Below, piece after piece: positions 1 to 64,000 of a DNA stretch of 64,000 nucleotides. The stretch spans positions 3,007,001 through 3,071,000 of the forward strand of contig NZ_CP135916.1 of the NCBI RefSeq assembly GCF_032391395.1. The letters run 5' to 3'. The stretch comes from Sphingomonas sp. Y38-1Y (GTDB lineage Bacteria > Pseudomonadota > Alphaproteobacteria > Sphingomonadales > Sphingomonadaceae). The notes under the pieces were generated by a model. That model did not search any database, was not told where the DNA came from, and was given only the letters and a program-made list of their open reading frames with translations. Every line of letters begins with the position of its first letter. Position 1 is the stretch's first letter. A program made the translations under genes and the position numbers.

Positions 1-108
1 GGTCCACGAACGGGCTGACCCCCGCATCGTGCCTGACGTCGGCGCGTCATCGTCGATGATGCTTGCGATGGCGCCGCCAGCCTGCCAATCGCGCCGTCGG
101 AGGTTCGA

Positions 109-840
109 TTGACTGCAACCGGCACCACCGGACGCTGGGCACGGCGTTCCGACACGCGCATCCTCGTCACGCTGCTGATCGTCACGGTCGCGCTGGCGAG
201 CTTTGCCTATATCGCGTCCGAGGTGGTCGAGGGGCATCCGCTGGCGATCGATCGCTGGCTCCTGCTTCAATTGCGCAGCGTCGCCGATCCGGGCCTGTCG
301 ATCGGACCACGCTGGTTCGCGCAGGCGATGATCGATTTCACCGCGCTGGGCGGCGGCACCGTCCTGACCTTGGTGACGACCCTCGTGACCGGATATCTGA
401 TGGCGCGGCGAAAGATCGCGCTGGCGGCGTTCGTCGCTTCATCGATCGTCGCGGGCAGCCTGCTCACCGCGCTGCTCAAGATCGCGTTCGCACGCGCGCG
501 ACCCGACATCGTGCCGCATCTGGTCGAGGTCAGCTCGGCGAGCTTTCCGAGCGGTCATGCGATGAACTCGGCGATGGTCTATCTGACCGGGGCGGCCTTG
601 CTCGCGAGTGCCGAGCCGAGCCGCCGCGTCCGCGTCTTCCTGATCGGCGCCGCGCTGGTGCTCACGCTGCTGATCGGGTTCTCGCGCATCTTCCTCGGCG
701 TCCACTTCCCCACCGACGTGGTGGCGGGCTGGGCGATCGGGATCGCCTGGGCCGTGGCATCGTCATGGGTGGCGGCGATTCTCCAGCGTCGTCACGCGAT
801 CGAGGGCGTGGAGGGCACCACGACGTCGACGGCCCGCTGA
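109..840 (+). CDS. PAP2-family membrane phosphatase
   Basis: This is a 243-residue integral membrane protein of the PAP2 (type 2 phosphatidic acid phosphatase) family, expected to remove phosphate from lipid phosphates or prenyl diphosphates at the membrane. The three PAP2 motifs are visible in order: a K..RARP stretch near residue 125, PSGHAM near residue 147, and SRIFLGVHFPTDV near residue 188, which carries the catalytic Arg/His. About five hydrophobic segments surround them. The start is TTG at 109, chosen because GGAGG lies just upstream (about 100-104) and the first helix follows. Its last 49 bases overlap the 3' end of the opposing diacylglycerol-kinase-family gene. The substrate (phosphatidate, undecaprenyl diphosphate or another) cannot be read from sequence. 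Confidence 0.88.
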   Translation: MTATGTTGRWARRSDTRILVTLLIVTVALASFAYIASEVVEGHPLAIDRWLLLQLRSVADPGLSIGPRWFAQAMIDFTALGGGTVLTLVTTLVTGYLMARRKIALAAFVASSIVAGSLLTALLKIAFARARPDIVPHLVEVSSASFPSGHAMNSAMVYLTGAALLASAEPSRRVRVFLIGAALVLTLLIGFSRIFLGVHFPTDVVAGWAIGIAWAVASSWVAAILQRRHAIEGVEGTTTSTAR

Positions 841-1694
841 GCGACGTGCACCGTTACCGGCGTGCGCGCCAGGCACTCGCCATCGACCGAGATCTTCTGC
901 GTCGGCCGGGTACGCAGCCGCAGCTCTCGCCCGCGATACTCGACCGTGTTGGCGCCGCGCGACTTCAGCTTGAAGAACTTGGCGTACCAGTCGAAGGCGA
1001 GGCGCATCAGGCTGCGCCCGGTCACCGCCTGAATGACGATATCGCCGCTGTCGACGTCGGTCGTCTCGATCAGCTCGACCCCGCCGTGGAAGCGCCCGTT
1101 GAACACACGCACCTCGCTCGCCCAAGTGCGGTGCTCGCCGCGATCGTCCTCGACCGTCAGGCGGAACGGGCGAAAGCGCAGCAGGCACCACAGCGCCCAG
1201 CCGAGATAGCCGACACGGCCCAAATAGCGCTTGAGCTTGTGCGGCACGGTATCGCCGATCAGCGGTGACAGCCCGAGCGCTGCTGCGTTCACGAAGTGGT
1301 TGTCGTCGATCATGCCCAGATCGATGCGGCGCAGTTTTCCGGTCGCGATCGCCTCGACCGCGCCGTCCAGATCGAGCGGCAGCCCCAGCGTCCGCGCAAA
1401 GCTGTTGGCGGTGCCGAGCGGCAGCACCGCAAAGACGCTCTCCGTGTTGGCAAGGTGCTTGACGAGCCGCGCCAACGATCCATCGCCGCCGCCGATGATG
1501 ACCATCGGCGCACCGCCCCTGACCGCGCCGCTGACGACGTCGTCCAGCTTCGCCGGATCGCGGACGGCGTGCGATGCGGTCAGCGCGATCCCCGCCGCCT
1601 CCAGCTTGGCCTTCGCCTCATGGCACAGCGCCTCGCCCTTTCGCGACTGCGCGTTGACGATGAGGACGGCCTCACGCGGAACGGACTTGCTCAA
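792..1694 (-). CDS. Diacylglycerol kinase family (YegS/DagK-type) lipid kinase
   Basis: A 300-residue protein with the DAGK catalytic-domain signature. There is an N-terminal strand LIVNAQSRKG, then GGGDGS around residue 68 (nucleotide-binding loop), then PLGTANSFARTLG, which is the usual phosphate and substrate loop. The C-terminal half matches the beta-rich YegS/LCB5 domain. It should phosphorylate diacylglycerol or a related lipid with ATP at the inner membrane face, but the lipid specificity is not known. It overlaps the PAP2 gene tail to tail by 49 bases. A kinase facing a lipid phosphatase suggests opposed steps in lipid phosphate turnover, which is inference only. Confidence 0.88.
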   Translation of the reverse strand: MSKSVPREAVLIVNAQSRKGEALCHEAKAKLEAAGIALTASHAVRDPAKLDDVVSGAVRGGAPMVIIGGGDGSLARLVKHLANTESVFAVLPLGTANSFARTLGLPLDLDGAVEAIATGKLRRIDLGMIDDNHFVNAAALGLSPLIGDTVPHKLKRYLGRVGYLGWALWCLLRFRPFRLTVEDDRGEHRTWASEVRVFNGRFHGGVELIETTDVDSGDIVIQAVTGRSLMRLAFDWYAKFFKLKSRGANTVEYRGRELRLRTRPTQKISVDGECLARTPVTVHVAQRAVDVVVPSTPSIA

Positions 1695-1911
1695 CCTCTG
1701 TGATCCTGGCGGTCCGGCACGGGCTTCGTTCCTACGGGCGGGAAGCGCTCCGGCCGTTGCGGTCCATCATCTGCCCGATGTCGTCCCCGCGCGCCAGTGA
1801 CATGCAGCGGTCCGCGGAAGCTTTGAAAAGGCGCGTCTATCCGCGCCCGACGGCAGCCCCTATAGGGCTCGCGCGTCGGTGCAGCACGGCGCGCTAAGAG
1901 GGCAAGGCAAG

Positions 1912-3078
1912 ATGAAGATCGCGGTGTTCGGACTGGGGTATGTCGGACTGTCGAACGCGGTGCTGCTCGCCCAGCATAACGAGGTCGCGGCGGTCGATAT
2001 CACGCCCGAGCGGGTCGAGATGCTCAACGCGCGCAAGTCGCCGATCATCGACGCCGAGCTGGAAGACTTTCTTGCCACCCGCGAGCTGAACCTGACCGCG
2101 ACGCTCGACCCGAAGGCCGCGCTGGCGGGCGCCGACTACGTCATCGTCGCTACCCCGACCAACTACGATGTCGAGACCAACAAGTTCGACACGTCCTCCG
2201 TCGAGGCGGTGATCCAGACCGCGATCGATGGGGGGTCGCAGGCGACGATCGTCATCAAGTCGACCATCCCCGTCGGCTTCGTCGAGGACGTCCGCGAACG
2301 GCTGGGCACGACCCAGGTGATCTTCAGCCCCGAGTTCCTGCGCGAAGGGCGCGCGCTCTACGACAACCTCAACCCTTCGCGCATCATCGTCGGCGAGCGG
2401 TCGGAACGCGCGCGCATCTTCGCCGACCTGCTGCTGCAGGGCGCCGAGAAGAAGGATGTCGAGATCCTCTTCACCGACGCGAGCGAAGCCGAGGCGATCA
2501 AGCTGTTCGCCAACACCTACCTCGCGATGCGCGTCGCCTTCTTCAACGAGCTCGACAGCTATGCGATTGCGCGCGGGCTCAACTCGCGCCAGATCATCGA
2601 CGGCGTCGGGCTCGATCCGCGGATCGGGCCGCACTACAACAATCCCAGCTTCGGCTATGGCGGCTATTGCCTGCCCAAGGACACCAAGCAGCTCCTCGCC
2701 AACTATTCGGAGGTCCCGCAGAACCTCATCCGCGCGATCGTCGACGCCAATCGGACGCGCAAGGACTTCCTCGCCGACCGCATCCTCGATCGCAAACCCG
2801 CCAAGGTCGGCGTGTTCCGGCTGGTCATGAAGGCGGGCTCGGACAATTTCCGCCAGTCCTCGATCCAGGGCATCATGAAGCGGATCAAGGCCAAAGGCAT
2901 CGAGGTCGTGATCTATGAGCCGGCGATGCAGCAAGACGAGTTCTTCGGATCGCGCGTGGTCCGCGATCTCGACGCGTTCAAGGCCGAGGTCGACGTCATC
3001 GTCGCCAACCGCCTGACCGACGAGATCGGCGACGTGCCCGACAAGGTCTTCACTCGCGACCTGTTCGGGTCCGACTGA
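1912..3078 (+). CDS. ugd: UDP-glucose 6-dehydrogenase
   Basis: A 388-residue enzyme that oxidises UDP-glucose to UDP-glucuronate with two NAD+, feeding polysaccharide synthesis. The N-terminus has the Rossmann motif GLGYVG (residues 7-12). The middle has STIPVGF and the sugar-binding stretch FSPEFLREG. The catalytic cysteine is Cys253 in [14 protein letters not shown]. The length matches the short Ugd class (about 388-400 aa). The frame is open upstream to 1879, but [12 protein letters not shown] at 1912 is the conserved family N-terminus, so that ATG is used. The gap of 217 bases to the divergent kinase gene must hold both promoters. No polysaccharide cluster is adjacent. Confidence 0.95.
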
Positions 3079-3182
3079 CACGGTCCAAGGACCAGGCGAG
3101 AGCCAAGGAACTTCAAGCGCTTAGAACGGTAGTGCGTGGTCCTGGCCGCGCACGTTCCCGCTGCGCCCCGGGTGGGAGGGCG

Positions 3183-6100
3183 ATGCGCGACATGGCGACG
3201 GCGGCGAAGGTGATCGACGAGCAGCCCCTGCCCGCCCCCACGCTCGGGATCGGCGAAACGGCGATTCAGCTGGCGCGTGCGCTTCGCGATGGCGATCTCC
3301 TTTATGCCGCGGCGGACGAGCCGCAAGGGACCGCGATCGCGGCGGCGCTGAGGGCGGCCGCGCCCGATGCCATCGTCGTATTCTGCCCCAGCAGCGATGC
3401 GCTGCCGGCCGACGCGGCACCCGCCTCTCCCTCCAATGTCGGGCAGCGCGTGTCGGCGCTCCGCGAGCTTCGCTGTACGCTCGGCGAGCGCAAGCGTCCC
3501 CGGATCGCCTGCATCACCACGGGTGAGGCACTCGGCCATCTCTACCCGGCGCCTGCCGCGTTCGATGCCGCGCCGCCCAGGATCGAGGTCGGCAAGCCGG
3601 CCGACCTGCCGGCCTTGTTCGAGACGCTCCAGGAGCTCGGCTACATCGTCGACGACCGCGTGGACGAGCCGGGCGAGGTCGCGCTGCGCGGTCAGGTGCT
3701 CGACGTCTATCCCGCCGATGCCGCGACCCCGCTCCGGATCGAAGTGGCCGACGGCGCGATCGCTTCGATCCGGCTCTACGATCCCGCGGACCAGCGCACG
3801 ACGGGCGAGTGCGATGGGCGCGAGCTTGGCCGCGTCAACGAGCCGGCGCTGGATGGCAAGGGCGTGACCCTGCTCGACCATCTGCCGGACGCGCGCGTGA
3901 TCCTGCCCGACGCCGCGGACGAGCGGCGGCGGCGGTTCCTGGCGCTCGTCCGCGATGCCGAGAAATATCGGCCCGCGCGTGCGATCCGGCAGGTCGCCAG
4001 CCAGGCGATCTGGTCCAAGGCATTGGCCGCGCGCGACCTGCTGACGCTCGACCGCGAGGATGAGCCCCCCGCCCGCTTCGTCGAAGCCAAGCGCCCGCTC
4101 AGGGCCTTTGCCGATGTCGCCAGGGCCGCGTTCGCGGCGGACCGGCGCGTCGTGCTGCTCGGCAGCGAGCGCGACCTGCGCTTCGTCGGGCGGCGCGTCG
4201 CCAAGACGCTGAAGCGAGCGGTCGAGCGTGTGGAAAGCTGGGCAGCGGTCGAGAAGGCCAAGCCGGGTGCGCTGTTGTCGCTCGTCATGCCCGCCGACCG
4301 CGGCTTCGCGGTGGAAGGCACGCTCGCGGTCGCCGCCGCCGATCTGCTCGGCAGTCGGGCGGAGGCCGGTCCCGCGCATCCCCCCGCCGCCGACAGCTCG
4401 ATCTTCAGCCTGGGCGAGATCCGCGTCGGCGACGTCGTCGTGCATGAGGATCACGGGATCGGCATCGTCGCCGCGCTGGAGCGGATGCCCGCGACGACCG
4501 GCGCGCAACCGGGCGACGCGATCGCGATCACCTACGCCGATGGCGGCGTGCGGCTGGTGCCCGTCGATCAGGCCGACCGCATCTGGCGCTATGGCGCGGA
4601 GGAAGACGCGGTCACGCTCGACAAGCTAGACGGCGGGAGCTGGCAGAAGCGGCGCGGCGCCATCGATGCGGCGATCGCCGAGAGTGCGCGGGCACTGACC
4701 GCCATCGCTGCCGAACGCGACGCCCGCAGCGCGCCGGTGCTCGATCCGCCGAGCGACGCCTATGAGCGTTTTGCAGCCGGCTTCGCCTTTACCGAGACCG
4801 CCGATCAGGCGCGGGCGATCAACGCGGTTCGCGACGACCTCGCCTCGGGCAAGCCGATGGACCGGCTGATCGTCGGCGACGTCGGCTATGGCAAGACGGA
4901 GGTGGCGCTGCGCGCCGCCGCGATTGCCGCGCTGTCGGGCAGGCAGGTGGCGATCGCTGCGCCGACGACGGTGCTCGCGCGCCAGCACCTCGAAAGCTGT
5001 ATCCAGCGGTTCGAGGCGGCGGGGATCGAGGTCGCCGGCCTCTCACGCCTGTCGACCGCGGCCGAGAAGAAGCGGGTCAAGGCCGGGCTTGCCGACGGGT
5101 CGATCAAGGTCGTCGTCGGCACCGGCGCGATCGCCGGCAAGGGCGTGACCTATCAGGACCTGGCGCTCGTCGTCATAGACGAGGAACAGCGCTTCGGCGC
5201 GGCGGACAAGGCGCGGATGCGCGACCTTGGCGCCGGCCATGTGCTCGCACTCTCGGCAACGCCGATCCCGCGGACGCTGCAAAGTGCGCTGGTCGGGCTC
5301 CAGCAATTGTCGGTGATCGCCACCCCGCCCGCGCGTCGCCAGCCGATCCGCACCGTCGTCGCACCGTTTGACCCCAACGCCGTCCGCACCGCGCTGCTGC
5401 GCGAGAAGAGCCGCGGCGGGCAGAGCTTCGTCGTCGTGCCGCGGATCGAGGACATGGCGCCGCTCGCCGAGAAGATCGCCAAGCTCGTCCCGGAACTCGA
5501 TCTGCTTCAGGCGCATGGCAAGATGCCGGCCGCCGAGATCGACGACGCGATGGTGCGCTTCGGCGCGGGCGACGGCGACGTGCTGCTCGCGACCAACATC
5601 ATCGAGGCGGGGCTGGACGTGCCGCGCGCCAACACGATGGTGATCTGGCGCGCCGACCGCTTCGGCCTGTCGCAGCTCCATCAGCTTCGCGGCCGCGTGG
5701 GGCGGAGCAGCCGGCGCGGTCAGGTGCTGCTGCTGACCGACGATGCCAAGGAGATCGCGCCGCGCACGCTGAAGCGGCTGCGCACGCTGGAGGCGTTCGA
5801 CCGGCTGGGCGCGGGGTTCGCGATCAGCGCACGCGACCTCGACATCCGCGGTGCCGGCGACCTTCTGGGTGAGGCGCAGGCGGGTCACATGAAGCTGATC
5901 GGGATCGACCTCTATCAGCATCTGCTCGAAGCCTCGCTGCGCGCGGCGCGCGGCGAGGATGTCGAGCGATGGACCCCCGAACTGAACCTGGGCGTGACCG
6001 GCCGATTGCCCGAGGACTGGCTGCCCGACGAGGAACTGCGCGTCACCCTCTATTGCCGGCTCGCGCGGATCGAGGATGCCGACGCGCTCGCCGCCTTTGC

Positions 6101-6374
6101 CGAGGAGATCGAGGATCGCTTCGGCGCGCTGCCGGAGGATGCGGCGACGTTGCTCCGCGTCGCGGGCCTTCGGATCGCCGCCAAGGACGCGCGGATCGCC
6201 CGCATCGACGCCGGCCCCGCGGCAATCGCGCTGACGCCGCGCAAGGACTTCGCCGGCGATGCCGAGGCAGCGGGCTTGCAGGCGAAGGGCGAGCGGCTGA
6301 TCCTGGCCGAGCGGATCGAGGGATCGGAAGAACGGCTGGAGCGGCTGGAGGCGGTGCTGGGGGCGCTCGACTGA
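3183..6374 (+). CDS. Mfd-like transcription-repair coupling helicase, short and divergent
   Basis: A 1063-residue helicase with Mfd architecture. In order it has a UvrB-like N-terminal region with LGYIVDDRVDEPGEVALRG near residue 155, a CarD-like RNA-polymerase-interaction domain (GDVVVHEDHGIGIV near 415), Walker A GDVGYGKTEVA near 565, the motif II stretch VVIDEEQRFG, then ATPIPRTLQ, LRGRVGRS and a TRCF C-terminal domain. Mfd displaces stalled RNA polymerase and recruits UvrA. The ATG at 3183 is preferred over the GTG at 3132 because GGGTGGGAGGG lies directly before it. Mfd is about 1150 aa in E. coli. This one is about 85 aa shorter, and its first 150 residues look unlike standard Mfd, so it may be a second, paralogous copy. 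It ends 6 bases before the convergent flavoprotein gene. Confidence 0.8.
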   Translation: MRDMATAAKVIDEQPLPAPTLGIGETAIQLARALRDGDLLYAAADEPQGTAIAAALRAAAPDAIVVFCPSSDALPADAAPASPSNVGQRVSALRELRCTLGERKRPRIACITTGEALGHLYPAPAAFDAAPPRIEVGKPADLPALFETLQELGYIVDDRVDEPGEVALRGQVLDVYPADAATPLRIEVADGAIASIRLYDPADQRTTGECDGRELGRVNEPALDGKGVTLLDHLPDARVILPDAADERRRRFLALVRDAEKYRPARAIRQVASQAIWSKALAARDLLTLDREDEPPARFVEAKRPLRAFADVARAAFAADRRVVLLGSERDLRFVGRRVAKTLKRAVERVESWAAVEKAKPGALLSLVMPADRGFAVEGTLAVAAADLLGSRAEAGPAHPPAADSSIFSLGEIRVGDVVVHEDHGIGIVAALERMPATTGAQPGDAIAITYADGGVRLVPVDQADRIWRYGAEEDAVTLDKLDGGSWQKRRGAIDAAIAESARALTAIAAERDARSAPVLDPPSDAYERFAAGFAFTETADQARAINAVRDDLASGKPMDRLIVGDVGYGKTEVALRAAAIAALSGRQVAIAAPTTVLARQHLESCIQRFEAAGIEVAGLSRLSTAAEKKRVKAGLADGSIKVVVGTGAIAGKGVTYQDLALVVIDEEQRFGAADKARMRDLGAGHVLALSATPIPRTLQSALVGLQQLSVIATPPARRQPIRTVVAPFDPNAVRTALLREKSRGGQSFVVVPRIEDMAPLAEKIAKLVPELDLLQAHGKMPAAEIDDAMVRFGAGDGDVLLATNIIEAGLDVPRANTMVIWRADRFGLSQLHQLRGRVGRSSRRGQVLLLTDDAKEIAPRTLKRLRTLEAFDRLGAGFAISARDLDIRGAGDLLGEAQAGHMKLIGIDLYQHLLEASLRAARGEDVERWTPELNLGVTGRLPEDWLPDEELRVTLYCRLARIEDADALAAFAEEIEDRFGALPEDAATLLRVAGLRIAAKDARIARIDAGPAAIALTPRKDFAGDAEAAGLQAKGERLILAERIEGSEERLERLEAVLGALD

Positions 6375-6380
6375 CCGCCC

Positions 6381-7556
6381 TCAGACGTTCTGCCCGGCCA
6401 CCCAGCCGCTCGCCCAGGCCCATTGAAAGTTGTAGCCGCCCAGCCAGCCGGTGACGTCCACCGCCTCGCCGATCGCATAGAGGCCGGGGGCGCGGCGCGC
6501 TTCCATCGTCTTGGACGAAAGTTCGGCGGTGCTGATGCCGCCCGCAGTCACCTCGGCCTTGGCATAGCCCTGCGTGCCGTTGGGATTGAAGCGCCAGTTC
6601 GCCAGCCGCTGCTCGGCCGCGACCAGCCCGGCGTCGGTCAGGTCGGCGAGCGTCCCCTCGATCGCCAGCCGCTCGCCGAGCGCGGCGGCGAGGCGGTCGG
6701 GCAGCGCCGCCGAGAGGGTGCGCGCGACCGTCGCGCGCGGCGTCTCTCGCTTCAACGCCTTGAGCCAACCCTCCCCGCGATCGGGCAGGAAATCGATCGC
6801 GATCGGCTCCCCATGCCGCCAATAGGTCGACGCCTGGAGGATTGCGGGGCCGGACAGGCCGTGATGCGTGAACAGCGCCGCTTCGCGGAACGCCGCCTTT
6901 CCCGCGCGCGCGACGACCTCTGCGGCGACGCCGGATAGCGATCGGAACAGTAGCTCGTCCCCGCCCAGCGTCAGCGGCACCAGCGCCGGGCGCGGCTCGA
7001 CGACCTTGAGCCCGAACCGCCGCGCGAGGTCATAGGCGAAGCCGGTCGCACCCATCTTGGGGATCGACGGCCCGCCGGTCGCAACGACGAGCGACGGCGC
7101 GCTGATCGTCCGCGCGCCGAAGCGGACGCGGTACTGCGCATCGGCATGATCGACCGCGGTGATCGGGTGCCCGAGCGCGGTCTCGACAGACCCGGCCGCT
7201 GCCTCGTCCAGCAGCATGTCGACGATCTGCCGCGCCGATCCGTCGCAGAACAGCTGGCCCAGCGTCTTCTCGTGCCAGGCGATCCCGTGCCGCTCGACCA
7301 GCGCCAGGAAGTCGGCGGGCGTGTAGCGCGCGAGCGCCGAGCGCGCGAAATGCGGATTGGCCGACACGAAGCGATCGGGTGCGGTGCCGATATTGGTGAA
7401 GTTGCAGCGTCCGCCGCCAGAAATCAGGATCTTCTTGCCCGCCCGGTCAGCATGGTCGACGACGAGCACGCGGCGCCCGCGCTGCCCCGCGACCGCGGCG
7501 CACATCAGCCCCGCGGCGCCCGCCCCCAGGACGATCGCATCATAGGCATCCGCCAT
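6381..7556 (-). CDS. HI0933/YhiN-family FAD-dependent oxidoreductase
   Basis: A 391-residue flavoprotein of the HI0933/YhiN (BaiN-like) family. The N-terminus has a dinucleotide-binding motif (AIVLGAGAAGLMCA), followed by AGKKILISGGGRCNFTN, which is the hallmark of this family. The C-terminus carries AGGISTAELSSKTMEA and LYAIGEAVDVTGWLGGYNFQ, which complete the FAD site. The reaction is not established for most members. It is the last gene of a minus-strand group with the 59-aa SANT-like ORF, the DUF188 gene and the DEAD-box helicase. The gap to the upstream small ORF is only 7 bases, so co-transcription is likely. Confidence 0.9.
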   Translation of the reverse strand: MADAYDAIVLGAGAAGLMCAAVAGQRGRRVLVVDHADRAGKKILISGGGRCNFTNIGTAPDRFVSANPHFARSALARYTPADFLALVERHGIAWHEKTLGQLFCDGSARQIVDMLLDEAAAGSVETALGHPITAVDHADAQYRVRFGARTISAPSLVVATGGPSIPKMGATGFAYDLARRFGLKVVEPRPALVPLTLGGDELLFRSLSGVAAEVVARAGKAAFREAALFTHHGLSGPAILQASTYWRHGEPIAIDFLPDRGEGWLKALKRETPRATVARTLSAALPDRLAAALGERLAIEGTLADLTDAGLVAAEQRLANWRFNPNGTQGYAKAEVTAGGISTAELSSKTMEARRAPGLYAIGEAVDVTGWLGGYNFQWAWASGWVAGQNV

Positions 7557-7563
7557 GCGGCGA

Positions 7564-7743
7564 TCAGCGCAGCTTGGCGATCGACAGCCCGTCGGCCTTG
7601 GCGCGGTCCTTGATCGATTCCTCGCTGCGGGTCAGCGCCTTGGCGATCGCCTTCAGCGCCATGCCCTTCTTGGCGAGCGTGTGGAGCTTCTGGATCTCGT
7701 CCGCGGTCCAGGGCTGGCGGTGTCGTTCAAAGCGTTCGGCCAT
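7564..7743 (-). CDS. 59-aa SANT/Myb-like small protein
   Basis: A 59-codon ORF starting MAERFERHRQPWTADEIQKL. The pattern WTADEIQKLHTLAKKGMALK, followed by a helix ending in EESIKDRAKADGL, resembles a SANT/Myb-like or helix-turn-helix fold with a conserved Trp and an acidic first helix. This suggests DNA or protein binding. It sits 9 bases downstream of the DUF188 gene stop and 7 bases upstream of the flavoprotein gene, on the same strand and in the typical overlapping style of this genome. AAGGAACG precedes the ATG as a plausible ribosome-binding site. The function is unknown and the fold assignment is my inference from spacing of the hydrophobic residues. Confidence 0.72.
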   Translation of the reverse strand: MAERFERHRQPWTADEIQKLHTLAKKGMALKAIAKALTRSEESIKDRAKADGLSIAKLR

Positions 7744-7752
7744 GATCGTTCC

Positions 7753-8220
7753 TTAAACGGTCCCGCGCGTCCGCGCCAATCGCACCAGCGTCTCGTCGAG
7801 CGCCTGGAGGAAGCGCGACCGATCGGTCTTCGAGAACGGCGCCGGCCCGCCGAGCTGATCGCCGCCCGCGCGAAGGTCGGCCATGATCGCGCGCAACGCG
7901 ATCGCCGACCCGATCGAGGCGGCGGTGAAGGGCTTGCCGGTGGGCGCGATGACCATGCCGCCGGCCTTCAGGCAGCGGTCGGCCAGCAGGATGTCGGCGG
8001 TGACGACCACGGTCGCCTTGTCCACGCGCTCGGCGATCCAGTCGTCGGCGGCATCGAAGCCGTCGCTGACCACTTCGCGCCCGATCAGCGGATGCACGGG
8101 CACGCGGATCGGGCTGTTGCTGACGATCGTCACCGGTACGCCGTGGCGAAGCGCCACCTTGTAGACCTCGTCCTTGACCGGGCAGGCATCGGCATCGACG
8201 AGGATGCGCGCGCCGCTCAC
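7753..8220 (-). CDS. YaiI/YqxD family protein (DUF188, UPF0178)
   Basis: A 155-residue protein that matches the UPF0178 family from its first strand, ILVDADACPVKDEVYKVA. It also has VTADILLADRCLKAGG and the C-terminal FSKTDRSRFLQALDE. The family resembles PIN-like nucleases (conserved Asp residues in VDADACP and in the TADILLA region), but no activity is established. Its ATG overlaps the stop of the upstream DEAD-box helicase gene by 4 bases (ATGA), so it is probably translationally coupled to it. Confidence 0.9.
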   Translation of the reverse strand: MSGARILVDADACPVKDEVYKVALRHGVPVTIVSNSPIRVPVHPLIGREVVSDGFDAADDWIAERVDKATVVVTADILLADRCLKAGGMVIAPTGKPFTAASIGSAIALRAIMADLRAGGDQLGGPAPFSKTDRSRFLQALDETLVRLARTRGTV

Positions 8221-9923
8221 CTTTTGGGGCGGGGCTTGTTCGGGCCGCGGCCGGTGGGCTTGGCGCGATAGGGCGGACGGCCGCGCGGTCCCGGGCGGTC
8301 GGTGCGCGGTGCTCCCGCAGGCGGCGGGCCGTCGGCCGCCTCGATGCGCACGCCGCTCTCGTCGTCGCCCTGCGGATCGGCACTGCGCGCGACCGCCGAC
8401 GCGAACTTCGCGGCGATCGCGGTCGGCACCTGGAACCAGGTTTCGGCGGGCAGCACGCGGATCGCGCCGATCTCGTTCTTGGTGATGCGGCCGCGGCGGC
8501 AGAGGAGCGGCAGGATCCAGCGCGGATCGGCATTGTGACGGCGGCCGATGTCCATCCGGAACCAGGCGACGTCGTCGAAGCCGGGACGGTGATGCGCCTG
8601 CGCGCCCTCACGCGTGGTCACGTCGATCAGCTCTTCGGGCGCGGGCAGCTTGGCGCGCACGCTGCGGACGAGCGCGGCGGCGATGTCCTCGGCCGGCATC
8701 TGTTCCATCAGCTGCGCGGCGAGCGCGCGATCGTCCTCATCGGCCTCGACGGGGGCGAGCAGCGTCCGGAGCATCCGCTCACGATCCTTGGCTCGGATAT
8801 CCTCCGGCGTCGGCGGGCCCAGCCACTCGGCGTTGATCTTAGCCGAGCGCAGCATCATGTCGACGCGGCGACGGCGCGGGAACGGGACGATCAGCACCGC
8901 CGTCCCCTTGCGCCCCGCGCGGCCGGTGCGGCCCGACCGGTGCTGGAGCGTCTCGGCATCGCGCGGCAGCTCGACATGGACGACCAGGCTGAGCGTCGGC
9001 AGGTCGATGCCGCGCGCGGCGACATCGGTCGCGACGCAGACGCGCGCGCGCCCGTCTCGCAGCGCCTGAAGTGCGGCGTTGCGCTCGTTCTGGCTGTGCT
9101 CACCCGACAGCGCGACCGCGGCGAACCCGCGCTCGACCAGGCTCGCGTGGAGGTGGCGGACATTGTCGCGCGTCGCGCAGAACAGCATCGCCGTCTCCGC
9201 CTCGTGCAGGCGGAGGAGGTTGATCGCGGCATGCTCGATGTCGGAGGGCGAGACGGCGACCGCCTGATACTCGATGTCGCCATGCCCGCGATCCTCGCCG
9301 ACGGTAGAGATGCGCTCGGCATCACGCTGATAGCGGCGCGCCAGCGCGACAATCGCCTTGGGCATCGTCGCGGAAAACAGGAGCGTGCGGCGCCCTTCGG
9401 GCGTCAGATCAAGAATCTCTTCGAGGTCCTCGCGAAAGCCCATGTCGAGCATCTCGTCCGCCTCGTCGAGGACGATGACGCGCAGCCCCGACAGGTCGAG
9501 TGCGCCGCGCTCCAGATGGTCGCGCAGGCGGCCGGGCGTCCCGACGACGATCTGGACGCCGCGGCCGAGCGCCCGTCGCTCCTTGGCCGCGTCCATGCCG
9601 CCGACGCAGGTGGCGATCCGCGCCCCCGCCTTTTCGTAGAGCCAGCTGAGCTCACGGCTGACCTGCAGCGCCAGTTCGCGCGTCGGCGCGACGACCAGCG
9701 CGAGCGGCGTGGCGCTGGCGACCAGCGCGTCGTCCTCGAACAATTGCGCGGCGATCCCGAGGCCGAAGGCGACGGTCTTGCCCGACCCCGTCTGGGCCGA
9801 GACGATCAGGTCGCGTGCCTGGTCCGGCTGATCGAGCACAGCGGACTGGACCGCGGTCAGCGTATGATAGTCGCGAGCGGCGAGCGCTTCGGACAGAAGC
9901 GGGGGGAGCGTTTCGAATGTCAT
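8217..9923 (-). CDS. DEAD-box ATP-dependent RNA helicase with DbpA-type RNA-binding domain
   Basis: A 568-residue helicase. Motifs appear in order: SAQTGSGKTVAF (Walker A, about residue 42), APTRELALQV, GTPGRLRDHL, VLDEADEMLD (motif II), LLFSATMP, then ATDVAARGIDLP and HRSGRTGRAGRKG. After the two RecA-like domains a linker leads to a DbpA-like RNA-binding domain around residues 455-525 (WFRMDIGRRHNADPRWILP). A basic Pro/Gly/Arg tail follows. This layout is that of CsdA/DeaD-type helicases used in ribosome assembly or cold adaptation. It heads the four-gene minus-strand group. The specific RNA target is unknown. Confidence 0.92.
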   Translation of the reverse strand: MTFETLPPLLSEALAARDYHTLTAVQSAVLDQPDQARDLIVSAQTGSGKTVAFGLGIAAQLFEDDALVASATPLALVVAPTRELALQVSRELSWLYEKAGARIATCVGGMDAAKERRALGRGVQIVVGTPGRLRDHLERGALDLSGLRVIVLDEADEMLDMGFREDLEEILDLTPEGRRTLLFSATMPKAIVALARRYQRDAERISTVGEDRGHGDIEYQAVAVSPSDIEHAAINLLRLHEAETAMLFCATRDNVRHLHASLVERGFAAVALSGEHSQNERNAALQALRDGRARVCVATDVAARGIDLPTLSLVVHVELPRDAETLQHRSGRTGRAGRKGTAVLIVPFPRRRRVDMMLRSAKINAEWLGPPTPEDIRAKDRERMLRTLLAPVEADEDDRALAAQLMEQMPAEDIAAALVRSVRAKLPAPEELIDVTTREGAQAHHRPGFDDVAWFRMDIGRRHNADPRWILPLLCRRGRITKNEIGAIRVLPAETWFQVPTAIAAKFASAVARSADPQGDDESGVRIEAADGPPPAGAPRTDRPGPRGRPPYRAKPTGRGPNKPRPKR

Positions 9924-10004
9924 GGAGCGGCGCTACATGGGCCGCTTCGGCGCCTTGCGCAAGCGGCGCGGAGACAATCGGGTGCGGCGCGCGTTCCCGG
10001 CGGC

Positions 10005-10541
10005 ATGGCGGCGAAGCTCAAGGTCTATCGAACGCCGATCGGCTTTCACGACGCCTTCGTCGCGGCGCCGAGCCAGAAAGCGGCGCTGGCGGCATGGGGC
10101 GCCGACGCCAATCTGTTCGCGCGCGGCGTGGCGGAGGTCGTGACCGATGCCGCCCTCACGAAGGAAGCGCTGGCCGACCCGGGCAAGGTCATCCGCAAGC
10201 CCCGCGGCACCGCCGCCGAGCATCTGGCGGCGCTCCCCGCCGACACGCCCAAGCCGAAGAAAGCAGCAGCCACCGCCAAACCAAGCAAGCGCGCGCCGGC
10301 ACCCAAGCCCAAGCCCCGCCCCTCGCGCGCCGACCTGGATGCCGCCGAAGCGGCACTCGCCGAGGCGGAGGTGGCGCATCATGCGGCATTGCGCGAGCTC
10401 GATGCCGAAGCGGCCGACCTCGCCCGCCGCCGCCGCGCGGTCGAGGCCGAACAGAAGCGAGTGCAGGACCGCCTGGAACGCGAGCAGCGCGCGGCGGAGC
10501 GGAAGTACCGCGCGGCGCTCGACGCCTGGCGGGCCGACTAG
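10005..10541 (+). CDS. TolA-like Ala/Lys-rich coiled-coil protein
   Basis: A 178-residue protein starting MAAKLKVYRTPIGFHDAFVA. The first 70 residues look like a small folded domain (AAWGADANLFARGVAEVVTD, then PGKVIRKPRGT). A Lys/Pro/Ala linker follows, and then a long heptad-like helix from about residue 105 (AAEAALAEAEVAHHAALREL through REQRAAERKYRAAL). No signal peptide or membrane anchor is visible, so despite the TolA-like composition it may be cytoplasmic. The ATG is chosen as the first start after the divergent helicase promoter region. Homologues are often labelled cell-envelope TolA in sphingomonads, but only composition supports that name. Confidence 0.7.
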   Translation: MAAKLKVYRTPIGFHDAFVAAPSQKAALAAWGADANLFARGVAEVVTDAALTKEALADPGKVIRKPRGTAAEHLAALPADTPKPKKAAATAKPSKRAPAPKPKPRPSRADLDAAEAALAEAEVAHHAALRELDAEAADLARRRRAVEAEQKRVQDRLEREQRAAERKYRAALDAWRAD

Positions 10542-10568
10542 CGGCTCCCCATTCCGAGGGGTAGCCGC
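10541..10568. terminator. Possible bidirectional terminator hairpin
   Basis: GCGGCTCCCC (10541-10550) pairs with GGGG-T-AGCCGC (10558-10568), with one bulged T, between two convergent genes. There is no clear T-tract on either side, so this is a weak call. Confidence 0.35.
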
Positions 10569-10575
10569 TTCGGGA

Positions 10576-11847
<1,272 letters not shown>

Positions 11848-12000
11848 GGAGCGCTCCGGATCGTTGATTGTCGATTCAACCCGTCCGGACGCGATCTGGC
11901 TCCGCCCCGCCCGCAACTTTGCCGCTCTCGGTACGGCAATGCCCGACGCCGCGACGGCAAGCTAATCAGGGATGTGAGCGCTCAGGAGACTAGGGGTGGC

Positions 12001-12076
12001 TGGTGGAGCTGAGGGGAATCGAACCCCTGACCTCTGCAGTGCGATTGCAGCGCTCTCCCATCTGAGCTACAGCCCC
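12001..12076 (-). tRNA. tRNA-Ala (anticodon CGC)
   Basis: On the minus strand the 76 bases fold as a complete cloverleaf. The acceptor GGGGCTG pairs with CAGCTCC, the D-stem is GCTC/GAGC, the anticodon stem is CTGCA/TGCAG around loop ATCGCAC, and the T-arm is AGGGG TTCGATT CCCCT. The discriminator is A and the CCA end is encoded. Loop positions 34-36 read CGC, which decodes the GCG alanine codon. Confidence 0.96.
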
Positions 12077-12117
12077 GCCACCGGTTCCAGGCCGCCTTGG
12101 GCGGCCGGAAGGTGGCC

Positions 12118-12146
12118 CCTCTAGCGCCGGTTCGGGCGCGATGCAA
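12118..12146 (-). promoter_or_regulatory. Putative promoter of tRNA-Ala
   Basis: On the minus strand TTGCAT (12141-12146) and TAGAGG (12118-12123) are separated by 17 bases. They lie about 42 bases upstream of the tRNA 5' end and form a plausible housekeeping-sigma promoter. Confidence 0.5.
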
Positions 12147-12320
12147 CGCCCTCGATGCAGCATTTTTACGGGGGTTCCGGGACCCTCTCCGCTCGGTTCG
12201 TCGCCGCCCTCGGTGCGGCAAGTGGCGGAACCTTCGCACCCGTCGATCCTTAACCTTTCAGCATGCCGCGCAATCGGGCGCGTGCATCGGCTTGCAAGAA
12301 CATCGCAGGAGGATCGTGAG

Positions 12321-13559
12321 ATGGGCTACGAACGCAACCAGCGTGGCGGCTGGCGGAGCGACGACGATCGCGATTACGACAACTATTCGAGCGCGCGTGA
12401 CTATGCGGCGGCGGGTCAATATGGCGATCGCAACCGTTCCGGTTCACAGCGCGACCAGGGCAATTGGCGCGGCGAAGGGCGCGACTATTATGGATCGCGC
12501 GACACCGGCTCGCGGGATTACTACGGCTCGCGCGATTTCGGACGCGACCAGCGTGGCAGCTATGGCGCGCAGGACAGCCAGGGCTATGACAATCGCTCGT
12601 CAAGCTATGGCAACCGGGACAGCTACGGCGCCCGGGACACCTACGGCAACCGCGACAGCTATGGCAGCCGGGACAGCTATGGCAGCAGCCAGGGCGGCTA
12701 TGGCGACCGGTACGGCAGCCAGGGCGACCGCGGTCGCGACAGCTATGGCTTCGGCGGCGACTTCCAGGGCTATGGCCAGCGCGATTACGGTCAGCGCAGC
12801 TATGGCCGCGGCGAGGATCGCGGCGGCTATCAGCGCCAGGGCTATGGCCGCCAGGAAGGTCGCGGACGCGGCTATTCGGGCCAGCCGCAGGGCTATGACT
12901 ATGAGGAGCGCGGCTTCTTCGACCGTGCCGGCGACGAGGTCCGCTCGTGGTTCGGCGACGAGGATGCCGAGCGTCGCCGCGAGGCCGACCGCCGCTTCGA
13001 CGAGCGCTATGGCAACAGCTATGGCGAGCGCGACGAGCATTATTCGAACTGGCGCCGCCAGCGGATCGGCGAGCTCGACCGCGACTATGACGAATATCGC
13101 CGCGAGAACGCGACGAAGTTCGAGAACGAGTTCAACAGCTTCCGCACCGAACGCCAGACGCAGCGCTCGTCGCTGTCGCAGGTGAGCGAGCACATGGAAG
13201 TCGTCGGCTCGGACGGCGAGCATGTCGGCACCGTCGACAAGGTGCGCGGCGACCGAATCATCCTGACCAAGAACGACGTCGATGCCGGCGGCCGTCACCA
13301 CTCGATTCCTTCACGCTGGATCGAGAGCGTCGGCGACAAGGTCAAGATCCGCAAGACCGCGAGCGAGGCCAAGTCGGAGTGGCGCGACGAAGAGCGCAAC
13401 CAGGCGATGTTTGGCGACGACAACCGCTCGAGCTATGGCAACACCGGCACGACCGGCCAGTCGGGTACGGGCCAGTCGACGACCGGACTCGGCTCGACCG
13501 GCACCGACATGTCGGGCACGAGCGGCAATCTCAACAAGAGCTTCTCGGGCACCTACTGA
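12321..13559 (+). CDS. YG-repeat low-complexity protein with C-terminal DUF2171 domain
   Basis: A 412-residue protein in three parts. Residues 1-195 are disordered and made of Y, G, S, R and D, with YGSRD/SYGNRD repeats. Residues about 195-285 are charged and probably helical, beginning DEVRSWFGDEDAERRREA. Residues about 290-355 form a PRC-barrel-like DUF2171 domain (MEVVGSDGEHVGTVDKVRGD, then SIPSRWIESVGDKVKI). A Ser/Thr/Gly tail ends the protein. The start at 12321 follows GCAGGAGGATC. The function is unknown. The SWFGDE plus DUF2171 arrangement is typical of sphingomonad stress-associated proteins, as far as I recall. No signal peptide is present, so it is cytoplasmic. Confidence 0.88.
   Translation: MGYERNQRGGWRSDDDRDYDNYSSARDYAAAGQYGDRNRSGSQRDQGNWRGEGRDYYGSRDTGSRDYYGSRDFGRDQRGSYGAQDSQGYDNRSSSYGNRDSYGARDTYGNRDSYGSRDSYGSSQGGYGDRYGSQGDRGRDSYGFGGDFQGYGQRDYGQRSYGRGEDRGGYQRQGYGRQEGRGRGYSGQPQGYDYEERGFFDRAGDEVRSWFGDEDAERRREADRRFDERYGNSYGERDEHYSNWRRQRIGELDRDYDEYRRENATKFENEFNSFRTERQTQRSSLSQVSEHMEVVGSDGEHVGTVDKVRGDRIILTKNDVDAGGRHHSIPSRWIESVGDKVKIRKTASEAKSEWRDEERNQAMFGDDNRSSYGNTGTTGQSGTGQSTTGLGSTGTDMSGTSGNLNKSFSGTY
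12604..12687 (+). repeat. 18-base tandem repeats coding for (S/T)YG(N/A/S)RD
   Basis: Four consecutive 18-base units starting at 12604, 12622, 12640 and 12658, plus a partial fifth, encode SYGNRD, SYGARD, TYGNRD, SYGSRD and SYGS. Silent differences (TAT/TAC, CGG/CGC) show the units are not recent exact copies. Confidence 0.85.
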
Positions 13560-13586
13560 TCGCCGGAGAAACCGAAGTTGAACATT

Positions 13587-13612
13587 GGGGCCGGGCGGCA
13601 ACGCCCGGCCCC
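13587..13612 (+). terminator. Terminator hairpin after the DUF2171 gene
   Basis: A perfect 11-base stem GGGGCCGGGCG / CGCCCGGCCCC closes a GCAA tetraloop 28 bases after the stop codon. Only a short pyrimidine tract (TTCT) follows, so termination may be partial. Confidence 0.65.
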
Positions 13613-13755
13613 TTCTGCATGGCCACGGTTGCGCGGCGCGCAACTGCAATGCCGCAGCTTGCGATTGTCGATCATGCTGCGATGCAACAATGTTGCGGAC
13701 ACAGAACATAATGGATGCCGATCAGGGCTCTTTCGGGGCTTTTCGCCAGAGGAGA

Positions 13756-14058
13756 ATGATCGTGACCAAGCTGATTTTCGCTGCCGCCGCCGCTGCTTTC
13801 GTTGCCGCTCCCGCGCTCGCCGACGAGCGTGAGACCGTGTTCACGCGCGATGGCCAGACCTATGCCTATACCGTTGCCGCCGAGGGCGATGCGACGGTCA
13901 TCAGCGGTCGCACGCTGCCGCAGAACGACCCGTTCCGCCTGGTCGTGCGCGGTCGCACCGCGTCGGGCGATGTCGACGGCCGTGCCGTCAGCTTCCGCGT
14001 CGCCAAGCCGCTGGCGGTCGCCGCCCGCGTGCAGAGCGCGAGCGTCGACGCCAACTGA
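13756..14058 (+). CDS. Small secreted protein of unknown function
   Basis: A 100-residue protein with a clear Sec signal peptide (MIVTKLIFAAAAAAFVAAPALA, cleaved after ALA) and a mature domain of about 78 residues. The mature part reads like a small beta-sandwich (YAYTVAAEGDATVISGRTL, then FRLVVRGRTASGDVDGRAV), with no cysteines and no recognised motif. CAGAGGAG just upstream decides the ATG at 13756 over the open frame to 13585. A strong terminator follows 24 bases after the stop, so it is probably a single-gene unit. I do not recognise the family. Confidence 0.78.
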   Translation: MIVTKLIFAAAAAAFVAAPALADERETVFTRDGQTYAYTVAAEGDATVISGRTLPQNDPFRLVVRGRTASGDVDGRAVSFRVAKPLAVAARVQSASVDAN

Positions 14059-14082
14059 TCGGCCTTCATACCGGTTCGGAAA

Positions 14083-14105
14083 GGGCGGCCTCGGCCGCCC
14101 TTTTT
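14083..14105 (+). terminator. Rho-independent terminator
   Basis: GGGCGGC (14083-14089) and GCCGCCC (14094-14100) form a stem with loop CTCG, flanked by AA on the left and followed by TTTTT (14101-14105). This is a good intrinsic terminator for the small secreted protein gene. Confidence 0.88.
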
Positions 14106-14135
14106 CGTGTCCGCCGCGGGGAGAGAAGGCAGTCC

Positions 14136-15302
14136 TCAGAACCCTTCGGGCAGGTCGATCTCGCCCACCTGCTCGCGGTAGCGCGTGATCGCGTATCGAT
14201 CGGTCATCCCCGCGATGAAGTCCGCGATGTGCCGGCTACGGCCCGGCTCGTCGCCGGGCAGCGCCTCGCGCCAGCCATCCGGCAGCCGTCGCGGATCGTC
14301 GGCATAGGCCGCGAACAGCCCCGCCACCACGCGCGACGCCACGTCCGCCGCGGCAAGCTGGCGCGGATGATGGTAGAGCTCGGCATACATGAAGCGCTTG
14401 AGCACGCGCTCCGCCTCCCGCATCGGCGGTGAAAAGGCCGCGAGGCATCGACCCGCGATGCGCACGTCCTCGGCCGTCTCGACGCCCGCTTCCGCCAGAT
14501 TGGCGCGGGTCGAGGCGATCAGGTCGTTGACCATCGCGCCGATCTGCGAACGGACGAGTTCGCCCACCAGCCGGTCGGGCGGACAATCGGCAAAGCGCGC
14601 GCGCACCGCGTCCCATCCCGCGGCAATCATCGGCACCGCCAGGATCGCATCGAGCGACAACAGCCCCGCGCGCAGCCCATCGTCGATGTCGTGATTGTCA
14701 TAAGCGATATCGTCAGCGATCGCCGCGACCTGTGCCTCGAGCGAGGAATGCGCGGTGAGGTCCAGCGGGAGCGCGGCATCCGCCTCCGCCAGCGCCCAGC
14801 CGGGGTGCCGGACGGGACCGTTATGCTTGGCGAGCCCCTCCAGCGTCTCCCATGACAGGTTGAGCCCCCGCCAGCGCGGATAGGGACTCTCCAGCCACAT
14901 CAGCGCGCGCAGCGTATGACCGTTATGGTCGAAGCCCCCCTGCCCCATCAGCGCCGCCTTGAGCGCGGCCTCGCCCGCATGGCCGAACGGCGGATGGCCG
15001 ATGTCGTGGGCGAGGCAAAGCGCCTCGGTCAGATCCTCGTTGAGGCCGAGCGAGCGCGCGATCACGCGGCCGATCTGCGCGACCTCGATACTGTGGGTCA
15101 GGCGGACGCGGAAATGGTCGCCGTCGGGCGCCATGAACACCTGCGTCTTGTGGCGCAGGCGGCGAAAGCTGATCGAGTGGATCACGCGGTCGCGATCGCG
15201 CTGGAACGCGTCGCGCGGCCCACGCTCGGCCGCGCCCGGCTCGACATGGAGCCGCCCCCTGCTGTGCGCCGGGTCCGATGCCCAGCGGGCGAGCGCGCTC
15301 AT
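14136..15302 (-). CDS. dgt: Deoxyguanosinetriphosphate triphosphohydrolase-like protein
   Basis: A 388-residue HD-domain phosphohydrolase of the dGTPase family, which converts dGTP (or other dNTPs) to the nucleoside and triphosphate. The family N-terminus [17 protein letters not shown] is followed by the metal-binding HD motifs [13 protein letters not shown] and [15 protein letters not shown] near residue 110, with the third His/Asp site in [15 protein letters not shown]. The ATG at 15302 overlaps the stop of the SPOR-domain gene by 4 bases (ATGA), so it is coupled to the end of the cell-division block. The length is usual for the type 2 alphaproteobacterial form. Confidence 0.93.
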
Positions 15303-17767
15303 TTGGCGGGCAGCCTCGTCACCTTTTGACCCGCCTCGCTTTGGAAGCTGAACGCCGACTGCCCGCTCTTGCCGAGCGTGTTGACGAACGCCTGCGCCTC
15401 CGCGCCGCTCGCGAACGGGCCGGTCAGCAGGCGGTTGGTGAAGCGGAGCGGCGTCGTCCAGGCCTGACGCCCCTTCAACGCCGACGACTTGGCGGTGAGC
15501 GCGTTCCACGCCTTTGGCAGGTCGTCGACATTGGCGCCGCCGGCCACCTGGACCCACCAGCGGGCTGGCTCGGCGGGCTTCTTGGGCTCGGCCTTCTTCG
15601 GCTCCGGCTTCTTGGGCTCGGGTTTTTTGGATTCCGGCTTCTTGGCGACGGGCTTCTCCGCCGGTTTCTCGGGCGTAGGCTTAGCGGGCTCGGGCTTCTT
15701 GGCCGCGGGCTTCGGCTCAGGCGCGACCGTCGCTGGCGTGGTCGGTTTCGCCGCCGGTTTTGGCTCAGGGGCGACAGGCGTCGGTGCAGCCGGCTTCGGC
15801 GTGGGCGCAGGGGTTACCGGCTCGGGTGCTGGAGCCGGTGGGGGTGGCGGTGGCGGTGGCGGTGGCGGCGGTGGTGCCACCCCGAGCTCGGCGGCGGGAA
15901 TGGCGATGTTCCGGACGATCATCGCCAGCATGTCGTCCTCGCGGCCGATCGCCGGATTGCCGGGCGACGCGGCGGCGGTCGTGACCGTAGACGCAGGGAC
16001 GGCTGTGCTGCTCGCGGGTGCCGACGCCGCCGTTGTCGGAGCACTGCTCGCCACTGCCGAACCGGACGGGAGCGTGCCGTTGGCGGCAACCGCGCTTGTC
16101 GATGGCGTCGAGCTACTCGTAACCGGCGCAGCAGCCGTTGCGGGTGTTTCAGCGGGCGACGCCAGCGTTGAAGTGGCGGGAGCCGGCTGTGGGGGCGCCG
16201 TCGTCGGGGCGGAAGTTGGCAGCGGTGCCGAACCCACGCTGGCGGTCGACGGCGCGACGCTCGTCGTCCGCGCGGGGAGCGTCGCGGCGCCGCTTGCCGT
16301 TGCGGTCGCAGGCGTGACCCCTGAGGGCGCGCTGCTCGACGCCGAAGTGACCGGCGCCGCGCTGGGACGATTTGTGACAGGCGATGCCGCAGCGGGCGAC
16401 GTTGCAACGCTTGCTGCGACGCTGGAACCTAGGCTCGGCTGCGAACTGGCCGGCGTCGTGCGAGCAGACGCCGCGCCCACGGCGTTGCGAGACGCGCTCC
16501 CATCCGCCCCGGCGTTCGCTGCGCCCGAGGTCGAGAACCCCGGGCTCGGCCGCGCCGCCAGCGTCGCAGGAAGCGATGACGACGCCGGGCTGGCGGCTGC
16601 GGTGGTGCTCGGCGAGCGCAGCGTCGAGGCAGCCGGCGTCACCGTCGTCGGACTGGTCGTCGGCCTCGAACCAGTCACCGTCCGTGCAGGCGCCGCGGCG
16701 CGGCTCGCTGCTTCCCGCACGCGCGGGTCGACCGCGGCGGTTTCGGTCCGCGTGCGACGGCCATAGCGTTCGCGCAGCATCGCCTCGCGCTCGGCGCGTC
16801 GTTCGGCGGCACGGCGCTCGCGGGCGCGGGCGCGCGTGTCGGCAGAGGCGGTCGCCTCGCCGCGGTCGCGGCGCGTGGTCCGGCGATCGTCGCGATCCTC
16901 CTCGCGCGCCGCGGGGGTCGGCGTGACGGAGGCGACGCGCACCGGCGCGACCTGCGGGAGCGGCGGCGCCGGCGGCGCAAGCCCTGCATCGGCGAGCCGC
17001 GCGGGCGTCCGCGTGAACTCACCCAGATGCGCGGCAAAGGCGCGGTCAGCGGGGTCGCGTATTTCGGACAGGCGGCGGAACAGCGGCAGATAGGCGGTCG
17101 AGAAGCCCGGCATCATCGTCGCCGTCACCCGTTCGGCATCGGCCGACTTGCCCGACAGCGCCATCACCAGCGCGCGCGTGCGCCACGCGGCGCGGTCCTG
17201 CTGGCGCAGCAGCGGATCAAGGATGCGCTCGGCCCCGGCATTGTCGCCGGCTATCGCCAGCGAGATCGCCATGCGCCGGCGCACCTCGGCCGGATCGCCG
17301 ATCGTCAGCGCGCGGGCATATTCGACCTGCGCATGAGGCTGGTCGCCGACCAAGTCATAGGCAAGCCCGCGGTCGTCCGCGAAAGTGGCCGGGTTCAGTC
17401 CGCCACGCTCGGCATCGGCGAAGCGGCGCAACGCCTCGCCCGGCCGGCCCATGCGGACGAGCGCACGGCCACGCGCGGCGGGGATGCGTGGGTCGGACGG
17501 TCGCAGCTTCTCGGCCCGTGCGAGGAACTGGAGCGCGGCGGGTGCATCCTCAAGCAATGCGCTCGCCTCGCCCGCGGCGATCAGCGCCTCGAAATCTTGC
17601 GGCGAGATGCCAAGCGTCCGCATCGCCTGGGCCAGTCGGTCGGCGGTGGGGGTCGGCTGCGGCACGAAGCCGGGCGCGGTGGGCGCGGTCTGCTGCGCGA
17701 GCGCCGGAAGCGGCGTCACGGTCAGAAGCGCGGCGCCGCCCAGCCACAGGGCGGAATGACGAGTCAT
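15299..17767 (-). CDS. SPOR-domain, TPR-containing secreted protein
   Basis: An 822-residue exported protein. It begins with a signal peptide ([20 protein letters not shown], cleaved near ALAQ), then TPR-like helices to about residue 240. A very long Ser/Thr/Ala/Pro-rich region covers about 320-650, followed by a run of prolines and a Lys/Pro/Glu linker of KKPEPKK units. A C-terminal SPOR domain begins [18 protein letters not shown] and contains [20 protein letters not shown] domains bind glycan strands lacking stem peptides at division septa, so a role in cell constriction fits its place after ftsZ. The ATG at 17767 is preferred over 17788 because the signal peptide starts there. It overlaps dgt by 4 bases. 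Confidence 0.88.
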
Positions 17768-17873
17768 GCTTGATCTTGCCAATAGCACAGCGCGGCTGAA
17801 CCGCGACTGTCCGCCCGCCGCCGGGGCGGCAGGACGGGGCCGCCCGGCGACGAGCCGGACGGCACGCGCCGGC

Positions 17874-19298
17874 TTACTGGTTGTTCTGGCGATGCAGGAA
17901 GCGCGGAATGTCGAGCGGATCCTTGTCGTCGCCGGTGCGGCCGATGCCGCGACCGGCGGCCGACATCCGCTCGAACAGCGTCCCGCCGGGGCGCGGCGCG
18001 GGCGGCTGCTCGGCCTCCGCTTCCTCGCCGCCGGTCAGCCAGCGACGACGCGGCGCACCGGCATCGGCCGCCGGAGCGGCAGGCGCCGCCTCGGGCTCAC
18101 CGGCCGGCAGCGACGATTCGGCACCAAGCACCAGTTCGTCACCCTCGTCCTCGACCGGCTGCGACGCAGGCTCGGCCGCGGCGGTCGGCTGCGGCGCAGG
18201 CGGCACGGCCTCCTCGCTGAAGCCGGGCTGCGGCGCGGGGCTGGTCGCCGCCGTCGCGGGACGCTTGGGTGCCGAGAAGGTGAAGCTGCGCGTCGATTCG
18301 GCGGCGGGCGCCGGCGCGGGAAGCGCGCCCGCATCGGCCTCGATCCCGGTCGCGACGACCGACACGCGGATACGGCCCTCGAGCTCCGGGTTGAACGCCG
18401 AACCCCAGATGATGTTGGCGTCGGGATCGACCAGCTCGCGGATATGGTTCGCCGCTTCGTCGACCTCGAGCAGGCGCATGTCGTCGCCGCCGGTGATCGA
18501 GACGATGACGCCCTTGGCGCCCTTCATCGACACGCCGTCGAGCAGCGGGTTGGCGATCGCCTTCTGCGCGGCCTCGATGGCGCGGCTGTCGCCCTCGGCC
18601 TCGCCGGTGCCCATCATCGCCTTGCCCATCTCCTGCATCACCGACCGGACGTCGGCGAAGTCGAGGTTGATGAGGCCCGGCATGACCATCAGGTCGGTGA
18701 TGCCGCGGACGCCCTGCTGCAGCACCTCGTCCGCCATTTCGAACGCCTGCTTGAACGTGGTGTTGGCGTTGGCGATCAGGAACAGGTTCTGGTTCGGGAT
18801 GACGATCAGCGTGTCGACGAATTTCTGGAGCTCGTCGATGCCCGCATCGGCCGATGCCGAGCGGCGCTTGCCCTCGAACGCGAACGGCTTGGTGACGACG
18901 CCGACGGTCAGGATGCCCATGTCGCGCGCGGCCTTGGCGATGACGGGCGCGGCGCCCGTGCCGGTGCCGCCGCCCATGCCGGCCGCGAGGAAGCACATGT
19001 GGCTGCCCTCGAGCGCCTTCTGCACCTGCTCGATGGTCTCTTCGGCCGCGGCGCGGCCGATCTCCGGCCGGCTGCCCGCGCCCAGACCCTGCGTGATCTT
19101 GGCGCCCAGCTGGATGCGCTGCGGCGCGACCGACTGCTTCAGCGCCTGTGCGTCGGTGTTGGCGACGACGAACTCGACGCCCTGCACCTCGGCCCGGATC
19201 ATGTTCGCGATCGCGTTGCCGCCGGCCCCGCCGACGCCGATGACGGTGATGCGCGGCGTCAGCTCATCGACGTCGGGCGGCAGAAAATCGATACCCAT
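17874..19298 (-). CDS. ftsZ: Cell division GTPase FtsZ
   Basis: A 474-residue tubulin homologue that forms the cytokinetic ring. The GTP-binding signature [13 protein letters not shown] is near residue 105, the T7 synergy loop [11 protein letters not shown] near 205, and the N-terminus [13 protein letters not shown] binds nucleotide. A disordered linker of about 140 residues, rich in Ala/Pro/Glu, leads to the conserved tail [13 protein letters not shown], which binds FtsA. The start at 19298 is set by GGGGAGAAGAAC before ATG. It follows ftsA after 112 bases, the widest repeat-free gap in the cluster, which may hold an extra promoter. No clear -35/-10 pair was found there. Confidence 0.98.
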
Positions 19299-19410
19299 GT
19301 TCTTCTCCCCAGTGCCCACCAACTACTCGCGGGCGCCCGATACTCTCGCCCGTTCTGCACCATCCGTTTGCGCGATCCTAGCGGCAAAAGGGCCGCCGCG
19401 TCGCAAATTC

Positions 19411-20670
19411 TTAATAATTCGACCGGAACGCGGCCAGTAACCGCTTCACCATCGTCCCCATCGTCGGTCGCACCACCAGTTGATGCTGCGGCTCCATGCC
19501 GCGCAGGTCGACCGGATCGGCCGCGGCGAACATGGTGAGTCCGGCAAGCGTCGCGAACGCCGGACCCGAATGCGCCTCCGGCAGCGCGCTCAGCCCGCGC
19601 GGGCGGCCGACGCGGACGGTGCGGCCGAGCGCCTGCTGTGCGTAATCGGCGATGCCTTTCAGCTCGGCACCACCACCCGTCAGGACGATCTGGCGTCCGA
19701 CCGGATCGTCGAAGTTCAGCTTCTTCAGCTCGCGCTGAACCTCCTGCATCAGCCGGTCTAGGCGCAGGCGGATCGTCGCGATCAGCTGCGCCTTGGTGAT
19801 GCGGCTTCCCTCCTCGCCCTGTTCTGCACTGATCGGGGCGATGTCGATCATGTCGTGATTGTCGCGCGGGCTCATGTTGGCCGAGCCGTGGAAGCACTTG
19901 ATCCGCTCGGCCTGAGCACGGCGGGTGCCGAAGGCGCTGGCGATATCGTCGGTGACGTCGGCGGCGCCCATCCCGATCGAGGCTAAGCCGGTCAGCACGC
20001 CGTGCTGGAAGACCGACACGTTGGTCACGCCCGCGCCGATCTCGACCAGCGCGACGCCCAGGTCGCGTTCCTCCTCGCTCAGCACCGCGAGCCCCGTGGC
20101 GACGGGCGCGGCGACGATCGACTTGACGTCCAGATGCGCGGAACGGACGCACAGGTCCAGGTTGCGGACGGGCGAACCGTCGGTCGCGACGACGTGGATC
20201 TCGACCCCGAGCCGGTCGGCATGCATGCCCGTCGGCTTGGGGGTGCCCGTCAGCCCGTCGAGCGTGTAGCGCGTCGGCTGGGCATGCAGCACCATCCGCC
20301 CCTGTGGGTCGAGCGCCTCGCCCGCGGCCTTCAAGAGCGCGTCGATGTCGGCCTGCTCGACGCGGTGGCCGCCCAGGTCGACCTCCAGCTTGACGATGTC
20401 GCTGACTAGGCCACCGGCGGAGAAGGCGACCCAGACGTCCTCGATCGACACGCCGGCGATGCGCTCGGCCTGTTCGACCGCCTCGCGTACCGCGACCTCG
20501 GTGGCGGCCATGTCGGCGATGTAGCCGCGCCGCACGCCGCGGCTTTCGCGCTGGCCGGTGCCGAGCACCACCAGTTCGCCGCCGTCACCCTTTTGCGCGA
20601 TCAGCGCCGACACCTTCGACGATCCGATGTCGATCGCGGTAATCAGCCCTTCGGTCGCCTGCTTCGCCAT
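19411..20670 (-). CDS. ftsA: Cell division protein FtsA
   Basis: A 419-residue actin-like ATPase that tethers FtsZ to the membrane. The phosphate loop AIDIGSSKVSALIAQ lies at the N-terminus, the SHS2/1C insertion region spans about residues 85-160, and the second phosphate and adenosine motifs are VEIGAGVTNVSVF and IVLTGGGAELKGI. The C-terminal MVKRLLAAFRSNY is an amphipathic membrane-targeting helix. ATG at 20670 is used, with GGGGGTTTGAAGG upstream. A TTG at 20679 is an alternative that adds three residues. It starts 27 bases after ftsQ. Confidence 0.97.
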   Translation of the reverse strand: MAKQATEGLITAIDIGSSKVSALIAQKGDGGELVVLGTGQRESRGVRRGYIADMAATEVAVREAVEQAERIAGVSIEDVWVAFSAGGLVSDIVKLEVDLGGHRVEQADIDALLKAAGEALDPQGRMVLHAQPTRYTLDGLTGTPKPTGMHADRLGVEIHVVATDGSPVRNLDLCVRSAHLDVKSIVAAPVATGLAVLSEEERDLGVALVEIGAGVTNVSVFQHGVLTGLASIGMGAADVTDDIASAFGTRRAQAERIKCFHGSANMSPRDNHDMIDIAPISAEQGEEGSRITKAQLIATIRLRLDRLMQEVQRELKKLNFDDPVGRQIVLTGGGAELKGIADYAQQALGRTVRVGRPRGLSALPEAHSGPAFATLAGLTMFAAADPVDLRGMEPQHQLVVRPTMGTMVKRLLAAFRSNY

Positions 20671-20697
20671 TGCCTTCAAACCCCCTGTGGTTCGCCC

Positions 20698-21648
20698 CTA
20701 TTCCGCGTCGCGGGGCAGCGACTTGTCCGCTTCCTGTTGTGCCTTGCGATTGGGATCGATCGTCGTCGTCCGCTCCAGCCCGCTGGCCTTGCGCATCACC
20801 AGGTTCTTGGGGATGCGAAGGTCGAAGCGCACATAGGGTCCACCAAGCAGCCGGTCGCGCCCGTCGAGCTCGGCGAACTTGATGAGCGCCGCCTGCGCCT
20901 CCGCCTCCCCCGCGGGCAGCATCAGCGTCTCGCCCGACACGAATTGCAGATCCCAGCGCCGATCGCCGACCCAGTTGGCGGCGCGCACCATCGGGCGCAG
21001 CGCCGGCGCCGCCTCGATCAGCCGCTGATAGGCGGGCGCCTGCGCGTTCGCCCCCTCCCCCACCAGCAGCGGCAGGTTGGGGACGGCGTCGGCGCGCACC
21101 GGCTCCAGCAGCGTGCCGCCCTCGTCGATCAGCATCAGTTGGCCGTTGTTCTGCCAGACCGCTGCGGGCGAGCGCTCGACCACGTCGATGACGATCGTGT
21201 CGGGCAGACGCCGCGACACGCGCGCATCGGCGATCCAGCCATAGCGGAGCAATCGCTCGCGCACCTCGTCTAGGTCGACCAGCGCCATCGCGCGGGATTG
21301 CTGGTCGAGCGCCACCGAGTAGACCGCCATCCGGTCCATCCGCTTGAGGCCCGTTACCTCGACCTGCTCGACCCGCAGCCCCGCGCGGCCCATCCCCTCG
21401 GCAATCGCGGTCCCGATCATGCCGGGCACGCCGAAGAAGGTCGCGACACCGATCGCGGCCCCGCCGATCGCGATGGTGAAGGTCCAGCCGAACGCCCGAC
21501 GCAGCGTCGCTTCCGACACCGGTACCGCGGCGATCATCCGGTCGAGCAGTCCCGCGCGCTGCTTGCGCCCGCCGGGTTTGCGCGCGCCCGGCTTGCGCTG
21601 GGGGCCGGGTCGGCGCTGGGCGGTGCGGCGCTGTTCCATCCGGCTCAT
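20698..21648 (-). CDS. ftsQ: Cell division protein FtsQ
   Basis: A 316-residue bitopic protein of the divisome. A basic Arg/Lys/Pro-rich cytoplasmic tail of about 50 residues precedes one transmembrane helix (about 53-73). A POTRA domain starts with VEQVEVTGLKRMDRM, and the FtsQ beta-domain includes RRLPDTIVIDVVERSPAAVW and LMLIDEGGTLL. It links FtsL/FtsB to the rest of the divisome. The basic tail is long compared with E. coli FtsQ. Its ATG overlaps the ddl stop by 4 bases. Confidence 0.95.
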   Translation of the reverse strand: MSRMEQRRTAQRRPGPQRKPGARKPGGRKQRAGLLDRMIAAVPVSEATLRRAFGWTFTIAIGGAAIGVATFFGVPGMIGTAIAEGMGRAGLRVEQVEVTGLKRMDRMAVYSVALDQQSRAMALVDLDEVRERLLRYGWIADARVSRRLPDTIVIDVVERSPAAVWQNNGQLMLIDEGGTLLEPVRADAVPNLPLLVGEGANAQAPAYQRLIEAAPALRPMVRAANWVGDRRWDLQFVSGETLMLPAGEAEAQAALIKFAELDGRDRLLGGPYVRFDLRIPKNLVMRKASGLERTTTIDPNRKAQQEADKSLPRDAE

Positions 21649-22577
21649 GCTTCGGCGTCCTTCATCGCTTCGTCAACGATCGCCTGCACCAGCGCGGGAT
21701 AGCTCATGCCGCGATGCCGGGCCTGTTCGGGGACGAGGCTGAGCGGCGTCATGCCGGGCTGGGTGTTGACCTCCAGCAGGAACAGCCCGGCGACGCCGCG
21801 CTCGTCATCCCAGCGAAAGTCCGATCGCGACGCGCCGCGGCAGCCGAGCCGGCGATGCGCCTCGACCGCGATCGCCTCGCACGCCTGAGCGACGTCGTCG
21901 GGGATGTCGGCGGGATAGACGTGTTCCGTCAGGCCATCGGTGTACTTGGCCTCGTAATCATAAAAGCCCGCCTTGGTCCGAAGCTCCGTCACGCCCATCG
22001 CCTGGTCGCCCAGCACTGCGGTCGTCAGCTCGCGGCCACGGATGAACGGCTCGGCGAGCAGCTCGTCGAACTCGGCCCACGGCCCCTTGGCGTCGCGGGC
22101 GATCGGGTTGCCGTAGTTGCTCTCGTCGGTGACGATCGCGACGCCGACCGACGATCCTTCGTTGACGGGCTTGAGCACATAGGGGCGCGGCAGCGGGTCG
22201 CGTTCGTACAGCTCCTCGCTCTTGACGATGCGACCGCCAGGCATGGGCACGCCGTGCGGCACCAGCGCCTGCTTGGTGAGCTGCTTGTCGATCGCGATGA
22301 CCGAGGTGGCGAGGCCCGAATGCGTGTAGCGCAGCCCCATCAGGTCGAGCATGCCCTGCACGCTGCCGTCCTCGCCCGGCGTACCGTGCAGCGCGTTGAA
22401 GACTAGGTCGGGCTTGGCCTCGCTGAGCCGGAGCGCCACGTCACGACCCATGTCGATGCGGGTGACGCGGTGGCCCAGGCTTTCGAGCGCGTCGGCGACG
22501 CCCGCGCCGCTCATCAGCGACACTTCACGCTCGGACGACCAGCCGCCCATCAGGACGGCGATGTGGAGGGGGGTCAC
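21645..22577 (-). CDS. ddl: D-alanine--D-alanine ligase
   Basis: A 310-residue ATP-grasp ligase that makes the D-Ala-D-Ala dipeptide added by MurF. It starts with HIAVLMGGWSSEREVSL. FNALHGTPGEDGSVQGML carries the catalytic-site Glu/Ser region, PYVLKPVNEGSSVGV binds ATP, and the C-terminus has FLLEVNTQPGMTPLSLVP, with metal-binding Glu and Asn. The open frame continues upstream through the palindromic repeat, but GTG at 22577 gives the family N-terminus and the usual length (about 306). The ribosome-binding sequence GGGGAGGTGCTG directly before this GTG lies inside the right-hand arm (minus-strand sense) of the repeat at 22578-22714. Confidence 0.95.
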   Translation of the reverse strand: MTPLHIAVLMGGWSSEREVSLMSGAGVADALESLGHRVTRIDMGRDVALRLSEAKPDLVFNALHGTPGEDGSVQGMLDLMGLRYTHSGLATSVIAIDKQLTKQALVPHGVPMPGGRIVKSEELYERDPLPRPYVLKPVNEGSSVGVAIVTDESNYGNPIARDAKGPWAEFDELLAEPFIRGRELTTAVLGDQAMGVTELRTKAGFYDYEAKYTDGLTEHVYPADIPDDVAQACEAIAVEAHRRLGCRGASRSDFRWDDERGVAGLFLLEVNTQPGMTPLSLVPEQARHRGMSYPALVQAIVDEAMKDAEA

Positions 22578-22714
22578 CAGCACCTCCCCGGCACGGGAAG
22601 GGGGGCCGCGCTGCGGAGCAGCGTGGTGGAGGGGGGCTGCGGCAGGCGGTACGCTCGCGGCGATCCCCCTCCACCGCCTTCGGCGGTCCCCCTCCCCGTT
22701 CCGGGGAGGTGCTG
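22578..22714. repeat. Palindromic repeat, CACCTCCCCGG family, between murB and ddl
   Basis: CAGCACCTCCCCGG (22578-22591) is perfectly inverted at 22701-22714. Inner arms continue the symmetry (GGGAAGGGGG against CCCCCTCCCCG), with a second nested hairpin of GGTGGAGGGG and CCCCTCCACC. It shares its outer arm sequence with the serS/surE copy at 57391-57506. It fills almost the whole 145-base gap. Confidence 0.85.
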
Positions 22715-22722
22715 AATCGCGC

Positions 22723-23703
22723 TCACTTCGCCACCCCCACCCGCTGAATTTCCCACTCCAGTTCGATCCCGCTCTTGGCTTTGACCCGCTTGCGCACCTC
22801 GTCGCCGAGCGCCTCAATCTCCGCGCTCGTCGCGGTGCCGGTGTTGATGAGGAAGTTGGTGTGCTTCTCGCTGACCTGCGCGCCGCCCATCGTCAGCCCG
22901 CGGCAGCCGGCGTCGTCGACCAGCGCCCACGCCTTTTCGCCCGGCGGGTTCTTGAAGGTCGATCCGCCAGTCTTGGTGCGAAGCGGCTGCGAGGCTTCGC
23001 GCGCGGCGGCAATTCGGTCCATCTCGGCCTGGATCGCGGCCGGCTCGGCCCGCTCGCCGCGGAAGGTCGCCGACACGACGACCGCGCCGCCCGGCAGAGC
23101 GCTGTGGCGATAGGTATAGCCGAGATCGGCGTTGGACAGCGTGACCCGCTCGCCCGAACGCAGCACCACCTCGGCCTCGACCAGCACGTCCTTGACCTCG
23201 CGGCCATAGGCGCCGCCGTTCATCCGCACGAAGCCGCCGACGGTGCCGGGGATCGAGCGCAGGAACTCGACGCCGCCGATTCCCGCATCGCGCGCGGTCG
23301 AGGAGACGAGGATCCCGCTCGCCCCGCCACCGCATCTGAGCGTGGTAGAGTCGAGCCGCTCGACCTGCGCGAACGGCTTGCCCAGGCGGACGACGACACC
23401 GGGCACGCCGCCATCGCGGACGATCAGGTTGGAGCCGAGGCCGAGCGCCATCACCGGCACCTCGGCCGGCAGCGCAGCGAGGAAAGCGGCCAGGTCTTCA
23501 ATGTCGGCGGGCTCGAACAGCCACTCCGCCGCCCCGCCCGCCTTGAACCAGACGAGCGGCGCGAGGGGGGCGTTGGGGGTCAGGCGGCCCCGCACGTCAG
23601 GAAGAGCGTTCGTTTCGAGCGAAGTCGAGAAACCCTGGCCGGCGCTCTGCGTATCCAGCTTCTCGACTTCGCTCGAAGCGAACGCAGGTCGGGAGGCGCT
23701 CAC
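22723..23703 (-). CDS. murB: UDP-N-acetylenolpyruvoylglucosamine reductase, with repeat-encoded N-terminal segment
   Basis: A 326-residue FAD enzyme that reduces UDP-GlcNAc-enolpyruvate to UDP-MurNAc. The type I MurB features are visible: VWFKAGGAAEWLFEP, GLGSNLIVRDGGVPG (FAD binding), SIPGTVGGFVRMNGGAYGRE, SHPLRTKTGG-like SQPLRTKTGGSTFKNP with the catalytic Ser, and the C-terminal VHFLIN-like HTNFLINTGTAT. The start is GTG at 23703, overlapping the upstream 65-aa ORF stop (GTGA) with a GGAG about 10 bases before. Residues about 7-33 (AFASSEVEKL...FSTSLETN) come from a palindromic repeat lying in frame. GTG at 23595 would exclude it but lacks a ribosome-binding site. Confidence 0.93.
   Translation of the reverse strand: MSASRPAFASSEVEKLDTQSAGQGFSTSLETNALPDVRGRLTPNAPLAPLVWFKAGGAAEWLFEPADIEDLAAFLAALPAEVPVMALGLGSNLIVRDGGVPGVVVRLGKPFAQVERLDSTTLRCGGGASGILVSSTARDAGIGGVEFLRSIPGTVGGFVRMNGGAYGREVKDVLVEAEVVLRSGERVTLSNADLGYTYRHSALPGGAVVVSATFRGERAEPAAIQAEMDRIAAAREASQPLRTKTGGSTFKNPPGEKAWALVDDAGCRGLTMGGAQVSEKHTNFLINTGTATSAEIEALGDEVRKRVKAKSGIELEWEIQRVGVAK
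23606..23685. repeat. Palindromic repeat in frame inside the 5' end of murB
   Basis: A 26-base arm at 23606-23631 (contains TTTCGAGCGAAGTCGAGAA) is inverted at 23660-23685 with one mismatch and a 28-base spacer. The same arm sequence occurs at 39972-40052 between argG and putA. In the murB frame both arms are translated with no stop. Confidence 0.9.
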
Positions 23704-23897
23704 TTCTTCCCGCTCCAGAACGCCATCCACGCCTGCCATGCGGCAAGGTTCGCTTCCGCGGCCTTGGCGGTCGCTTCCTGTGCGGCGGCGAGCGGCTCGG
23801 CCGCCTCGATCGCCTTGCGGCCCGCTTCGACCTGCGCGCGCTGGGCGCGCAGGATCTCACGCTGCATCTCGATCGCGGTGGAGAACCAGTCGCTCAT
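23700..23897 (-). CDS. 65-aa coiled-coil ORF between murC and murB
   Basis: A 65-residue [23 protein letters not shown] onward, almost wholly predicted helix with an Ala-rich heptad pattern ([20 protein letters not shown]) and a Trp-rich end ([14 protein letters not shown]). No signal peptide is present. The ATG overlaps the murC stop by 4 bases and its TGA overlaps the murB GTG, so it is translationally coupled on both sides and must be made with the Mur ligases. This placement supports a real gene. I do not recognise the family. Possible roles are a small partner of MurC or MurB, or a phasin-like helical protein, and both are speculation. Confidence 0.78.
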
Positions 23898-25300
23898 GCG
23901 CGCGCGCCTTCGATCGCGGGGGCGAGGTTCGCGGCCCATTTGGTGATGTCGCCGGCGCCCAGGCAGATCACCTGGTCGCCCTGGCGCAGGTCCGCCGCCA
24001 GCGCTGCCGCCAGCGCGTCGGCGCCCTCAACCGTCTGCGCCGACCGGTGCCCGCGCTGGCGGATGCGCTCGGCCAACGCCTCGGCATCGACGCCCTCGAT
24101 CGGCGCCTCGCCCGCGGGATAGACGGGCGCGACATAGACGATGTCGGCGTCGTTGAACGCCTGCGCGAAGTCGTCCATCAGATTGCCAAGCCGCGAATAG
24201 CGGTGCGGCTGGACCACGGCGATCACCCGCCCCTCCGCACTCTCGCGCGCGCCGGCCAGCACCGCGCGGATCTCTACCGGATGGTGGCCGTAATCGTCGA
24301 TGATCGTGGCGCCGGCGACCTCGCCCACGCGCGTAAAGCGGCGCTTGACGCCGGTGAACGCGCCAAAGCCCTTCTCGATCGTCGCATCGTCGATGCCCAG
24401 TTCCAGCGCGACGGCGATCGCCGCCAGCGCGTTCTGGACGTTGTGGCGACCGGGCATCGGCAGCTCGATATTCTCGATCGAACGGACCGACCCGTCGCGC
24501 TGGCGGACGATCGCCTCGAAGCGGTTGCCGCCGGGATAGGGCGTGACGTTGACGCCGCGCACGTCCGACTGCGCCGAAAAGCCATAGGTGACGATCCGCC
24601 GGTCGCGAACGCGCGGGATGATCGCCTGTACCTCGGGATGGTCGAGGCAGAGGACGGCTGCGCCATAGAAGGGCACGTTCTCCACGAACTCGACGAACGC
24701 GTCCTTCACCCGCTCGAACGAACCGTAATGGTCGAGATGCTCGGGATCGATGTTGGTGACGATCGCATAGGTGCCGTCGAGCCGCAGGAAGCTGCCGTCG
24801 CTCTCGTCGGCCTCCACTACCATCCAGTCGCTCTCGCCGAGGCGCGCGTTGGAGCCATAGCTGTTGATGATGCCGCCGTTGATGACGGTCGGATCGACCC
24901 CGCCGGCATCGAGCAGCGAGGCGACCATGCTGGTCGTCGTGGTCTTGCCATGCGTGCCCGCGACCGCGATCGTGGACTTCAAACGCATCAGCTCGGCGAG
25001 CATTTCGGCGCGGCGGACGACGGGGATGCGCGCCGACAGCGCCGCCTCGACCTCCGGATTGCCGCGCTTGATCGCGGTCGAGGTGACGACCACCGCCACG
25101 TCGGCGACATTCTCCGCGGCATGGCCGATCGACACCGGGATGCCGCGGCCGCGCAGCCCCTCGATCACATAGCCTTCGGCCACGTCGCTGCCCTGCACGC
25201 GATAGCCGAGATTGTGCATCACCTCGGCGATCCCCGACATACCGATGCCGCCGATGCCGACGAAGTGGATCGTGCCAATGTCCGTGGCGACGCCCTTCAT
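23894..25300 (-). CDS. murC: UDP-N-acetylmuramate--L-alanine ligase
   Basis: A 468-residue Mur ligase that adds L-Ala to UDP-MurNAc with ATP. The UDP-binding loop [19 protein letters not shown] is at the N-terminus, the ATP loop [18 protein letters not shown] near residue 113, and the Mur ligase signatures [20 protein letters not shown] and [15 protein letters not shown] follow. [10 protein letters not shown] marks the C-terminal domain. ATG at 25300 overlaps the murG stop by 4 bases, and the open frame extending to 25405 is not used. The length is typical. Confidence 0.97.
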
Positions 25301-26439
25301 GCCGGCACCGCCAGGCTGCGGCGCGAATCGCGGTCGAGCAGCGAGGGCGCGTCGATATGCTCGACCAGATCGGCCAGGTCGCTGCCCGCCGCGGGCCGGC
25401 CGCACTGGCGTGCGCGGGCGGCGGCGTTGGCCAGCGCCTGTGTGTCGAGGCCGAGTTTCTGCATCTGCTTGGCGAGTTCCTGCGCGGTGAAGGCGCCCTG
25501 CGCGATCGTGCGCGCGCCGCCCGCGGCCGTGATCTCTCGCGCGTTCGCGGTCTGGTGGTCGTCGGTCGCGCTCGGCAGCGGCACGAGAATCGCGGGGCGG
25601 CCCGCCGCGGTCAGCTCGGCGATGGTCGAGGCACCCGCGCGCGCGATCACGACATGCGCCCAGGCCAGCCGCTCGGGCAGGTCGGGCAGATAGGTCGCGA
25701 TCTCGGCCGGGATGCCGTGCTCGGCATAGCGCTGACGCACGCCGTCGATGTCCTCCGGCCGTGCCTGGTGCGTGACCTGAAGCCGCGCGCGAAAGTGCGG
25801 CGGGAGCAACGCGAGCCCGTCGGGGACGACGTCGCTCAGGATGCTCGCCCCCTGGCTGCCGCCGGTCACCAGGACGCGGAAGATACCGTCCTCGTCCAGT
25901 TCGGGGAACGGGCGTTCGCGCAGCTCGAGCACGGCGTCGCGGACGGGGTTGCCGACCAGATGGACCTTGCGCTCGTGCTGCGGCTTCAGCCGCTCGATAT
26001 CGGGATAGCAGGTGGCGATCGCGTCGACGCGGCCCGCGGCCAGGCGGTTGACGCGGCCGAGCACGGCGTTCTGTTCATGGATGATCGTCGGCAGCTTGAG
26101 CTGGAACGCGGCCGCGAGCGCGGGAAACGCCGGATAGCCGCCGAAGCCGATCACCGCGGTCGGCTTGAAGCTGCGATAGAGCTCGATCGCCATCGCCCGG
26201 CCCGCCAGCATCTTGCGTCCCGCCTTCAGCCAGCCGACCGGCCCGCCGCTGAACCGCCCGGCGGGAAGCACATGCGTCTGCACGCCGTCGAACAGGCCGG
26301 GGAAGCGCACGCCGCGATCGTCGCTGACCAGCGCGACATGATGGCCCCGCCGCGTCAGCTCGGCGGCGAGAACGGCGGCGGGGACCATGTGTCCGCCGGT
26401 GCCACCGGCGGCGAGAACGTAATGGCGGGATATGCTCAC
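25297..26439 (-). CDS. murG: UDP-GlcNAc--lipid I N-acetylglucosaminyltransferase
   Basis: A 380-residue GT28 glycosyltransferase that converts lipid I to lipid II on the inner face of the membrane. The N-terminal G-loop [13 protein letters not shown], the second loop GFGGYPAFP and [12 protein letters not shown] identify MurG. The C-terminal UDP-GlcNAc site has [13 protein letters not shown] and [21 protein letters not shown]. It overlaps both ftsW (upstream) and murC (downstream) by 4 bases. Confidence 0.97.
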
Positions 26440-27665
26440 GGACGATTCAACCTGACGCTATAGGGCGATCGCTTCAGATACGGATTCCGGCGCGTGAAGG
26501 CGAGCAGCAGTCCGAACCCGATCGAAAGCGCGATCATCGACGACCCGCCATAGCTGATGAAGGGGAGCGTCATGCCCTTCGACGGCGCGATCCCGGTGTT
26601 CACCGCCATGTTGATCAGCGCCTGAAGCCCGAACTGGACCGCGAGGCCGGAGGCGGCGAGCAGTCGGAAGGCGTCCTCCTCGTCCAGCAGCTTGACGAAC
26701 ACGCGCACGACCAGCGCGAGGTACAGCAGCGCGACGATCATGCAGGCGATCAGCCCGAACTCCTCGCCGATCACCGAATAGATATAGTCGGTGTGCGCCT
26801 CGGGCAGCTTAAACTTGACCATGCCGCCGCCAGGCCCCGTGCCGGTGAAGCCACCGCCGGTGATGACCGCATGCGCCATGTCGGTCTGGTAATGGTCCGT
26901 CATCGCCTTGTCGGGATCGGGGAACAGGAAGGCGTCGATGCGGACGCGCGCGGTGCTGTAGAGGAAATAGGCCGCGATGATGCCGCCAAGGCCGATGCCG
27001 CCCAGCGCGCCGATCGCCTTGGGGCTGGTGCCCGCGATCATCAGCATCGTCACCCAGACCGCGACGAAGATCACCGTCTGGCCGAAGTCGGGCTGGAGCA
27101 TCAGCAACCCGCCGATCAGCCCGGTCAGCGCCATCGTGATCGGAAACAGCGGCAGGTCGGGATCGCGCGCGCGCAGCGACAACAGCCACGCGATCGTCAC
27201 GACGAACAGCGGCTTCAGGAACTCCGACGGCTGGAACTGCGTGAAGCCGAGGCCGATCCAGCGGCGCGCGCCGTTCTTCTCGTCACCGACAAAGGGCACG
27301 ATCGCGAGCATCAGCAGGAGGAAGCCCGTCCCCGCCAGCGCAAAGCGGCGCGCGACCAGCGTCGGCATCATCGACACGACCAGCAGCACCGGCACCGACA
27401 GCAGCACCCAGATCGCCTGGCGATAGAAATAATACATCGGCGGAAACGATTTGGTCGCATCCGAATAGCGGACCGCCGAGGCGGGGCTCGCCGCCGCGAC
27501 GGCGACCAGGCCGATGCCGATCAGCAGCAGCGCCAGGAGCAGGAGGACGCGGTCGATCTCCCAGAACCAGAGGCCGAGCGGCGATCGGTTGCCGCGGCCC
27601 AGCCGCTCCTCGACCTTGCCGCGCAACCCCCGCGCCCCTGCCTCGCCGCGCATCATGTCGGTCAT
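26436..27665 (-). CDS. ftsW: Peptidoglycan glycosyltransferase FtsW
   Basis: A 409-residue SEDS polymerase with about ten membrane spans, which polymerises lipid II together with FtsI at the septum. Characteristic stretches are ARRWIGLGFTQFQPSEFLKP, LMLQPDFGQT (catalytic Asp region), the loop HAVITGGGFTGTGPGGG, YIYSVIGEEFG and TLPFISYGGSSMIA near the end. The ATG at 27665 overlaps the murD stop by 4 bases, and the in-frame extension to 28139 is antisense-like noise. About 45 residues of cytoplasmic basic tail precede the first span. Confidence 0.97.
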   Translation of the reverse strand: MTDMMRGEAGARGLRGKVEERLGRGNRSPLGLWFWEIDRVLLLLALLLIGIGLVAVAAASPASAVRYSDATKSFPPMYYFYRQAIWVLLSVPVLLVVSMMPTLVARRFALAGTGFLLLMLAIVPFVGDEKNGARRWIGLGFTQFQPSEFLKPLFVVTIAWLLSLRARDPDLPLFPITMALTGLIGGLLMLQPDFGQTVIFVAVWVTMLMIAGTSPKAIGALGGIGLGGIIAAYFLYSTARVRIDAFLFPDPDKAMTDHYQTDMAHAVITGGGFTGTGPGGGMVKFKLPEAHTDYIYSVIGEEFGLIACMIVALLYLALVVRVFVKLLDEEDAFRLLAASGLAVQFGLQALINMAVNTGIAPSKGMTLPFISYGGSSMIALSIGFGLLLAFTRRNPYLKRSPYSVRLNRP

Positions 27666-29065
27666 GCGAGCTTCTCCACGAGCGCCGCGAACGCTTCCCC
27701 ACGCGCGGCATAGTCGGCGAACTGATCGAACGAAGCACAAGCCGGCGACAGAAGCACCGTCTCGTTGGGGTGTGCGGCGGCCGCCGCGCGCGCGACGGCG
27801 ACGTCGAGCGTGCCGCAGGCCTCGACCGGGAAGCCTTCGCCGGACAGTAGCCGCTCGAACAACGGCCCCGCTTCGCCGATCGTATAGGCGGCGGCGACAT
27901 GGGCGAAGCCGGGGCGGCATGCCTCCAGGCTGTCCGACTTGGCGACGCCGCCCAGGATCCAGTGGACGCGGTCGAAGGCGCGGAGCGCCGGCGCGACCGA
28001 TTCCGGGTTGGTTGCCTTGGAATCGTCGACGAAGCGGACACCGTTCCTGATCGCCACGGTCCGGGTGCGGTGCGGCAATCCCTCGAAGCTCGCCAGCCCC
28101 GCATCGATCGCGGCGTTGCCGATGCCGAGCGCCTCGCACGCGGCGATCGCGGCGAGCGCGTTCTGGGCGTTGTGCGGGCCTTGGAGGGCGGGCCAGCGCG
28201 ACTGGTCCATGCAGACACCAGGCGCGATCTTGGTCAGGTCCTCGGCGCGGCCCGCGCGCGCGACCTGCCGGGCAATGCCGGCCGACGCCTCGTCGCCGAT
28301 GCCGACGATCGCGGCGTGCCCCGCCGACTGCATCGCGAACAATCGCGCCTTGCTCGCGGCATAGGCGTCGAAGCCGTCATACCGATCGAGATGATCGGGC
28401 GTGATGTTGAGCAGCACCGCGACGTCGCAATCGAGGCTCTGCGTCAGGTCGATCTGGTAGCTCGACAGCTCGAGCACATAGACGCCGCCCTCGGGCAACG
28501 GCTTCTGGCCGAGGATGGGGAGGCCGATGTTGCCGCCCATCAGGCTCGGCACGCCGGCGGTCTGGAGGATGTGATGGATCAGCGCGGTGGTGGTCGACTT
28601 GCCGTTGGTGCCGGTGATGCCGACCACTTTGTGTGGGGGCAGGTCGGCGCGGGCTTGGGCGAAGAGTTCGATGTCGCCGATGACGGGCACGCCGGCGGCC
28701 TTTGCCTGCGCAGCGATCGGATGCGTGTTGAGCGGCACGCCGGGGGATACGACGACACCAGCGAAGCCGGTGAGGTCGATCGTGAGCGGGTCGGCGATGA
28801 CCAAAGCCCTCTCCCCTTCAGGGGAGAGGGTTGGGAGAGGGGAAGTCGCGAAACCGGATGACAGATCGCCGGCACCAGCCGACTGCCCCTCTCCCCGGCC
28901 CTCTCCCCTGAAGGGGAGAGGGAGATCGTTGCGCCGACCCTCATCGCTGTCCCACGCCGTCACCTCGGCCCCGCTTGCGACCAGCGCGCGCACCGTCGCC
29001 GCCCCCGACCGCGCAAGGCCGAGAACCGCGAAGCGCTTGCCGGCCCAGGCGGTGGAGCCGATCAC
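27662..29065 (-). CDS. murD: UDP-N-acetylmuramoylalanine--D-glutamate ligase, with repeat-encoded insertion
   Basis: A 467-residue Mur ligase that adds D-Glu to UDP-MurNAc-L-Ala. The N-terminal loop [17 protein letters not shown], the [14 protein letters not shown] strand, ATP loop [30 protein letters not shown] and the Mur signature [14 protein letters not shown] with [13 protein letters not shown] are all present. It starts with GTG overlapping the mraY stop (GTGA). Residues about 48-87 (LPLPFRGEG through LSPEGERAL) are encoded by a 116-base palindromic repeat lying in frame in the N-terminal Rossmann-like domain. This makes the protein about 30 aa longer than E. coli MurD (438). All catalytic motifs lie after the insertion. 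Confidence 0.96.
28807..28922. repeat. Palindromic repeat in frame inside murD
   Basis: Two hairpins with the same stem, CCCTCTCCCC/GGGGAGAGGG, lie at 28807-28830 (loop TTCA) and 28899-28922 (loop TGAA) and are inverted copies of each other. Inner arms 28833-28847 and 28881-28895 also pair. The whole 116 bases form one large imperfect palindrome translated as part of MurD. Confidence 0.9.
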
Positions 29066-30132
29066 CGCAGCTTCAACGTCGACAGGCCGGCGAGCGCCAG
29101 CACCAGGCTGATGATCCAGAAGCGGATGACGACGGTCGGCTCCGACCAGCCGAGCTGCTCGAAATGGTGGTGGATCGGCGCCATGCGGAACACGCGCTTG
29201 CCCGTCCGCTTGTAGAAGAAGACCTGGATGATGACGCTCATCGCCTCCATCACGAACAGGCCGCCGATGATGCCGAGCACGATCTCATGGTGCGCCGTCA
29301 CCGCGATCGCGCCCAGCGCGCCGCCGAGCGCCAGGCTGCCCGTATCGCCCATGAACACCGCGGCCGGCGGCGCATTGAACCACAGGAAGGCGAGCCCTGC
29401 CCCCGCAATCGCGCCGCAGAACAGCGCAAGATCGCCCGCGCGCGGCACGTGCGGGATGCCCAGATAGTTCGAATAGATCGCGTTGCCGGCCAGATAGACG
29501 ATCACCATGAACGCGACGCTGGCGATGATGACCGGCATCGTCGCCAGCCCGTCGAGCCCGTCGGTCAGGTTCACCGCATTGCCGAACGCGACGATCGTGA
29601 ACGCGGCAAAGGCGATGTAGAAATAGCCTAGATCGACCGAAAACGCCGAGAAGAACGGGACGTACAGCATCGTCCCGTTCTGCTGCGTGATGATCCACCC
29701 GGCGATGCCCGCGATCGCGAACTCGGCAAGCAGCCGCGTCTTGCCCGACACGCCGGCGGTCGAGGCCTTTCGCACCTTGTCGTAATCGTCGAGGAAGCCG
29801 ATCAGCCCGAACCCCAGCGTCACGAACAGGCACGCCCAAACGAACGGATTGGACAGGTCCATCCAGATCAGGATCGACAGCGTCATCGCAGTCAGGATCA
29901 TCAGCCCGCCCATCGTCGGCGTGCCGCGCTTGGCCAGGTGGCTTTGCGGCCCGTCGGCGCGGATCGGCTGACCCTTGCCCTGGCGGATGCGCAGCCAGCC
30001 GATGAATTTCGGCCCGATGATAAGGCCGATGACCAGCGCCGTCGCCACCGCCCCGCCGGTGCGGAAGGAGAGGTAGCGCACCACGTTGAGTGCGCCCGGA
30101 AAACCCAGATATTCGGCGATCAGATAGAGCAT
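29062..30132 (-). CDS. mraY: Phospho-N-acetylmuramoyl-pentapeptide transferase
   Basis: A 356-residue polytopic enzyme that moves phospho-MurNAc-pentapeptide to undecaprenyl phosphate, giving lipid I. MraY signatures are in order: [27 protein letters not shown] (catalytic aspartates), [22 protein letters not shown]-like [20 protein letters not shown], and the C-terminal [13 protein letters not shown]. About ten membrane spans are visible. Its ATG lies within the last 13 bases of murF and its stop overlaps the murD GTG. Confidence 0.98.
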
Positions 30133-31499
30133 GGCTGCCTGCGCTTGACGAGCGCGCCGACCAATGCCGACAGCCCGACCCCGTTCGATCCCTTGACGAG
30201 AACCGCGTCCCCGGCGCGAAGCATGCGATCGAGCGCAGCCCCCGCCTCCACGGCGCGGGGCACATGCACCAAGTCGATCTTCCCCTCAAGCGCGCTGGCG
30301 AGCGGGGCCATGTGGTCGCCCACCAATATGGCGTATTCGATGCCCGCTTCGGCGACGGGGCCGGCGAGCGCGGCGTGATAGGCGTCGCTGTCCTCGCCCA
30401 GCTCGCGCATCTCGCCGAGCACGGCGATCCGGCGCGCGGCGGGGGTGGCGCCGAGCACCTTGAGCGTCGCACGCATCGAGGCGGGATTGGCGTTGTAGCT
30501 TTCGTCGATCAGCCGGGCGGTGCCGTCTTCGACCACCACGTCATGCTGCGCGCCGCGACCCGCGAGGCCATCCAGCTCGGCCAGCGCCAGCCCTGCCTGC
30601 GCAAGATCGCCGCCCGCGGCGTCGACCGCCGCCAGCACCGCCATCGCGTTGGCGACCCAGTGCGCGCCGGGCTGCGCGAGCGTGAAGCTGAGTTCGCGCT
30701 CGCCCACGCGCGCGACGACGAAGCTGCCGTTCGCCGACGGCATCACCTCGATCGCGCGGACGTCGGCGCCTTCGTTCAGGCCGAAGGTGACGATGCGGCC
30801 GGCATGCGGCCGCGCGGCGGCGATCAGGCGATCGCGATAGGGACTGTCGAAGGGGACGATCGCGGTGCCGCCGGGCTCCAGCCCCTGGAAGATCTCACCC
30901 TTGGCATCGGCGATCGCCTCGACCGAGGGGAAGAATTGGGTGTGGGCGGGGGCGATCGTCGTGACGATGGCGATGTGCGGGCGGACGATCCGGGTCAGGG
31001 CGGCGAGTTCGCCGGCATGGTTCATCCCCATTTCGAACACACCGAAGCGGCTTTCGCGCGGCATCCGCGACAGGCTCAAGGGCACGCCGGTGTGATTGTT
31101 GTAGCTCTTGACCGACTTGTGCGCCTCGCCGGGCTCGGCGCGGTCGAGGGCGGCGTGGAGTGCTTCCTTGGTGCCCGTCTTGCCCGCCGACCCCGTGACG
31201 CCGATGATCGTCGCCCGCGTCCGCGCACGGCTGGCGCGGGCGAGCGCCTCCAGCGCCTCGGTCGTGTCGGCGACGAGGACGTGCGGGTGGTCGACCGGCT
31301 GCGCGACGATCGCGCCGGCCGCGCCCTGCGCAAACGCCTGCGGCACGAAGCGGTGGCCGTCGGTGCTCTCGCCCGACAGCGCGATGAACAGGTCCCCGGG
31401 CCCCACTTCGCGCGAGTTGAACGCGACGCCGGTGACGGCGAAGTCGATGGACGCGGTGCCGCCGGTGGCGGCAGCGATCTCGGACGAGGTCCAGAGCAT
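30120..31499 (-). CDS. murF: UDP-MurNAc-tripeptide--D-alanyl-D-alanine ligase
   Basis: A 459-residue Mur ligase that adds D-Ala-D-Ala to complete the UDP-MurNAc-pentapeptide. N-terminal DSREV-like [17 protein letters not shown], the ATP loop [43 protein letters not shown] and the C-terminal [20 protein letters not shown] with LGEMRELG are standard. In the ATP loop TGSAGKTG matches the TGSSGKT form of MurF. ATG at 31499 is chosen, with GAGAAGG just before it. That site is part of the palindromic repeat at 31504-31697. Its 3' end overlaps mraY by 13 bases, the longest same-strand overlap in the cluster. Confidence 0.96.
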
Positions 31500-31503
31500 C
31501 AAA

Positions 31504-31697
31504 CCTTCTCCCCTTGCGGGAGAAGGATAGCGAAGCTTGGCAGCTTGCTGCCTAGCGGAGCTTGGATGAGGGGTAAGCGACGCAGCGCGTCGCGCGACCG
31601 CGAGTGCGGTCGCTGACCCCTCACCCAGCTGCGACTAGGCCCGCGCTGGAAGAGCGCGGACCAAGTCTGCGCAACCCTCTCCCGCAAGGGGAGAGGG
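31504..31697. repeat. Palindromic repeat between murE and murF
   Basis: CCTTCTCCCC..GGGAGAAGG (31504-31526) is inverted at 31675-31697 with 20 of 23 matches, around a long interior with further short inverted stretches (GCGACGCAGCGCGTCGC, GACCGCGAGTGCGGTC). Its arms resemble those of the copy inside murD. It fills the 211-base gap, and its arm ends 5 bases before the murF ATG. Confidence 0.82.
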
Positions 31698-31710
31698 GAA
31701 GAGAACCCAC

Positions 31711-33126
31711 TCACGCCGCGCACTCCCGTGCGACGGTGACGTCGTCGAACGGCAGGACCAGGTCGCCGACGATCTGACCCTGTTCGTGCCCCTTGCCGGC
31801 GATGAGGACGATGTCCTCCGCCCCGGCCTGGGCGATGGCATGGGCGATCGCTTCGCGGCGGTCGCCGATCTCGGTGGCGCCGGGGGCGCCCTTTAGCACC
31901 TCGCGGCGGATCGCGGCGGCGTCCTCGGTCCGGGGATTGTCGTCGGTCACGATGACCAGGTCGGCGCCGCGCGCCGCCGCCTCGCCCATCGGCTCGCGCT
32001 TGCCGGTGTCGCGGTCGCCGCCGGCGCCGAACACGACGATCAGCCGGCCCGCGGCGTGGGGCTTCAGCGCCGCGATCGCCGCCTCGATCGCGTCGGGCGT
32101 ATGGGCATAGTCGACATAGACGGGCGCGCCCGACGCCGCGATCGCCGCGCGTTCGAGCCGCCCGCGGACCGGCTGGAGCCGCGCAAGGCCCGCCAGCGTC
32201 GCCGCCACCTCGCCGCCGCACGCGATCACCAGTCCCGCGGCGACCAGCGCATTGGCGGCCTGGTACGCGCCGATTAGCGGCAGCTTGACGACATGGCGCT
32301 GGCCGTCCGCCTCGATCGTCAGCGTCTGACCCAGCAGGCTCGGCTCGCGCTGGACGAGGCGCAGCGTGTCGCCATGCTCGCCCACGGTGATGAGCCGGTT
32401 GCCGCGCATGCGGGCGAGGTCGATCACGCGCTCCGAATGCGGATCATCGACCCACACCACCGCGGTGCCGTCGGGATCGAGCACCTCGGCGAACAGGCGG
32501 AGCTTGGCGGTGAAATACTCCGCCATGTCCTTGTGATAATCGAGATGGTCGCGGCTGAGATTGGTGAACGCCGCGGCGCGCACCGGCAGCCCCTCGATCC
32601 GGTATTGCGACAGGCCGTGGCTCGACGCCTCGAAGGCGAGATGCGTGACGCCTTCGCGCGCGAGCCCGGCGACGTTGGACAGGAAGGTGACGATGTCGGG
32701 CGTGGTCAGCCCGGTCGAGACACGCTCGTCGGCGGTGGTGACGCCCAGCGTCCCGATCGAGGCGGCGTGCTGGCCCGCCATCCGCCAGAGCTGGCGCGTC
32801 ATCTCAACGGTCGAAGTCTTGCCGTTGGTCCCCGTCACTGCCGCCGTGGTGGCGGGAAACGGCGCGAAGAAGCGCGATGCGAGCTCGGCGAAGCAGGCGC
32901 GCGGGTTGTCGGCCGCGATGTGCGCCGCCCCCTCGACGCGGACCTGCGGCCGCGCGACGACGGCGACGGCGCCGGCGGCGATCGCCTGATCGACATAATC
33001 CTCGCCGTTGACGCGCATCCCTTCGAAGGCGCCGAACACGGTGCCCGGCGCCACCTTGCGATGGTCGATGGCGAAGCCGGTGACGATGCGGTCCTCGCCC
33101 GTTCCGGTCAGCGTTCCCAGCCGCAT
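31711..33126 (-). CDS. murE: UDP-MurNAc-L-alanyl-D-glutamate--diaminopimelate ligase
   Basis: A 471-residue Mur ligase adding the third stem residue, expected to be meso-diaminopimelate in a Gram-negative. FAIDHRKVAPGTVFGAFEG is the N-terminal domain, VTGTNGKTSTVEMTRQLW the ATP loop, FEASSHGLSQYRIEGLPV follows, then LIGAYQAANALVAAGL and YVDYAHTPDAIEAAI. VTDDNPRTEDAAAI carries the DNPR motif that recognises mDAP over lysine. It overlaps the ftsI stop by one base (TGATG). A repeat-filled gap separates it from murF. Confidence 0.97.
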   Translation of the reverse strand: MRLGTLTGTGEDRIVTGFAIDHRKVAPGTVFGAFEGMRVNGEDYVDQAIAAGAVAVVARPQVRVEGAAHIAADNPRACFAELASRFFAPFPATTAAVTGTNGKTSTVEMTRQLWRMAGQHAASIGTLGVTTADERVSTGLTTPDIVTFLSNVAGLAREGVTHLAFEASSHGLSQYRIEGLPVRAAAFTNLSRDHLDYHKDMAEYFTAKLRLFAEVLDPDGTAVVWVDDPHSERVIDLARMRGNRLITVGEHGDTLRLVQREPSLLGQTLTIEADGQRHVVKLPLIGAYQAANALVAAGLVIACGGEVAATLAGLARLQPVRGRLERAAIAASGAPVYVDYAHTPDAIEAAIAALKPHAAGRLIVVFGAGGDRDTGKREPMGEAAARGADLVIVTDDNPRTEDAAAIRREVLKGAPGATEIGDRREAIAHAIAQAGAEDIVLIAGKGHEQGQIVGDLVLPFDDVTVARECAA

Positions 33127-34826
33127 CAGTGCGCCTTCGCCGCGGCGCCGCGCCAGATCAGCGGCATCAGCCCGCTGACGTCGACGTCGCGGTCCAGTTC
33201 GGGGACGACGCCCAGGATCGGGCCGGTGCGAGAGATGACGCGGCTGACCACCGGGGCGGCGGTCCAGGCGGCGGTGGTCAGGCCGAAGCTTTCGGCGTTC
33301 CCCTTGGGCGAGTCGAGCATGACGACCACCACATAGCGTGGTGCGTCCATCGGGAAAGCCGCCGCGAAGGTCGAGACGTTGATCTTCTTGCTGTAGCCGC
33401 CGGCGCCCGGCTTCTCGCCGGTGCCGGTCTTGCCGCCGACGCGGTAGCCGGGCGCCTCGCCCTTGCGGCCCGTCCCCTCGAGGACGATCAGCCGCATCAT
33501 CGCGCGCATCTTGGCGCTAGTGCCCTCGCTGAACACGCGGCGACCCTGTGCGGCATGACCTGGCTCGACCTTGCGCAGCGTCGCGGGGCGCCACACGCCG
33601 CCATTGACCATCGCGGCATAGGCGCTGGCAAGATGGAGCGGCGTCACCGCGATGCCGTGGCCGTAAGCGGTGGTCAGCGTCGTTGCGCGGCCCCAATTGC
33701 GCGGCCATAGCGGGCGCGCCTTCTCAATCTCGATATCGGGTGCGGTGTCGAAGCCGAGCTTCTTGAACAGATGCTCCATCCGCCCCTGCCCCATTTCGTC
33801 GGCGATACGCGCCGTCGCAATATTGGACGAGTAGATCAGCAGCTCGGGCATGTTGAGCCAGCGGCGCTGGGGGTGATCGTCGCGAATCTGGAAGCGACCG
33901 ATCGGCACCGGCGCGGTCGCATCGACGCGGCGCGAGATATCGGGCACGACGCCGCTCTCGATCGCCTCGGCCACGGTCAGCGGCTTGAACACCGACCCCA
34001 GCTCATAGACCGACTGCGTCACGTTGTTCATCAGCCCCGCGCCGCCGCTGGTCAGCTTGTTGGGGTTGAAGCTGGGCAGCGAGGCAACCGCGCGGACCTC
34101 GCCCGTCGCGACATCGAGGATGACGCCCGCCGCGCCCGCCGCCTGGAACGACGCCATCGACCGGCCGAGCTCGCTTTCCAGCGCGCCCTGAACGCGCAGG
34201 TCGATCGACAGCGCGACCGGCTTTCCTTTCAGCGCCGGGTTGGTGAGGTCGGCGTCGAGCACCTTCTCCATGCCGCTGATGCCGTGCCCGTCGAAATTCA
34301 GGCTGCCGAGCGCATGCGCCGCGAGCGTCGTTTGCGGATAGAGGCGCTCCGGCTCGCGCGCGAAGGCGATGCCGGGCTCGCCCAGCGCGTTCACGGCGTT
34401 CACCAGCTCGGGAAGCGCGCGGCGACGCAGATAGGTGAAGGACGCGCCGGAGCTCAGCGCCTTGTAGTAATAGGCCGCATCATGCTCGGGCATCAGCGCC
34501 GACAGCTCGTCGGCGAGCTGGAGCTTGTCGCCGATCACCTTGTCGGGATGAACGCCGATCGACCAGGCATCGATCGTGCGGGCGAGCGCGGTGCCGTTGC
34601 GATCGACGATGTCGCCGCGGATCGGCACCAGCGCGGCGGCGGCGTCGCGCCCGGACGCGGGCTCGGCAAAGATCGCCAGCATCGCCAGACGCGCGAGCAC
34701 GATCGAGATCCCCGCCGCGAACAGCAGCATCAGGATCATCAGCCGCACATGCGCGGTCTGGACCAGCGCCTGCTGCCCGCCCGCCTTGCGGCGATCGGGG
34801 GTTCCGGGAGCGACGAGGACGATCAA
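33126..34826 (-). CDS. ftsI: Peptidoglycan D,D-transpeptidase FtsI (PBP3)
   Basis: A 566-residue class B penicillin-binding protein that cross-links septal peptidoglycan. A cytoplasmic tail and one transmembrane helix (about 29-50) precede the pedestal domain with PIRGDIVDRNGTALA. The transpeptidase motifs are SVFK (SxxK) near residue 280, SSN in LLIYSSNIATAR near 330, and KTGTGEKPG near 465. The start is TTG at 34826, chosen because it overlaps the ftsL stop (TTGA) as elsewhere in the cluster and fits the expected cytoplasmic tail. Confidence 0.96.
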   Translation of the reverse strand: MIVLVAPGTPDRRKAGGQQALVQTAHVRLMILMLLFAAGISIVLARLAMLAIFAEPASGRDAAAALVPIRGDIVDRNGTALARTIDAWSIGVHPDKVIGDKLQLADELSALMPEHDAAYYYKALSSGASFTYLRRRALPELVNAVNALGEPGIAFAREPERLYPQTTLAAHALGSLNFDGHGISGMEKVLDADLTNPALKGKPVALSIDLRVQGALESELGRSMASFQAAGAAGVILDVATGEVRAVASLPSFNPNKLTSGGAGLMNNVTQSVYELGSVFKPLTVAEAIESGVVPDISRRVDATAPVPIGRFQIRDDHPQRRWLNMPELLIYSSNIATARIADEMGQGRMEHLFKKLGFDTAPDIEIEKARPLWPRNWGRATTLTTAYGHGIAVTPLHLASAYAAMVNGGVWRPATLRKVEPGHAAQGRRVFSEGTSAKMRAMMRLIVLEGTGRKGEAPGYRVGGKTGTGEKPGAGGYSKKINVSTFAAAFPMDAPRYVVVVMLDSPKGNAESFGLTTAAWTAAPVVSRVISRTGPILGVVPELDRDVDVSGLMPLIWRGAAAKAH

Positions 34827-35482
34827 CGTTTGGACCGTTCGGCACGGGCGCCGCGCGCGAGGTCGCCCAGCGTCGAGTCGCTGAGCAGGACGTTGTCGAG
34901 CATCGCCACCGCCTGCGCCTTGCGCACCGGCTTGGGCGTTGGCTTCGAGGTCACGATCGCGCGATCCGGGCTGAGCGGCGCCGCGGCGGCGAGCGCCACC
35001 GGCGCGGGCGCGCGGCGGACGGGCGCGGCCGGCGTCGCCTCGGGCTTGGTCGCGGCGGGCGACGGCGCGGCAGGCGCAGTCGCGGCGACCGCCGGGGCAG
35101 CGGCGGGCACCGCGGGCAGCGGCGTGCTGGCGGCATAGCCGGCGGGGACGATGTAGCTGGCAGGGTGCACCGCGCCCTCACCCGCGGGCGCAAAGTGGAG
35201 CTGCGCCAGCGCCTCTTCGCTCGCGACATACTGGTCGGGGCGCGGCGCGGCGAGCGCGAGGACGTCGCCGTTCCAGCGCTCGAGCTGCGCCAGGTTGGCG
35301 CGCGTCTGGAACTCGGTCTCCAGGTCGCGGATGTCGCGGCGCGCCGACAGGATCGCGCGCTCCAGGCTCTCGACCTTGGCGCGCTCGGCCGCGACCCAGC
35401 TCGACACCAGATAGCAGGGCGGCGCCACGAGCACGCCGCAGACGAACCATCCGAAGCCCTTCAACCGCTGGGTCGCCATCAT
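34823..35482 (-). CDS. ftsL: FtsL-like divisome protein
   Basis: A 219-residue protein in the ftsL position between rsmH and ftsI. After a short N-terminus there is one transmembrane helix ([20 protein letters not shown]), then a coiled coil ([20 protein letters not shown]). A long Ala/Pro-rich periplasmic tail and a C-terminal basic stretch end it. FtsL proteins are poorly conserved and usually about 100-120 aa, so both the length and the Ala/Pro tail are unusual. The assignment rests on gene order plus the membrane helix and coiled coil. FtsL would form the FtsQLB complex. Confidence 0.82.
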
Positions 35483-36417
35483 TGCCCTCCATTCGCGGAC
35501 CAGGCTGCCGCCCCGGTCCGCTTTGCTACGCGTAAGGTGGCCGATCGTGCGCGCGGGTTGCGCGCAAGCTCGGCCTCGCCCGGGCGCACAGCGCGCTCGG
35601 GCGACTCGAAACTGGGTGCCCGCGCGGCAACGGCCGCGGGGCGGTGGCGCGAACCGGCGGGCTCGCTGCCCGACCGTTCGCGCAGGAAGCGCTTGACCAT
35701 CCGGTCCTCCAGGCTGTGGAAGGTCACCACCGCCAGCCGGCCGCCGGGCATCAGCGCCCGCTCGGCCGCGACCAGCCCCTCGGCCAGCTCGTCGAGCTCG
35801 GCATTGAGGTGGATACGGATCGCCTGGAAAGTCCGCGTCGCCGGATCCTTCTTGTCGTGCGGCCGATAGCCGAGCGCACGGCGGACGACCGACGCCAGCT
35901 CGCCGGTGCGCAGGATCGGGCGCGCCGACACGATCGCCTTGGCGACGCGGCGCGCGCGCGGCTCCTCGCCATAGCGCGAGAGGATGTCGGCGATCACCGC
36001 CTCGTCCGCCTCGTTGACGAAGTCGGCGGCGCTCTCGCCCGACTGGCTCATCCGCATGTCGAGCGGGCCGTCCGACTGGAACGAGAAGCCGCGCTCGGGC
36101 CGGTCGAGCTGCATCGAGGAGACGCCGATGTCCATGACGACGCCCGCGACCGGCTCGTCGCCCAGCGCCGCGTCGAGCGCCGAGAAGGGCGATTCCACCA
36201 GCCGCAGCGCGCCCGCCGCTTCCGTTACCAACGCCTGGCCGTCGCGGATCGCGTCCGGGTCACGATCGAACGCGATCACGCGCGCCCCCGCCGCCAGCAT
36301 CGCACGGGTATAGCCACCCGCGCCGAAGGTGGCGTCGACATGGGCCTCGCCCGGCTGGATCGCGAGCGCGTCGATCACCTCGTCCAGCAGCACGGGGATG
36401 TGCGGCGCGGCGCTCAC
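35479..36417 (-). CDS. rsmH: 16S rRNA (cytosine(1402)-N(4))-methyltransferase
   Basis: A 312-residue SAM-dependent enzyme (formerly MraW) that methylates N4 of C1402 in 16S rRNA. It begins [13 protein letters not shown], has the SAM site [18 protein letters not shown], then [20 protein letters not shown] and the C-terminal [17 protein letters not shown] and [15 protein letters not shown]. All are family signatures. It starts with GTG overlapping the mraZ stop (GTGA) and its stop overlaps the ftsL ATG. Confidence 0.97.
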
Positions 36418-36896
36418 AGCGCCACCTTCTTCGCCGCGGCATAATAGCGGCAGCGGTCCTTCAGGTCATCGTCGTCGATGTCGGCCGCCATCAACACCTC
36501 GGGCGACCAGATCTGGAACGTGTCGCTGTCGCCCGCGAAGAAGGCCCATTTGGCGATGCCGACGCGCTCGCGCTCGAAGCCCGGGATCACGAAGCGACCA
36601 TTGGCGTCATAGGTCGCCTTTTCGGCACGCTGTGCGCGGCGCTCGGCGGTCTCGTCGAAGGGCTTGCCCTCCGCCTTGGCGGCGCGGGCGGCGTTGTTCA
36701 GGCGCTCGTTCAGTTCCTGCGCCCAGCCGGCGTCATAGCAGACCAGGCACGGCAGCGTCGCGTGGCGGGTGATGAGGACCTGCTTCGCCGGCGAATTGCC
36801 GTCCAGCGTCTCGCGCAGGTCGGCGGGGATCGCGACGCGACCCTTGTCGTCGACCGACTGAAGCGAAAAGCCGTGAAAGAGGTCCCTGTTCAGCAC
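36414..36896 (-). CDS. mraZ: Transcriptional regulator MraZ
   Basis: A 160-residue double AbrB-like protein that binds and represses its own dcw promoter. The two swapped-hairpin repeats are [20 protein letters not shown] near the start and [20 protein letters not shown] in the second half. DLRE-like and DDKGR motifs are typical. GTG at 36896 has GAGG six bases upstream. ATG at 36902 is an alternative with the GAGG touching it. The C-terminus carries an acidic stretch ([11 protein letters not shown]) that is longer than in E. coli MraZ (152 aa). It is the first gene of the cluster. Confidence 0.94.
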
Positions 36897-36998
36897 GCAC
36901 ATCCTCAAGGGCGGCGCACACGCTCTCCCGTTCCGAAAACCAACCACTTGGCCCCGGTCGAATTCGAACGTTGGAAAGGAGTGTGCCCCCTGTTGGAA

Positions 36999-37027
36999 GC
37001 GATAACAGAGCGTACGTTACCGTTCAA
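36999..37027 (-). promoter_or_regulatory. Putative dcw-cluster promoter upstream of mraZ
   Basis: On the minus strand TTGAAC (37022-37027) and TATCGC (36999-37004) are 17 bases apart, directly downstream of the MraZ boxes. Transcription would begin near 36992, leaving a leader of about 95 bases before mraZ. Confidence 0.55.
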
Positions 37028-37028
37028 T

Positions 37029-37061
37029 CCATTTGCCCCCATTTGACCCCATTTTTCCCCA
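37029..37061 (-). promoter_or_regulatory. MraZ operator: three TGGGG boxes at 10-base spacing
   Basis: On the minus strand TGGGG occurs at 37057-37061, 37047-37051 and 37037-37041, each followed by a five-base A-rich spacer (AAAAA, TCAAA, GCAAA) and then a partial TGG at 37029-37031. Known MraZ sites are direct TGGG repeats with 5-base spacers just upstream of mraZ, so this is a textbook autoregulatory operator placed against the putative -35. Confidence 0.85.
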
Positions 37062-37236
37062 CAGGAAGCAATGTTCGTGGGGTGTTCTGCCACCCCTGGC
37101 CCAAAGGCGGTACTCTGTCGAGTGACGCACGAAGGCTGATGTGCATCATTGTGGCAGGTTTGGCAGGGTAAGCGCCTGTTTGGGCTGGCGAGGCCGGCGA
37201 TGGACCCGGCCGGCGAGCCGTCCTAAGCGCGCGGCG

Positions 37237-38541
37237 ATGTCCGCCCCCACCCTCACCCGCCGCGCGATCCTGGCGCAGGCCTGGCCAATCATGGTCGGGC
37301 AGGCGACGATCCCGCTGGTCGGCATCGTCGACACCGCGGTGATCGGCCGGACGGGCGACGCGACCGCGCTGGCGGCGGTCGCGCTGGGCACGACCATCGT
37401 CAATTTCCTGTTCTGGGCGTTCGGCTTCCTCCGCATGGGGATGACCGGCCTGACCGCGCAGGCGAGCGGTGCGGGAGACGAGGCTGAGGTCGCGGCATTG
37501 CTCCGCCGCGGTTTGCTGCTCGGCGGGGCGCTCGGCGCGTTGCTGTTCGCACTCCAGATCGTGATCGTGCCCGCCGCGCTGTCGCTGATGGCGGGCGGCG
37601 ATGCGCTTGATGCGGCGACGCGCGCCTATGTCACTGCGCGGCTGTTCGGCGCGCCCGCGGCGCTCGCCTTCTATGCCGCCAATGGCTGGCTGCTCGGGCT
37701 GGGGCGGACGCGGGCGGCGCTCGGCGTCCAGCTTGTCCTCAACCTTGCCAATATCGCACTGACGACGCTGTTCGTGTGGGAGCTGGGCTGGGGCGTGCGC
37801 GGTGTCGGGCTGGCGACCGCGTGCGCGGACTGGATCGCCGTCGCCGCTGCGATCGTCGCGACGCGGAGCGGCTGGCGCGGCGGCGCGGCGCGGCTGTTCG
37901 ACCGCGCGGCGCTCGCGCGGCTGTTCGCGGTCAATCGCGACCTGATGATCCGCACGCTGGCGCTGCTCGCTTTGTTCGCCTGGTTCACCAATGCCGGCGC
38001 GCGGCTGGGCGCCGAGACGCTGGCGGCGCAGCAGGTGCTGATGCAGTTCGTCGCGGTCAGCGCGTTCGTGCTCGACGGCTTCTGCTTCACCGCCGAGGCG
38101 CGGGTCGGGTCGGCGATCGGCAAGCGTGATCGCCCGGCGATTCTGCGCGCGGTGCGGCTGGTGGGCGAGTTCTGCCTTGCCACCGCGGTCGCCTTCGCGC
38201 TGGCGATCGCATTCGGCGGCGAGGCGTTCGTCGCGCTCTTGACGACGAGCGCGGAGGTGCGCGCGATCGCCGCCGGGCTGCTCCCGATCGTCGCGATCAT
38301 CCCGCTGGCTGGCACGCCCGCCTGGCTGCTCGACGGCGTGTTCATCGGCGCGACGCAGGGCCGCGCGCTTCGCGACGCCGCACTCCTCTCCACCGCCGCC
38401 TATGTCGCCACCGACCTCGCGCTCCGCCCGCTCGGCGCGGCCGGCATCTGGCTCGCGCTCCTCACCGGCTATGGCTGGCGCGCGCTCGCGCTCGGCCTCT
38501 ATTGGCCCGGCCTCTTGCGCCGCCTTGCCCCGACGCCCTAG
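37237..38541 (+). CDS. MATE-family efflux transporter
   Basis: A 434-residue polytopic protein with about 12 membrane spans in two halves, of the MATE (DinF-like) family. It would export cationic compounds or drugs using an H+ or Na+ gradient. The N-terminal half has [20 protein letters not shown] and [20 protein letters not shown], which fit the DinF subgroup. The second half repeats the pattern with [20 protein letters not shown]. The ATG at 37237 gives the normal short cytoplasmic N-terminus. argG follows after 32 bases. The substrate is unknown. Confidence 0.9.
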
Positions 38542-38573
38542 AGGCGCGCGCGACCCCCGAACTGGAGCCTGCC

Positions 38574-39794
<1,221 letters not shown>

Positions 39795-39834
39795 GGCTGG
39801 GATCCCGGGTGGGCGCGCCTGCCCGCGCGACCAT

Positions 39835-39943
39835 CGTCACCCCGGACTTGTTCCGGGGTCCACGGTTCGGCTTGCGCAGCGGTTCGAGCCTCTGGCGACG
39901 TGGTCTGCGGAGCGGTGGACCCCGGAACAAGTCCGGGGTGACG
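39835..39943. repeat. Palindromic repeat, CACCCCGGACTTGTTCCGG family
   Basis: A 29-base arm at 39835-39863 is perfectly inverted at 39915-39943, around a 51-base interior. A related, shorter copy lies at 45123-45208. It is the first of four different palindromes in the argG/putA gap. Confidence 0.92.
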
Positions 39944-39971
39944 GTTGAGCGTTAGGGAACGTCATCCGCCC

Positions 39972-40052
39972 CGTTCGGTTCGAGCGAAGTCGAGAACCCT
40001 TGGCGAGCGAAGCCAAGCCGCAGCCGCTTCACGACTTCGCTCGAAGCGAACG
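39972..40052. repeat. Palindromic repeat, TTCGAGCGAAGTCGAG family
   Basis: Arms 39972-39992 and 40032-40052 are inverted with 20 of 21 matches. The same family as the copy translated inside murB. Confidence 0.88.
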
Positions 40053-40064
40053 CTGACAAAAGAA

Positions 40065-40146
40065 CCGTTCGCCCTGAGCTTGTCGAGCGGCGTGCCACGA
40101 AGGGCACCGCCTCCGGCACGTGCTTCGACAAGCTCAGCACGAACGG
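40065..40146. repeat. Palindromic repeat, CTGAGCTTGTCGA family
   Basis: CCGTTCGCCCTGAGCTTGTC (40065 on) is inverted, imperfectly, at 40115-40146. The same family recurs at 47638-47714, 52912-52943, 53017-53097 and 60759-60838. Confidence 0.88.
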
Positions 40147-40158
40147 ATTGTACCGCCC

Positions 40159-40269
40159 GTTCGTCCTGAGTAGGGGCTGAGCGCAGCCGAAGACCCGTAT
40201 CGAAGGACCATCCCGCGCAGGTCCTTCGATACGCCGCTTCGAAAAGCTCAGCGGCTACTCAGGACGAAC
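40159..40269. repeat. Palindromic repeat, GTTCGTCCTGAGTAG family
   Basis: GTTCGTCCTGAGTAG (40159-40173) is perfectly inverted at 40255-40269. Inner arms GTATCGAAGGACC (40198-40210) and GGTCCTTCGATAC (40220-40232) are also perfect. Related copies are at 45234-45372 and 47739-47846. Confidence 0.9.
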
Positions 40270-40291
40270 GGAGGATGGATCCCCGCGCGGA

Positions 40292-43261
40292 TCAAATCCC
40301 GCCCTCGTCCAGACTCAACAGCGTCGCATTCCCCCCGGCGCTCGTCGTGTCGACTGACACCGCGCGCTCCGCGCAGAAGCGTGGCAGGTAGTTCGGTCCG
40401 CCCGCCTTTGGCCCCGTTCCCGACAGCCCCTCGCCGCCGAACGGCTGCGAGCCGACTACCGCGCCAATCATCGACCGGTTGACGTAGAGGTTGCCGACAT
40501 GCGCCTTGGCCTCGGCGATCTCGGCCGACCGTGCGATGCGGCTGTGGAGGCCCATGGTCAGGCCGAACCGCTTGGCGTTGACGCGCTCGATCGTGCGGGT
40601 GAGCTCGCCCGCGGGCCAGGTCGCGACGTGGAGCAGCGGCCCGAACCATTCGGTGTCGAGAGCCTCGATCGACCCCAGCCGGATCGCCGTCGGGGGCACA
40701 AAGCGGCCCGTTTCCGGCACGTCCACCGTGGCAATCCAGTCGCCGCGCCTGGCCTCGCGATAGTCCATCAGCTTCTCGTACGCCGCATCGTCGATCACCG
40801 GTCCCACATCGGTGCGCGGGTCGCCCGGATCGCCGATGACGAGCAGCTGCATCGCGCCCGCCAGCATCTCCAGGATCGGCTCGGCAATCTCCTCCTGAAG
40901 GATGAGGAGGCGAAGCGCAGAGCAGCGCTGGCCCGCCGAGCGGAAGGCGCTGGTGACGACGTCGGCGACGACCTGCTCGGGAAGCGCGGTCGAATCGACG
41001 ATCATCGCGTTGACGCCGCCGGTCTCGGCGATCAGCGGCACGATCGCCCGGTTGTCGCCTTCCAGCAGCGCGCGCGCGATCTTCTTGGCGGTCGGCGTCG
41101 ATCCGGTGAAGGCGACGCCGGCAATGCGCGCGTCGGTGGTCAGCGCGGCGCCGACCTCCGGCCCGCCGGTCACCAGCACCAGCGCGTCGGCGGGAACGCC
41201 CGCCTCATGCGCCAGCTCGACCGCGCGCGCGGCGATCAGCGGCGTCTGCGGCGCGGGCTTGGCGACGACGGTGTTGCCGGTGACGAGCGCGGCGGCGTTC
41301 TGGCCGGTGAAGATCGCCAGCGGGAAGTTCCACGGCGCGATCGTCGCCCAGGTGCCACGGCCGCAAAGGCGAAGCTCGTTGCGCTCGCCCGTCGGCCCGG
41401 GCAGCGCACGGGGCGCGAGGATGCCGCGTGCCTGCATCGCGTAATAGCGGCAGAAATCGGCCGCCTCGCGGATCTCGCCCAGCGCGTCGGGGATCGTCTT
41501 GAACGCCTCCTTGACGCAGATCGCCATCAGCTCGGCGCGGTTGGCCTCGAGCAGGTCGGCGTAGCGTTCCAGGATCGCGGCGCGCTCCTCGGGCGACCGT
41601 GCGTTCCAGGCGGGGAACGCGGCCTGCGCCTTGGCGATCGCGAGCGACACATCGTCCTCACGCGCGCGCGAAGTCTGCGGGACGGACGTGGTCGCGATGG
41701 TGTCGGTGGTCGCCTTCAGGATCGCACGGTCCTGCAGGTCGATGCCGCCGCTGTTGCCCCAGGCACCGAACAGGTCCTTGGGCAGCGGGATCGACGGATG
41801 GCGAGAGCCGCCCACCGCCGCGATCTTCTCGACCGGGTCGGCGAGCAGTTCCTCGTCGGTCAGATGCTCGTCGGCGAGCTGATGGACGAAGCTCGAATTC
41901 GCGCCGTTCTCGAGGAGCCGGCGGACGAGATAGGCGAGCAGGTCGCGGTGCCCGCCGACCGGCGCATAGATGCGGCAGTGGTAGCCCGCTTCGCGGACCA
42001 GCCGCTCGTACAGCCCCTCGCCCATGCCGTGCAGCCGCTGGAACTCGAAATCGCGGCTGTCGCCCGCCCATTCGAGGATGGTGGCGACCGTCAGCGCGTT
42101 GTGGCTGGCGAACGCCGGGCGGATGTGCACCGCCTCCAGCATGTCGCGCGCGCAGGCGAGATAGGAGACGTCGGTCGCGGCCTTGCGCGTGAACAGCGGA
42201 TAGTCGGACAGCCCCTCGACCTGGGTGCGCTTGATCTCGCTGTCCCAATAGGCGCCCTTGACCAGCCGGACGTTCATGATCCGGCCGAGCGCATCGGCCC
42301 AGCGGATGACGGCGCGCGCGCGCTTGCCATAGGCCTGCACCGCCATGCCATAACCGTCCCAGCCGGTAAGCTCCGGCACCCGCGCCACCGCGCCGATGAT
42401 CTCCAGGCTCATCTCCAGCCGCTCGCTCTCCTCGGCATCGACGGTCAGCGCGATGCCGTGACCCGCCGCCTGGCGTGCAAGCTGGATCAGCATGTCGCTC
42501 AATTCGGGGACGCAGCGGTCCCACTGCGCGACCTCATAGCGCGGATGGAGCGCCGACAGCTTGACGCTGATCGAGTGGCCCGCCGACGGGTCGCGGCCGA
42601 CCGCCGCGATCGCGCCGCGATAAGCCTCGAAATAGCGCTCCGCATCCGCCTGGGTCCGCGCCGCCTCGCCCAGCATGTCGAAGCTGGCGGTGAAGCCGCG
42701 ATTTTCGGGCTTGCGCATCCGCTTGGCGGCTTCGTCGATGGTGCGACCCATCACGAAGACCTCGCCCATCATCCGCATCGCCGCCCCGACCGCCTGGCGC
42801 ACGAACGGCTCGCCGGCGCGGCTGATGAGGCGCTTGAGCGCGCCCGCCGCCCCCTCGCCCACCAGCGCGCGGCCGACGACCAGACCCCAGGTCGCCGAGT
42901 TGACGAGTGCCGAGTTCGACTTGCCCGTGTGCGACCGCCAGTCGGCGTCGCCCAGCTTGTCGGCGATCAGGAGGTCGGCGGTCTCCGGATCGGGCACGCG
43001 CAGGAACGCCTCGGCCAGGCTGAGCAGCGCCACGCCCTCGGACGAATTGAGGCGATATTCCTGAAGGAACTGGTTGACCCACCCCTTGGTCTGCGCGGCG
43101 CGCAGGTCGGCGATCAGCCCGGCGGCGTGGCCCAGCACCCGGCCGCGCGACTCGGGGGTCAGGCGCGCGCGCTCCAGCAGCGGCTTTAGAACATCGGGTT
43201 CGCTCGCGCGGTGCAGTTTTGCCAGCGCATCGCGGGCGGGTGACGTTAGGGCGGTCTGCAT
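40292..43261 (-). CDS. putA: Bifunctional proline dehydrogenase / L-glutamate gamma-semialdehyde dehydrogenase
   Basis: A 989-residue PutA that oxidises proline to glutamate through pyrroline-5-carboxylate. An N-terminal arm and the (beta-alpha)8 FAD domain (LSALHPRYEVAQWDR, VRLVKGAYWDSEIKR, FASHNALTVATI, FQRLHGMGEGLYE) are followed by the aldehyde dehydrogenase domain (APWNFPLAIFTGQNAAALV, IAETGGVNAMIVDST, catalytic Cys in FRSAGQRCSALRLL). There is no ribbon-helix-helix DNA-binding domain at the N-terminus, so this is a catalytic-only type A form near the usual 1000 aa and would not repress its own gene. Divergent from the MaoC-like gene. The start is the ATG at 43261. Confidence 0.97.
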   Translation of the reverse strand: MQTALTSPARDALAKLHRASEPDVLKPLLERARLTPESRGRVLGHAAGLIADLRAAQTKGWVNQFLQEYRLNSSEGVALLSLAEAFLRVPDPETADLLIADKLGDADWRSHTGKSNSALVNSATWGLVVGRALVGEGAAGALKRLISRAGEPFVRQAVGAAMRMMGEVFVMGRTIDEAAKRMRKPENRGFTASFDMLGEAARTQADAERYFEAYRGAIAAVGRDPSAGHSISVKLSALHPRYEVAQWDRCVPELSDMLIQLARQAAGHGIALTVDAEESERLEMSLEIIGAVARVPELTGWDGYGMAVQAYGKRARAVIRWADALGRIMNVRLVKGAYWDSEIKRTQVEGLSDYPLFTRKAATDVSYLACARDMLEAVHIRPAFASHNALTVATILEWAGDSRDFEFQRLHGMGEGLYERLVREAGYHCRIYAPVGGHRDLLAYLVRRLLENGANSSFVHQLADEHLTDEELLADPVEKIAAVGGSRHPSIPLPKDLFGAWGNSGGIDLQDRAILKATTDTIATTSVPQTSRAREDDVSLAIAKAQAAFPAWNARSPEERAAILERYADLLEANRAELMAICVKEAFKTIPDALGEIREAADFCRYYAMQARGILAPRALPGPTGERNELRLCGRGTWATIAPWNFPLAIFTGQNAAALVTGNTVVAKPAPQTPLIAARAVELAHEAGVPADALVLVTGGPEVGAALTTDARIAGVAFTGSTPTAKKIARALLEGDNRAIVPLIAETGGVNAMIVDSTALPEQVVADVVTSAFRSAGQRCSALRLLILQEEIAEPILEMLAGAMQLLVIGDPGDPRTDVGPVIDDAAYEKLMDYREARRGDWIATVDVPETGRFVPPTAIRLGSIEALDTEWFGPLLHVATWPAGELTRTIERVNAKRFGLTMGLHSRIARSAEIAEAKAHVGNLYVNRSMIGAVVGSQPFGGEGLSGTGPKAGGPNYLPRFCAERAVSVDTTSAGGNATLLSLDEGGI

Positions 43262-43353
43262 TTTCGTGTTTCCGGTTTCTTTGGGCTTGCGAGCGATCCC
43301 GCCCGGCCACTAGAGGATGGAGCGCGCTTAGCGCCAAAGCCTGCGGAGAGGAA

Positions 43354-43806
43354 ATGCCCGTCACCATCACCCAGCGCGCTGCCGAGGTCGGAACGACCCG
43401 TACGTCGGACTGGGTGACCGTGGGCCAGTCGATGATCGACGCCTTTGCCGAGGCGACGGGCGACCGCCAGTACATCCATGTCGATACCGTGCGGGCCGCC
43501 GCGACGCCGTTTGGCGGCACCATCGCGCACGGTTTCCTGACACTGTCGCTGATGCCGATGCTGTCGCAGCGGACCGAGGGGCTGGCGATCGAGGGCGTGG
43601 CGATGGGCGTCAACTATGGCGGCAACCGCGTCCGCTTCCTGACGCCCGTCCGTTCGGGCTCGCGCGTGCGCGGCCATTTCAAGCTGCTCGAGCTCACCGA
43701 GAAACGGCCGGGCCAGTGGCAGCAGACCACCGAATTCACCGTCGAGATCGAGGGCGAGGACAAGCCCGCGCTCATCGCCGAATGGATCAGCCAGTTGTTC
43801 GTTTGA
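43354..43806 (+). CDS. MaoC-family enoyl-CoA hydratase/dehydratase
   Basis: A 150-residue hot-dog-fold protein. The hydratase 2 motif is visible: AEATGDRQYIHVDTVRAAAT, followed by FGGTIAHGFLTLSLMPML, with the catalytic Asp/His pair in GDRQYIH-type spacing. It should hydrate enoyl-CoA in fatty-acid or similar degradation. GGAGAGGAA before the ATG at 43354 is a good ribosome-binding site. A thiolase gene lies downstream on the same strand, past a palindromic repeat, so the two may act in one beta-oxidation-like route (inference). Confidence 0.9.
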   Translation: MPVTITQRAAEVGTTRTSDWVTVGQSMIDAFAEATGDRQYIHVDTVRAAATPFGGTIAHGFLTLSLMPMLSQRTEGLAIEGVAMGVNYGGNRVRFLTPVRSGSRVRGHFKLLELTEKRPGQWQQTTEFTVEIEGEDKPALIAEWISQLFV

Positions 43807-43815
43807 GCCTAATCT

Positions 43816-43916
43816 CCCCTCCCGCTTGCGGGAGGGGTCGGGGGTGGGCCTTCGGCCCTGCAAGCGCGACGTTCGCGGCCCCGCCCACCCCCAACCCCTC
43901 CCGCAAGCGGGAGGGG
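43816..43916. repeat. Palindromic repeat, CCCCTCCCGCTTGCGGGAGG family
   Basis: A 34-base arm at 43816-43849 is inverted at 43883-43916 with one mismatch. Each arm itself folds (CCCCTCCCGC/GCGGGAGGGG). It fills the gap between the MaoC-like and thiolase genes. Confidence 0.92.
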
Positions 43917-43936
43917 GGTAGAAGGACCGACCAGCC

Positions 43937-45112
43937 ATGCGTTCCGCCGTCATCGTCTCCACTGCCCGCACGCCGATCGGCCGCGCCTATCGCGGTGCGT
44001 TCAACAACCTGCCCGCGCAGACGCTGGGCTCGAAGTCGGTCGAGGCCGCGGTCCAGCGTGCCGGGATCGAGGGGGGCGAGGTCGACGACGTCATCATCGG
44101 CGCCGCGCTCCAGCAGGGGCACCAGTCGACCAATGTCGCGCGCCAGATCGCGCTGCGCGCCGGCCTGCCGGTCACCGTCGCCGGGATGACCGTCGATCGC
44201 CAGTGCGCCAGCGGCCTGATGGCGATCGCCACCGCCGCCAAGCAGATCGTCCACGACCGCATGGATATCGTCGTCGGCGGCGGCGTCGAATCGATCAGCC
44301 TCGTTCAGACCCCGCAGATGCGGATCGCGCCCGATCCGGAGCTGCTGGCGATGCACAAGGACGTGTACATGCCGATGCTCCAGACCGCAGAGACGGTCGC
44401 CAAGCGCTATGGCATCGATCGCGAGACGCAGGACGCCTATGGCCTCCAGTCGCAGCAGCGCACCGCCGCCGCGCAGGCTGCGGGCAAGTTCGACGACGAG
44501 ATCGTCCCCGTCACCGCGACGATGAACGTCGTCGACAAGGCGACCAAGGAGGTCAGCCAGAAGGAAGTCACCCTTTCCAAGGACGAGGGCAACCGGCCCG
44601 ACACCTCGGCCGAGGGTCTGGCCGCGCTCCAGCCCGTCATCCCCGGCGGCGTCATCACCGCGGGCAATGCCAGCCAGCTGTCCGACGGCTCGTCGGCATG
44701 CGTCCTGATGGAGGAAAGCGTCGCCACCCGGCGCGGCCTGACCCCGCTCGGCCGCTATGTCGGCATGGCGGTGGCGGGCACCGAGCCCGACGAGATGGGC
44801 ATCGGCCCCGTCTTCGCAATCCCCAAGCTGCTCGAGCGGTTCGAGCTCAAGATGGACGATATCGGCCTGTGGGAGCTCAACGAAGCGTTCGCGGTGCAGG
44901 TGCTCTATTGCCGCGACAAGCTGGGCATCCCGGACGAGCTCCTCAACGTCAATGGCGGCTCGATCTCGATCGGCCATCCCTATGGCATGTCGGGCGCCCG
45001 CATGACCGGCCACGCCCTGATCGAGGGCAAGCGCCGCGGCGCGAAGTACGTCGTCGTGACGATGTGCGTCGGCGGCGGCATGGGCGCGGCGGGGCTGTTC
45101 GAGGTGCTTTGA
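43937..45112 (+). CDS. Thiolase / acetyl-CoA C-acyltransferase
   Basis: A 391-residue thiolase that condenses or cleaves acyl-CoAs. The nucleophilic Cys is in [16 protein letters not shown] (near residue 90). The C-terminal His and Cys motifs are [20 protein letters not shown] and [15 protein letters not shown]. The N-terminus [20 protein letters not shown] is standard. ATG at 43937 sits 20 bases after a palindromic repeat, with AGAAGG about 11 bases upstream as a weak ribosome-binding site. Whether it makes acetoacetyl-CoA or degrades longer chains cannot be told. Confidence 0.93.
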
Positions 45113-45122
45113 GGGCCTTCTT

Positions 45123-45208
45123 CGTCATCCCGGACTTGATCCGAAATCCCGCTTCTTCTGGCTATCGTTGCGAAGAAAGCGGGACCGCGGATCAAGTCCG
45201 GGGTGACG
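45123..45208. repeat. Palindromic repeat, CCGGACTTGATCCG family
   Basis: CGTCATCCCGGACTTGATCC (45123 on) is inverted at 45188-45208 with one mismatch in 21. The interior contains a second hairpin, CCCGCTTCTTC / GAAGAAAGCGGG. Confidence 0.88.
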
Positions 45209-45233
45209 ATATTGGATGAGCCTCGCCCTCCCC

Positions 45234-45372
45234 GTTCGTCCTGAGTAGCCGCCGAGTAGCTCGTTAGAGCGTATCGAGGTGGTGTATCGAAGGAGGTCGG
45301 CGCGCGTGACCGTGCTTCGATACGAGCCCTCGAAACGCCCTGCGGGCTGCTCGGTCTCTACTCAGCAGGAAC
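45234..45372. repeat. Palindromic repeat, GTTCGTCCTGAGTAG family (degraded)
   Basis: GTTCGTCCTGAGTAG at 45234 faces CTACTCAGCAGGAAC ending 45372. The arms are imperfect, and inner GTATCGAAGG / CTTCGATAC elements are kept. Confidence 0.78.
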
Positions 45373-45410
45373 GGTGGGGGATGAGGTTCGCATCCTCCCC
45401 TTTACCTACC

Positions 45411-45510
45411 TCCCCGGCGAAGGCCGGGGTCCAGGTGGGGAGGCTCTCGTGACAGCGCGGTACGCTCGATCGTGATCGGCCCGCAGCTGGGCTCCGGCCT
45501 TCGCCGGGGA
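45411..45510. repeat. Palindromic repeat, TCCCCGGCGAAGGCCGGGG family
   Basis: TCCCCGGCGAAGGCCGGGGT (45411 on) is inverted at 45488-45510 with 21 of 23 matches. This is the only copy of this family in the window. The 437-base stretch 45113-45549 holds three palindromes and no gene. Confidence 0.85.
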
Positions 45511-45549
45511 ACGAAGATTTAGAAGTAACCGGCGCGCTTAAAGGTGCCC

Positions 45550-45969
45550 TCACCCCACCGCGCGGCGGCCGAAGCCGCCCGGGCGGCGCATAACCAGCGG
45601 GTTCGCCTCGCGCTCCAGCAGCGTCAGCGTCGCTTCGAACAGCGGGCGGAGTTGCACCACCGGCTCGACGAGCAGGTCGGGCGCATCGTGACGCTCGATA
45701 CAGCCGCGCGCGGCGACTTCGATGGTTTCGGCCAGGTCGGCGAGCGGGTCGGCGCCGAACTGACGCGATTCGCCCTTCAGCGTGTGCGCCGGCACCACCA
45801 GCCCGGTCGCCGATCGCGCGCGCATCGCTGCCTCGATCGCAGCGACCGACTTGGCGCCGTCCTCACGGAAATAGCCGAGAATGCGCACGAAATTGGCGCC
45901 GAGCTCGGCGCGGGCCTGCGCATAGCTCTGCCAGTTCACCAGCGATCGGTCGTCGACCGACAAAGTCAT
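45550..45969 (-). CDS. Hpt-domain phosphotransfer protein
   Basis: A 139-residue all-helical protein with the histidine phosphotransfer signature: FVRILGYFREDGAKSVAAIE, then PAHTLKGESRQFGADPLAD, where the His in HTLKG is the phosphate acceptor, followed by LAETIEVAARGC. It has no other domain, so it should shuttle phosphate between a hybrid kinase and a response regulator in the cytoplasm. AGGAGGG six bases before ATG 45969 decides the start. No kinase or regulator is adjacent, so its partners are unknown. Confidence 0.88.
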   Translation of the reverse strand: MTLSVDDRSLVNWQSYAQARAELGANFVRILGYFREDGAKSVAAIEAAMRARSATGLVVPAHTLKGESRQFGADPLADLAETIEVAARGCIERHDAPDLLVEPVVQLRPLFEATLTLLEREANPLVMRRPGGFGRRAVG

Positions 45970-46042
45970 TGCGCGCCCTCCTGCCCCCGCACCGCGCGTG
46001 AACACTCGCCGGCAATCTAGGCGGCGGATGCTAAAGGAAGGG

Positions 46043-46243
46043 TTACCCGCGCGGTTGCGAAATGCGGAAGCGGCCGGGTGAAAGCGCTTCGAACTCAAGC
46101 CCCTGCGCGCTCGCCAGCGCCGCCAGCTCGCGCGCGGCGGCGGGGTCGTCGGCCTCGATCTCCACCGTCGGCGCGCTCCGCAACACCCGCGCCGCGCGCA
46201 GCGCCGGCCAGGGACAGCGCAGGCCGCGCGCGTCGACGATCAC
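46043..46243 (-). CDS. TusA-family sulfur-carrier protein
   Basis: A 66-residue SirA/TusA-fold protein with the family motif DARGLRCPWPALRAARVL (CPxP with the persulfide cysteine at residue 10) and VEIEADDPAAARELAALA. TusA proteins relay sulfur in tRNA thiolation or molybdenum cofactor synthesis. It starts with GTG overlapping the der stop (GTGA), so it is coupled to der. It is shorter than E. coli TusA (81 aa) but complete for the fold. Confidence 0.87.
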   Translation of the reverse strand: MIVDARGLRCPWPALRAARVLRSAPTVEIEADDPAAARELAALASAQGLEFEALSPGRFRISQPRG

Positions 46244-47586
46244 GGGTCGAACGGGTTCTTGGGCGCGCGCAGGTGCAGCCGCACCGGCACCGCGCCGAAA
46301 TCGAACTCACGGCGAAGACCATTGACCAGGTAGCGGCGATAGCTCTCGGGCAGCTGGTCGACGCGGGTGCCGAACAGCACGAAGCTGGGCGGGCGGGTGT
46401 TGTTCTGAGTGATGTAGCGCGGCTTGATCCGCTTGCCGCCGGGCGCGGGGGGCGGATTGGCCTCGATCGCGCGCTCGAACCAGCGGTTGAGCGCGCCGGT
46501 CGACACGCGGCGGCTCCATGCCTCGCGCGTCTCGAACGCAACCTTGAGCATCGTGTCCAGGCCCTTGCCGGTCGCGCCCGACGTGGTGAGCAGCGGCACG
46601 CCCTTCACCTGCGCGAGCCCGTCGTCGAGCGCCGCCTTGACCCCGTTGAACAGATAGGACGCGTTCTCGGCCACGTCCCATTTGTTGAGGACGATCATGA
46701 TCGCGCGCCCCTCCGAAATCACCTTGTCGGCGATCTTGAGGTCCTGGCCCTCAAGCCCCTTGGTCGCATCGAGCAGGATCACGACGACCTCGGCAAAGTC
46801 GATCGCGCGGAGCGCGTCGGCGACCGACAGCTTCTCCAGCTTCTCCTGCACCTTGGCACGCTTGCGCATGCCGGCAGTGTCGATCAGGCGGACGCGGCGG
46901 CCCTGCCATTCCCAGTCGACCGCGATCGAATCGCGGGTGATCCCCGCCTCCGGCCCGGTGATGAGACGATCCTCGCCGAGCAGCTTGTTGATGAGCGTCG
47001 ACTTGCCCGCATTCGGCCGGCCGACGATTGCGAGCTTGAGCGGTGCGTCGGGGCTGTCCGCGTCCTCGATCTCCGCCTCCAGGTCGGGGCGGTCGATATA
47101 GGGGCGCAGCGAATCGAACAGGTCGGCGATCCCCTCGCCATGCTCGGCCGACAGCGCGATCGGATCGTCGAAGCCGAGCGCCATCGCCTCGTAGATGCTC
47201 GATTCGGCGAGCCGCCCCTCGGCCTTGTTGGCGGCGAGGATGACGGGAACGTCGGCGGCGCGCAGCCAGCGGGCGACCTCTTCGTCGAGCGGGGTCAGGC
47301 CCTGCCGCGCATCGACCAGGAACAGCGCGACGTCAGCCTCGCGCAGCGCCGCCTCGGTCTGCTGGCGCATCCGGCCGGGGAGCGAAGCGGCGTCCTCATC
47401 CTCGAACCCTGCGGTGTCGATGACGCGAAAGTCGCAGCCGAGCAAAGTCGCGTCGCCCTCGCGCCGGTCGCGCGTGACGCCGGGCTGATCGTCGACCAGC
47501 GCCAGCTTCTTGCCGACCAGCCGGTTGAACAGCGTCGACTTGCCGACATTGGGGCGCCCGATGATGGCGACGGTGGGTAGCGGCAT
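46240..47586 (-). CDS. der: Ribosome-assembly GTPase Der (EngA)
   Basis: A 448-residue protein with two tandem GTPase domains needed for 50S assembly. Domain 1 has GRPNVGKSTLFNRLVG and DTAGFEDEDA. Domain 2 begins near residue 185 with GRPNAGKSTLINKLLGE, DTAGMRKRAKVQ and LNKWDVAE. A KH-like C-terminal domain ends it (PPSFVLFGTRVDQLPESYRR). The length is close to E. coli Der (490). It is downstream of bamB on the same strand, separated by two palindromic repeats. Confidence 0.97.
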   Translation of the reverse strand: MPLPTVAIIGRPNVGKSTLFNRLVGKKLALVDDQPGVTRDRREGDATLLGCDFRVIDTAGFEDEDAASLPGRMRQQTEAALREADVALFLVDARQGLTPLDEEVARWLRAADVPVILAANKAEGRLAESSIYEAMALGFDDPIALSAEHGEGIADLFDSLRPYIDRPDLEAEIEDADSPDAPLKLAIVGRPNAGKSTLINKLLGEDRLITGPEAGITRDSIAVDWEWQGRRVRLIDTAGMRKRAKVQEKLEKLSVADALRAIDFAEVVVILLDATKGLEGQDLKIADKVISEGRAIMIVLNKWDVAENASYLFNGVKAALDDGLAQVKGVPLLTTSGATGKGLDTMLKVAFETREAWSRRVSTGALNRWFERAIEANPPPAPGGKRIKPRYITQNNTRPPSFVLFGTRVDQLPESYRRYLVNGLRREFDFGAVPVRLHLRAPKNPFDP

Positions 47587-47637
47587 TGGGGAGCTTTCGG
47601 AGAGGTAACGAAGCGGGAGCGCGGCGCCCTATACACT

Positions 47638-47714
47638 GTTCGTCCCGAGCTTGTCGAAGGACGTGGCGCGAGCGACGTGCGTGAGGCACGTGCTTCGACA
47701 GGCTCAGCGCGAAC
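47638..47714. repeat. Palindromic repeat, GAGCTTGTCGAAGGACGTG family
   Basis: GTTCGTCCCGAGCTTGTCGA (47638 on) is inverted, with a few mismatches, at 47687-47714. It lies between bamB and der. Confidence 0.87.
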
Positions 47715-47738
47715 GGGGCGTGAGGCAGTCCCCGCTCC

Positions 47739-47846
47739 GTTCGTCCTGAGTAGCCATTGAGCTTGTCGAGATGGCGTATCGAAGGACCGCCAATCGGTGC
47801 TTCGATACGCGTCTTCGCCTTCGCTCAGCCGCTACTCAGCACGAAC
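47739..47846. repeat. Palindromic repeat, GTTCGTCCTGAGTAGCC family
   Basis: GTTCGTCCTGAGTAGC (47739 on) faces GCTACTCAGCACGAAC ending 47846. Inner arms CGTATCGAAGGACC / GGTGCTTCGATACG are present. It ends 8 bases after the bamB stop. Confidence 0.87.
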
Positions 47847-47854
47847 GTTAGGGA

Positions 47855-49177
47855 TCACCGATACGCGCTCAACTCGCCCTGGTCGCTCAGCGTGTATAGC
47901 GTCGAGTTTGCGACCACGGGGGGAAGCGTATAGCTGCCCTTGGTCTCGATCCGCGCGCCGACGCTGCCGTCCGCCGGGTTGATCGACGCGATCGTCCCCT
48001 GCGAGCTCAGCGTCCACAGGCGGTTGCCCGCGAGCACGGGGCCGACCCAGCTGATCGAGCCCTTCTTCTTCTTCTCGTTGCGCCAGCGGCCGAGCGAGCC
48101 GATCCAGCGGACGCGGCCGGTGCCGCGCGCCATGCAGAGCAGGCGCGCCTCGTTGTCGACGACGAACAGCCACTCGCCCGCCACCCAGGGGGTCGAGATG
48201 CCGGCGATGTTCTGTTCCCAGATGCGCTGGCCGCTGACGATCTCCAGGCTGACCATGCGGCCGCCCTGCCCGACCGCGAACACGCGGCCCTGGTCGATCA
48301 CCGGCTCGGCATCGATGTCGGCCAGCGCCGAGACCGAGGTCGACATGCTGGTGCGCGACAGGCTGTCGCCCCAGAGCGTGCGGCCATTCTCGTAGCGATA
48401 GGCGTTGAGCTCGCCCGAGCTGTAGCCGGCGACGACGGTGCCCTGCGCGATCGCGGGCGCCGCGACGCCAAACACACCCTGCGTCTCCAGGCTGCCCGAC
48501 TGCGTCCAGACGGTCTTGCCGTCGGCGGCGTTGAGCGCGAACAACTGATTGTCCTGGGTGATGACGAAGATGTCGCCCAGACCGACGCCGGGGGCGCCGC
48601 GAAGCGGACCGCCGGGCTTGGCGCGCCAGACCTCGGCACCGTCGGCGGTGTTGAGCGCGACCACGTCGCCCAGGCCGTTGGTGGCATAGAGGCGCTCGCC
48701 ATCGACGCTGACGCCGCCGCCGAAGCGGGCGGGCGACTTGCCCTGATCCTTGGCGGTCGGCGTCTTCCAGACCGCGGCGCCGGTCGACGCGTCGAACGCG
48801 TGCACCACGCCCTCGACATCGACGACATAGAGGCGGCCGCCGGCGACGACCGGAGCCGCGCCCAAGCGGACGCGCGTGTTGCCGCCGGGGATGCGCGCGG
48901 TCCACGCGCGCGACGGCTGATCGGCAAGCGCCAGGTGACCCATCGACTTGGCGGGGCTGCCGCCCGGCTGCGTCCAGGCGTCGTTGGCGGTGGCGGGGGG
49001 CAGCAGCACGTCCTGACCGGCCAGCGCCGGATCGACGTCGGTGCCGCTTTCGGCGACCAGGATCGGCACGCGATTGCCGACGACGGGCGTCTTCTTGTCC
49101 CCGCCCTTGAAGATACCGCAGCCGCTGAGCGCGGTCAGCGCCAGCACCGCGATCGGCAGCGTCAGCTTGTTGGTCAT
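47855..49177 (-). CDS. bamB: Outer membrane protein assembly factor BamB
   Basis: A 440-residue lipoprotein of the Bam complex, which inserts outer-membrane beta-barrels. The signal peptide ends in the lipobox LSGC (Cys20). An eight-bladed PQQ-like propeller follows, with repeated blades such as RLYVVDVEGVVHAFDASTGA, GDVVALNTADGAEVWRAKPG and FALNAADGKTVWTQSG. It overlaps the upstream TPR gene by 4 bases (ATGA). The bamB-der adjacency is shared with many proteobacteria. Confidence 0.95.
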   Translation of the reverse strand: MTNKLTLPIAVLALTALSGCGIFKGGDKKTPVVGNRVPILVAESGTDVDPALAGQDVLLPPATANDAWTQPGGSPAKSMGHLALADQPSRAWTARIPGGNTRVRLGAAPVVAGGRLYVVDVEGVVHAFDASTGAAVWKTPTAKDQGKSPARFGGGVSVDGERLYATNGLGDVVALNTADGAEVWRAKPGGPLRGAPGVGLGDIFVITQDNQLFALNAADGKTVWTQSGSLETQGVFGVAAPAIAQGTVVAGYSSGELNAYRYENGRTLWGDSLSRTSMSTSVSALADIDAEPVIDQGRVFAVGQGGRMVSLEIVSGQRIWEQNIAGISTPWVAGEWLFVVDNEARLLCMARGTGRVRWIGSLGRWRNEKKKKGSISWVGPVLAGNRLWTLSSQGTIASINPADGSVGARIETKGSYTLPPVVANSTLYTLSDQGELSAYR

Positions 49178-49878
49178 TCTGCCTTCTTCTTTTCCTGATC
49201 CTGGGGCACGGCGTCCACGCCGAGTACGCCTGCCAGCTGAACCGCGCGTTGACGGATGGTCTCGGGGACGGTTTCGGTGCCCGCAATCTCGCCGAACAGC
49301 TTGCCCGCCTCCGCGCGCTTGTTCAGGCGGATATAGGCGACGCCGACCATCTCGCCGGCGCTGCCGAACCAGGGGCTATCCTTGGTGGCGAGGCTGCCGA
49401 GCCGCTCGACCACCTTGGCGGGCGGGAGCGTGTCGTATTCGGCGGCGGTCTGGCGAACGAGCGCCAGGTCGCGATAGGGCTGGTCGAGCTTGGTATCCGC
49501 GGCGATCTCCGCGAACTTGGCGGCGGCGCCCTTCAGATTGTCGGCCTGGAGCAGCACGTCGCCCTCGACGAAGCGCGCCATCGCCGAATAGCCCTCGCGG
49601 TCGCTCTTGGCGAGCTCGGCCAGCGGCCCCTTGGCGGCATCGGCCCGACCGGCGCCCAGATCCTCCAGCGCCTTGGCATAGGCGACGCCCTCTTCGCCCG
49701 CCTTCACGGTCTGGCGGTGCTGCCAGTAGAACCAGCCCCCCAGCGCCGCGAGCAGGACGACGATCGCGACGATCACCCACCGGCCATAGCGCGTCCAGAA
49801 GCCCATCAGCCGGTCGCGACGCAGCTCCTCGTCGACCTCGCGCATGAAGACTTCATTGTTCTGGGGGGTAAGCGCCAA
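49174..49878 (-). CDS. YfgM-like membrane-anchored TPR protein
   Basis: A 234-residue protein with a short cytoplasmic N-terminus (ALTPQNNEVFMREVDEELRR), one transmembrane helix (about residues 33-53, WVIVAIVVLLAALGGWFYW) and a periplasmic tetratricopeptide-like domain. YfgM sits beside bamB in E. coli and works with the periplasmic chaperone network and the Sec translocon. Gene order plus layout supports the same here. TTG at 49878 is chosen as start, with GGAG about 8 bases before. The frame extends to 49953, but that part has no family-like sequence. C-terminal KKK is unusual but harmless. Confidence 0.83.
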   Translation of the reverse strand: MALTPQNNEVFMREVDEELRRDRLMGFWTRYGRWVIVAIVVLLAALGGWFYWQHRQTVKAGEEGVAYAKALEDLGAGRADAAKGPLAELAKSDREGYSAMARFVEGDVLLQADNLKGAAAKFAEIAADTKLDQPYRDLALVRQTAAEYDTLPPAKVVERLGSLATKDSPWFGSAGEMVGVAYIRLNKRAEAGKLFGEIAGTETVPETIRQRAVQLAGVLGVDAVPQDQEKKKAE

Positions 49879-49995
49879 GGGGAAACTCCATGGGGTCGTG
49901 CGGCGGCGGACCTTAGCGGCGGTCGCGGCGAAACGAAATGGGTGAAGACTCACGTCACCTAGAGTTGATCGGGAGTGACGAAGGGATAGAAAGAA

Positions 49996-50865
49996 CTACT
50001 TCTTCGACACCTCGGCCGGATAGAGCTGCTCGGGTCCGGGGAACTGCCGCGACCGCACTTCGCCGGCATAGGTTTCGACCGCGGCGGAAATGCGGCCGGC
50101 CATGTCGTCATAGCGCTTCACGAACCGCGCGGTGCGATCGAACAGGCCCAGCATGTCCTCGGCCACCAGCACCTGGCCGTCGCACGCCGCCGACGCGCCG
50201 ATGCCGATGACCGGGCACGGCACCGCTTCGGTGATCGCCTTGGCCAGCGGCTCGACCACGCCCTCCACCACCAGCGCGAACGCGTCCGCGGCGGCGATCG
50301 CCTTGGCATCGGCCAGGATCTTCGCCTGCTCGGCCGCGTCGCGCCCGCGCGCGCCATAACCGCCGAGCGCGTTCACCGCCTGAGGCGTCAGCCCGACATG
50401 GCCGCATACGGGGATGCCGCGGCCGGTGAGGAAGGCGACCGTCTCCGCCATCGCCTCGCCGCCCTCCAGCTTGACGCCCGCGGCGCCAGTCTCCGCCATC
50501 ACGCGGGCCGCATTCTCGAACGCTTGCGCGGGGCTCGCTTCATAGCTGCCAAAGGGCATGTCGATGATGACGACCGCGTGATAGCTGCCGCGCACCACCG
50601 CGGCACCATGCGCAACCATCATGTCGAGCGTCACCGAAAGCGTCGAGGGCAGGCCGTAGATCACCTGACCCAGGCTGTCGCCCACCAGCAGCATGTCGCA
50701 ATGCGCGTCCATGATCTGCGCCATCCGCGCGGTATAGGCGGTCAGCATCACGATCGGCTCGCCGCCCTTGCGCCGCTGGATCGCGGGCACCGTCAGCCGG
50801 CGCATCGGCGCGGGCGTGGGATTGGCGCGGCTCGTGGCGGTGTCGAGCGTGAAGGTCGTGGACAT
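49996..50865 (-). CDS. panB: 3-methyl-2-oxobutanoate hydroxymethyltransferase
   Basis: A 289-residue TIM-barrel enzyme that makes ketopantoate from ketoisovalerate and methylenetetrahydrofolate, the first committed step of pantothenate synthesis. [20 protein letters not shown] and [20 protein letters not shown] near the N-terminus, [20 protein letters not shown] and VKLEGG (metal and substrate binding) and [16 protein letters not shown] are conserved. [16 protein letters not shown] carries the catalytic Glu. It lies upstream of the yfgM-like/bamB/der string, with a 117-base gap to the TPR gene. Confidence 0.97.
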
Positions 50866-50906
50866 GGCCGCGCCTTAGGCGCGCACGCGCGGCGTGGAAA
50901 GCCCGC

Positions 50907-51362
50907 TTACCGGAGCCAGCCGCGCCGGCCCGCATGCGTCGACAGCCACAGGCCGAACAGCGTCACCGCCAGGATGACGACCGGGAACGGCACCACCGTC
51001 GCGGCGCCCTTCGCCGCGATCAGATCGGTCGCGAGGAACACCCAGCCGAACTGGACGACCACCGCGATCAGCGAGACGATATAGAGCGGCCGCGCGAGCC
51101 GCCGATGCATCAGGAGCGCCGCTGCGCCGAACAGCCCCGCCCAGACCGCGGCGCCATAGACCCAGATGAACCAGCCCGGCCGCGTCAGGAAGAAACGACG
51201 GTCGTAATCGGCCATGGCTGCCAACCGCGATTCATTCATCGTGACATCGCTATAGAAGGCAAAGATGCCCGCGACGCCCCACAGCACCAGCAAGGCGGCG
51301 ACGATGGTGAACCAGCGCGGCCGCGCTGTCCGGATATAGCTGGCCAAAGGCCCCCTCCCCAT
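50907..51362 (-). CDS. Four-helix membrane protein of unknown function
   Basis: A 151-residue protein with four hydrophobic segments (about 19-36, 67-83, 92-110 and 122-140) and a short N-terminal cytoplasmic stretch. The loop after helix 1 contains SDVTMNESRLAAMADYDRRF. I recognise no family motif, though similar small sugar-transporter-like proteins exist in sphingomonads. ATG at 51362 is used. TTG at 51347 is as likely, since GGGGAGGGGG lies just before it. No cysteine or catalytic pattern is visible. Confidence 0.72.
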   Translation of the reverse strand: MGRGPLASYIRTARPRWFTIVAALLVLWGVAGIFAFYSDVTMNESRLAAMADYDRRFFLTRPGWFIWVYGAAVWAGLFGAAALLMHRRLARPLYIVSLIAVVVQFGWVFLATDLIAAKGAATVVPFPVVILAVTLFGLWLSTHAGRRGWLR

Positions 51363-51428
51363 TTTCTACTAACCGAATGGTATCCATTCGGGCCGGGGGC
51401 GCAATGATCGCGACTCGCGCGGACCGCG

Positions 51429-51776
51429 TCAGCGCAACGCTTCGTCCCAAGCCGCGGGCGAGAAGCCGACGAGCAACCCGCCGCCATGCTCGACCACCGG
51501 CCGCTTGATGAGCGAGGGGTGCGCCACCATCAGCGCGACGGCGGCGTCCAGATCGCCGACCTGCCGCTCGGCCTCGGGCAGCTTGCGGAACGTCGTGCCA
51601 GCGCGGTTGAGAAGCTTCTCCCATCCGACCTGCCCCGCCCACGCGCGCAGCCGATCCGGGTCGACGCCCGCCTTCTTGTAGTCGTGGAAGCCGTGATCGA
51701 TCCCGGCGTCGTTCAACCAGGCGCGCGCCTTCTTCACGGTGTCGCAGTTGGGGATGCCGTAGAGGGTCATGGTCAT
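51429..51776 (-). CDS. ArsC/YffB-family thioredoxin-fold reductase
   Basis: A 115-residue ArsC-like protein: TLYGIPNCDTVKKARAWLND has the single active-site Cys, followed by GVDPDRLRAWAGQVGWEKLL and the C-terminal SLIKRPVVEHGGGLLVGFSP. NCDTVKKA is typical of the YffB (Spx/ArsC-like) branch, which lacks proof of arsenate reduction. The partner Cys is absent, so glutathione could be the donor. The start is the first of two closely spaced ATGs. It is part of a minus-strand run with the DUF1465 gene. Confidence 0.88.
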   Translation of the reverse strand: MTMTLYGIPNCDTVKKARAWLNDAGIDHGFHDYKKAGVDPDRLRAWAGQVGWEKLLNRAGTTFRKLPEAERQVGDLDAAVALMVAHPSLIKRPVVEHGGGLLVGFSPAAWDEALR

Positions 51777-51791
51777 GATGGTTCCTGGCCG

Positions 51792-52250
51792 TCAGAACGC
51801 GCTCGACAGCCTCTCGATCATCACGCGGGCGGGGCTGGCGGGCGGGAGCGCGCTCGCCTGCGCGGCGTCGAGTTGCGCGACTCGCGCATGAAGCCGGCCG
51901 CTTGCCGACACCAGTGCGCGCGCACGATCGGGTAGCGCGGAGATCGTCGCGGGCTCGCTCAGCGGCGCATCGCCCAGCCGGCGCGCGCCGTCCATCGCAT
52001 CGCGCGGCGTCAGCTCCCCCGCGGCGACCGCCCGCTGGGTCAGCAGCCAGGCGATGACGTGCATCAGCCGCGTCGTCACCTTGAGCGATTCGCAGGAGAA
52101 CGAGACGCGGGCTAGCGGCGCCAGCGCCTCGCGCTCGGCGCGCCCGGCCTCGTCGAAATAGTCGCGTGCCTCGTCGGCGAGCAGCATCGCCTCGACATAG
52201 AGCGTGTCGATCAGCCGGCGTTCGAATCGAAGGGTGGCGTCCCTGTTCAT
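51792..52250 (-). CDS. RcdA-like protein (DUF1465)
   Basis: A 152-residue helical protein of the DUF1465 family, which contains Caulobacter RcdA, the adaptor that with CpdR helps ClpXP degrade CtrA. RFERRLIDTLYVEAMLLADE, FSCESLKVTTRLMHVIAWLL and the TPRDAMDGARRLGD stretch match the family. The C-terminal tail is Ala/Pro-rich and probably disordered, as in RcdA. The cell-cycle role in this organism is inference from family membership. It lies just upstream of the ArsC-like gene and near a YdcH-like gene. Confidence 0.85.
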   Translation of the reverse strand: MNRDATLRFERRLIDTLYVEAMLLADEARDYFDEAGRAEREALAPLARVSFSCESLKVTTRLMHVIAWLLTQRAVAAGELTPRDAMDGARRLGDAPLSEPATISALPDRARALVSASGRLHARVAQLDAAQASALPPASPARVMIERLSSAF

Positions 52251-52332
52251 GCCGCCGCGATGCCATAGCCGCGCGCCGGAGCAAATCTCCGTTTCGGCGA
52301 CGTAACGCGCAATGTCCCGAACTGGCGCGACG

Positions 52333-52530
52333 TCACGCGATGATGTCGGGGATGAGTTCGTCCTCGACCCGCACGATCTCGTCGCGCAGGCGCAGCTTGC
52401 GCTTCTTGAGGCGGGCTAGCTGGAGCTGGTCGGCGCTGCCGGCGTCGCGAAGCGCGGCGATCGAGTCGTCGAGGTCGCGGTGCTCGACTCGCAAAAGCTC
52501 GAGTCGGCGTCGCAGTTCGGCGTCGTCCAT
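52333..52530 (-). CDS. YdcH-like small protein (DUF465)
   Basis: A 65-residue helical-hairpin protein: MDDAELRRRLELLRVEHRDL, then QLARLKKRKLRLRDEIVRVE. The two-helix DUF465/YdcH pattern, with LKKxKLxLKDEI at its end, is clear. Family members are small, charged and uncharacterised. The ATG at 52530 is chosen for that motif, and the in-frame extension is discarded. It is divergent from a second YdcH-like gene 163 bases away. Confidence 0.85.
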   Translation of the reverse strand: MDDAELRRRLELLRVEHRDLDDSIAALRDAGSADQLQLARLKKRKLRLRDEIVRVEDELIPDIIA

Positions 52531-52693
52531 CCGCGCTTTATCCCCCTTTACGCTCTCACCCGGCCGCTGCGACGAACCGCCGGGCGCGAAAAACGGCTCG
52601 GCATGTCGTGTCGCATGCTCTTTGGGGCGCGACAACCGGGTCGAAGGGTGGTTTACTCCCCATCCCCCAACCAGAGCCAAGGAGACCGCAGCA

Positions 52694-52849
52694 ATGCAGA
52701 CCTCGCACCAGACCGCGCTGGAAGCCAAGCACGCCACGCTCGACCGCCGCATCGCGGCCGAACGCCAGCGTCCGCTTCCCGATCAGGCGTTGTTGGGCGA
52801 ACTGAAGCGCCACAAGCTCCGCGTCAAGGAAGAGATCGCGTCGATCTGA
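52694..52849 (+). CDS. Second YdcH-like small protein (DUF465)
   Basis: A 51-residue ORF, MQTSHQTALEAKHATLDRRI, then LLGELKRHKLRVKEEIASI. It shares the YdcH hairpin pattern with its divergent neighbour but is shorter. AAGGAGACCGCAGCA before the ATG is a good ribosome-binding site. Very short proteins of this family are common in alphaproteobacteria. The function is unknown. Confidence 0.83.
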   Translation: MQTSHQTALEAKHATLDRRIAAERQRPLPDQALLGELKRHKLRVKEEIASI

Positions 52850-52911
52850 CGCCCGGCGCACTGCCGCGCCGCTAGGGGCGGCGCGGCCTACCGTGAAATG
52901 ATGCCGCGTGA

Positions 52912-52943
52912 GGCACGTCCTTTGACAAGCTCAGGGCGAACGG
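52912..52943. repeat. Solitary half of a palindromic repeat
   Basis: GGCACGTCCTTTGACAAGCT (52912 on) to CGAACGG at 52943 matches one arm of the CTGAGCTTGTCGA family, but the facing arm is missing. It is probably a decayed copy. Confidence 0.7.
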
Positions 52944-53016
52944 GGTTGGTGCGGCGACCTACCGGGTGATTGTATTGTCAGTCGCTCCTTGCCGCGCGCG
53001 ATCGCAGCCTCTCACA

Positions 53017-53097
53017 CCGTTCGTGCTGGAGCTTGTCGAAGCACGTGCCGCAAACGCTTCGTCCCGGAGCACGCCCTTCGACAGGCTCGACGAACGG
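53017..53097. repeat. Palindromic repeat, GAGCTTGTCGAAGCACGTGC family
   Basis: CCGTTCGTGCTGGAGCTTGT (53017 on) faces ACGCCCTTCGACAGGCTCGA...CGG ending 53097. The arms have a one-base insertion on the left and a missing AG on the right. It lies just after the PilZ gene stop. Confidence 0.82.
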
Positions 53098-53109
53098 TGG
53101 TTTGGGACC

Positions 53110-53505
53110 CTACCGCTTCATCCGCGGCGGCGTCGCTGCCGGATAGACGTGGAGCCAGCCATTGTCGCTGTCGACCTTGCCGCGGCCCACGGGCTTGCGC
53201 GCAAGCTTGGGATCGATCGGCTCGTCAAAGGCGATGCCGATGCGGCCGTCGGTAGCCCAGGCGACCCGCCCCTCGACCACGCCGATGCCGCGCACCTCGA
53301 TCGTCACCGGCTGGCCGAGCGAGACGGGACGTGCGGTTTCGGCCATCAGGCCGCCCTCGGACAGGTTGCGGATGCGAACCTGTTCGCGGTGCTCGCCGAT
53401 CTTGAGCGCGGCGGTCAGCAACAGGCTGTCGCGCGCGGCCGTGCGAGCCTGCCCCGTCGCGCGGGCGGCGCGGTCAGGCGATGGGCGGTCGGGCGAACGA
53501 TCCAT
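53110..53505 (-). CDS. PilZ-domain protein
   Basis: A 131-residue single-domain PilZ protein. An N-terminal ARTAARDSLLLTAAL stands where RxxxR normally lies, followed by the second motif RIRNLSEGGLMAETA (D/NxSxxG) and beta strands VTIEVRGIGVVEGRVAWATD and GRIGIAFDEPID. PilZ domains bind cyclic di-GMP, but the Arg pair is weak here, so binding is uncertain. No output domain is attached. It is 87 bases downstream of the dksA-like gene. Confidence 0.85.
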   Translation of the reverse strand: MDRSPDRPSPDRAARATGQARTAARDSLLLTAALKIGEHREQVRIRNLSEGGLMAETARPVSLGQPVTIEVRGIGVVEGRVAWATDGRIGIAFDEPIDPKLARKPVGRGKVDSDNGWLHVYPAATPPRMKR

Positions 53506-53592
53506 GGCGGACTCGGGGGCTCGTCGTGGTGAAAGCGGGCGAGGCCGACTTAAGCCGGACCCAGGTCACCAAAACGTTAACCCGGCCGGCGA

Positions 53593-54060
53593 CTATTCGT
53601 CGCGCGAGACCTTTTCGTTGCGCTCGTGGCGCTCCTGCGCCTCGACCGTCATCGTCGCGATCGGCCGTGCTTCGAGCCTGGCGAGGCTGATCGGCTCGCC
53701 GGTCACTTCGCAATAGCCGTATTCGCCCTCGTCGATCCGGCGGAGCGCCGCCTCGATCTTGGAGATGAGCTTGCGCTGGCGGTCGCGGGTGCGAAGCTCG
53801 ATCGACCAGTCGGTCTCGCTCGACGCGCGGTCGGTCAGGTCCGCCTCTCGCAGCGAATCGACCTGTAGCTGGCCGAGCGTCGCCTGCGCCTCGCGAAGGA
53901 TCGCATCCTTCCACGCATGCAGCTTGGCCCGGAAATAGATTTGCTGCCGCTCGTTCATGAACGGCTCGTCCGGGCTGGGGCGGTAACCGTCCTCCAGGCC
54001 GTCATTCGCAGCGGTTACCACCGGCTCGCCGGCGTTCACTCGATCCAACGCAGTCGCCAT
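53593..54060 (-). CDS. dksA: DksA/TraR-family RNA polymerase-binding factor
   Basis: A 155-residue DksA-type protein. A coiled coil (FRAKLHAWKDAILREAQATL to KLISKIEAALRRIDEGEYGY) bears the tip DxxDRAS as DLTDRASSETDWS, and the zinc-finger region reads YGYCEVTGEPISLARLEARP. Only one of the four zinc cysteines remains, a known alphaproteobacterial single-Cys form. It binds the RNA polymerase secondary channel with ppGpp. ATG at 54060 has GGAGA upstream. GTG at 54072 is possible. A putative promoter lies about 80 bases upstream. Confidence 0.93.
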   Translation of the reverse strand: MATALDRVNAGEPVVTAANDGLEDGYRPSPDEPFMNERQQIYFRAKLHAWKDAILREAQATLGQLQVDSLREADLTDRASSETDWSIELRTRDRQRKLISKIEAALRRIDEGEYGYCEVTGEPISLARLEARPIATMTVEAQERHERNEKVSRDE

Positions 54061-54462
54061 GCCACTCTCCACGGCCGGGACGGCCGGTGCGGCACCCCCA
54101 TGCCGCGGACGCCCGGGACCTCTTGCCTTGGGCTGCGCCTATAGAAGCGGCAAAGGGCCGCTACAAGCACGCAAAATCCGGTCGTTGCCGGGTTGATGCG
54201 TGCTTTACCTTCGACGAGCTTGCCGGAGGCTGAACATGCAGCCGCCGCACCCCCGGTTACAAAAGCTGCATCTGTCCCATGATTGGACGTTAACCATAGT
54301 TCCCGCTGCGACCCGACAAGAATCCTGCGGTGGGACGCCGTGAAGGTGGTTAACAACGTTGAACTTAATTCTTTGTTCTGCACTGTGGGGACATCGGCGG
54401 CGAGTGGCTGCTTCATCTGATGACCGGCCATCCGGACGTCAGCAACGGAAGAGATGAGCGGT
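54061..54462. other. Divergent intergenic region dksA / Ser-rich protein
   Basis: This 402-base stretch holds the putative dksA promoter at its left end. The right half (about 54275-54410) is visibly more A+T-rich than its surroundings, with GGTTAACAACGTTGAACTTA at 54348 onward, and probably holds the promoter and a leader of the Ser-rich protein gene. I see no ORF or clear RNA fold in it. Confidence 0.5.
54138..54166 (-). promoter_or_regulatory. Putative dksA promoter
   Basis: On the minus strand TTGTAG (54161-54166) and TATAGG (54138-54143) are 17 bases apart, about 80 bases upstream of the dksA ATG. Confidence 0.55.
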
Positions 54463-55500
54463 ATGTCGGTAAAGATGGCTCTGGCGAAACTTTGCGCCTG
54501 CACCTGCGGCGGCGCGATCGTCGGCGGGGGCGCCGTCCACGTTGCGGAGACCGCGCGTGCCGAGCGCGTCGTGACCAAGCGCGTCGTCGAAAAGCGCGTC
54601 GCGGCCAAGCGCGCCTATGCCGGCACCGGCAAGAAGCTGATGCGCCGGACCATCACCAAGACGGCGCAGTGCCAGCCGCAGACGGTCACCGTGACAACTC
54701 AGGGCGCGCCGATCCCCGTGCCCCCCGTGTTCGATGCGCAGCCCGTGATCTCGGGCGGTGGCGGCGGCGGGCCGGTGTTCGTCGGCGGCTCGGGCGGCTT
54801 CGGCGGCGGGTTCGGTGGTGGCTTCTTCGGCGGCGGCTTTGCCGGCGGCGGCGGCGGCGGGTCGATCGTCATCTCCTCGACCTCGTCGGGTGGCTCGACC
54901 TCTTCGGCGTCCAGCGCCTCGTCGGCGTCGAGCGCGTCGTCGGCGTCCTCGGCCTCGTCGTCGGGTTCGTCGGGCGGCGACAAGCCGGACAAGCCCGATC
55001 ACCCCGGAAAGCCGGACAAGCCCGACCATCCGGGCAAGCCCGGCCATGGCTCCAGCGGCTCGTCGGGATCCTCGGGCTCCAGCGCGTCGTCGGCCTCCAG
55101 CGCCAGCTCGGCGTCGAGCGCCTCGTCGGGCAGCTCGGGTTCGTCGGGCGGGTCGGGCTCGGGCGCGTCGGGTTCGTCGGGCTCCAGCGCGTCGAGCGCC
55201 TCCTCGGCTTCCAGCGCGTCGTCGGCATCGAGCGGCTCCAGCGGGTCGAGCGGCTGGAGCACGTCGGGCGGCTGGTCGAGCACCTCGTCGGGATCGAGCG
55301 GATCGTCGGCGTCGAGCGCGTCCTCGGCCTCCAGTGCCTCCTCGGCTTCGAGCGCAAGCTCGTCGGGCGGGTCGTCGGGCAATCCGCCGACGCCGGTCCC
55401 GGCCCCGCCGATGCTGCTGCTGTTCGGCGCCGGCGCCGCGGCGCTGGTCGCGCGCGGCCGCTTCGCCAAGCGCAAGGCCGCGGCCACCGCCGACGCCTGA
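54463..55500 (+). CDS. Ser-rich repeat exported protein with PEP-CTERM-like C-terminal anchor
   Basis: A 345-residue protein in layers. It has an N-terminal signal-like helix (MSVKMALAKLCACTCGGAIV), a basic stretch, and a Pro/Gly region (GGSGGFGGGFGGGFFGGGF). A Ser/Ala low-complexity domain of SSAS and GSSGSS units is split by KPDKPDHPGK repeats. The tail is PTPVPAPPMLLLFGAGAAAL followed by basic VARGRFAKRKAA. Such a P-x-P motif, hydrophobic span and basic end resemble a PEP-CTERM sorting signal processed by an exosortase. ATG at 54463 is preferred for its GGAAGAG spacing, and 54454 is possible. A terminator follows. A surface or matrix role is inferred from layout. Confidence 0.8.
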   Translation: MSVKMALAKLCACTCGGAIVGGGAVHVAETARAERVVTKRVVEKRVAAKRAYAGTGKKLMRRTITKTAQCQPQTVTVTTQGAPIPVPPVFDAQPVISGGGGGGPVFVGGSGGFGGGFGGGFFGGGFAGGGGGGSIVISSTSSGGSTSSASSASSASSASSASSASSSGSSGGDKPDKPDHPGKPDKPDHPGKPGHGSSGSSGSSGSSASSASSASSASSASSGSSGSSGGSGSGASGSSGSSASSASSASSASSASSGSSGSSGWSTSGGWSSTSSGSSGSSASSASSASSASSASSASSSGGSSGNPPTPVPAPPMLLLFGAGAAALVARGRFAKRKAAATADA

Positions 55501-55519
55501 TCTTTTCGGAACACTCCCT

Positions 55520-55549
55520 GCCCCTCCCGCGCGTACGGGAGGGGCTTTT
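55520..55549 (+). terminator. Rho-independent terminator
   Basis: GCCCCTCCCG (55520-55529) and CGGGAGGGGC (55536-55545) form a perfect 10-base stem with a 6-base loop, followed by TTTTCTTT. It ends the Ser-rich protein gene and lies just before the convergent host-attachment gene. Confidence 0.9.
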
Positions 55550-55557
55550 CTTTGGGA

Positions 55558-56016
55558 TCAGGCGTTCGCCAGCGCCTTTTCGATCTCCGGCACCGGATGG
55601 CCGGTCAGGTCCTTGTCGAGCTCGCCGGTCAGCCGCTGCTCGACCTCCTTGTGGTAGTGCTTGCGCAGCTCGCCCAGCGTCTTGGGCGGCGCGACAACGA
55701 TCAGCGACTCGAAGTCACCGCGCAGCGCGCGCTTCTCGAGAAGCTCGGCCGTCTCTGCCGCGAACCGGTCCTCGGCAAGTTGGTGGAAGTCGACCCGCTC
55801 CGACGTCGCGCCGCCGCTCGCGAACGCACCGCCATAGCTGCGTGAGGATTGCGACTGGTCGGAGGGCGACGTTGCCTGCTCACGGTCGGGCGGGTTGTCC
55901 TGCTCGCGGACGCGCTCGACGACGAGGTTGAGGTGCTCGGCATCGCCCTGGTTGCGGAAGAACAGCATCTTGCGCCCGTCGGCGACGACGACGAATGCCT
56001 CGTGCGGAACCTGCAT
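55558..56016 (-). CDS. Host attachment family protein
   Basis: A 152-residue protein of the family named for attachment to host cells (PF10116-type). It begins [20 protein letters not shown], with [16 protein letters not shown]. The second half has [40 protein letters not shown] and [17 protein letters not shown], the standard motif order. Relatives resemble eRF1 domain-1-like ribosome-associated proteins, so the name may mislead. Acting in the cytoplasm is more likely, since no signal peptide exists. It converges on the Ser-rich gene and diverges from serS. Confidence 0.88.
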
Positions 56017-56107
56017 CGTTTCTCTCCTTGTTCTGGGTCCGCGCGATCAACGCGCCCTGCCCCGCGCGGGTTGCGCGAGGGGGCAGTGCCGGGCCATAGC
56101 GCCCGAC

Positions 56108-57388
56108 ATGCACGACATCCGCCTGATCCGCGACGACCCTGCCGCCTTCGACGCTGCTCTTGCCCGCCGCGGGCTGTCGCCGCTCGCCGCCGATCTGGTC
56201 GCGCTCGACGAGCGGCGGCGCGGCCTCGTCACCGAGCTTCAGGTCGGCCAGGCGCGCCGGAACGAGGCGTCGAAGGCGATCGGCGCCGCCAAGGGCAAGG
56301 GCGACCATGAAGCCGCCGAGGGCCTGATGGCCGAGGTCGCTGCGCTCAAGACGCGCCTGCCCGAGCTCGAGACGGAGGAGCGGCAGGTCACCGCCGACCT
56401 CGACGCGCGCCTTGCCGCCATTCCCAATCTGCCCCTCGCCGACGTGCCGGAGGGTGCGGACGAGGATGGCAATGCCGAGGAGAAACGCGTCGGCCAGCCG
56501 CGCGACTTCGGCTTTCCGGCAAAGGACCATGCCGATCTCGGCCCCGCGATCGGCCTCGATTTCGAGGGCGGCGCGGCGCTGTCCGGTGCGCGCTTCACGC
56601 TCATCCGCGGCGCGGCGGCGCGCCTCCACCGCGCGCTCGGCCAGTTCATGCTCGACACCCTGACGGCCGAGTTCGGCTATGAGGAGGTCGTGCCCCCCGT
56701 GCTCGTCCGCGACGAGGCGCTGTTCGGCACCGGCCAGCTTCCCAAGTTCGCCGAGGACCTGTTCCGCACCACCGACGGACGCTGGCTGATCCCGACCGCC
56801 GAAGTCAGCCTGACCAACACCGTCGCTCAGCAAATCCTGTCGGCCGAGGCACTGCCGCTCCGCCTCGCCGCGCTCACCCCCTGCTTCCGCTCGGAAGCGG
56901 GCGCCGCGGGCCGCGACACGCGCGGACTGATCCGCCAGCATCAGTTCGACAAGGTCGAGATGGTGTCGATCACCACCCCAGAGGCCAGCGACGCCGAGCA
57001 TGAGCGAATGACCGGCGCCGCCGAGCGCGTGCTGGAGGCGCTGGGCCTTCCCTATCGCCGGATGAAGCTCTGCACCGGCGACATGGGCTTCTCGGCCGCG
57101 CGCACCTACGACCTCGAGGTCTGGCTGCCCGGCCAGGCCAAGTATCGCGAAATTTCGTCCTGCTCGACCTGCACCGATTTCCAGGCGCGGCGCATGAACG
57201 CGCGGTTCCGGCCGGAGGGCGAGAAGGCAACGCGCTTCGTCCACACGCTCAACGGCTCCGGCCTCGCGATCGGGCGGACGCTGGTGGCGGTGATCGAGAA
57301 TTATCAGGACGAGGGCGGCGCGGTCGCTGTGCCCGACGTGCTGCGGCCGTATCTGGCCGGCGCCGAGCGGCTGGGGGGCACGCGATGA
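56108..57388 (+). CDS. serS: Seryl-tRNA synthetase
   Basis: A 426-residue class II synthetase that charges tRNA-Ser. The N-terminal long coiled coil ([20 protein letters not shown] onward) recognises the tRNA. Motif 2 is [20 protein letters not shown], the region [20 protein letters not shown] lies in the active site, and motif 3 is [39 protein letters not shown] is the family start at 56108. Its stop is 2 bases from a perfect 26-base inverted repeat that separates it from surE. Confidence 0.98.
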
Positions 57389-57390
57389 GC

Positions 57391-57506
57391 ACCTCCCCGG
57401 CACGGGGAGGGGGACCGCCGCCGAAGGCGGTGGTGGAGGGGTCTCGCCCGGCCTCCAAACCCCTCCACCAGCCTGCGGCTGGTCCCCCTCCCCGTGCCGG
57501 GGAGGT
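57391..57506. repeat. Palindromic repeat between serS and surE
   Basis: A 26-base arm at 57391-57416 (ACCTCCCCGGCACGGGGAGG...) is perfectly inverted at 57481-57506. Inner hairpins CCGCCGAAGGCGG and CCAGCCTGCGGCTGG, and facing TGGTGGAGGGG / CCCCTCCACCA stretches, make a cruciform. The right arm contains GGGGAGG, the apparent ribosome-binding site of surE. Confidence 0.94.
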
Positions 57507-57515
57507 ACTTCTCTG

Positions 57516-58286
57516 ATGCGCATCCTCGTCACCAATGACGACGGCTATCACGCCCCCGGCCTCAAGGTGCTGGAGGACATCGCCGCGCAGTTCAGCGACG
57601 ATGTCTGGGTGGTCGCGCCCGCCGACGAACAGTCGGGCGCGGGGCATTCGCTGACGCTCACCCGGCCGCTGCGGCTGCGGCGTTTCGCCGACAAGCGCTT
57701 CGCCGTCGCGGGCACGCCGACCGACGCGGTGATGATGGCGCTCGCCAAGCTGATGGCGGATTCGCCCCCCGACCTCATCCTGTCGGGCGTCAACCGCGGC
57801 GCGAACCTGGCCGAGGACGTGACCTATTCGGGCACGGTGTCCGCGGCGATGGAGGGCGCGCTCGCCGGCGTGCGATCGATCGCACTCAGCCAGGTCTATG
57901 CCCGCCAGGGCATGGGCGACAGCGTGCCGTTCGACGCCGCGATCCAGTGGGGCGCAAGGGTGCTGGCGCCGCTGATCGACCTCGACTGGGCACCGCGCAC
58001 GCTCGTCAACGTCAACTTCCCGCCACTCCCCGCCAATGAGGTCAAGGGCGTGCGCGTCGTGGGGCAGGGCCTGCGCGACTATGGCCGGCTCCAGATCGTC
58101 ACCAACCGCGATCCGCGCGGATACGAATATCACTGGTTCGCGCTCGGCCCGACGACGACCCAGACGCCCGCGCACGCCACCGACCTGGAGGCGATCCGGG
58201 ACGGTTTCGTCGCAGTGACGCCATTGCATCTTGACCTGACGCACGGTCCGTCGATGGATAGGCTGCACGCGGCCTATCGCGACTGA
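57516..58286 (+). CDS. surE: 5'/3'-nucleotidase SurE
   Basis: A 256-residue metal-dependent nucleotidase. The family starts with MRILVTNDDGYHAPGLKVLE (metal-binding Asp pair), then VVAPADEQSGAGHSLTLTRP, AVAGTPTDAVMMALAKLM and LSGVNRGANLAEDVTYSGTV with Asn ligand. VNVNFP and DGFVAVTPLHLDLT end it. It is linked to stationary-phase survival through nucleotide turnover. The ATG at 57516 has GGGGAGG ten bases upstream, supplied by the preceding repeat arm. Confidence 0.96.
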   Translation: MRILVTNDDGYHAPGLKVLEDIAAQFSDDVWVVAPADEQSGAGHSLTLTRPLRLRRFADKRFAVAGTPTDAVMMALAKLMADSPPDLILSGVNRGANLAEDVTYSGTVSAAMEGALAGVRSIALSQVYARQGMGDSVPFDAAIQWGARVLAPLIDLDWAPRTLVNVNFPPLPANEVKGVRVVGQGLRDYGRLQIVTNRDPRGYEYHWFALGPTTTQTPAHATDLEAIRDGFVAVTPLHLDLTHGPSMDRLHAAYRD

Positions 58287-58296
58287 AGGGGGGACA

Positions 58297-59373
58297 ATGG
58301 CGGGGTTTGGGCGTCACGCGGTCGCGGTCCTGCCGGCGCTGATGCTCGGCGGCTGCCTGATTCCCGGCGGCCGAGAGCCCGAGCGTGCCCCGCCGCCGCC
58401 CCCGCGGCAGGCGACCGAGCGCGAGGAACCCGTTCGCCGCGACGTCGATGAAAGCGTCCGCACGCTTCCCGCCCCCGCCCCCGCTTGGGTCGCGCGGCCC
58501 GTCACCCCCGATGCGCGACTGGTCGAGGCGAGCAGCTACACCGTCGAGCGCGGCGACAGCCTGCGTCGCATCGCCGACAGGACCGGCGCCGCATCCGAAG
58601 CGATCGCGCGCGAGAACGGGCTTGCCGCGCCCTACACGATCTTCCCCGGCCAGCGGCTGACGATCCCCGGCGGTCGCTGGCATCTGGTGCGAGAGGGGCA
58701 GACGGGCATCGCCATCGCCCGCGCCTATGCCGTCGACTGGTCGCGGATCGTCGACGCCAACCGGCTGGAGGAGCCGTACATCCTGCGCACCGGCCAGCGC
58801 GTGCTGATCCCCGGCGATGCGCGCCCGCGCAGCCGAAGCGAACGCGCCGCCGCCTTCCGCCTCGACCTCGACGACCTCATCACCGGCAGCCAGCCCGCCA
58901 TTGCGGAGAATGCCGCGCCAGCCAGGCCGGTGGCGACCGCGCGCCGCGTCCTGCCCGCCACCGCCGCGGTGGCCGAACCGACGCGCATCACCAGCGGCTT
59001 CCAATGGCCTGTCGTTGGCGGTCGCATCGTCCGCCGCTTCGGCCCTGGCGCCAGCGGCGAGCGCAACGACGGCATCAAGATCGCCGTCCCGCTCGAAACC
59101 CCGGTCACCGCCGCCGCCGACGGCGTCGTCGCCTATGCCGGCAGCGACATCCCCTCGCTCGGCGGGCTCGTCATCCTCAAGCATGGCAGCCGGCTGACGT
59201 CCGTCTATGGTCATGCCGGCCAGCTCCTCGTCCAGCGCGGCCAGGCGGTGAAGCGCGGGCAGACGATCGCGCTGTCCGGCGATACCGGCGCGGCCAACCA
59301 GCCCGAGCTCCATTTCGAGATCCGCGACGGCCGCACCCCCGTCGATCCGACCAGCCGCCTGCCGCGGCGATGA
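58297..59373 (+). CDS. NlpD-like lipoprotein, LysM repeats and degenerate M23 domain
   Basis: A 358-residue lipoprotein. The signal peptide ends in LGGC (lipobox, Cys20). Two LysM domains follow (SYTVERGDSLRRIADRTGAA near 80 and HLVREGQTGIAIARAYAVDW near 130), then an M23/LytM domain from about residue 230 (FQWPVVGGRIVRRFGPGASG). The metal motif HxGxD is replaced by ERNDGIKI, and HxH by ELHFEI, so the zinc site looks lost, as in E. coli NlpD. It would therefore bind peptidoglycan and activate amidases rather than cut. It follows surE by 10 bases, echoing surE-nlpD linkage elsewhere. Confidence 0.9.
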   Translation: MAGFGRHAVAVLPALMLGGCLIPGGREPERAPPPPPRQATEREEPVRRDVDESVRTLPAPAPAWVARPVTPDARLVEASSYTVERGDSLRRIADRTGAASEAIARENGLAAPYTIFPGQRLTIPGGRWHLVREGQTGIAIARAYAVDWSRIVDANRLEEPYILRTGQRVLIPGDARPRSRSERAAAFRLDLDDLITGSQPAIAENAAPARPVATARRVLPATAAVAEPTRITSGFQWPVVGGRIVRRFGPGASGERNDGIKIAVPLETPVTAAADGVVAYAGSDIPSLGGLVILKHGSRLTSVYGHAGQLLVQRGQAVKRGQTIALSGDTGAANQPELHFEIRDGRTPVDPTSRLPRR

Positions 59374-60395
59374 TCGGCAAGCGCGCGCCCGGCACCCTCC
59401 GGCGCAAGTCGCAGCTGCCGATCTGGCTGTCGATCGGCTGGCGCGTCACCGCGGTGCTGGCGCTGCTCGGCATCGCGATCGGCGTCCACTGGATCGACCG
59501 GGAGGGGCTGCGCGACAATTATGACGGCGAGATCAGCTTCGTCGACGTCGTCTATTTCACCTTCATCTCGATCACCACCACCGGTTATGGCGACATCGCC
59601 CCCGTCACCGAACGCGCGCGATTGTTCGATGCGCTGATCGTCACGCCGATCCGCGTATTCGTCGTGCTCCTCTTCATCGGCACCACCTACGACTTCGTCC
59701 TCAAGCGCACCTGGGAGAGATGGCGCATGGCACGCATCCAGCGCGACCTGACCGATCACATCGTCGTCGCAGGCTTCGGCCAGACCGGGTCGGAGGCGGT
59801 CGACGAACTGATCGCCCGCGGCCGCGACGCGTCGAGCATCGTCGTGGTCGATCCCGATCCCGAGCATCTCGCCGCCGCCGAAGCGCTGGGCTGCGCGACA
59901 CTGGCGGGCGACGCGACCCGCGATCGCACGCTTCAAGACGTGCGGATCGCCAGCGCCTGCTCGCTGATCGTTGCGGCGGGACGCGACGACACCTCGATCC
60001 TCATCACGCTGACGACGCGGCACCTGGCGCCCGACCTGCCCATCAGCGTCATCGTCAAGGCCGAGGACAACGAGGTGCCCGCCCGCGCCGCCGGCGCGAC
60101 GACGGTCATCAATCCCGTCAGCTTTGCCGGCCTCCTGCTGGCCAGCTCTTGCAGCGGCAACCACGTCGCCGACTATATGATGGACCTGGCGAGCTATGAC
60201 GGCCGCGTCCAGCTCGCCGAGCGCAAGGCACGGCCGGAGGAAGTCGGGCGACCCTTGTCCGGCATCGAAACCGGCCTCGGCGTCCGCCTCTATCGCGGCG
60301 GCAAGCCGTTCGGCTTCTTCGATCCGGAAACGCGCTCGATCGAGGCGGGCGACGTCATCGTCGAGATCGTCGCGCGGCGGGGGCTGGCGGCATGA
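59370..60395 (+). CDS. Ion channel with TrkA-N (RCK) regulatory domain
   Basis: A 341-residue potassium-channel-like protein. Two membrane helices flank a pore loop with the selectivity filter TTTGYGDIAPV (near residue 67). The cytoplasmic RCK domain follows with Rossmann motif HIVVAGFGQTGSEAVDELI and VDPDPEHLAAAEALG, and a C-terminal RCK-C part (SGIETGLGVRLYRGGKPFGF). It should pass K+ and be gated by a ligand. Its ATG overlaps the NlpD-like gene stop by 4 bases and its own stop overlaps the DUF486 ATG. Confidence 0.93.
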   Translation: MIGKRAPGTLRRKSQLPIWLSIGWRVTAVLALLGIAIGVHWIDREGLRDNYDGEISFVDVVYFTFISITTTGYGDIAPVTERARLFDALIVTPIRVFVVLLFIGTTYDFVLKRTWERWRMARIQRDLTDHIVVAGFGQTGSEAVDELIARGRDASSIVVVDPDPEHLAAAEALGCATLAGDATRDRTLQDVRIASACSLIVAAGRDDTSILITLTTRHLAPDLPISVIVKAEDNEVPARAAGATTVINPVSFAGLLLASSCSGNHVADYMMDLASYDGRVQLAERKARPEEVGRPLSGIETGLGVRLYRGGKPFGFFDPETRSIEAGDVIVEIVARRGLAA

Positions 60396-60739
60396 GCCCC
60401 GAATGGTCTCGGATCGCGCCGATCGCCATGCTGATCGGCTCGAACATCTTCATGACCTTCGCCTGGTATGGCCATTTGAAGCACAAGGGCGCGGCGCTCT
60501 GGGCGGTGATCCTGGTCAGCTGGCTGATCGCGCTTCCCGAATACATGCTCGCCGTCCCCGCCAACCGCATCGGCAGCGGCGTCTATTCGGCGGCGCAGCT
60601 CAAGGGGATGCAGGAGGTCATCACGCTGACGATCTTCGCGATCTTCTCGATCCTGTATCTGGGACAGAAGGTCACGCCCAACCACCTGATCGGCTTCGCG
60701 CTGATCGCCGGCGGCGCGTTCTTCCTGTTTCGGGCCTGA
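60392..60739 (+). CDS. DUF486 family membrane protein
   Basis: A 115-residue protein with four membrane helices. Family features are IFMTFAWYGHLKH, AVILVSWLIALPEYMLAVPA and the C-terminal PNHLIGFALIAGGAFFLF. DUF486 proteins resemble small multidrug-resistance or DMT-type transporters, but no substrate is established. The ATG overlaps the channel gene stop by 4 bases, closing the run surE, NlpD-like, channel, DUF486. Confidence 0.9.
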   Translation: MSPEWSRIAPIAMLIGSNIFMTFAWYGHLKHKGAALWAVILVSWLIALPEYMLAVPANRIGSGVYSAAQLKGMQEVITLTIFAIFSILYLGQKVTPNHLIGFALIAGGAFFLFRA

Positions 60740-60758
60740 CGCGCCCGATCCCAACCCC

Positions 60759-60838
60759 CGCTCGTGCTGAGCTTGTCGAAGCACGTGCCTAAAACGCGCC
60801 GCTCGCGGCACGTCCTTCGACAGGCTCAGGACGAACGG
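60759..60838. repeat. Palindromic repeat supplying the 3' end of the FemAB/GNAT-like gene
   Basis: CGCTCGTGCTGAGCTTGTCG (60759 on, to 60789) is inverted, with mismatches, at 60807-60838. The right arm, read on the minus strand (CCGTTCGTCCTGAGCCTGTC), contains the stop codon of the gene at 60826-61704. Confidence 0.88.
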
Positions 60839-61704
60839 TGGAGGGTACGTTTCACCCAGGCCACCGCCCGATCGAACCCGTTCAGCGCCGCCATCGCCGC
60901 GCGGTTCGCCAGCGTCGGGCGCAGCAGGAACAGGTCGCAGCATTCGACATGGCCGGTCGCGAACTGGCGCTTGTGCTGCCCCTCGCCCTCGGTGAAGTCG
61001 AAGCGGGCATGGCCGCCCTCCTCCATCAAGTCCTTGAGCGCCGCGGCCATCAGCACCGTTCCCGGCGACAGCGCGTCGAACGCCTCGTCATGGCCGACAT
61101 ATTCATAGACGACGGTGCCGCGCTCGATCGGGCAGTAGAGATACGCCGCCGGCGCCTCGCCCACATAGAGCAGCCACCCGCGCGCCTGCCCCGCCGCCGC
61201 CTTTGCCAGCATGCCGGCGACCCATTTGGGATGCGCGGGCAGCCCCATGCCGAGCAGCTTCTCCTGATAGGTCGCCGCCGCCAGCGGTCGCGCGATTGCG
61301 TGAAACGCGGTCAGGTCGTCGGGCGTGCGATACCGACGCACGTCCAGCCGGCCATTCGTGGTCGCCGCGATCTTCTTGGCCTTGCGCTTCAGCGTCGAGC
61401 GGAGATTGCCCGACAGCTGCGCCTGATAGGCATCCCAGCCGAACCCCAGATCGGCATACCAGCGGCGATACCGCTGCCGTTCCGCCACGATCAGCCCGCG
61501 CGTCTCCAGCGCCGCGATCCGATCGACCGGGAGCGACAGCAGCGAATAGCCGTCGGCATCTTCGGGCAGCGGCGGCAGCACCGGCACGCGGCCATCGATC
61601 GCCCCCGCCAGCGGTACCGCCACGCGCACCAGCCGCCGCTTGAACTTGGCGAGCGTGCGTGTGCCGACGCGGAACGCGATCGGCAGGTCGAGCGCGGTGC
61701 TCAC
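60826..61704 (-). CDS. FemAB/GNAT-like acyltransferase
   Basis: A 292-residue protein with a GNAT/FemAB-like fold. After a domain with FRVGTRTLAKFKRRLVRVAV and LSLPVDRIAALETRGLIV comes a central basic stretch (LSGNLRSTLKRKAKKIAATT), then a GNAT-like half (GWLLYVGEAPAAYLYCPI, then YVGHDEAFDALSPGTVLMAA with FDFTEGEGQHKRQF). Relatives act on exopolysaccharide or peptide linkages, but the acceptor is unknown. The start is GTG at 61704, overlapping the deacetylase stop. The last residues HRSS and the stop codon lie in a palindromic repeat, so the original C-terminus may have been lost. Confidence 0.82.
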   Translation of the reverse strand: MSTALDLPIAFRVGTRTLAKFKRRLVRVAVPLAGAIDGRVPVLPPLPEDADGYSLLSLPVDRIAALETRGLIVAERQRYRRWYADLGFGWDAYQAQLSGNLRSTLKRKAKKIAATTNGRLDVRRYRTPDDLTAFHAIARPLAAATYQEKLLGMGLPAHPKWVAGMLAKAAAGQARGWLLYVGEAPAAYLYCPIERGTVVYEYVGHDEAFDALSPGTVLMAAALKDLMEEGGHARFDFTEGEGQHKRQFATGHVECCDLFLLRPTLANRAAMAALNGFDRAVAWVKRTLHRSS

Positions 61705-62654
61705 GCCGCGCGCTCGGCGACCAGGTTCGACCAGAGCTGCTCCGCCCGCCGCCGTGCCGTGCGCAGGCGATCGGCGCCGAGCGGCCGGTCGTTTTGCTCC
61801 AGCCGGAGCGCGGGTCGGTCGCGGTACCAGGCGGTCGGCAGCACCGCGCGCCGCTCCGCCAGCATCGCGCACAGCGCCTCAAACCGGCGGACATGCACCG
61901 CGTTCGCAGAGGTGCCGCTGCGCGTCGCCAGCTCGAAGCCATGACTGACGATCGTCACCGCGGCATGGTCCGCCGCTGCCGCATGATCCAGCGCCGCCCG
62001 CATCTCCGCCACCGACAGCGCGCAGATTTGGAAGTGGCGCAGGCGCCCCGGCGCTTCCTCGATCAGCGTCACCGGGCACTCGATCAGACCGCGATGCGAG
62101 ACCGGCGCAATCTGCGTAGCCGACAGCGACAGGCCGCTCGGCCAAGGATGCGCCGAACCATTGTGGCTGCTGTCATAGGTAAAGCCGAGCGCCGCCAGCG
62201 CGTCGATCGTGTCGTCGTTCGCCGCATAGCTGCCCGCGCGGAACGCGACCGGCGCCTCGCACCCCGCCGCCACCAGCCACTCGGCCGCCTGCGCCAGCAG
62301 CGCCTGCTGCTCGGGCCGGGGCAGATCGACCAGCTCGAACACGCCGTGCGCCGCGCCGCCGTCACCCGCCGCCGCGCCCTGCCAGTTGGGGTGGAGGTGA
62401 AGCTGCACCTCCTGCCCCGCAACCAGGATCGGGTCGACGATGCGCTTGACCACATCGACGCTGTGGACCGCCGCCGGCATTGGATCGACGAAGAAGCACG
62501 CCTTCAGCCCATGCTCCGCCAGCATCCGGAGCTGATAGCCGACGCCCACCCCCGCCGGATCGATCGACCGCGCGACCTGTTCGGCCAGCGGCAAGCGTGC
62601 GGCATGGTGACGCCACATCAGCTCGGTATCGACGGTCAGGAACACGGGCGTCAT
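61701..62654 (-). CDS. Polysaccharide deacetylase-family (WalW-like) protein
   Basis: A 317-residue NodB-like protein. PVFLTVDTELMWRHHAARLP carries the first Asp/Glu motif, then VQLHLHPNWQ (metal-binding HxH), FRAGSYAANDDTIDALAALG (RxG/A motif), a long loop, and HFQICALSVAEMRAAL with VTIVSHGFEL near the C-terminus (His). This order fits carbohydrate esterase family 4 relatives linked to cell-wall or exopolysaccharide genes. No signal peptide is seen, so it is probably cytoplasmic. ATG at 62654 is preferred to GTG at 62663. It is coupled to the FemAB/GNAT-like gene by a GTGA overlap. Confidence 0.84.
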   Translation of the reverse strand: MTPVFLTVDTELMWRHHAARLPLAEQVARSIDPAGVGVGYQLRMLAEHGLKACFFVDPMPAAVHSVDVVKRIVDPILVAGQEVQLHLHPNWQGAAAGDGGAAHGVFELVDLPRPEQQALLAQAAEWLVAAGCEAPVAFRAGSYAANDDTIDALAALGFTYDSSHNGSAHPWPSGLSLSATQIAPVSHRGLIECPVTLIEEAPGRLRHFQICALSVAEMRAALDHAAAADHAAVTIVSHGFELATRSGTSANAVHVRRFEALCAMLAERRAVLPTAWYRDRPALRLEQNDRPLGADRLRTARRRAEQLWSNLVAERAA

Positions 62655-62701
62655 TGCGCGCACGAATAGCCGTGCGGGCGTGAAGAAAGCGTGACCCCCG
62701 C

Positions 62702-64000
62702 TCAGCCGGTCACCCCCCAGCGCTTGTAATCGTCGGCGAGGCGGGGCGAGTCGAATGTGGCCGCTTCGATATCGGCGGCGCTGCCCGCCGCATCCCCCTG
62801 CCGCTTGCGAACGATTCCGCGCAGATAGAGCGCCGCGTTCATCTCCGGCGCGAGGCTCAGCGCCTGATCGAGGTCGGCGCGCGCCTGATCAAGGCGGCCG
62901 GCGCGAAAATGTACCAGCGCCCGGCTGTCGAGTGCCGCGGCGGTGCTGATCCCCAGCGCGATCGCCCGGTCGCAATCGGCGAGCGCGGCGTCGAGCTCGA
63001 CATTCATCGTTCCGCGAAGCCAGCAGCGCGAGTTGAGCAGATCGGGATCGTTGGGCTTGTCGGCGATGGCACGGTCGATCGCCGCGACGGCCTCTTCCGC
63101 ATCGCCCTTGCGCTCGAGCACCTCGGCACGCTCGGCAAGTGCCGCCCGCATGTCCTGGCCGCCGCCGACGATGAACGGCTCCAGCACCTCCAACGCTTCG
63201 TCATAACGCCCCGTATAAGTCAGCGCGCCGGCATAATAATTGGCATAGGTGACGCTCGAGTCGGCTTCGAACGCCGCCTTGGCTGCATCGACGATCTCGC
63301 CATCGCGCCGAAGATTGTAGAGCAGCGAATGACGCCGCGAGAGGCGTTCCGCGCTCGCCTCGATCGCGATCGCCTTGTCCAGATCGGCCAGCGCACCCTT
63401 GAAGTCGGCAAGGCGCCAGCGAAGGTTGGATCGGTCGTCCAGCGCGCTCGGGTCGTCGGGCTCGGCCTCTGCCACCGCCTTGTCGTACATCGCCATAATC
63501 GGCTTCAACCGGCCGCTGCGCATCGCGTCGCGTCGGATCACCGCGTCGCGCGCGACATCGACGGGTGCGACGACGTTCAACGGGCGCGCCTTGATCGCGG
63601 CAAAGGCGGCACGCTCCGCCGACACGCGCTCCGGGGCGATCTCGGCACCGCTGCTTGCGGTCCGATCCTCGACGGTGACGATGCCGTTCGCCAGCGTTAC
63701 CTTGCGCGCGGCGCTCGCCCCCGCCAGCGCAGTCGGCAGCGTCTCGGCCCCCTCCAGGGTGTAACCCTTGCCGCCATCGGGCAGGATCACCCGCAGCGTC
63801 GCCACATTCGTCTCCGGATTGCCGGTCGCAACGGGGATCGTCTTCCATGCCGTGCGGCTGCGGTCGGGGGCAAAGGTCGCCTTGGCAAGCGCGAGCTCCA
63901 GCCCGCGTCGATTGCGGCCGTTGGCGAACGACCAGTCGCTCTGGGCGATCCCCTCGACTTCGATCGTGCCGGTATTCTCGGCCGCGTCGAAGTCCAGCTT
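62702..64000 (-). CDS. DUF3857-like TPR protein, 5' end outside the window
   Basis: The frame is open from the window edge to the stop at 62702, giving the last 432 residues. The upstream part reads KLDFDAAENTGTIEVEGIAQ and WKTIPVATGNPETNVATLRV, typical of the beta-rich region of DUF3857/transglutaminase-like proteins. From about residue 160 (of the visible part) there are five or more TPR repeats (ALADLDKAIAIEASAERL, ALADCDRAIALGISTAAALD, RADLDQALSLAPEMNAALYL). The GTG at 63805 lies inside this frame and is not the real start. The function is unknown. The gene ends 47 bases upstream of the deacetylase. Confidence 0.82.
   Translation of the reverse strand, partial: KLDFDAAENTGTIEVEGIAQSDWSFANGRNRRGLELALAKATFAPDRSRTAWKTIPVATGNPETNVATLRVILPDGGKGYTLEGAETLPTALAGASAARKVTLANGIVTVEDRTASSGAEIAPERVSAERAAFAAIKARPLNVVAPVDVARDAVIRRDAMRSGRLKPIMAMYDKAVAEAEPDDPSALDDRSNLRWRLADFKGALADLDKAIAIEASAERLSRRHSLLYNLRRDGEIVDAAKAAFEADSSVTYANYYAGALTYTGRYDEALEVLEPFIVGGGQDMRAALAERAEVLERKGDAEEAVAAIDRAIADKPNDPDLLNSRCWLRGTMNVELDAALADCDRAIALGISTAAALDSRALVHFRAGRLDQARADLDQALSLAPEMNAALYLRGIVRKRQGDAAGSAADIEAATFDSPRLADDYKRWGVTG

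Follow-up and report, generated by a model that had tools for sequence, protein, structure and literature searches.

REPINs are dispersed palindromes, mostly located outside genes, in which two inverted hairpins form one long palindrome. Three of the species named below, S. alaskensis, E. litoralis and S. wittichii, we take to be sphingomonads. In Rickettsia, palindromic elements (RPEs) of ~150 bp, belonging to several families, lie in frame in conserved protein genes and are thought to be compatible with protein fold and function, according to the sections consulted of PMC10969869 and PMC3733652; the former, a review, states in these sections that each RPE encodes a conserved peptide. The consulted text of PMC3733652 (2013) reports intragenic REPs in S. 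alaskensis and E. litoralis, a CGTC REP family in S. wittichii, CGTC-type REPs without a dedicated transposase, and REPs placed wholly within ORFs, among them uvrA and tRNA synthetase genes (S. alaskensis, E. litoralis, X. oryzae). The same-site case stated there is recB, in two Xanthomonas species, and the word murD is absent from its main text. Prokaryotic MITEs (ERIC and others) are described in the consulted part of PMC10969869 as short, non-autonomous, palindromic and occasionally intragenic. The portion consulted of PMC12306157 holds nothing on sphingomonads or intragenic REPs, and no report of recurrent palindrome insertion in murD was found in open-licence PMC papers.

In-frame palindromes in genes are already known, from RPEs and from intragenic REPs including those of two sphingomonads. 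An earlier note on the present DNA knew of no well-described equivalent in sphingomonads, a view that needs changing in the light of the reports on S. alaskensis and E. litoralis (PMC3733652, consulted text); the likeness to RPEs that it proposed was borne out, the murD palindrome being in frame and the rest of the protein intact. This likeness lies in the placement of palindromes in frame within conserved protein genes. Unlike RPEs, with their conserved peptide (PMC10969869, same sections), the Sphingomonas inserts vary in peptide and frame, and one and the same protein loop has received different families in many species. GTAG/CGTC REPs are likewise intragenic, with uvrA and tRNA synthetases among their hosts (PMC3733652, consulted text), but the ends of the Sphingomonas element are free of the GTAG/CGTC tag, and the same-site case of that paper concerns one gene in two species. 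The murD element resembles REPINs in having two inverted hairpins in one long, dispersed palindrome, and differs from the REPIN/RAYT system in that its genome has no Y1_Tnp match. It is short and palindromic with inverted repeats like MITEs, and unlike them shows no consistent target duplication, Y1 being the parent class searched. What looks new is that, across the genus, unrelated families have repeatedly occupied the same loops, with no resident Y1 transposase in the genome studied here.

The murD palindrome and its copies in the genome

The DNA analysed (the window) is a stretch of 64,000 nucleotides from the complete, 3.58 Mb, single-contig genome of Sphingomonas sp. Y38-1Y, hereafter G000. 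The features of murD and its palindrome are listed in Table 1.

Table 1. Location of murD, of the parts of its palindrome and of a related copy in the window
Feature	Position	Strand	Description
murD ORF (UDP-N-acetylmuramoyl-L-alanine:D-glutamate ligase)	27662..29065	-	467 codons; Mur_ligase_M, Mur_ligase_C, MurD-like_N
Palindromic element, 116 nt	28807..28922	-	MurD codons 48-87; from sequence, folding, inverted repeats and genome copies
Terminal hairpin 1	28807..28830	no strand	CCCTCTCCCC TTCA GGGGAGAGGG
Terminal hairpin 2	28899..28922	no strand	CCCTCTCCCC TGAA GGGGAGAGGG, complementary to hairpin 1
Outer arms	28807-28835/28894-28922		29 nt, 93% complementary
Inner inverted repeat	28833..28896	no strand	GGGAGAGGGG...CCCCTCTCCC, encloses variable middle
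Inner arm pair	28833-28848/28880-28895		16 nt, 94% complementary
Copy at the murE/murF junction	31504-31697		related inverted repeat, arms 23 nt, 91% complementary

Direct reading of the sequence and its frame confirmed that the palindrome lies in frame inside murD and is stop-free, as the earlier note had claimed. Its statement that the later MurD motifs are intact also holds, for the motifs and the Pfam domains outside the insert, and the murE/murF copy that it had noticed is indeed a related inverted repeat. It had counted about 40 added residues; the span of codons stands, while the net gain amounts to 37 residues. murD is present in a single copy in G000, the three other genome matches being 30-43% identical over parts of the protein only. 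Folded as RNA, the palindrome reaches −96.1 kcal/mol (z −9.55), a value as low being obtained with none of 200 shuffles. Allowing at most one mismatch, the window contains 16 occurrences of CCCTCTCCCC, where 6.84 would be expected, and 6 of these 16 lie within the murD element. The window also holds four copies of another dispersed repeat family, GAGCTTGTCGAAG...CTTCGACAGGCTCAG (47640-47716, 52906-52945, 60762-60840 and 40076-40148).

With the element as a query, the G000 genome yielded 53 matches over both strands, many of which are the two strands of one copy; the middle of the inner inverted repeat varies among copies. Fifteen places were inspected. Three lie in frame within conserved genes: murD, ileS and uvrA, where the insert separates the UvrA interaction domain from the DNA-binding one. 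The search for further copies inside ORFs suggested by the earlier note gave two among these 15 places. The other 12, placed by eye from ORFs and flanks rather than by Pfam, are not visibly within a conserved gene, and include the serC/serA and trpB/trpA gaps. One copy (3345315-3345500 of the genome) has a second palindrome nested within it.

Class and mobilisation of the element

The element has the properties of REP/BIME sequences in the broad sense, being palindromic, multi-copy, built of inverted hairpin pairs and mostly intergenic (12 of the 15 places), and it shares with RPEs its position in frame within conserved protein genes that are apparently functional. Twelve own copies and 20 copies of genome G018 (besides murD, from the matches listed) were read at their ends, whose positions came from a pattern and are wrong in a few rows (L003, L008, L014). 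The GTAG/CGTC tag of the REP superfamilies does not characterise these ends: within 8 nt, GTAG was found in 0 of 12 own copies and 1 of 20 in G018, and CGTC in 1 of 12, where it does not abut the element, and 2 of 20. Identical 2-bp flanks were seen in 8 of the 12 own copies and 5 of the 20 in G018, and no consistent target-site duplication was detected in these two samples.

No match to the Y1 transposase family (PF01797) was obtained in G000 at E ≤ 0.01, in a search whose control was positive in 6 of 14 genomes. Across the genus, Y1_Tnp was present in 11 of 101 genomes at E ≤ 0.001, 10 of them over the cut-off. At the four Y1 loci read in other species no bracketing palindromes were seen; two Y1 loci (L092, L093) have three one-sided GGGGAGGGG words each. 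A REPIN driven by a resident RAYT was rejected on these two grounds, the lack of Y1_Tnp in G000 and the four unbracketed loci. Given that neither a Y1 transposase nor a consistent target-site duplication was found, transposition is here something that we infer, and the palindromes would be mobilised by an enzyme acting in trans.

None of the 44 Rfam matches with E up to 1 reached its gathering score (the best at 53.5 bits versus 137), and most were to miRNA models, which fit any long hairpin. Selection of the element for being stop-free was also considered, and was rejected for families A and B (defined below), as open frames are close to the expectation from mononucleotide shuffles (A, 144 of 222 versus 130.8; B, 55 of 96 versus 51.9; the 12 own copies, 40 of 72 versus 36.0). 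Family C is unusually stop-free by the same measure (120 of 138 open frames versus 71.4 expected).

Occupation of the MurD loop across Sphingomonas

murD loci were collected from G000 and 58 congeners (59 loci), G007 and G035 giving weak matches only and no locus. Two loci, in G054 and G057, were left out, as the match begins at a contig end; a palindrome peptide is visible in both. Twenty of the 57 readable loops (G000 and 56 congeners) contain palindrome-derived peptides, all in frame and at the same place, constant within a few codons. Classed by peptide patterns, with four labels set by eye before the trees were built, they comprise 8 inserts of family A (the type of G000), 6 of B, 5 of C and 1 of D, hence three recurring families and one single case. 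Families A and B have stem elements in common, and C and D differ in sequence. S. aurantiaca is a named carrier of family A and S. changbaiensis one of family C. Folding z-scores lie between −3.1 and −11.6 for the 19 loops with a length of at least 86, and between −2.6 and +1.2 for the 38 shorter ones, the family D loop (length 78) being at −1.9. In two genomes (G016, G020) a second palindrome is nested, by eye, in the first with the frame kept. Among 167 MurD rows, an insert or remnant was assigned to 85 by peptide class, no insert to 66 and a longer loop of another kind to 16, and 13 rows resemble shortened in-frame remnants; the 120 listed homologues, best scorers against an insert-bearing query, may be enriched in inserts, and the genome sample is fairer.

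Several observations were made on individual loci. Contigs of G054 (C7/C8) and G057 (C6/C7) break off within or at the murD insert, and such alleles may hence go unseen in short-read assemblies. The murD region of G022 (contig 1, L081/L033) holds three family B palindromes at 906844, 907119 and 907394, a spacing of 275 bp, and next to the gene part of the murD N-terminus is repeated, an arrangement suggestive of tandem duplication of the segment with the insert. In Sphingomonas vulcanisoli the murD match is unusually long (1633 bases), and the loop motif was not found in it by pattern.

Judged by sequence comparison, the murD palindrome is an insertion relative to the sampled genomes, because the two nearest of them lack it. 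These, G027 and G038 (90% identical across the main matched stretch), have a loop segment of 6 residues versus 43 in G000, a net gain of 111 nt, and form a starred clade with G000 (100/99) in the tree of 57 cores. In other sphingomonad genera and unclassified sphingomonads, 16 of 17 loops are empty, with 56-61 residues (best 80 loci of a longer list; one locus, L294, left out as unreadable); the exception is a MAG labelled Rhizorhabdus, with a family C insert. The same residues in distant sphingomonads, which by the earlier note would have spoken against an insertion, were thus not encountered. Its proposal that the residues are an insertion unique to this strain survives in its first half only, since many congeners have different palindromes at the same place. 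An ancestrally variable loop without insertion was rejected, the nearest genomes being empty and copies of the element occurring across the genome.

The uvrA and ileS genes were searched in 34 congeners, 30 loci per gene being read together with the own gene. Folding at z ≤ −3.9 was found for 7 of 31 uvrA loops and for 11 of the 22 ileS loops that were read (9 of 31 were unreadable), with several different peptide types. By eye, pairs of species also have a common insertion site in valS (L256, L189), leuS (L218, L234), glyS (L258, L188) and the gene of a lipoyl-type E2 acyltransferase (L248, L225), names that come from reading the translations. The glyS of G018 (L258) has two separate palindrome-derived inserts in an apparently single glycyl-tRNA synthetase beta subunit.

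Genomes are enriched in the family that their murD carries (36 genomes, one-sided MWU, p 0.0024 for A, 0.00036 for B and 0.0076 for C), as measured with the G018, G004 and G034 inserts as probes and both-strand counts among the matches listed (at most 24 candidates scored per genome); the probes have stem sequence in common, and the counts are therefore not exclusive to a family. An exception is G044, with A in murD but 8 A versus 24 C matches among those listed.

AlphaFold2, run with an alignment of 52 homologues, gave a MurD model of mean pLDDT 85.6 (34.8 for the single-sequence prediction), in which the sole segment below 50, residues 52-84, is part of the insert and is flanked by helix 42-46 and strand 88-90. 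MurD structures account for the top 33 PDB matches of the model (TM-score 0.71-0.74 by query length for the best four). The model thus predicts a disordered insert in an otherwise folded MurD. The uracil pocket is presumably close to the insert loop.

Origin and meaning of the inserts

We consider it very probable that a non-autonomous palindrome landed in a tolerant loop of MurD, and that such loops have been occupied repeatedly across Sphingomonas. The palindrome would be of REP/BIME or MITE type, and would have survived by landing in frame and stop-free in an N-terminal domain loop where extra residues are tolerated, between a strand and helix (residues 34-46) and the next strand (88-90). 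Ribosomes would translate through it, adding ~37 disordered residues rich in Pro, Gly, Glu and Arg to an enzyme that still folds; the insert is presumably translated into stable protein and present in the mature enzyme, where it is probably near-neutral. The loops of MurD, UvrA and IleRS would have been occupied several times by several families, usually those abundant in the genome, and inserts would later have decayed in frame or been replaced. As other species carry different palindromes in the MurD loop, selfish DNA can apparently land there and be tolerated.

The turnover could alternatively reflect murD alleles exchanged between species by homologous recombination rather than new insertions. 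As if the insert had moved later, loop synonymous divergence in the three pairs formed by G034, G058 and OK281 is 0-0.05 versus 0.26-0.30 in the core, and different families are met in close rows (G024 has A; G058, with 95% core identity, and G034 have C). Between G034 and G058 the insert is 99.3% conserved versus 88.9 and 91.0% for its flanks, with no synonymous change in 39.7 sites versus 80.5 in 297.3 sites of the core, a conservation that is beyond neutral drift alone. Substitutions are nevertheless found close to the insert on either side, so that an exchanged tract could have covered hardly more than the insert itself, and the first arrival of each family still requires an insertion. From the synonymous pattern and these nearby substitutions, the insert is younger than the gene divergence, exchanged, or constrained. 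Part of the turnover may stem from recombination between species, but exchange in place of insertion seems to us an unlikely explanation.

We regard as more improbable still that few early insertions, or a single one, were inherited, overwritten in place by gene conversion and lost elsewhere, with little repeated landing. The constant position, the stem elements common to A and B and the remnant-like rows would agree with such a history. So would the quick tree of 167 cores (66 changes over all states). By path length, the closest row to G000 in this tree is the homologue P0002, whose insert occupies the same site but belongs to family C, and the two adjoin a starred clade made up of 16 empty rows; the G000 lineage may therefore have undergone two insertions or the swap of an older one. 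Grouping all insert-bearers in one clade is rejected, however (p-AU 9.8e-5, 57 cores). On that tree the presence of an insert requires 14 changes, 11 of them forced by starred branches, in single-gene trees built with a simpler model whose change count recombination would inflate. As few changes are needed by 46 of 500 label shuffles, which indicates that insert presence is only weakly clustered, as expected from rapid turnover. Furthermore, 12 of the 57 loops have a length of exactly 55, near the 56-61 of other sphingomonads, and so give the impression of a primitively empty state, not of a deletion. Families C and D differ in sequence, and no near-identical donor for the G034 and G058 inserts was found among the copies listed in these genomes (best other copy 85 and 82%, respectively).

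Retention for a function, whether as an mRNA hairpin that tunes translation of murD or as a loop that has gained a binding role, is in our opinion highly improbable. The hairpin is very stable and the G034 and G058 inserts are near-identical, but peptides and families switch between close relatives, 37 of the 57 loops are without a palindrome insert by peptide class, and the same pattern is found in unrelated enzymes. Loop pN/pS, moreover, is 0.33-1.4 in 9 of 10 pairs versus 0.11-0.31 for the core (undefined in G034/G058, where pS is 0), so that protein-level constraint is weaker on the loop than on the core. The chance that we are dealing with an assembly artefact or a pseudogene is practically negligible. 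Assemblies can break at such palindromes, as in G054 and G057 where the murD match is split over contig ends, but G000 is a single contig with one murD copy of intact motifs, and all listed murD matches of insert-bearing genomes are stop-free.

Beyond repeated landing in a tolerant loop, the nested insertions, the swaps between close relatives and the inserts younger than their flanks lead us to a bolder idea, which we think doubtful: the MurD, UvrA and IleRS loops might be long-lived docking sites in which unrelated palindromes are swapped as cassettes, by a process at the level of the element that prefers pre-existing palindromes. If this were true, selfish DNA would be remodelling loops of essential enzymes in a cassette-like manner. 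For annotators the warning is that closely related species differ in such loops for causes other than enzyme function, and that a contig may terminate within one. Because different palindromes entered the same essential-enzyme loops many times over, one can measure how they are tolerated, decay and are possibly domesticated, and Sphingomonas offers, in an environmental genus, a large natural experiment on how selfish DNA becomes protein.
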